A DNA stretch of 23,326 bases from a virus: IMG/VR virus record IMGVR_UViG_3300006920_000258, positions 1 to 23,326 of that record; one strand, 5' to 3'. Positions 1 to 23,326 of the stretch are shown here, piece by piece (position 1 is the first letter of the stretch; each line of letters opens with the position of its first letter). The translations under genes were made by a program, and so were the position numbers. The notes below the pieces were generated by a model. The model worked only from the letters and a program-made list of their open reading frames with translations, ran no database searches and was not told the DNA's origin.

Positions 1-410
1 AAGTAGAATTCTATAATCATAGTTGCCCATGAGAAAACCTCTTCTAGCTTCAATACTGCACCTGCTTGTACAGTTACATATTCAATTGTATCTCTTGTAA
101 GTTGGAAACCCAAAACGGATATTCCTTCAGTTAAGTGAGGCACAACTGTTTCAATGTTCATTAGTGGTGGTGCAACTTGAGTAAATATTATCAATGCTAA
201 TATTACAAAAATTATTACTCTACGATTGAGAGCCGCCATTGGACTCTCTTTGTCTGCTCTGTCTCTTGCCTGATTAATAGAGTCATTACGAGCTTGTAAA
301 CCTTGCATCATAAGTTTCTGTTGCTCTTGTGCGGCATGTTGTTTAAGAGCAAACAATTTAGCGACAAAGCCAAGTGCTATTGGTGCTATGTTTGTAAGGA
401 AACCTATCAT
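1..410 (-). CDS. Holin-like membrane protein, partial (runs off left end)
   Basis: This reading frame is open to the window edge and gives 136 residues. The ATG at 408-410 overlaps the stop of the preceding gene as ATGA, so translation is probably coupled. The N-terminus is amphipathic or hydrophobic (FLTNIAPIALGFVAKLFAL, residues 4-22), followed by a charged Gln/Arg/Lys helix (23-64). A clear membrane segment lies at about 65-82 (VIIFVILALIIFTQVAPP). The visible end (EVFSWATMIIEFY) looks like the start of a further hydrophobic stretch. The layout, charged linker then hydrophobic segments and an aromatic tail, recalls the three-helix GTA-type holins and a membrane protein I associate with marine phages. 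The position at the end of the late operon fits a lysis role. The holin role is inference, and the missing C-terminus prevents a topology call. Confidence 0.7.
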   Translation of the reverse strand, partial: MIGFLTNIAPIALGFVAKLFALKQHAAQEQQKLMMQGLQARNDSINQARDRADKESPMAALNRRVIIFVILALIIFTQVAPPLMNIETVVPHLTEGISVLGFQLTRDTIEYVTVQAGAVLKLEEVFSWATMIIEFY

Positions 411-595
411 AAAAGTTTCATAATTATTTCGCCGATTCCAATATCAGCCGCTACCATAACTGCAAAGCCTATCAATAATCCTTTACCCATAGACATAAAC
501 TTTAGATTCATGTTCTTTATTTCTCTCACGTCTTTATAAAGGTCGGCAATCTGCTTCTCGTGTCTATCGAGCTGTGCTTGTTGTTTAGCTGTCAT
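407..595 (-). CDS. Small coiled-coil plus single-TM protein, holin/XhlA-like
   Basis: This 62-aa protein has a charged N-terminal helix with heptad character (residues 5-30, RHEKQIADLYKDVREIKN) and one hydrophobic segment near the C-terminus (about 38-56, GKGLLIGFAVMVAADIGIG). That order resembles the XhlA/hemolysin-type accessory holins, which sit in the inner membrane beside a holin. It lies between a 15-residue micro-ORF, whose TGA overlaps this ATG, and the membrane protein at 1-410, with which it shares an ATGA junction. A GAGG ribosome-binding site lies 5 nt before the start, inside the micro-ORF. The family assignment rests on layout and context, because no diagnostic motif is visible. 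It could instead be an anchor for the neighbouring coiled-coil proteins. Confidence 0.7.
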   Translation of the reverse strand: MTAKQQAQLDRHEKQIADLYKDVREIKNMNLKFMSMGKGLLIGFAVMVAADIGIGEIIMKLL

Positions 596-642
596 CAGTA
601 CCTCTTTACTGGTGGCTTTTTGTTTCCTCGTTTTTTTGGCAT
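595..642 (-). CDS. 15-residue basic micro-ORF (MPKKRGNKKPPVKRY)
   Basis: The 63-base gap between two membrane-protein genes holds an ATG-started frame encoding MPKKRGNKKPPVKRY, with seven Lys/Arg in 15 residues. An AGGAG at 648-652 lies 5 nt before the ATG, as good a site as those of the confirmed genes. Its TGA overlaps the ATG of the downstream 62-aa gene by one base (TGATG), the junction type used throughout this operon. The alternative is a leader whose translation feeds ribosomes to the next gene. I know of no function for such a peptide. Confidence 0.5.
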   Translation of the reverse strand: MPKKRGNKKPPVKRY

Positions 643-647
643 AGTAT

Positions 648-652
648 CTCCT
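648..652 (-). promoter_or_regulatory. Shine-Dalgarno AGGAG of the micro-ORF
   Basis: AGGAG stands 5 nt before the micro-ORF ATG. It is about 53 nt from the next annotated start at 595, so it cannot serve that gene directly. This is the main evidence that the micro-ORF is translated. Confidence 0.55.
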
Positions 653-658
653 ATGTTA

Positions 659-1129
659 TCAGTTACTAAGTGGGTTGTCTAATGACTGCTGTATACGCTT
701 CATTAGTTTTTCTTCCATATCGTCCATCTGTATATCAAATTTATCAAGCTTGTTATCCATTGTTGTAATCCGTACATCAACAGATTGTAATTTAGTGTCT
801 AACCTATTTTCTAGATTATATTGTGCTGTGCGTAATCTAGCAAGGTCTTCTTTTAGTTCTACCTTTATTTCTTTAGCTACTGTTTCAACTCTTAGTACAT
901 CTGCTGATGTCTTAGCCATTTGTCCTGCAATAGCATCTAAGTCCAAATTTGCGATTCCTTCTACTTTTTGGTACATTAAGAATGCTCCATAAAGTGAACC
1001 AATAATCGTTGAAAGAAGAGCAAATGCACCTACTAGCTGTGTATATGTAAACCTTAGACTTCCTATCTTTAGTCTTTTATCGACCAAGCCTTCAATTTCT
1101 GCTACCTTGTCACCTAAATCAGTTGTCAA
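659..1129 (-). CDS. Inner-membrane coiled-coil protein, TTG start
   Basis: The 156-aa product has an N-terminal cytoplasm-like stretch, one membrane segment (about residues 29-52, TYTQLVGAFALLSTIIGSLY) and a long charged coiled coil to the C-terminus (about 70-150, with repeated hydrophobic a/d positions such as ENRLDTKLQSVDVRITTMDN). The start is TTG: no in-frame ATG precedes the membrane segment, and AGGAG at 1136-1140 lies 6 nt upstream. It overlaps the end of the exported coiled-coil protein at 1119-1550. Single-pass proteins with a long helix occur among spanin or holin accessories and as envelope-spanning scaffolds. Which applies here cannot be read from the sequence. Confidence 0.72.
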   Translation of the reverse strand: MTTDLGDKVAEIEGLVDKRLKIGSLRFTYTQLVGAFALLSTIIGSLYGAFLMYQKVEGIANLDLDAIAGQMAKTSADVLRVETVAKEIKVELKEDLARLRTAQYNLENRLDTKLQSVDVRITTMDNKLDKFDIQMDDMEEKLMKRIQQSLDNPLSN

Positions 1130-1550
1130 ATCCTTCTCCTAATTGCATAGATTTTAACAGTTCTATTTCTTGGCGCAACTTTTCGACCTCAAGCCTACGT
1201 CTCTGAAGCTCAAGCTGATACAAAGTGTTGCAATTTATACGCTCATTAGGTGCATCAAGAGGTATAACAATTCTTGCGTAAACACCTATTTGTTTTGCTT
1301 CAGGGTTGTTTGGGTCTTCTTTGCCAATGATTGGTGTCACAGCGTTGTTCACAATGCCTGTCATTCCGACATCAAATACTGTTGAACCGCCAATGCTATT
1401 GCTACAGTCTAAGTCACCTGCTTTAATACTGTCTGTACCAAAAGATGAACCACCACTTGGCAATTGTAGGTTTAAGGATGTGCTACTGTTAGCTATAACT
1501 TGTGTACTAAACATAAACAACAGCAAACATTTTATTTGAATTTTGAACAT
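1119..1550 (-). CDS. Exported protein with C-terminal coiled coil
   Basis: The product is 143 aa. A Sec-type signal peptide (Lys-containing start, LLLFMF core) likely ends at QVIA-NSS near residue 20. The mature part starts with a Ser/Gly-rich stretch (residues 21-40), has two cysteines (C49, C107), a conserved-looking block IGVYARIVIPLDAPNERINC at 88-107, and a helical coiled coil at 108-136 rich in Leu, Glu and Arg (LELQRRRLEVEKLRQEIELL). I associate the GVYARI...INC block with exported proteins of marine phages, but no function is known to me. The start overlaps the preceding gene by 19 nt. The coiled coil directly precedes the gene for a membrane-anchored coiled coil, so pairing across the periplasm is plausible but unproven. 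Confidence 0.72.
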   Translation of the reverse strand: MFKIQIKCLLLFMFSTQVIANSSTSLNLQLPSGGSSFGTDSIKAGDLDCSNSIGGSTVFDVGMTGIVNNAVTPIIGKEDPNNPEAKQIGVYARIVIPLDAPNERINCNTLYQLELQRRRLEVEKLRQEIELLKSMQLGEGFDN

Positions 1551-1906
1551 ATCCTAGTAGCTAACAAAGTTTGACTCTCATCGTTACTCCTTAATTTAGA
1601 TAAAGAACAGACATATCTAGCTTCTGTTATGTTACTTTCCCTAATGTATATATCAATTTTAACTTCTTGCAAGTATTCGACAGGGAGAATCTTATAAGCT
1701 GTAACAAAGGGTATTGGTTGCCAATCCCCATCGAATACTCCTATTTCATAATACTCTATATCAGGTCTAGAATTCCACAACCTGATTTGTGTTTTTTTTA
1801 CTTCACTTATACCACTCGCTTTCCAAGTAGGATAAGTAGGTGTTTGCTCATGACTATGTACTGCGTAATTAAACAGTAACAAACATAATGCTATTGAGCT
1901 ACGCAT
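1532..1906 (-). CDS. Exported single Ig-like domain, PapD-chaperone-like
   Basis: The product is 124 aa. A signal peptide (MRSSIALCLLLFNYAVHS) is followed by one domain of about 105 residues. The strand pattern resembles the N-terminal domain of periplasmic pilus chaperones: a basic strand with 'KKTQIRLWNSRPDIEYYEIG', then GDWQPIPFV, then a hydrophobic/Pro strand (KILPVEYLQEVKIDIYI), and a final ARYVCSLSK strand. Two cysteines in the mature part (in RYVCS and TRICSK) could form a disulfide. Classical chaperones have two such domains and about 220-240 residues, so this would be a half-size version. It overlaps the pilin-like gene upstream by 16 nt, which fits a chaperone/subunit pair. The resemblance is by eye and the homology is uncertain. 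Confidence 0.65.
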   Translation of the reverse strand: MRSSIALCLLLFNYAVHSHEQTPTYPTWKASGISEVKKTQIRLWNSRPDIEYYEIGVFDGDWQPIPFVTAYKILPVEYLQEVKIDIYIRESNITEARYVCSLSKLRSNDESQTLLATRICSKFK

Positions 1907-2382
1907 TCAGCTAATACAACTGCTTTATATGCACCACCCGGAAACGCTCTGTTACCACCATATACAGCTACTGACGTTGATTGTAGCCAAACACTACCCT
2001 CCACGCTAAGTGGGTAAGAACGCATTGCACCTGTGGTTGTACTAGCAGACTGGTAACCTGACATCCCATCTGCTCCTGTAGCTTTTACAGACACAGCACC
2101 AGTCCACGTTACATTGTCAGACAATGATGGACTTGAGCTAAAGCTAGTTGGGTATGTTACTTGTGCGTAATAAGCATCAGCAAGTGTAGTATCAAAGCGA
2201 ATTACAGGTACTTGACCATTACTAGCAGGGTCTGTTGTTAGCGTATAAGCATTTGGGTTGCCATATTTACCATCTGTTGTTGTAGATACTGTACATCTGC
2301 TTTCCACAGTTCCATCAATATCTGCGGCTATAATTGGTGTTGCACTAAGTATGAAGCTAAGTGCGATTAATAGTTTTCTCAT
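1891..2382 (-). CDS. Exported pilin-like beta-sandwich protein
   Basis: The 163-aa product has a textbook signal peptide (MRKLLIALSFILSATPIIA, cleaved near residue 19-20). The mature part is almost entirely Thr/Ser/Gly/Val-rich beta sequence. One Cys lies near the start (C30, TVESRCTVSTTTDG) and one near the end (C160, YKAVVLAECVAQ), the latter after a GG-A-Y strand. A near-terminal Cys pair, small size and a C-terminal 'G-x-Y-x-x-x-V' strand are typical of fimbrial or spore-coat-U-type subunits, but no family signature is exact. The gene starts in an ATGA overlap with the gene at 2379-3242 and overlaps the chaperone-like gene downstream. An exported surface or periplasmic fibre subunit is one reading; a secreted lectin-like domain is another. 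Confidence 0.65.
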   Translation of the reverse strand: MRKLLIALSFILSATPIIAADIDGTVESRCTVSTTTDGKYGNPNAYTLTTDPASNGQVPVIRFDTTLADAYYAQVTYPTSFSSSPSLSDNVTWTGAVSVKATGADGMSGYQSASTTTGAMRSYPLSVEGSVWLQSTSVAVYGGNRAFPGGAYKAVVLAECVAQ

Positions 2383-3242
2383 TTGTATTGCTCCTCTATC
2401 ATCTCGTTCATTCTCGCATCCTGCGATAAGCTCCTTAATGCTCTCCTATTATCCACTATCGTACCACCTTGTAAAGCTACAGTATCAGGGTAGTAGTTGT
2501 CAGGTATCGTAGACACATAGTAGTTTGTTAAATTAGTTACATTGTTTAATTGTTGTAATATGACTGACTGTGTTATTTCATTAGCTATAGTCAACGCATT
2601 TTCAACATCAGCTAACATAAATTCTAAAGATTCTTCATCCTTTTCTTCCTCTTCTTCTTTTTCAGCTTGTTCATCATCTAACAATTTTCTGTCTGTTTCA
2701 GCTTGTGCAATAGCTACTGACTCATCTTGCAAAGCATCATAATCAGGTATGTCAGGCAAAGGTGGTGGCTCAGGTTTTTTATACCCCGGACAGTTAGGGT
2801 CACTTTGTGGGTCAAAACAAGGGTCAAATCTGTAGATGTATCTTACATCAGCATTTTCTATACTACCTGTACCTTCTTCTTTAAGTCTACCATTACCAAA
2901 AAGTGCTAGAGGTGTATAAGGCAAAGCAATAGTTCTTCTTACTTCAATACCACCTTCGCGCTGTGACCAGTTCTGTACATCCTGAAACACATAACCACCA
3001 CCTACTTTATCGTTTTCAAGTGTAACAACGTAATCATCTTCTTTGTTTTTTATTGGAGTGTACTTGTAAGTAACACCTGATACATCCATGCCACCAATAC
3101 CATCAGCACCAAGATAAGTAGGAGTCATTGTCCATTCTAAGCCACTTATAGCTACGTTAGGTGTGTAGCCAAATGTGTATGCATTTACGCTAGAAGAACA
3201 AAAAAGCAGAAGCGATAGCACCCATAATCTTGATTGCATCAT
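2379..3242 (-). CDS. Exported two-part protein (beta domain, acidic helical tail)
   Basis: I place the start at the ATG at 3240-3242 (287 aa) and not at the longer frame beginning at 3332. AGGAG lies 7 nt before it, and the product then begins with a signal peptide (SRLWVLSLLLFCSSSVNA) cleaved near residue 21. An N-terminal beta-rich domain (about 22-140) ends in DPCFDPQSDPNCPGY, with C142 and C151 probably paired. Next come a Pro-rich linker (157-166), an acidic stretch of Glu/Asp at 189-206, and a helical, Asn/Gln-rich C-terminus. The DPC..DPQSDP.C element reminds me of exported proteins in other marine phages, with no known function. It still overlaps the upstream gene by 53 nt, the longest coding overlap in the operon. 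Confidence 0.72.
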   Translation of the reverse strand: MMQSRLWVLSLLLFCSSSVNAYTFGYTPNVAISGLEWTMTPTYLGADGIGGMDVSGVTYKYTPIKNKEDDYVVTLENDKVGGGYVFQDVQNWSQREGGIEVRRTIALPYTPLALFGNGRLKEEGTGSIENADVRYIYRFDPCFDPQSDPNCPGYKKPEPPPLPDIPDYDALQDESVAIAQAETDRKLLDDEQAEKEEEEEKDEESLEFMLADVENALTIANEITQSVILQQLNNVTNLTNYYVSTIPDNYYPDTVALQGGTIVDNRRALRSLSQDARMNEMIEEQYK

Positions 3243-3771
3243 CTCTTTTCTCCTGTGCAGATTTTTCATGTTCACGAGTTGGTACTGGTATGTCTTCTGT
3301 ATGTACTTCCCATGCCGCAGTTGCCTCAGCACCTATTTTGCCCATATAGGGGCAGGGAGTTCCTGCCATAGCCATCGCTCTGTGGATTTCCCCAGAGGGG
3401 TCAGCACATAGCAATGAGACTGCCGCAACCTTCATACCAAAATCATACAATGTTTTAGCGTTTTTAAGTCTCAGGCAATTTTTTTCAGTATAAGTAGCAC
3501 CAAGGCTTAATGAAAATATCTGTGTACCCATTGCACCACTAGATGAAATTGTACAAAGGTCTGAGTTATTACCACCTACGTTTGGAGATATGGCACTTGG
3601 TGGAGGTGATTTAACTGTAGTAGTGTTATCTGATGATGTAGTCACAGTAGACGTTGTATTCTGCGTTATTGAGCTTTTATCTTCAGCATAAACAGATACA
3701 GGAATAACTAGAATAATCCAAAACGCGGCTACTATGCCAAATGCTATTGTGTTGTTAATACGTCTGTTCAT
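3190..3771 (-). CDS. Exported four-cysteine protein
   Basis: The product is 193 aa. The N-terminus has three Arg/Asn residues and a long hydrophobic core (IAFGIVAAFWIILVIPVSVYA), cleaved near residue 29 or kept as an anchor. A Thr/Ser/Pro linker follows (31-65). The core domain has four cysteines (C73, C99, C122, C140) that could make two disulfides. Its conserved-looking blocks are NCLRLKNAKTLYDFGMKVAA (98-117) and AMAGTPCPYMGKIG. The C-terminus ends in a second hydrophobic run (MGAIASAFLFF) after a charged helix. I associate the LYxxGMKVAA and AGTPCP motifs with marine phages but know no function. It is coupled by ATGA to the AT-rich gene upstream and opens the run of five exported products. 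Confidence 0.7.
   Translation of the reverse strand: MNRRINNTIAFGIVAAFWIILVIPVSVYAEDKSSITQNTTSTVTTSSDNTTTVKSPPPSAISPNVGGNNSDLCTISSSGAMGTQIFSLSLGATYTEKNCLRLKNAKTLYDFGMKVAAVSLLCADPSGEIHRAMAMAGTPCPYMGKIGAEATAAWEVHTEDIPVPTREHEKSAQEKRDDAIKIMGAIASAFLFF
3250..3254 (-). promoter_or_regulatory. Shine-Dalgarno AGGAG that decides the start at 3242
   Basis: AGGAG with 7-nt spacing to a double ATG (3237-3242) lies inside the 3' end of the gene at 3190-3771. It supports the shorter form of the downstream protein, which begins directly with its signal peptide. Confidence 0.7.
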
Positions 3772-4460
3772 ACTAAATTTTCTTTGATTAATTTAATAGT
3801 TCTTTCTTTTACTTTGATTGCCTGTTGTTTTTTATAAAACCAATCTAATGGTTTAAAATTTCTTGTTCTGTAATCTGATATTCTTTGTCCTGTCATTGCA
3901 TTTTCGATTTTTTCGCTGTTATAAAACCTTTTAAACTTTATTTTTTTATTAGTGTTGAATTTAACATAAGCATAAATATCACCTTCTTTGATTTCAACTC
4001 TATTTTCTCTAGCATGAAAAGCACAATCAAGAGGTCTAACGTATTTGCCAATATTCATTTTCCCAGTAACTAAAATTGCTGAATTATTAAAACTGTTATT
4101 TTCCATCATTGATGGTAAGTATTCCATCTCTAAGTCTTTTGTATCTGCAATAAATACATATGACATATGAAAAGAAGCTAATTTTGATTTTAAATCTCTT
4201 AACTGTAAAAATTCTTCATAAAATTTTTGGTCATGCATATCTGATGATACATCATTTTTTTGAAACTTAATTCTGTAATCAAACAATGACTTTAAACAAA
4301 ACGTGTTTTTATATTGTTCATGAAATGATGGGCAATGCATGTATTGATAATTTGTAGCTTCTTTTCCCTTAAAATAATTTTTTATCATTGGCACAGGTTC
4401 TTCAGCTCTTATTTGATATTTAGTATCATATGACCAATAAACAGTAACTTCATTAAGCAT
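3768..4460 (-). CDS. Protein of unknown function in AT-rich accessory cassette
   Basis: This 230-aa soluble protein is rich in Lys, Asn, Tyr and Phe, with no signal peptide or membrane segment. An N-terminal block holds CPSF (43-46) and KNTF (51-54), followed by FDYRIKF. I vaguely associate that pattern with uncharacterised proteins of marine T4-like phages; the function is unknown. A basic C-terminus (WFYKKQQAIKVKERTIKLIK) suggests a helix that could bind nucleic acid or a partner. It overlaps the 2OG-oxygenase gene by 8 nt and shares that cassette's low GC (about 27% in one sampled 60-base line). It may act with the oxygenase, but this is inferred only from linkage. Confidence 0.65.
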   Translation of the reverse strand: MLNEVTVYWSYDTKYQIRAEEPVPMIKNYFKGKEATNYQYMHCPSFHEQYKNTFCLKSLFDYRIKFQKNDVSSDMHDQKFYEEFLQLRDLKSKLASFHMSYVFIADTKDLEMEYLPSMMENNSFNNSAILVTGKMNIGKYVRPLDCAFHARENRVEIKEGDIYAYVKFNTNKKIKFKRFYNSEKIENAMTGQRISDYRTRNFKPLDWFYKKQQAIKVKERTIKLIKENLV

Positions 4461-5091
4461 TTTTTTTCTCCAAAATAATGTTTCCTGCTACAGATATTCT
4501 TTCAACGTCTGAGAAAAAAGGTGTGACTGAATGTTGCATCCAAGATGGAAAAATAAAAACTTCACCTTCATGTGGCATTTCTTCTACTGTATTTATTGCA
4601 AAAGGAAGTGCTTCACCATGATGAAATTGAATTGTTCCTGTGCCTTCACTTTTAAATCTTTCTTTTGTTTTTTTGTTTTCTTCAATCAATTCTTGTGGTA
4701 TTTTTAAATATATAACAAAAGATAAATCGCCGCTATGCATGTGTCTAGGATTAAATTCTTTTGACTTTTGGTAATTAATCCAAAGCTCACAATTTTTAAC
4801 TTTAAATGGTGTTACAATATTTGTCGCTGTATTTTGCCAACTTTGTAAAAATTCATGTTCGTAATGTTTCAAAGGTTTTGCGAACATAGGTATAAACCAT
4901 TTCATAACATCTTTGTAGACATATTCATGTTTTATTGCACCAACTAAATTATGATTGTAATTGTTTGATTTTTTTTTAATTAACTTACCTTTATCTAATA
5001 ATGTTTTTTTTAGTAAGTTAGACACACTCGTTTTAATTAATAAACCGCCCCAATATGGAAATCTATAATTATTTTCATTTATAATTTCCAT
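4453..5091 (-). CDS. Putative 2OG-Fe(II) oxygenase
   Basis: The 212-aa length suits the small oxygenases of the PF13759-like phage group, which use 2-oxoglutarate, O2 and Fe(II) to hydroxylate a substrate. The core pattern is visible. NPRHMHSGDLSFVIYLKIP (114-132) supplies the first His and the acidic iron ligand (H119 or H117 with D122). GEVFIFPSWMQHSVTPF (176-192) supplies the second His (H187). R198 in ERISVAGNI would bind 2-oxoglutarate. The first 80 residues are Lys/Asn-rich with no known domain. The start is the TAATG junction with the sulfotransferase gene, so the two are probably co-translated. The substrate is unknown; phage members of this fold have been proposed to act on proteins, nucleic acids or small molecules. 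Confidence 0.8.
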   Translation of the reverse strand: MEIINENNYRFPYWGGLLIKTSVSNLLKKTLLDKGKLIKKKSNNYNHNLVGAIKHEYVYKDVMKWFIPMFAKPLKHYEHEFLQSWQNTATNIVTPFKVKNCELWINYQKSKEFNPRHMHSGDLSFVIYLKIPQELIEENKKTKERFKSEGTGTIQFHHGEALPFAINTVEEMPHEGEVFIFPSWMQHSVTPFFSDVERISVAGNIILEKKNA

Positions 5092-5858
5092 TACTTAGTA
5101 TTTAGCAAATTCATTAAATCAGCATCCCATTCTGTAGATTTTGCAATTAACTTATCACTTAAATAATCATCTACATTTATTTGTTTATTTTTAATTTTGT
5201 CTGTACGAATAGTGTGATGGTCTGAAAAAAGAACACTATCATCGTATACAATACCATTCGCACTAAACTGTTCAAACTCCTTTGTTTTAATTGGTTTGTA
5301 TTCTTCTCCTATGTAATTAAATACTTTCTTAATAGTTTCAACTGGCTTAGATACTAATTCATCATAAGTTAAAAACAAATATTCATCCTCGCTTTGCAAA
5401 ACATTAACAATAGAAGTAGCGGTCATATTCATAAAACCTTGTGTATCCATAAGATGATTAATCATCACATCTTCGTTTTCGTATGCTTCAGCTTTCATAA
5501 AAGAAGCAAAGCATTCTGCTAGTGGTCTGTAAAGTATTATGAATTTTGGATTAGGTGATATGTAATCCTTAAGCATTTTATAATTAATAGGAGTTCCCCA
5601 ACTACTCCTATCTATTATTGTTTTTGCTTTGTAGTCTTTGTAATAACTATGTAAGACACTTTTTTGTACATTATTAAGTGCGTTTTCATCAGGAAAGTTC
5701 CTAAACCCATCGCTTTGTTTTGTACATTCGTTTTGCCATAGTAAATCTAATATAATAGAATTACCTGTGCAACAGACTTTTTTGTTTTGATTTATTAAAC
5801 TACCAAAAAGCGTATTACCTGCTCTTGGCAAACTAACTAAAAAATAAAAATTTTTCAT
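5091..5858 (-). CDS. Sulfotransferase (PAPS-dependent family)
   Basis: The 255-aa product matches the sulfotransferase fold. A 5'-phosphosulfate loop sits at the N-terminus (FLVSLPRAGNTLFGSLINQN, residues 6-25; PRxGxT at 11-16). The 3'-phosphate-binding region is KFIILYRPLAECFASF (105-120), with R111 and S119. The late helix LTYDELVSKPVETIKKVFNY (163-182) is the usual YEDLV-like element. Such enzymes transfer sulfate from PAPS to a hydroxyl or amino group of glycans, lipids or proteins. It opens an AT-rich three-gene cassette and has a very strong ribosome-binding site. It sits directly after the tail-fibre genes, which fits modification of a surface polymer, but the acceptor cannot be read from the sequence. 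No export signal is seen, so it should act in the cytoplasm. Confidence 0.87.
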   Translation of the reverse strand: MKNFYFLVSLPRAGNTLFGSLINQNKKVCCTGNSIILDLLWQNECTKQSDGFRNFPDENALNNVQKSVLHSYYKDYKAKTIIDRSSWGTPINYKMLKDYISPNPKFIILYRPLAECFASFMKAEAYENEDVMINHLMDTQGFMNMTATSIVNVLQSEDEYLFLTYDELVSKPVETIKKVFNYIGEEYKPIKTKEFEQFSANGIVYDDSVLFSDHHTIRTDKIKNKQINVDDYLSDKLIAKSTEWDADLMNLLNTK

Positions 5859-5862
5859 TCTA

Positions 5863-5870
5863 CCTCCTTT
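5863..5870 (-). promoter_or_regulatory. Strong Shine-Dalgarno AAAGGAGG of the sulfotransferase
   Basis: An AAAGGAGG core lies 4 nt before the ATG at 5858, in a 29-base gap. It is among the longest anti-16S matches in the window and marks independent, strong initiation of the accessory cassette. Confidence 0.75.
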
Positions 5871-5887
5871 TAGAATTACTTATTATC

Positions 5888-6283
5888 TTACTCTAATACT
5901 TTCCATCCTACTGTATTATCTGCTTGATATGCTTCTTCATCCCAATAGTATGCAACTGCACCACCATTGTCAACCGCATCAGCAGGTTTGTTTATAGGTG
6001 CTACCCAAATATCATTACTGTCTAATGACCATGATGCCCAAGGTTTAGGTGCTATAAATTTATTTTTACTCGCATCGTATGTACCACCCGGTATAGCCAT
6101 CTGTTGTCTAAAAGTACCATTGTAAGATGTTTGTACATATGTACCTGCACCTAATAGGTTTGTACAAAATGTTACACCAACTGCTTCTGATTCATCGCCA
6201 TTGCCATCTTGACAATCTTCATCAGCAATTACTATTACATTTGTTACAACATTGTTATCATCCAAAATTGCAAAATGTGCCAT
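5888..6283 (-). CDS. Tail-fibre accessory-type protein
   Basis: The 131-aa product begins MAHFAILDDNNVVTNVIVI and has GTYVQTSYNGTFRQQ (47-61), GGTYDASKNKFIAPKPW (66-82) and SWSLDSNDIWVAPI. This short family, with 'MAHFA.ldenNvV..VivV..e' and 'TYD...n.Fi.pkP..SW.Ld', is common next to tail fibres in marine cyanophages and related phages. It is presumed to cap or decorate fibres; its biochemical role is not established. It follows the glycine-rich adhesin after 11 nt with a GAGG-type ribosome site. An acidic insert (DEDCQDGNGDESE) near residue 22 could bind metal, which is speculative. Confidence 0.75.
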   Translation of the reverse strand: MAHFAILDDNNVVTNVIVIADEDCQDGNGDESEAVGVTFCTNLLGAGTYVQTSYNGTFRQQMAIPGGTYDASKNKFIAPKPWASWSLDSNDIWVAPINKPADAVDNGGAVAYYWDEEAYQADNTVGWKVLE

Positions 6284-6294
6284 AATATAATCCT

Positions 6295-7248
6295 CTAATT
6301 CTGATATTTAATACGGAAAATAACAATACCTGAACCGCCTCCTGAAGCTCCATTATTGCCACCATTTCTATCTGAGCCTCCTCCTCCTGCACCAGTATTA
6401 GCCGCTCCTGAACCACCTAAACCAGCTGAAGCACCTTGCCCACTTCCTGATTGCGCACCATTGTAGCTAGGTGCGCCATAGCCGCCACCTGCGTATTGTC
6501 CTGAGTTTGGTGACCAAGTACCTTTAGAGCCGCCTGTTGTGCCTGAACCTCCACTTCCTTTGCCACCACCGCCACCACCATGGTTATTAGTACCAACATT
6601 AGCACCCGAATTACCTTGACCTGATGTACCACTTCCTGCTAATCCAAACCAATCTTGGTTTCTAAATGAACCGCCGCCGCCTGAGCCTCCACTAGCCGCA
6701 TGTCCACGATACGCCGCCGCTCCATGTCCACCACCTATACAAGTAGTTCTTCCAGTTACTGCTGTATTGCTTCCTGAACCACCCCAAGAGCTTGAGCTTG
6801 ATGCACCTCCTGCACCAACTGTTACTGTGTAGTTCTGTGCCGCCGCTTCAAATGTGCCGGAAAGCATACCGCCTGCACCACCACCGCCGCCATGGTATTT
6901 TTTTCCACCGCCGCCGCCGCCTGCTACCATTAGGTAATCAACAGTATTATCTGCCGCACCACCTGCTGTGCCTGAAACTGCCCATGTTCCTGAAGATGTA
7001 AACGTAATAAACTTATAATCACCTGAAGTTGTTGTTGTACCACCTGAGTATGCAATAGGTGCATAGTTAGCCGCACCATAAAAATCACTCATCATAAGTT
7101 CACCCGAAGCAGGTACACCTGTAGCACTTGAAGGTACTTCACCTGCACCTCTGTAATATTCACTCATTGCATGTGGTGCTGAACCTCCAAATTCACCTAC
7201 TACATCACCACCTAATGATAAATTATCTCCTGATGATTTAACTGCCAT
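6295..7248 (-). CDS. Glycine-rich tail-fibre tip adhesin
   Basis: The product is 317 aa. The first 60 residues carry the short phage-fibre motif MSEYYRGAGEVP (28-39) and SGELMMSDFYGA (48-59). A beta segment follows (YKFITFTSSGTWAVSG) and then VDYLMVAGGGGGG. From about residue 105 to 305 there are many runs of three to six glycines separated by short loops with aromatic or charged residues. It ends in a closing strand (GIVIFRIKY). This architecture matches glycine-rich receptor-binding tips (gp38-type), where polyglycine-II helices form a brick and exposed loops bind the receptor. It is joined by TAATG to the S74 fibre and so probably sits at that fibre's end. The receptor is unknown. Confidence 0.82.
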   Translation of the reverse strand: MAVKSSGDNLSLGGDVVGEFGGSAPHAMSEYYRGAGEVPSSATGVPASGELMMSDFYGAANYAPIAYSGGTTTTSGDYKFITFTSSGTWAVSGTAGGAADNTVDYLMVAGGGGGGKKYHGGGGGAGGMLSGTFEAAAQNYTVTVGAGGASSSSSWGGSGSNTAVTGRTTCIGGGHGAAAYRGHAASGGSGGGGSFRNQDWFGLAGSGTSGQGNSGANVGTNNHGGGGGGKGSGGSGTTGGSKGTWSPNSGQYAGGGYGAPSYNGAQSGSGQGASAGLGGSGAANTGAGGGGSDRNGGNNGASGGGSGIVIFRIKYQN

Positions 7249-8189
7249 TATTTCTTCTCCAGTTTCTCTACTTTCGCAGTAAGCTCCTTGATTGATTCAA
7301 TTAACAAAGCGTGTAGATTGTCATAGTTCAAAGTCTTGTACTTTTCGTCATTACCTGTATGCAATGGCAATGTACGTTCCGTTACTGCACAAGGCATAAC
7401 TTTTTCAACATCTTGTGCCAATAGACCTGCTGACTCCATGCCATCTTTAAGGTATTTGTAAGTTACACCTTTCAGTTGTCCAATTTTTTCTAATGCATGG
7501 TCAATAGGATTGATGTCATACTTTAACGTTGCATCTGAAATAGTAGATGAAAAAGCAACAATGTCACCATCAACGTGTAAGTCACCATCAGCCTCAAGTT
7601 GCATTTCAACATTACCATTAACAATAAATTCTTGTTTAGTGTTATCAGTCCATTTAATATAATCACCTGAGTTCAAGCCAATATGTGAAACACCATGTCC
7701 ACTTAAATTACCAAGTGAATTAGATAGTTTATCTGCTGTGACTTGGTCATCTGCAATATGTGCTGTGTCAATTGAGCCATCTGTGTAATGCTCTGAGTTA
7801 ATTGCATTATCTGCAATCTCTGCACCAGTAACTGCATCAGCTCCTATTTTAGCGTTTGTTACTGCATCATCTGCAATCTTAGCTGTTGTTACATTAGCAT
7901 CTGTAATTCTTGCTGTCACAACCCAATTATTAGCTGTTATAGCGTTGAGTTGTGTTTGTATTGCACTTGTTACACCATCAACATAGTTAAGTTCTGTTGC
8001 ATCTGTTGTAATCGCTGTGCCACCTATTTTCCATTGACCTGCTGTTAAATTAGGCTTTACTGCTGTAGTGCCATCTAGTAAATCATCAATTGAATCTAAG
8101 TTTGTGTTTAATTTTGTTCCCCAAGTATCTGCCGAAGCTCCCACTTCAGGCTTAACAAGGGTAAAGGTTGTAGTAGTTGTATCAGCCAT
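7248..8189 (-). CDS. Tail fibre with S74 intramolecular chaperone
   Basis: The product is 313 aa. The N-terminus (FTLVKPEVGASADTWGTKLN) is the usual virion-attachment start of such fibres. Residues 94-163 are ten-residue repeats typical of trimeric beta shafts. The C-terminal part from about 215 is an S74/endosialidase-type chaperone that trimerises the fibre and cuts itself off. The expected Ser-Lys pair five residues apart is present as S218 and K223 in SDATLKYDI, so cleavage just before S218 is predicted. AGLLAQDVEKVMPCAV (254-269) and NYDNLHALLIESIKEL (288-303), then a coiled coil, are standard for the domain. At 313 aa the fibre is short. It precedes the glycine-rich tip gene with a TAATG overlap. 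Confidence 0.9.
   Translation of the reverse strand: MADTTTTTFTLVKPEVGASADTWGTKLNTNLDSIDDLLDGTTAVKPNLTAGQWKIGGTAITTDATELNYVDGVTSAIQTQLNAITANNWVVTARITDANVTTAKIADDAVTNAKIGADAVTGAEIADNAINSEHYTDGSIDTAHIADDQVTADKLSNSLGNLSGHGVSHIGLNSGDYIKWTDNTKQEFIVNGNVEMQLEADGDLHVDGDIVAFSSTISDATLKYDINPIDHALEKIGQLKGVTYKYLKDGMESAGLLAQDVEKVMPCAVTERTLPLHTGNDEKYKTLNYDNLHALLIESIKELTAKVEKLEKK
7701..7910 (-). repeat. Seven 10-residue repeats in the S74 fibre shaft
   Basis: Residues 94-163 divide exactly into units such as RITDANVTTA, KIADDAVTNA, KIGADAVTGA, EIADNAINSE, HYTDGSIDTA and HIADDQVTAD. The 30-base period suggests a repetitive trimeric beta shaft whose length could vary by unit gain or loss. Confidence 0.85.
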
Positions 8190-8204
8190 ACTTGTTCTCC
8201 ATCA

Positions 8205-8495
8205 TTAAAAAGTTCCTTGCCATACTCGGAATTTGTCAAACTCACCACTCAAGATGTTTTTTCTGACAACTTCTTTACGAGCTTCTATATCATCCCAGTT
8301 AACTCCTGCATCCTTGCACCATTGAGCCATGATGTGTAAAGGTATAGAGCCTACAAGACGATTTTCACCAGTCATACCCACCTTAGCCTTTCTTAAATCC
8401 TCTGCTCTGTCTAGGCTAGGTGCGTTATCAAATGTACGTGCAATCTCAATTTTATCTTCTTTTTGATTGTATTGTACTTGTTCTTTTACTTTCAT
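8205..8495 (-). CDS. Conserved-looking small protein downstream of the capsid gene
   Basis: The 96-aa product is basic to neutral, with no membrane segment or signal. Blocks that look conserved are NAPSLDRAEDLRKAKVGMTG (25-44), GSIPLHIMAQWCKDAGVNWD and a Phe/Trp C-terminus (GEFDKFRVWQGTF). I recognise the pattern as one often found near the capsid gene in marine phages but know no demonstrated function. A head-associated or assembly role is inferred from position. It follows the 96-base untranslated gap with the twin hairpins and has only a weak ribosome site (GGACAG) before its ATG, so its expression may depend on that leader. Confidence 0.75.
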   Translation of the reverse strand: MKVKEQVQYNQKEDKIEIARTFDNAPSLDRAEDLRKAKVGMTGENRLVGSIPLHIMAQWCKDAGVNWDDIEARKEVVRKNILSGEFDKFRVWQGTF

Positions 8496-8512
8496 ATCTG
8501 TCCAATTAAAGG

Positions 8513-8541
8513 TGTGGAGAGCTTAACTCGGACTCTCCACA
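8513..8541 (-). ncRNA. RNA hairpin 1 of a tandem pair downstream of the capsid gene
   Basis: TGTGGAGAG and CTCTCCACA form a perfect 9-bp stem around an 11-nt loop. In the transcript this is the second hairpin after the capsid stop. It is not followed by a U tract (CCTTTAATTGG follows), so it is unlike a simple intrinsic terminator. It matches hairpin 2 at 23 of 29 positions. Confidence 0.7.
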
Positions 8542-8545
8542 TAAG

Positions 8546-8574
8546 TGTGGGGAGATTAAGGAGGACTCCCCACA
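8546..8574 (-). ncRNA. RNA hairpin 2 of a tandem pair; loop carries CCUCCUUA
   Basis: TGTGGGGAG and CTCCCCACA form a perfect 9-bp stem around an 11-nt loop, 17 nt after the capsid stop. Against hairpin 1 the only stem change is a G-C pair replacing an A-U pair, on both arms. The minus-strand loop reads UCCUCCUUAAU and contains CCUCCUUA, identical to the anti-Shine-Dalgarno tail of bacterial 16S rRNA. CTTA separates it from hairpin 1. Confidence 0.7.
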
Positions 8575-8591
8575 ACTCGTATTCTACCTCA

Positions 8592-9557
8592 TTACGAAGT
8601 AGTACAATCGTAAACAGCACCTGATGCTTTCTCATTTTTAGAGATAAGCGTAAGTTCTGTTAATACTTGACGTTTAGTAGAGTCACCAGTTTTAGCTAAC
8701 TCAGTATTCTTAGTAGGTCTAAGAACACCACAACCAAACATATCGGATTGCATAATAAACACATCACGACTTCTGTTCTCACGAGTCGGAACAAAATCAA
8801 CTGTTCCCCAAGGAGTAACGTACACGTCTACTGCATTTACAACAGCATTAGTACCACCAACAGCCGCACCAATTGTAGAGCGTTGGTTGTTCATACCAGT
8901 AAATCCTAGTGCTTTGTTCATTTGGAACGCACTTAGATATACAGTATCAGGCTTACCTCCTGCTTCCCAAATAGCCTGCATAACAGTATCAAAGTCTGCT
9001 TGAGTAAACACAGTAGCTGTACCATCTGTACGTGCTGTTGCACCCGGTACTGCACCTGTAGGAGCAGCACCACCTGAACCAACGTTAGCAACGTTAGTCT
9101 TTAGGTATGCAGGAACACCTGCTAGTTCACGTGCTGTAGTAGCATTACCTGCGACATAAGCGTTGTTATCAAACAATGCTTTTTCAATGTCTAGCTTTTG
9201 CTCTTTAGCAATCTTTAACACTTGGTATGCCATCTCAGCCGCACGACCTGCTTTATCAAGTCCTTCGTCTGTGTCAGGAATAACAACAGCGTTTTTAAAG
9301 ATTTGTGTGTAATTACCCAAACGAGTAGTAGCAACTCTTGCTTCACCCGTAGTGTCATCACCTTCAATATGAGCATTGGCGGCTGATGAACGTAGTGCAT
9401 CTGTCTGCCACTCATGGTAAGTGTTACTTGCTTTAACTTTTTTAAGCGATGAGTAGAAAGGAGTTTCTTCAGGAGAGATGTCATAAATAACGTTCTCTAA
9501 GTCCTCACGAATACCTTTTACGTCATAGCTGTCGAAAGTATTACTTGGCTGTGCCAT
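8592..9557 (-). CDS. Major capsid protein, SU10/DUF5309-type
   Basis: The 321-aa product is the expected size for the HK97-fold family first described for phage SU10. Typical blocks are VIYDISPEETPFYSSLKK (23-40), a HEWQTD strand (48-53), RLGNYTQIFKNAVVIPDTDE (79-98), a long helix (AEMAYQVLKIAKEQKLDIEK) and a late P-domain stretch VDVYVTPWGTVDFVP. It forms the icosahedral shell. A GGAGA ribosome site precedes the ATG, and the scaffold gene lies 12 nt upstream, the usual order. The gap that follows with paired hairpins is where one would expect control of a very abundant product. I am confident of the family and less so of the closest relative. Confidence 0.9.
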   Translation of the reverse strand: MAQPSNTFDSYDVKGIREDLENVIYDISPEETPFYSSLKKVKASNTYHEWQTDALRSSAANAHIEGDDTTGEARVATTRLGNYTQIFKNAVVIPDTDEGLDKAGRAAEMAYQVLKIAKEQKLDIEKALFDNNAYVAGNATTARELAGVPAYLKTNVANVGSGGAAPTGAVPGATARTDGTATVFTQADFDTVMQAIWEAGGKPDTVYLSAFQMNKALGFTGMNNQRSTIGAAVGGTNAVVNAVDVYVTPWGTVDFVPTRENRSRDVFIMQSDMFGCGVLRPTKNTELAKTGDSTKRQVLTELTLISKNEKASGAVYDCTTS

Positions 9558-9569
9558 AATATTTCTCCA

Positions 9570-10562
9570 TTAACTATTTAAAATTAAGCCAAGAGCATCA
9601 TCAATGCTACCTGACTCCCTAAGTTTTGCCTTTTGGCGAGAACGTACTTTTGCATTTGGAGTTGCCATTTTTTTAGCACCCGGTTTTACTACAGGTTTCG
9701 CAGACGAAGTTTTAACTTTTGCCTTTGATTTGCCTGAAATAATATCCTGATACCTCATAGCATCGTGCAATACCTTAATAGCTCGATAGTCGGATATTTG
9801 GGAAATTTCCTCTGTCGTGTATCCGTACTGAGATTTCCCGGTAGCAACTAACTGCTCCCTTAATTTACTGGCTTTTGTAGAGTCAGCAAACTCAGGTATT
9901 TCTTTCTGTAAAATTTGCATCTGTTCTTGTAAATAAGCTTGTTTAGCGTTCTGTTGAGCAACACTATTTTGCTGTGATGCCTGTGCAAGTTGTGCCATTT
10001 GCCTATCATAATTTGCCTTTTGTTCCTCATACTCAAGATTCTTTTGCATGTACCCAATCGGGTCTGCATCAAAATCTTCTTTAGTCGGTTTAACAGGCTC
10101 AGGTGCAAATTGTCCATTTTGGAGCTGTTGGTATAAATCAGCCATCTGCTGACGTTCATTAGTCAAAGCCGCATAGACTGCTTCAGCTTCTTTTTTAGCC
10201 GCCGCAACTTCTTGCATGCCTTGTTGGACGTACTTCTGTCCACTATAGCCTTGCTTTAAGTCTTCTAAGGTTACCTCAGATTCCTGTCCATTTACTTTAA
10301 CAGTATAACGTTCAGGTTCTACAGGGTCTTCAAGACTGGCATCATCTATTGGGTCTTCGTCATCCTCATAGTCCGAAGCTTCAATTTCTTCAGCTTCTTC
10401 TGTTACTTCTTCAACTTCATCAGCAACTTCAGCCTCAGCAGATATTTCTTCTGTTTCCTGAAATTCATCTATTACTTCTTCAGTTGTCTCTTCTACTGGC
10501 TCTAGAATGCTACTTAAAGCACTATCTACGTCAGTTATTTTAGGTTCAGTCTCGTTACTCAA
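9570..10562 (-). CDS. Capsid scaffolding protein
   Basis: The 330-aa product has the three-part layout of phage scaffolds. A strongly acidic, Glu/Asp-rich N-terminal third (about 1-85) is followed by a Gln/Ala/Glu-rich helical middle (about 105-235, YLQEQMQILQKEIPEF near its end). The basic C-terminus is Lys/Arg-rich (SKAKVKTSSAKPVVKPGAKK) and ends in a short helix, SIDDALGLILNS; such basic helices contact the capsid protein in P22 and phi29. It lies directly before the major capsid gene and after the portal. The N-terminus holds a similar DSALSSIL element, which may be coincidence. No protease motif is visible, so scaffold removal without cleavage, or by another enzyme, is possible. Confidence 0.87.
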   Translation of the reverse strand: MSNETEPKITDVDSALSSILEPVEETTEEVIDEFQETEEISAEAEVADEVEEVTEEAEEIEASDYEDDEDPIDDASLEDPVEPERYTVKVNGQESEVTLEDLKQGYSGQKYVQQGMQEVAAAKKEAEAVYAALTNERQQMADLYQQLQNGQFAPEPVKPTKEDFDADPIGYMQKNLEYEEQKANYDRQMAQLAQASQQNSVAQQNAKQAYLQEQMQILQKEIPEFADSTKASKLREQLVATGKSQYGYTTEEISQISDYRAIKVLHDAMRYQDIISGKSKAKVKTSSAKPVVKPGAKKMATPNAKVRSRQKAKLRESGSIDDALGLILNS

Positions 10563-10816
10563 GGTGCTGTCTCCTGTTTAAGTTTACGATTGTACATTGC
10601 TTCATCCGTTTTAACGGAGTCGAAGTAATCATCAATCTTTTGTAGCGCACAAATTATATTGTGTGCCTCCTCTCGCTCATCCGTACTCGAATCAGCGTTT
10701 ACAAAAACAGCTACTTGCTGTTCTGTAATTTCTTTTATGGCTAACTGAAACATGTCGTCAGCCTGTAATGTCTTCATTCTAGCAGATTTTTCTACTATTG
10801 ATAAATTGTTAGACAC
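10559..10816 (-). CDS. Small acidic protein between portal and scaffold, GTG start
   Basis: The product is 85 aa, mostly helical and acidic, with no signal or membrane segment. The start is GTG at 10814-10816, overlapping the portal stop as TAGTG. AGGAGG at 10826-10831 lies 9 nt upstream, within the last portal codons. FQLAIKEITEQQVAVFVNAD and EREEAHNIICALQKIDDYFD suggest two helices. It overlaps the scaffold start by 4 nt. Its position suggests a head-assembly helper made in step with portal and scaffold. I do not recognise a family. Confidence 0.75.
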   Translation of the reverse strand: MSNNLSIVEKSARMKTLQADDMFQLAIKEITEQQVAVFVNADSSTDEREEAHNIICALQKIDDYFDSVKTDEAMYNRKLKQETAP

Positions 10817-12906
10817 TAGAATCTACCTCCTAATACTGCTTGTGCAGGCGATTCTTGTGGGTATCTAGCTTCTTGTTGTGCCGCTTTTATGTTTTCTATA
10901 TCTACCTTAGTGCCATAATTACCTAGTATTTCTGCCGCTTTTATTATAAGTTCTTGGTCTAACTTATCACGCTCTCTGTCATCTACTGCAATAGCTTTCT
11001 GTGCTTCAATTTGTAGTTTTAGTTGTTGCATTTCCATTTGCTTATCTGCTTTGTACTGTTCTGCTTGTACTAATGCTTCAGCTTCAGTAATTTGTGGTGA
11101 CTCAGCCGCCATTTGTTGTTGCTCTTGAATTAACTGAGCTTCTATTTCAGGATTGATAGGTTGGAAATACCTGTCAACGTTTTTAACACCTTGTAGAGCT
11201 AACATATCTCCAAGTGTATTGCGTATGCCTGTCATAGTTACTAAACCATTACCATTGCCATATTGTGTCCATATTTGCATTTGCATTTGTAATGCTTGGT
11301 TTAATGCCGCATGTCTTTCTGCTTCTTGCCCAGTACCTACACCAACATTAACTTGTAAATCCATGCCTGTGTTCCATACTCTAGGGTCTACTGGTTGGAA
11401 GTTGCCATGTAAGCGCATGAGAGTCTCTTCACAGCTATTTTCTATTAGTATGTGTAGCATTAGCTTAAATAAACGTTTCATGCCTCCCTCGGCAATATTT
11501 CGAGCCATGACTTCAATTTGTGCTGAACCTTGTTGTGCTTGGAGACGAGCCGCAGTAGCTGAGGTATTTTGTAATGCATCAGGGTCAAGACCCATTGAAG
11601 CTCTGCTTACACCAGTTTTAGCTTCTACAGCATCGTCCATGTATTGCATCGCAGTTAATACCTGACCTGCGACAAAAGGAGTTGCAATATCTACCAAGGC
11701 TTGGGGGGATTTCATTCTTACAAGACCACCAATCTCATTGTTCATTAAATCGTCTACATCAACTTGACCTTGCACATAACCTTGTCTTGGTGAATTAGTT
11801 AATGCGACATTGTCCATCATTCCTCTTAGCATAGCTGTAGATGAGTCTTGGTCGTTCATAACCAAGTCTGCAATACTACGACCAAAGAATGTGTGTGGCT
11901 CAGGGTCTACTTCAAAGACTGCAAAAGGTACATCACCATATGGCTCACACTCTAAAACTTTATCATCACCACCTGCCATTAATATTCTGTACATAATAGC
12001 AACACCAGTACCTTCTTTATCCATCTTCATGTAAGCTTCAGTAACAGCTACCTTTTTCATAGATACGTCTTGTGTGTTTTGCTCTTCGTCTTGCTCATAT
12101 CCTTTACGCTCAAATGCTTCTGTGTCTGTATACGTATCATCTGAGCTTAATCCTGATAAATTAGATACCTCTTCAAAATCGTAACCCATCTCAACTAAGT
12201 CACTTACTCGCATTTCTGTTCTATGAGCTACAATGTACGCATCTTCTACACTTTTAGCGTTTCTATCAACAACAAACTCTTCAGGCGGTACTGCCATTAT
12301 TTTTAGCTCACCATTAGCTTTTTTATGACTAACTTTTAAAGAATGCATAGATGAAGATAGTTGATTACCCATCTCGTCTACTTCTATCTCTGTTTCTTCT
12401 GTGTGTTCTAATACTTCTACATCATCTTCATTAACAATAGCCGCCATTTCTTCTTCTGTGACGTTTGTGTAAGTGTGTATTGTTGCTGATGTATTTTCTT
12501 CCCACCATATTTTTAAAACACCTGTTTTTTTAACAAGCGCATCATGTATAGCGTTATTTAATAATGTGTAACCACCTAATTGCTGAAACTTCCAATGTGC
12601 GTATTTAGTAGCTTGTTCTGCGCCTACAACATCTTCTTGGCTTGTTGGTATGTACTCTACTGGGTTTTCAGAGGATAAAAACACACGCATTAAGCTAGGT
12701 TTAATAGCTCTAATAGTGTCTCTTACTTTAGTAGCCACAATTTTAGAACGTCCATCTTCTTGTCCTATGTCTGTCTCACCTTCAAAATAGCGTTGTGACT
12801 TAATCCTGTCTTCAGCTATTTCACTTTCAACAAAGGATATTGCAGAATCTAAAGCATCTTTAGCTATGCTTTGTACATCATCATCTGTCATTGCTTCTTG
12901 CTTCAT
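10816..12906 (-). CDS. Portal protein, P22/SU10-type
   Basis: The 696-aa product is close to the P22 portal in length. It forms the dodecameric ring at the packaging vertex. The N-terminal helices (AISFVESEIAEDRIKSQRYF) and the blocks ATKVRDTIRAIKPSLMRVFL (58-77) and KFQQLGGYTLLNNAIHDALV (106-125) are typical. So are the wing segment MAVPPEEFVVDRNAK and the stem/crown region with EAKTGVSRASMGLDPDAL. The C-terminal roughly 110 residues form a long Gln/Glu/Lys helix (QMEMQQLKLQIEAQKAI) like the P22 barrel. It starts in a TAATG overlap with the 886-aa gene and is followed by the small GTG-start gene and the scaffold. The assignment is firm. Confidence 0.93.
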   Translation of the reverse strand: MKQEAMTDDDVQSIAKDALDSAISFVESEIAEDRIKSQRYFEGETDIGQEDGRSKIVATKVRDTIRAIKPSLMRVFLSSENPVEYIPTSQEDVVGAEQATKYAHWKFQQLGGYTLLNNAIHDALVKKTGVLKIWWEENTSATIHTYTNVTEEEMAAIVNEDDVEVLEHTEETEIEVDEMGNQLSSSMHSLKVSHKKANGELKIMAVPPEEFVVDRNAKSVEDAYIVAHRTEMRVSDLVEMGYDFEEVSNLSGLSSDDTYTDTEAFERKGYEQDEEQNTQDVSMKKVAVTEAYMKMDKEGTGVAIMYRILMAGGDDKVLECEPYGDVPFAVFEVDPEPHTFFGRSIADLVMNDQDSSTAMLRGMMDNVALTNSPRQGYVQGQVDVDDLMNNEIGGLVRMKSPQALVDIATPFVAGQVLTAMQYMDDAVEAKTGVSRASMGLDPDALQNTSATAARLQAQQGSAQIEVMARNIAEGGMKRLFKLMLHILIENSCEETLMRLHGNFQPVDPRVWNTGMDLQVNVGVGTGQEAERHAALNQALQMQMQIWTQYGNGNGLVTMTGIRNTLGDMLALQGVKNVDRYFQPINPEIEAQLIQEQQQMAAESPQITEAEALVQAEQYKADKQMEMQQLKLQIEAQKAIAVDDRERDKLDQELIIKAAEILGNYGTKVDIENIKAAQQEARYPQESPAQAVLGGRF
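10826..10831 (-). promoter_or_regulatory. Shine-Dalgarno AGGAGG supporting the GTG start
   Basis: AGGAGG overlaps the final portal codons, 9 nt before the GTG at 10816. It explains why a non-ATG start is used at a one-base stop/start overlap. Confidence 0.6.
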
Positions 12907-15566
12907 TATTGCTCCTCTGTCATGTAATCTCTAATTTCTCTACCCTTCGTAGCCGCACCTGTTATAAGTTGTAAGTTTATACCTGTATACATTAAATTAG
13001 ATATATATTCTATGTCATCTAAAGTTTGCTGACCATTTTTAACAGCATCATACACTTGTCTTAGTTTTGCTATTGCATCTTTACCACGTGTACCAGTCAT
13101 TGCACTAGCTAATTCTTTTAATATAATTTGTTTGTGCTTTTTAGATACAGCTTGTGTCTCATTAATTCTTTGTATTATTTTTCTTGTAGCTTCTACACCT
13201 CTTCCTTCTGCCATCACTTGTCTAATAGATGTAGCTTCATCAGTAACTTGCTCTATATTTCTTAATACATTGCCTCGTATAGCTGTTTTACTGTTTTCTG
13301 CTACAGCTATTCTCATTTTAATTGCTACTTCTGCTTTGTCTAAATCTTTAACTATTTTTTTGTATTCTTTTGGTGATAAAACAGTTTGTAGTATTTGTCT
13401 ATTATCTCTAGATGATAAAAGCTTAAATATTTCATCAAGTTCTTTACTGTCAGGCATTCTAGATGGTGTAGGTCTCATTTCACCTATCACTCTTTCTAGT
13501 TTTGCTCTTATGCCAAGTCTTGCATAGTCTAAGTCCATTTCACCCGCATCTTTAACCATTCTAGCTACCATTTGCGGTGTGACACCTGAGTCTAGCATGT
13601 CGTAACCCATAGCTAATGCGTTTTCACTTGTTATTTTATCTTGACCTAATTTAACTGCTTTACGATAATCCGGGTTAGCTTCTTTTAATGCTTCAGATAA
13701 TCTATATCTTAAATCTAATGCATCTTTTGCCTCTTGACTCATTGTTGGTAAAACTCTGCCCGGTGCTAAGACACCTGCTGAATTAAATGCAATGTCACTT
13801 AACTCACGTTTGATGAAATCTAATTGTTTCATTGTAGGCATATCTACAAGAGTTAGGAATTCTGTTCCATCTTCTGCAATATTGCGTTTAAACGCTAACT
13901 CTGTGACATCGCCTTCACTATTTCTAATACGTGAATTAATTTTGCTCAGTATTTGTGTTAATGTTCCTTCATCTATTTCGTCTAGTGCTTCTTGCACTTT
14001 TTGACCTTTCGGAGACAAATAATCTATTTGAGTTTTGTATGCTTTTTGATATGCTTCGTCTCTAGCAGGTTTTGTTCTTTGTGCATTTTCTTTCGCTATC
14101 TCTTTAGGGTCTTGCTTGATAGTCGGAAAGTCTTCCATAGGCGGTATTTTTGCTATGTTTTGGTCAAGACTTGTCATAACTCCACTTAAATTAGCTGTCA
14201 TTCTATCTTGTAATGCACGATTAACTGTAGCCGCGCTTTGACCGCCTGCCGCCGCAACAGCATCTGTAATAACTTGTGTCGCAATGTCTGCATCAGCAAT
14301 CATAGCACCATCTTTATCAACACCACCTCGTTTCAGATTGCCAAGCATATCTTCTAGTGTAGAACCACCTGCTGATATTGTTTCTTTAATTATTTCTGCC
14401 GCTTCTTTACTAATTGCGAATAATGATGCTACTGCTTCTGTACTTTTGTCTTTTAAACCATTTGCAATTCTGCTGTAGCCATAGGTTAAAGGCATTATTG
14501 CTAAGTTTGCACCCATACCAATACCTGCACCAAACAAACCTTGGTCTAAAGCTTCTTCAACCCTTTCGCCTTCTTCACCTGCACCAAAACCATACAACAA
14601 TCCTTCTCCACCGCCAATTGTTGCTCCTGAACCCATTAGAGCCGCACCTTTCCATATCTTAGGCAATCCCTGTATCCATTGATACAATTGTTGTGCCTTT
14701 TTTGTTGAACCTGCAAGGTAACCAGTTAATATACCTCCTGTTACATTAGCCGCTATTGCACTTTTCGGGTATGCAGTATCAAAATCTTCATCAATACTTC
14801 TTGCTTTTTCTTTAATTTCGTCACCGGGCATAACTAAGTTTTCAGGCAATCCGGGTTTAGCAAATTCACCGCCTGTTGCGGCTTGATATAAAAAGTTAAT
14901 GCCATCATTTACAGCACCCATTGCTTCATCTCTATAACTACCTAAACCGATACCGCCCTCAACAATATTTCCAGTCAATCCTGCAATATAGTTAGCCGGT
15001 TGGTCTGTAAATGTTTTTTGTGCTTCAACTTGTGCGTAGACTTTGCTTGGGTGTTCTGTTTCTTGCCCTTGTGACATTGCAAGAGCCGCCGCGACAACTG
15101 CCTCATCATTTGAAACAATACGATTAAGTTGGTCTATGTATGCCATACCAGTAGGTGTTTGTACAACTACTTGTTGTCCTGCTTCATCAAGTGTAGCTAT
15201 GATTTCTTCAGTAGGTCTAGTCGATTGTGTTATGTTTTCTGATGCAACAGGCTGTCTAATTACACCATCATTAGTCAAAAGATTAGCATTTTGGTCTGTA
15301 GACATAACTGGCTCTGCTACTACTGCTTGTGTTGCAACAGGTTCAGTCATTACAGGTTCAGCTACAACTGGTGCAGGAACAGTTACATTAGCTCCTTCTT
15401 CTTGTATATATGCTTGGTCTATTACTTCTTGCGGTGTAACCGCTTGTTGTATGTTTCCGTTTGGATATAATTCTCTGATAAGACCTGCAATTTCTTGAGC
15501 ATCTGACATGTTGCCTGCTTGGTCTGCTTTACTTAACGCTAGAATTAAATCTTCATAAGTTGGCAT
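12906..15566 (-). CDS. Large internal virion/ejection protein
   Basis: This 886-aa protein is the largest in the window. The N-terminus PTYEDLILALSKADQAGNMS is a short helical module common in injected virion proteins. A Pro/Val-rich repeat (VAEPVMTEPVATQAVVAEPV, 67-86) follows. A Gly-rich hydrophobic zone lies at about 270-370 (ANVTGGILTGYLAG, AALMGSGATIGGGEGLLYGF) and could insert into membrane. The remaining 500 residues are helical, with a block MPTMKQLDFIKRELSDIAFN that recurs in phage and prophage structural proteins. No lytic transglycosylase or peptidase motif was seen. Together with the upstream 525-aa gene (TAATG junction) it probably forms the inner core ejected with the DNA. The role is inferred from size, composition and position. 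Confidence 0.78.
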   Translation of the reverse strand: MPTYEDLILALSKADQAGNMSDAQEIAGLIRELYPNGNIQQAVTPQEVIDQAYIQEEGANVTVPAPVVAEPVMTEPVATQAVVAEPVMSTDQNANLLTNDGVIRQPVASENITQSTRPTEEIIATLDEAGQQVVVQTPTGMAYIDQLNRIVSNDEAVVAAALAMSQGQETEHPSKVYAQVEAQKTFTDQPANYIAGLTGNIVEGGIGLGSYRDEAMGAVNDGINFLYQAATGGEFAKPGLPENLVMPGDEIKEKARSIDEDFDTAYPKSAIAANVTGGILTGYLAGSTKKAQQLYQWIQGLPKIWKGAALMGSGATIGGGEGLLYGFGAGEEGERVEEALDQGLFGAGIGMGANLAIMPLTYGYSRIANGLKDKSTEAVASLFAISKEAAEIIKETISAGGSTLEDMLGNLKRGGVDKDGAMIADADIATQVITDAVAAAGGQSAATVNRALQDRMTANLSGVMTSLDQNIAKIPPMEDFPTIKQDPKEIAKENAQRTKPARDEAYQKAYKTQIDYLSPKGQKVQEALDEIDEGTLTQILSKINSRIRNSEGDVTELAFKRNIAEDGTEFLTLVDMPTMKQLDFIKRELSDIAFNSAGVLAPGRVLPTMSQEAKDALDLRYRLSEALKEANPDYRKAVKLGQDKITSENALAMGYDMLDSGVTPQMVARMVKDAGEMDLDYARLGIRAKLERVIGEMRPTPSRMPDSKELDEIFKLLSSRDNRQILQTVLSPKEYKKIVKDLDKAEVAIKMRIAVAENSKTAIRGNVLRNIEQVTDEATSIRQVMAEGRGVEATRKIIQRINETQAVSKKHKQIILKELASAMTGTRGKDAIAKLRQVYDAVKNGQQTLDDIEYISNLMYTGINLQLITGAATKGREIRDYMTEEQ

Positions 15567-17143
15567 TACTGTCCACCTAAATTATATTTGTTAACAAGTT
15601 CGTTACCTCTTTCTATACTGACTGTATCTGCAACTTGTGGTACTACAATTTGTGGCATTTCCGGTATTTTATAAGTTGGTGTTTTTCTTATATGCTTGTT
15701 GTAATAATTGTAGTAACCATCATTAACTCTGTTGTTATAGTCTTGTATAACAGTCGCATAATATTTACGTCTTATTGTTGTCATCATTCTCAAAGCTTGA
15801 GGTGTCATTTCTTTTCTACCTGTCATCACTTGTATTAAGAAATCTCTTTCAGCAGGTGTGTCAATACCTCTTGCACCAATACCTAAAACTGCAATCATTC
15901 CAAATACATCACTACCTAAAGCGGCTTCTAGTAATTGAGTATCTGTAGCTGATGCGGCTGACTCTGCTGATAGATTAAACTTTGCCATAACTTCATCTAC
16001 ACCTTGATAGAAGCTAGACAATGCACCAATGTTTGCATCACCTTTATCAATTAACTTTAAAACACCATCTAGTTTTACAATTGCTTTTCTTGCTTTTTCT
16101 ACTTCATCTATTTGTTTGAAGTCGTTTTCTACCATGAGTTTTTGACCTTCTTTCATGTAGGCATCTGTATTGTCTTTATCACCAAAGTCAATATCTATAT
16201 CGGTATTACCATGTCCATAATTAAGGAAAAAGTCTTGATATTTTTGTGTTCCCGGCACTAGTCCTGCTTGTTGCGCTTTATAATCCATGTTACGCATTTC
16301 GTTTGTTTTGCCATCATCAGGTGTAAAGTTAGACACAAGCGCAATCTTTCTATTCATTAGTTCAACAGGCTTCATACCATTTTGTTGTGCTAACAATTCG
16401 AGCGCGTTCATTTTCTTTTCAAATTCTGCTTGTTGTACTTTAGGAATACCGAATAATGCTAACATGTCAGGTGTCAATGTACCTTCTTGTTTCATTTTTT
16501 CGTACAAAGCCACTTTCTTTTCAAAAGAGTCTTTTGTTGTACCAACACCTAACAAGTTTTCCATACCTATTTCTCTTTGTTCAGCAGTTAACACACTATC
16601 TTCACTATCGTCTGAAAAAAGTTTAAATTTTTTGTCAAATTCTGTCTCTGTAGCCGGTGTTATTCCTGCTAAAGCTTTTTGTTCCGGACTTGCATTAGGA
16701 TTATTTTTTAACCATTGCATTTTTTCTGCAAATGCAGATAAAGGCTCTACTTTCATAGCCATTGTGACAGCTTCACCCGGTGGAATGACACCTTTACGTA
16801 CCATTTCTGCTAAATCTGTCCTGCCATTAGGGTAATTTTCTGACTTCATACCCAAAAGAGCTGTAACAGTTGCATTTCTTTGCTTTGATTTAGTATCACC
16901 TTCGCGTATTGATGCAATTCTGTTCTCAAAACTAGCATGCATACCTTGGTCAGGCTCTAAACGCATAGAATTAAAGCCTTGTCCTAGTCTGTAGACCTGT
17001 TCTTGTGACATACCGGCAAATAATGAGTTACTAACATTAGAAATGCCGCTCATGATGCCTTGTTGTTCTTCATCGTCCTTGCCACCTAAGAGACCTCCTC
17101 CTAATATTGCTCCTCCTAGTATTTGTCCTAATCCTAATGCCAT
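15566..17143 (-). CDS. Internal virion protein (525 aa)
   Basis: The product begins with a Gly-rich hydrophobic segment (GLGQILGGAILGGGLLGG, 3-20) that may insert into membrane. About 500 mostly helical, Met- and Lys-rich residues follow, with repeated motifs for 'FEKKxxLxxxMK' (KDSFEKKVALYEKMKQEG and QAEFEKKMNALELLAQQNG). Near the C-terminus GIGARGIDTPAERDFLIQVM is followed by an Arg/Tyr-rich helix (RRKYYATVIQDYNNRVNDGY), a pattern I associate with ejection proteins of short-tailed marine phages. An AGGAG ribosome site overlaps the stop codon of the upstream gene. No enzyme motif was found. A role in a DNA-delivery channel is inferred. Confidence 0.75.
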   Translation of the reverse strand: MALGLGQILGGAILGGGLLGGKDDEEQQGIMSGISNVSNSLFAGMSQEQVYRLGQGFNSMRLEPDQGMHASFENRIASIREGDTKSKQRNATVTALLGMKSENYPNGRTDLAEMVRKGVIPPGEAVTMAMKVEPLSAFAEKMQWLKNNPNASPEQKALAGITPATETEFDKKFKLFSDDSEDSVLTAEQREIGMENLLGVGTTKDSFEKKVALYEKMKQEGTLTPDMLALFGIPKVQQAEFEKKMNALELLAQQNGMKPVELMNRKIALVSNFTPDDGKTNEMRNMDYKAQQAGLVPGTQKYQDFFLNYGHGNTDIDIDFGDKDNTDAYMKEGQKLMVENDFKQIDEVEKARKAIVKLDGVLKLIDKGDANIGALSSFYQGVDEVMAKFNLSAESAASATDTQLLEAALGSDVFGMIAVLGIGARGIDTPAERDFLIQVMTGRKEMTPQALRMMTTIRRKYYATVIQDYNNRVNDGYYNYYNKHIRKTPTYKIPEMPQIVVPQVADTVSIERGNELVNKYNLGGQ

Positions 17144-17152
17144 TTTTATCTC

Positions 17153-18013
17153 CTAGAACGGGGTTGGTTGCGCTTGATTACCGGTGTATGCGTTTGCTCC
17201 TAAAGTTAGATAATCAAATAGACCCGGTGTTTTCGTTTGTGTGACTGTTTGTGGTGTGCTAACAGGGTTAGCGTTTAATGCGCCTGTCACGTAACTAAGA
17301 CCTTGTACAGGCTGATTAACAAAACCTTGGTATTGTTTTCTAGCCGCATCAAACAATGCTTGTTGTAGTGCTTGCTGTTGCGCGCCTTGTGTAGCTAAGT
17401 TTCTGTTTACAGTTTGACCCATACCAAAACCTAAATTAGACAATTGACCTAATTGGTTTGCCGCACCTAGTCTTTGTTGTGCGCCTGCTAGTCCTGCTTG
17501 TTGATTAGCTAAGTCTGCTTGCATTTGATTTGATATATCTCCCATGCCGGCTTGTTGATTAGCTAATTGAGCTTGGAAGTTATTGCCAATGTCTTGTAAT
17601 GCCATGTTCTGAGCATTTTGAAAGCCTGCTTGTCTAAGTCCTGCTGATGCTTGAGCTAATTGACTAACAGTATCTCTACCTATTTCACCCATAGCAACAC
17701 CATGTCTACTACCACCAAATGCTCTAGCGGCTTGTGCTTGACCTTGTAGGTTATTCATACCCATCTGTGCGCCACGTAGTATGTCTGCCTCGTTAGCTTG
17801 TACTACAGCATCGTCATATGGGTTTGTGTAAGGTTGCATATTTGTACCTGCAAGAGTCTGAGGTGTCACAGTTGCACTTTGTCCTGCTACATTTACCTGA
17901 CTAGGTGTGTATCCCATGCCCATTGCAGTACCCATCCCTGCACCTTTAATACCTTGTGCGGCTAACTGATTTATATTTTGTGTTTGACCGCCGGGTAGTC
18001 CTTGATTAGCCAT
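17153..18013 (-). CDS. Ala/Gln/Gly-rich ejection-type virion protein
   Basis: The 286-aa product has very high Ala, Gln, Gly and Asn content and few charges. The middle (about 95-220) is a long helix-prone stretch. It includes RAFGGSRHGVAMGEIGRDTV, a block I associate with many phage ejection proteins, and repeated LANQQAG units. The C-terminus is TPGLFDYLTLGANAYTGNQ. Such low-complexity helical proteins (compare gp7, gp16 and gp20 of P22 or gp14 of T7 by type, not by sequence) are packaged in the head and ejected before the DNA. Its place between two other core-type proteins supports this. The start has a CAGGA ribosome site. Confidence 0.75.
   Translation of the reverse strand: MANQGLPGGQTQNINQLAAQGIKGAGMGTAMGMGYTPSQVNVAGQSATVTPQTLAGTNMQPYTNPYDDAVVQANEADILRGAQMGMNNLQGQAQAARAFGGSRHGVAMGEIGRDTVSQLAQASAGLRQAGFQNAQNMALQDIGNNFQAQLANQQAGMGDISNQMQADLANQQAGLAGAQQRLGAANQLGQLSNLGFGMGQTVNRNLATQGAQQQALQQALFDAARKQYQGFVNQPVQGLSYVTGALNANPVSTPQTVTQTKTPGLFDYLTLGANAYTGNQAQPTPF
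17496..17566 (-). repeat. 17-bp in-frame direct repeat (LANQQAG)
   Basis: GCTTGTTGATTAGCTAA occurs at 17496-17512 and again at 17550-17566. The spacing of 54 bases equals 18 codons. In protein it gives ANLxQQAG-type units 18 residues apart within a helical region, so it is a local coding duplication and not a mobile-element end. Confidence 0.7.
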
Positions 18014-18015
18014 AA

Positions 18016-18660
18016 TTAAAATCCTGAATAGTTTTTACGACCACCATAGTTGCTTCCAACTGAACGATTGCCATATTTATTTAGTGCCGATACTCCTGCA
18101 ACTTTGCCTGAACCTCTTGGTGTGCTTCTATCTATACCTCTACCACCCATTATTGCAGGTGACCTATCTGCACCATATTTTGTTTGATTAGGTATAACTG
18201 CTCGTGGCTGACTGTTAATTGTAGGTGCGCCTCCTCCACCTCGTCCACCTCCTGATGAACGTGCTAAATTAGCAGGTACAGCATTACCAAATAAACTGTT
18301 GTAAGCCGCCATGTTTGCAGGGTCTCTTGCTGTAAGTTCTGCTAGTGCTTGGTCATATAGTCCAATAGAGCCATAACCTCTCATACCATTCGCGTATGTA
18401 GTTGCTTCAGGCATTCCTGTTGTAGCTGTAAGAGTATTAGGAGCTAACAAACCAAACGCTTCTGCCGCACCAATGTTTGTATTCATTGCGGCTTCTTGTG
18501 CCGGAGTAAATGCCGCTACTTCTGCGCCTGTGTATGGCATGTATTTAAGTTGCTGTACTTGTTCAGCTCGTCTAATATTTCTTTCTGCCGGTTGTTGTAT
18601 CCAACTTGGTATAGTTGTCTCTGTTTGCTTCTTACCGCCTTTACCGCCGCCGCTACTCAT
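18016..18660 (-). CDS. Gly/Ser-rich virion structural protein
   Basis: The 214-aa product begins SSGGGKGGKKQTETTIPSWI, an N-terminal pattern common in phage internal virion proteins ('GGKGG...t..P.W'). It continues with a helical block PYTGAEVAAFTPAQEAAMNT (42-61), and the C-terminal third is low-complexity Gly/Arg/Ser (LARSSGGGRGGGG; NYGGRKNYSGF). The second half looks disordered and basic, so it may touch DNA inside the capsid. The gene has an AAGGAG ribosome site overlapping the end of the upstream gene. The role is inferred from position with the ejection-protein set. Confidence 0.72.
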   Translation of the reverse strand: MSSGGGKGGKKQTETTIPSWIQQPAERNIRRAEQVQQLKYMPYTGAEVAAFTPAQEAAMNTNIGAAEAFGLLAPNTLTATTGMPEATTYANGMRGYGSIGLYDQALAELTARDPANMAAYNSLFGNAVPANLARSSGGGRGGGGAPTINSQPRAVIPNQTKYGADRSPAIMGGRGIDRSTPRGSGKVAGVSALNKYGNRSVGSNYGGRKNYSGF

Positions 18661-18661
18661 G

Positions 18662-19039
18662 TCAAAACTCCTTTAATAATGTTGTAAACTGCTCTGACCA
18701 ACCTTTAGGTTCAAGGATTTTTTTCCATCCTCTTCGACCAGTAACAGTCATCCCTATACATCCTTGGTGTTTGCCCCAAGTTATTGCATCATCATGCATG
18801 TCTGTAATTTGATGTATTCCGTAACCTTTATCACCGCCTGCTAAGAACACATGTAACACTTTCTTATTAGGATACACTACAATTTCGGTTACTGCACATC
18901 CGTTTGACCCCATCCACAATTGGAAATCACCGCTCATAACACCATCTACAATGTCTTTAAAGTCATGAGTATTGCCGCCTTTTTTAAGTGCTGACTCTAT
19001 CCATGCTTTACCGCGCATTAAATCTTCTTGTATATTCAT
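18662..19039 (-). CDS. Possible GNAT-fold virion protein (T7 gp13-like position)
   Basis: This compact 125-aa protein has blocks GDFQLWMGSNGCAVTEIVVY (35-54), LHVFLAGGDKGYG and GMTVTGRRGWKKILEPKGW (95-113). The terminal 'GRxGWxxxLxxxGW' element resembles the end of GNAT-fold proteins. T7 gp13, an assembly factor for the inner core, has a comparable fold and size, and this gene sits just upstream of the internal-protein genes. I do not see a clear acetyl-CoA loop, so catalysis is doubtful. It is coupled to the preceding gene by ATGA. The family resemblance is by eye. Confidence 0.7.
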   Translation of the reverse strand: MNIQEDLMRGKAWIESALKKGGNTHDFKDIVDGVMSGDFQLWMGSNGCAVTEIVVYPNKKVLHVFLAGGDKGYGIHQITDMHDDAITWGKHQGCIGMTVTGRRGWKKILEPKGWSEQFTTLLKEF

Positions 19040-19713
19040 GTTGTAACCTCAACAATAGATAAGGTAACACTTGGTGTAGATGGTGCAAATGCTGTTGCTG
19101 TAGTGTTCTCTAACCACGCCGCAATATCATCTACCGCCCACATTGCTTGAAGATAATCACCTGCGCTCATTGTAAATAAACCGTTTCTTGATGCGATTTT
19201 CTTTTGTCCATTCTCATGAAGTGTAGTAATAATAGTTGAGTGGTCTTGTATTGTGCCATTTACTTTAGGAAAAAAATAAATTGTTTTTGTAGAAGCGTTT
19301 GATGATGCTATTGTAGCATGAAAATTTAAATAATAAGTGCCACCTTTAGCAAAATCAATCCTTGTTGAATCACTACCGTTAATAGAGATATTGTTATTAG
19401 CATTTGTGTTGTTCCAAGTAATTCCGTAGGCAGTATCAACTGCGCTTGCAATTTGACTTACTGTGCTATAAAAGAAGCCATGAGAGCCACTATTAGTACC
19501 ACCGCCTAGTCCTAGTGGAGTCCACACACCATCAATAGATACTACAGGATTTTTGTCACCTCTATCCCACATCAAGATACCATCATCTGATGCTGATTCA
19601 CCACTTGTAAGGCTTCTTAGTTTGTCTCTTGTAGTTGTCAGAAACGTATTTAATCGCTCACCCCATGGCTTCCAATCTTTGCCTAATGGTGGTGGAGGTG
19701 TCTGTACACTCAT
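19036..19713 (-). CDS. Structural protein with C-terminal C1q/TNF-like domain
   Basis: The product is 225 aa. An N-terminal helix with Trp/Pro (KDWKPWGERLNTFLTTTRDK, 12-31) probably attaches to the virion. A short strand region follows (DDGILMWDRGDKNPVVSIDG), then a Gly/Ser linker. From about residue 80 there is a jelly-roll pattern: IDFAKGGTYYLNFHATIAS (118-136), KTIYFFPKVNGTIQDHS and SAGDYLQAMWAV. The order 'aGxYxxxF', 'vNG', 'xxGDxxxxxw' is that of C1q/TNF-like trimeric heads often seen on phage fibres. It could be a tail knob or minor receptor-binding protein. It overlaps the nozzle gene by ATGA, so it probably sits on the tail. Confidence 0.78.
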   Translation of the reverse strand: MSVQTPPPPLGKDWKPWGERLNTFLTTTRDKLRSLTSGESASDDGILMWDRGDKNPVVSIDGVWTPLGLGGGTNSGSHGFFYSTVSQIASAVDTAYGITWNNTNANNNISINGSDSTRIDFAKGGTYYLNFHATIASSNASTKTIYFFPKVNGTIQDHSTIITTLHENGQKKIASRNGLFTMSAGDYLQAMWAVDDIAAWLENTTATAFAPSTPSVTLSIVEVTT

Positions 19714-21188
19714 CGTCTACCTCCCGGATTAGCTTCTATCCTCATTATTCCTGACCTCCAGTTGTCATTACCTGTGCCTTGTACTTTTATACGTACTTGT
19801 CTACCCTGAAAGCGAACATCTGTAGGATTACCGAGCGTAAATGCTCCATGTGAGGTCTCACTATCATTAGGATAAAAACGTGTCTTAAACGTAACTTCTA
19901 CTTGTCCTTGTGTTTTTTCGTCAGGTATGAGCTGTGTTACTTTCATAATGCTATCACCATTGCCAAGACTTATAGACCCTGACTCAGCGTATGGTTTTGT
20001 ACTTCCATGTGTGTAACCTGTCTCTTGATTGTAAAGATTGCCACTAGCATCTGCCCATATTGGATTGCTAAATACTCCTTGGTCAACTCCTGCTGTCCTG
20101 TCTAATTCACCAGTCGACCAATGTCCTTCTTTATAATCTAGTGCAACGTATCTGTCGTTTTCGTTTGAGCTACTGGATGGATAAAACCACCATATTTCAC
20201 CATGTTGTGAGTTATTAACAGCGTAAACTTTACTAATTTGTGATACATTCATGTCATCAAACACATAATCTGACACTTCACATGGCATTTCACTAGCTAC
20301 AGAGCCATCAAACTGGAAAAACCCTTTTCGACCCATCCAAAACGCACCTTCATCTATAGCTACAGCACCTCTTCTTGAAGCAACACCACAAGCTGTACCA
20401 ACTCTTTCAAATCCGTAGACAAATGGTGCGCCTGAATAACTAGCAACGTGTGCATCGTTGTCAGTCAAGATAAGAGTTCGTCCTCTCATACGTAAACCTA
20501 ACATAATTTGACCAACAGTCTGAAGTTCAAAGTCACCTGCTTGGTTTGTAGCTGAAGCAGTCCACGATGTATTGTTTTCTTGGTCACACCATGCTACTTT
20601 ACGAGGGTTACCACCTGCACCTAATGCAAATACAAATCTTTCTTCTGTAACTACTAAACCTTTATTGCTTACTGGTGCATTACTTACTTGTGCGGCGGCT
20701 ACTCCTGTATTTAATTGCCATTCATATATCTTGCCATCTTTTGATGAACAAGCCATAAGATATTCGCCCCAAGTATCTAATGACCATGTAGTTGCCTCTT
20801 GATATATACCTGAGCTAGTAGGTGCATTACCCCAATTACCATAACCATAAAATCCTCCACCATAGCCAAGATTTAGTGAAGCATTTAAGTTACCTGATGT
20901 CAATCCTGAAGGTGTTATATCGTAGACTGTATGTGAAGGATTTACATAATATAACTTGTTATATGTGCCACCTGCTAAATATGAGTCACTCGAATTATCT
21001 AACCAAGATAACATTGCTCTAGGAGCTGATGCAAATGCACTCGCTTTTCTAGTTGTCCATCCACCAACAGGTCTCATAGAGCCATCATGCCATCTTACTA
21101 AACTCGCATCTCGCCATCTATTTGACGATTGAAAGTCTGTACCGTTTCTATATTGACCCGGTGGTATGTCTAATGGTATTAATGCCAT
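19710..21188 (-). CDS. Tail nozzle-like beta-propeller protein
   Basis: The 492-aa product starts MALIPLDIPPGQYRNGTDFQ and continues RWRDASLVRWHDGSMRPVGGW, a highly typical beginning for the tail-tip/nozzle family of short-tailed marine phages (the role filled by P22 gp10 and SU10 nozzle proteins). The body is a series of Gly/Trp/Ser beta blades, for example SYLAGGTYNKLYYVNPSH, GAFWMGRKGFFQFDGSVA and DRYVALDYKEGHWSTGELD. A C-terminal beta domain follows (VTFKTRFYPNDSET). It would close the tail tube below the adaptor and hold the DNA in. The ATG follows the stop of the repeat protein by 4 nt. Confidence 0.82.
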   Translation of the reverse strand: MALIPLDIPPGQYRNGTDFQSSNRWRDASLVRWHDGSMRPVGGWTTRKASAFASAPRAMLSWLDNSSDSYLAGGTYNKLYYVNPSHTVYDITPSGLTSGNLNASLNLGYGGGFYGYGNWGNAPTSSGIYQEATTWSLDTWGEYLMACSSKDGKIYEWQLNTGVAAAQVSNAPVSNKGLVVTEERFVFALGAGGNPRKVAWCDQENNTSWTASATNQAGDFELQTVGQIMLGLRMRGRTLILTDNDAHVASYSGAPFVYGFERVGTACGVASRRGAVAIDEGAFWMGRKGFFQFDGSVASEMPCEVSDYVFDDMNVSQISKVYAVNNSQHGEIWWFYPSSSSNENDRYVALDYKEGHWSTGELDRTAGVDQGVFSNPIWADASGNLYNQETGYTHGSTKPYAESGSISLGNGDSIMKVTQLIPDEKTQGQVEVTFKTRFYPNDSETSHGAFTLGNPTDVRFQGRQVRIKVQGTGNDNWRSGIMRIEANPGGRR

Positions 21189-21192
21189 AATC

Positions 21193-22176
21193 TTATGCCG
21201 CTATTTCAGTCCAAGTTATAGATGTAGGTGGTATTACCTCCCACTTTTCTCTAGCTATTGTTGCTATACCTGATGTTGATGATACTATACCTGTGCTTTC
21301 TCGTACTCTCGTATTATTGCTAGTCTGTGTTGTTGTGCTTGTCGATGTCATTGTAGCAACACCTACATATATAACCAAACCTGCTGAAGTAGAGCTTGAC
21401 GTGGCTGTTGTTGTAGCAGTTGGTTGCTCTATACGTTCTGCACTTGCTGTTGTTCCACTTGTAACACTAGATGTAGCTGAAGCAAGATTTACTTTAGCAC
21501 CTGTACACGTTGTATCAACTGATGTAGCAGATATAATTGTTTGTAAATCTTCAGCATCGTACTTGTTGTAACCATACAATCCAGTTCCATATGCAAACTT
21601 ATCTGAGCTTTCTAAAAAGAATTTCTCAGCACTTGCTGTTACGGTTGATGTTGCTGTTACTTGTACTGAGTCACTATATGTTGCAGTTGCTGTAGCAGTA
21701 ATGGCAGAATTTTGTGTTGACGTAGCACTACGCTCACCTACAATTTGACCACCACATGCAATACTACTTGTAGCAGTAACTGTACCACCAGTATTTCCTA
21801 AGAAACCACCTAAAGCAGATATACCACTAGCTACCGTAGAGGTTGCAGAACCTAAATGTATACGCTCACAACTACTTATTGCACTAGATGTAGCAGTAAC
21901 TACTGTCTGTAAATCAGCATCACCTGCAAAGACGTTTCTACCATATAAGCCTGAGCCATATACATATCTATCTGATTCTTCTAGTACAAACTGTTCCGCA
22001 GAACAAGTTGCGCTTGAAGTAGCAGTTGTACTTGCATCCGCACCTATAGCGACAACGTAATTTACATTGGCTACACTTGATGTGGCTGTTACTGTTGCTG
22101 AAGCATCTTTTACATCACCTACACTAGAGCCAAATGTTCGTAAGCCATAATACGATTCACCGTATTCAAAAGCCAT
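21193..22176 (-). CDS. Thr/Ala/Ser-rich tail surface protein with ~21-residue repeats
   Basis: The 327-aa product consists of about twelve loosely repeated beta units carrying TATSS-type cores, at residues 30, 51, 94, 134, 174, 217 and 258 among others. Three aromatic modules fall in the same register: YGESYYG (5-11), YGSGLYG (73-79) and YGTGLYG (196-202). Later units often begin with ERI or ERIH before the Ala-Thr run. A distinct C-terminal strand follows (REKWEVIPPTSITWTEI). The composition suggests a beta-solenoid or hairpin array on the virion surface. I associate similar Ala/Thr repeat proteins with marine phages, with no role assigned. It sits between a tail-fibre-like gene and the nozzle, so a tail appendage is likely. 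Confidence 0.72.
   Translation of the reverse strand: MAFEYGESYYGLRTFGSSVGDVKDASATVTATSSVANVNYVVAIGADASTTATSSATCSAEQFVLEESDRYVYGSGLYGRNVFAGDADLQTVVTATSSAISSCERIHLGSATSTVASGISALGGFLGNTGGTVTATSSIACGGQIVGERSATSTQNSAITATATATYSDSVQVTATSTVTASAEKFFLESSDKFAYGTGLYGYNKYDAEDLQTIISATSVDTTCTGAKVNLASATSSVTSGTTASAERIEQPTATTTATSSSTSAGLVIYVGVATMTSTSTTTQTSNNTRVRESTGIVSSTSGIATIAREKWEVIPPTSITWTEIAA
21391..22089 (-). repeat. ~21-residue tandem repeats (TATSS units)
   Basis: The starts of the Ala-Thr-Ser cores and the aromatic modules fall near residues 30, 51, 73, 94, 112, 134, 151, 174, 196, 217, 234 and 258. Spacing is 17-24 residues, usually 21-22. The units are degenerate at DNA level, so they reflect protein structure and not recent slippage. 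Confidence 0.7.
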
Positions 22177-22190
22177 AGAAACTTACTCTA

Positions 22191-22574
22191 TTAGTTTAGC
22201 GTAATATCTAAGTCACCTGATGGAACACGAAATACATCACCAGTATCAATAGTTTTGCTCGATGATAACGTAGCATATGCCATTAAGTTACCACTACTAG
22301 AAGCATCGTAAACACCAACGTGTGTTACTGTACCCCATGAACCTGTAGCTGTAGGAAATTCTACTGCCGCATTGTTCGATGTTGTATTACCTGATGTAGT
22401 AAATGCAACTGATTGTCTAGCATATGCAGAGCCTGATAACTCAGTTACTGAACCTGTTTCGCCATCTGCTACTGCTGTGAATAACGCTAGGTAATGTGTG
22501 CCGGGAGCTGAGTAAGCCGCACCTGCAAATACGTGGTCTAAGATTTCTGTTTCTAAAAAGTTTGTAAAACTCAT
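22191..22574 (-). CDS. Tail-fibre/minor tail-like protein (gp80-like)
   Basis: The 127-aa product has the pattern 'hYLALFTAVADGE', 'GSAYARQSVAFTTS', 'AAVEFPTATGSWGTVTHVGV', 'NLMAYATLSS' and 'VFRVPSGDLDITL'. It fits a compact beta protein found in many phages and usually annotated as a tail or tail-fibre protein (gp80-like by recollection). The motif W-G-T-V-T-H-V-G-V-Y-D is characteristic. It forms an ATGA overlap with the adaptor gene and is followed by the repeat protein. It is probably a small tail component attached near the adaptor; the precise role is not known. Confidence 0.75.
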   Translation of the reverse strand: MSFTNFLETEILDHVFAGAAYSAPGTHYLALFTAVADGETGSVTELSGSAYARQSVAFTTSGNTTSNNAAVEFPTATGSWGTVTHVGVYDASSSGNLMAYATLSSSKTIDTGDVFRVPSGDLDITLN

Positions 22575-23197
22575 ACTAATCCTCTCACTTTAAGTGTTAA
22601 TCCTGACCCACTATAACGTGCATTGTCAGAATATTCATTTAATCTAGCAACTGCGGCAGAATACATCTGCGCCCAAACTGCTACCCTTTGGTCTTCTGCT
22701 AAATACGGTGCTGAGTGTAATAAACTACCATAGAGGTATACATCAGGTGCTTCTAGCAAAAGCCAGTTATCTGAGTTACTACTAAGGGATGGTACTTTCT
22801 GATAGTAAAGCAACTCAAAATCTGTGTCTGTTGACGGAGTTGGGTACAATTGAAATTGTCCATCTGCGTGTGTGTACATACGAGGTGTGCCTGTAGCATC
22901 CTCGTTTGCGGCTCGTTTGTCAGCCATAGCATCTCTAGAGACAAGGTTAACAACTGTAGTGCCTGTGCCTGTAAGATGTAATCGTATTGTTTCAATCCAA
23001 TCAGCAGGAGTTTGCATATACTCATCGCCACTTGATTGTTGACCACTAGACCTTGCTTCCATCTTAAAGTGTCTAATGTCTCTGTTTATTTGTGCCTCAG
23101 CCAATGTAATAAAGTCAGGTATTACTGCTGTAAGGTCATCTCTGTTTAGGAAGTCAGCTATAGAAGCTTTTAGTCCTGTGTAATTAGATAAAGCCAT
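22571..23197 (-). CDS. Head-tail adaptor, SU10-type
   Basis: The 208-aa product is typical of the SU10-type adaptor family in length. The N-terminus SNYTGLKASIADFLNRDDLT (3-22) and the helix IPDFITLAEAQINRDIRHFK are the family's clearest marks. Next come a central Trp-Ile-Glu strand (PADWIETIRLHL), a beta part (RMYTHADGQFQLYPTP) and FELLYYQKVPSLS. A C-terminal helical part holds LYGSLLHSAPYLAEDQRVAV and ARLNEYSDNARYSG. This protein joins the portal to the tail. The ATG overlaps the stop of the partial gene upstream (TAATG). It lies far from the portal gene (10 kb), with tail and core genes in between. Confidence 0.87.
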   Translation of the reverse strand: MALSNYTGLKASIADFLNRDDLTAVIPDFITLAEAQINRDIRHFKMEARSSGQQSSGDEYMQTPADWIETIRLHLTGTGTTVVNLVSRDAMADKRAANEDATGTPRMYTHADGQFQLYPTPSTDTDFELLYYQKVPSLSSNSDNWLLLEAPDVYLYGSLLHSAPYLAEDQRVAVWAQMYSAAVARLNEYSDNARYSGSGLTLKVRGLV

Positions 23198-23326
23198 TAG
23201 TACATCCTCAATCTGTCTTGATTTTGTACTTCATAGCCACTTGGATTAATAGAACCATTTTCAAGTCCTGCAATAAATGCTTGGTATTGTTCATCATTCA
23301 GTTGTGGCAATATTTCCATAACATCT
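23197..23326 (-). CDS. Partial small gene upstream of the adaptor (C-terminal 42 residues)
   Basis: The frame is open to the right window edge. It ends in EILPQLNDEQYQAFIAGLEN (4-23) followed by GSINPSGYEVQNQDRLRMY and a TAA that overlaps the adaptor ATG (TAATG). An in-frame ATG lies at the third visible codon, but without upstream sequence I cannot tell whether it is the start. The product is acidic and helical. A small head/tail protein is likely from position; I do not recognise it. Confidence 0.6.
   Translation of the reverse strand, partial: DVMEILPQLNDEQYQAFIAGLENGSINPSGYEVQNQDRLRMY

Follow-up and report, generated by a model that had tools for sequence, protein, structure and literature searches.

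Gene content and organisation of the locus

The window analysed here is the 23,326-base virus record IMGVR_UViG_3300006920_000258, in which 29 open reading frames (ORFs) were scanned. Its gene content is that of a marine podovirus-like phage, whose minus strand encodes a portal protein, a major capsid protein, a scaffold protein and a tail fibre. Five overlapping ORFs, named here E1 to E5 (1119-3771, minus strand), and the membrane coiled-coil gene TM6 lie 3' of the tail-fibre gene and of some variable cargo (Table 1). The initial annotation had described a run of five overlapping genes for exported proteins leading into a membrane coiled-coil gene; all five ORFs were located there and TM6 is directly next. 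The overlaps suggest that E1-E5 are co-transcribed. In comparison with five relatives, third codon positions take most of the substitutions in all six genes from E1 to TM6 (for example 17/8/49 over the three positions for E3 against the relative L003), which indicates that these genes are under purifying selection.

Table 1. Genes of the module and its neighbours in the window
Gene	Coordinates	Strand	Features
E1	3190..3771	-	Exported; signal peptide to VYA; PPPSAISP linker; conserved core with four cysteines (GTPCPY); hydrophobic C-terminal tail
E2	2379..3269 (start 3269 or 3242)	-	Exported; beta-rich region at the N-terminus; CFDPxxDPxCPGY motif; acidic, proline-rich linker; C-terminal segment to IEEQYK
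E3	1891..2382	-	Exported; Ig-type domain with a predicted pilin-like fold; Cys30 and Cys160; sequence stops on the last predicted strand (CVAQ)
E4	1532..1906	-	Exported; single-domain, chaperone-like; predicted fold of the PapD/FimC/SafB N-domain; last two strands with Cys100 and Cys120; C-x-[K/R] in the last strand
E5	1119..1550	-	Exported; alternating N-terminal strand; two mature cysteines; C-terminal coiled-coil-like helix
TM6	659..1129	-	Coiled coil after a single transmembrane helix; NPLx conserved at the C-terminus
s7	407..595	-	62 aa; coiled coil and transmembrane segment; between TM6 and hol8; tied to the module by position only
hol8	3..410 (cut by window end)	-	Holin-like membrane protein

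Export signals and paired cysteines

Signal peptides were scanned with a rule-based procedure (positive n-region, hydrophobic core and AXA-type site). Exactly E1-E5, thus 5 of the 29 ORFs in the window, passed this rule, E2 from either of its two possible starts. Among unique homologues, the pass rate was 0.94 for E1, E2 and E4, 0.97 for E5 and 0.99 for E3. The background was set by 1,099 further ORFs from these contigs, which passed at a rate of 0.06 when read from the called start and of 0.086 when any start was allowed. The signal-peptide-type N-termini and the paired cysteines first read from the window are therefore borne out in the family: the rule is passed by 94-99% of homologues versus 6-9% of other ORFs, and cysteines of the mature proteins are even in number in more than 90% of the variants of each, namely four in E1 (153 of 164), and two in E3 (125 of 134), E4 (115 of 122) and E5 (120 of 127).

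Conservation and distribution of the module

Viral contigs were gathered by scans with E3, E1 and E4. The same gene order recurs in them, and the same gene block was found in more than 100 other marine viruses. HMM mapping covered 331 loci, which were reduced to 145 non-identical groups and then to 77 untruncated loci, 76 of which contain E1. Among these 76 loci, TM6 is kept in 74 and E2 in 62; E3-E4-E5 behave in an all-or-none manner (complete in 58, a frameshifted partial copy in 1). The five genes are thus conserved as a set, as the initial reading implied, together with the membrane coiled-coil gene that follows them. In some contigs the module is surrounded by unrelated capsid neighbourhoods. 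It was also seen in phage-looking contigs binned with a Rhodobacteraceae MAG and with a Bacteroidetes MAG.

E1 is present in 35 of 36 phage records, usually as a single copy. Its homologues occur in the pelagiphages HTVC115P, HTVC202P, HTVC023P, HTVC033P and Baldr, in the myovirus Mosig, in phages from spring water and in the Roseobacter phages CRP-207 and CRP-810. An E1/TM6 core is common to pelagiphages, Roseobacter phages and a T4-like phage. HTVC027P, a pelagiphage with a transcriptome paper, is not among the E1 matches. In the phages inspected, the E1 homologue is followed on its 3' side by a large exported-looking ORF and then by a small membrane coiled-coil protein, usually with a C-terminal NPLx; TM6 and these pelagiphage counterparts match at the profile level (probability 96%). 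The link between E2 and the second gene of pelagiphages (430-610 aa) is a weak one (hhalign probability 46%). A fusion of all of E2-E5 in this second gene was considered and dropped, profile comparison of E5 with its C-termini having given no match. In Vibrio T5-like phages, homologues of E3 (29% identical) and E5 (32%) flank an E4-like ORF (20% identical and assigned mainly by its position), and this E3-E4-E5 group is immediately followed, on its downstream side, by genes for a small lipoprotein, a holin and an endolysin.

In the cultured carriers inspected, the module genes are annotated as hypothetical or bear names that our searches did not support. E1, E3 and E5 match the PHROG families 20531, 25895 and 37374 respectively, all of unknown function, and E2 and E4 have no PHROG family. 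Scans of Pfam, NCBIfam and PHROG gave no functional family for E1-E5; comparison of E1, E3, E4 and E5 with PDB sequence profiles gave no match or chance matches; neither a distant nucleotide search in phages nor tblastn of E2, E3 and E4 against GenBank phages returned a match. No virion proteomics for the cultured homologues was found in the open-access literature or in the CRP-810 paper.

Predicted folds of E4 and E3

E3 had been noted as pilin-like and E4 as PapD-like from sequence only, before any modelling. The AlphaFold model of E4 (pLDDT 88.5) gave 30 PDB matches below E 0.001 with Foldseek, mostly pilus chaperones, the top ones being SafB, FaeE, DraB, FimC and Caf1M (probability 1.00; E 1e-4 to SafB and FaeE). 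Among viral predicted structures, E4 matched only unnamed or Ig-type entries. Mature E4 (about 106 aa) corresponds to one Ig-type domain, and the two-domain layout of chaperones is absent. Chaperones have an N-terminal anchoring arginine; in E4 no basic residue is conserved in the first strand, and Arg47 is invariant elsewhere in the protein. The model places both cysteines in its two final strands, and C-x-[K/R] is found in the last strand of 121 of the 122 variants. FGL chaperones, Caf1M among them, carry a disulfide between strands F1 and G1. They also have a conserved lysine in strand G1 (PMC4133393). In the model, the cysteine placement of E4, with a candidate disulfide, and its C-x-[K/R] motif resemble those of FGL chaperones.

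For the E3 model (pLDDT 82), the best Foldseek matches were chaperone-usher pilin domains (PapG, FimG, PapF, CfaB, PapK and Caf1, and also CsuA/B). These matches are modest, with E values from 0.004, none below 0.001, and TM scores of 0.35-0.43; E3 is thus predicted to resemble pilin domains, more weakly than E4 resembles the chaperones. Both folds had been missed in the initial annotation.

That annotation had also reported no lipobox. This holds in the window, where E3 has an ordinary cleavage site, and in the window's own clade, but not in the family: LTGC-type lipoboxes (LTGC in most cases) occur in the signal peptide of 30 of the 134 E3 variants, with the cysteine at residue 16 and serine or alanine at +2, for a background lipobox frequency of 0.5%. 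The +2 residue sorting rule for lipoproteins is known from enteric bacteria; following this usual rule, a lipobox with Ser or Ala at +2 would make E3 an outer-membrane protein in one clade, which suggests a similar location in the clades without lipobox.

Other components of the module

The DNA for the hydrophobic tail of E1 also encodes, in another frame, the signal peptide of E2, and for this reason the E1 tail was not taken as proof of a membrane anchor. In E5, an N-terminal alternating strand of the SLNLQLPS type is found in 85 of 127 variants, and two conserved hydrophobic strands precede the helix. TM6 has a predicted topology like that of an i-spanin, in the inner membrane with a coiled coil that is probably periplasmic. 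The neighbouring hol8 remained below the cut-off when compared directly with PF11351 (E 0.055) and showed a profile link (probability 91.5%) to its relatives at loci L115 and L119; PF11351 (GTA_holin_3TM-type) was matched among module neighbours in other phages and in Mosig.

Lysis genes around the module and searches for secretion genes

Holin-like genes were found near the module at 42 of the 77 loci, a count that relies partly on our own labels, and recognised lysins at no more than 3 kb at 22 of the 77, a figure biased by seeds taken from the neighbourhood itself. Across 36 whole records, three lysin families identified 14 lysin genes, of which 4 lie within 3 kb of the module (in ctXG6705, Morian, HTVC023P and one uncultured record) against about 2.5 expected by our own estimate from record lengths; a linkage with lysis is therefore not established. 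In several T4-like contigs, no known lysin lies close to the module.

The same 36 records contain no match to the Rz-type i-spanin family (PF03245), none over the cut-off to the outer-membrane usher (PF00577) and none to CsgG (PF03783), with positive results for the E. coli controls of the first two and for the controls of the third. Many true spanins are also missed by PF03245. The absence of a CsgG-like protein, already remarked in the window, thus extends to all these records.

Comparison with known systems

Three known systems can be compared with the module. As in chaperone-usher pili, the predicted fold of E4 is that of a chaperone N-domain, with cysteines and C-x-[K/R] placed as in FGL chaperones, the predicted fold of E3 matches pilin domains, and the two genes are adjacent and their products exported (cf. 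PapD/FimC/Caf1M/SafB with FimA/PapA/Caf1-type pilins). On the other hand, no pilin or chaperone model matched the sequences of E3 and E4, which are accompanied by the extra partners E1, E2, E5 and TM6. Since E4 has one domain instead of two and no usher was found in the 36 records, the module is not a chaperone-usher pilus, although it may work by the strand-complementation principle of these pili. No report of a phage-encoded pilin or pilus-chaperone pair was found in the open-access literature.

With spanins (Rz/Rz1), the module shares an inner-membrane coiled-coil protein (TM6, by its predicted topology), a candidate outer-membrane lipoprotein (E3, in one clade) and holin or lysin genes that are often nearby. 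It differs from them by the lack of an Rz-family match, by several larger exported proteins in place of one small o-spanin, and by a lipoprotein form restricted to part of the family. Spanins consist of one or two small proteins, far fewer than the six genes of the module.

Finally, the known phage envelope sets are the curli genes (CsgG/CsgF, type VIII secretion) of pelagiphages and Melnitz, which are defined by CsgG (PMC9599517, PMC9004378); superinfection or sibling-capture roles were proposed for those of other pelagiphages (PMC9599517). Both are exported multi-gene sets of marine phages for which lysis or exclusion roles have been suggested, but the 36 module records have no CsgG, and folds and gene content are different.

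Proposed function and alternatives

A complex that crosses the envelope is the most economical reading of the inner-membrane topology predicted for TM6 and of the lipoprotein form of E3 in part of the family, and we consider it plausible. The phage-made trans-envelope apparatus proposed in the initial annotation is in this respect partly supported by the export of five proteins, their conservation as a set and their link to TM6, with lysis, superinfection exclusion and secretion as candidate functions. The predicted folds of E3 and E4 now give it a structural footing. That the complex is an envelope structure built around an E3/E4 pair of pilin-chaperone type appears probable to us. The complete proposal, in which envelope complex, E3/E4 pair and a role in lysis are taken together, is more tentative, and we would put it at somewhat less than an even chance.

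In this proposal, E1-E5 would be exported by the Sec system, and TM6 would be retained as an inner-membrane protein whose coiled coil projects into the periplasm. The pilin-like subunit would be E3, with an Ig fold that depends on a strand from another protein. E4, a PapD-like chaperone of one domain, would fold E3 or complete its structure; the candidate for the replacement donor strand is the alternating strand at the N-terminus of E5 (SLNLQLP). The outer-membrane end would be formed by E3, which is a lipoprotein in one clade; the linkers and coiled coils of E2 and E5 may span the periplasm, and TM6 would close the bridge. The complex would act late in infection, when the outer membrane would be broken or fused after the action of holin and endolysin, as spanins do. 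Strand donation, complex formation, topology, timing and the role in lysis are all inferred. Late, spanin-like breakage of the outer membrane is our leading guess, and exclusion at the cell surface is its main rival and stands close behind.

According to this rival, infected cells would display E3, together with E1 and E2, at the surface of their outer membrane or within it, with TM6 and E5 as anchors; E3 would there mask receptors, block secondary infection or make cells stick together. The pilin-like fold and the lipoprotein form of E3 agree with such a function, as do the position of the module after a tail-fibre gene in the window, the lack of a tie to lysins in whole records and the roles proposed for curli genes in other pelagiphages (PMC9599517). 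However, no usher or CsgG-type pore is available for a surface fibre, many loci have holin and endolysin neighbours, and a surface mask has no need of the inner-membrane coiled-coil TM6, which is nevertheless kept in 74 of 76 loci. We regard this remodelling of the surface as possible, though less likely than not.

Less credit can be given to a secretion or uptake channel, in which E5, E2 and TM6 would form a conduit across the envelope with a role like that of the phage CsgGF pore, E3 and E4 being a secreted subunit and its chaperone. The multi-component exported set with an inner-membrane partner and the two hydrophobic strands of E5 would suit a conduit, which has its precedent in the CsgGF of marine phages (PMC9004378), but the 36 records have no CsgG and the window shows neither an identified outer-membrane barrel nor a cargo gene, so that we consider this function improbable. 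It is very improbable that the products are virion proteins built into particles after processing of their N-termini by another route: the genes do lie downstream of structural and tail-fibre genes, but signal peptides are kept in hundreds of homologues, E3 lipoboxes, paired cysteines and the chaperone-type fold of E4 fit a virion part poorly, and carriers of the module include podo-, sipho- and T4-like genomes, whose virions are unrelated. Hydrophobic N-termini arising by chance and having no biological meaning, for which the use of a rule-based predictor in place of SignalP would speak, have a negligible probability: the rule is passed far more often by E1-E5 than by other ORFs of their contigs, and the genes are under purifying selection.

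To return to the spanin-like complex, its broadest form would be that one mobile trans-envelope machine of several proteins is common to marine tailed phages that are not related to one another; this machine would take donor-strand complementation from pilus biogenesis and use it without an usher to link a pilin-like protein of the outer membrane to an inner-membrane coiled coil and would open the outer membrane at lysis; we advance this generalisation as a speculation and hold it to be doubtful. Ocean phages commonly carry the module, with matches to E1 in at least 599 viral stretches, and E3/E4 would be, as far as could be found, the first phage-encoded pair resembling a pilin and its chaperone. 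The module is thus a candidate route by which phages of marine Gram-negative bacteria that have no recognisable spanins may disrupt or remodel the outer membrane of their hosts.

Genomic context of the module

In the window, a stretch of variable cargo separates the fibre genes from the module of exported-type proteins (E1 to E5, followed by the membrane coiled-coil gene TM6), and this site holds different genes in relatives; the sulfotransferase-like label of one ORF in this cargo was assigned by eye. Within the module, the same DNA (window 3190-3269) encodes, in two frames, the C-terminal hydrophobic tail of E1 and the signal peptide of E2. This overlap is conserved among relatives.

In a branch where E3-E5 are absent, an outer-membrane-protein-like gene is flanked by an E2-type gene on one side and by TM6 on the other. 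In Roseobacter phage CRP-810, the GenBank labels are "OmpA family protein" for the E1 homologue and "lysozyme" for the TM6 homologue, and a search of this record for the PF00959 lysozyme gave no match. Pelagiphage HTVC115P has a gene annotated as a toxin-activating lysine-acyltransferase some 3 kb from the module, and PF02794 also matched one neighbour in another locus.

Immediately 3' of TM6, several contigs carry a probable class 3 lipase gene. In close relatives, the holin-like gene hol8 is directly followed by the DUF1353 gene, a position past the end of the window. Finally, the small lipoprotein of related phages, encoded in an opposite-strand region that is probably early, is a candidate superinfection-exclusion lipoprotein.

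Genes noted in the window and in other viral contigs (L handles)
Feature	Location	Basis or content
Variable cargo	window 3768-5858	2OG-Fe(II) oxygenase, phrog_17480 protein, sulfotransferase-like ORF
Outer-membrane-protein-like, 104-107 aa	L097:8635-8949, L104:7023-7334, L096:5841-6161	beta-strand-rich
Toxin-activating lysine-acyltransferase	L113:11285-11734 (HTVC115P)	annotation; ~3 kb from module
Class 3 lipase (probable)	L304:8680-9387, L332:7771-8475, L333:7556-8263	PF01764 match among neighbours
DUF1353 protein	L002:8408-8899, L018:8841-9338, L019:8421-8915	PF07087
Small lipoprotein, 57-81 aa	L002:10580-10822 (-), L018:10805-10975 (-), L019:11464-11655 (-)	lipobox such as LTGC or VTGC
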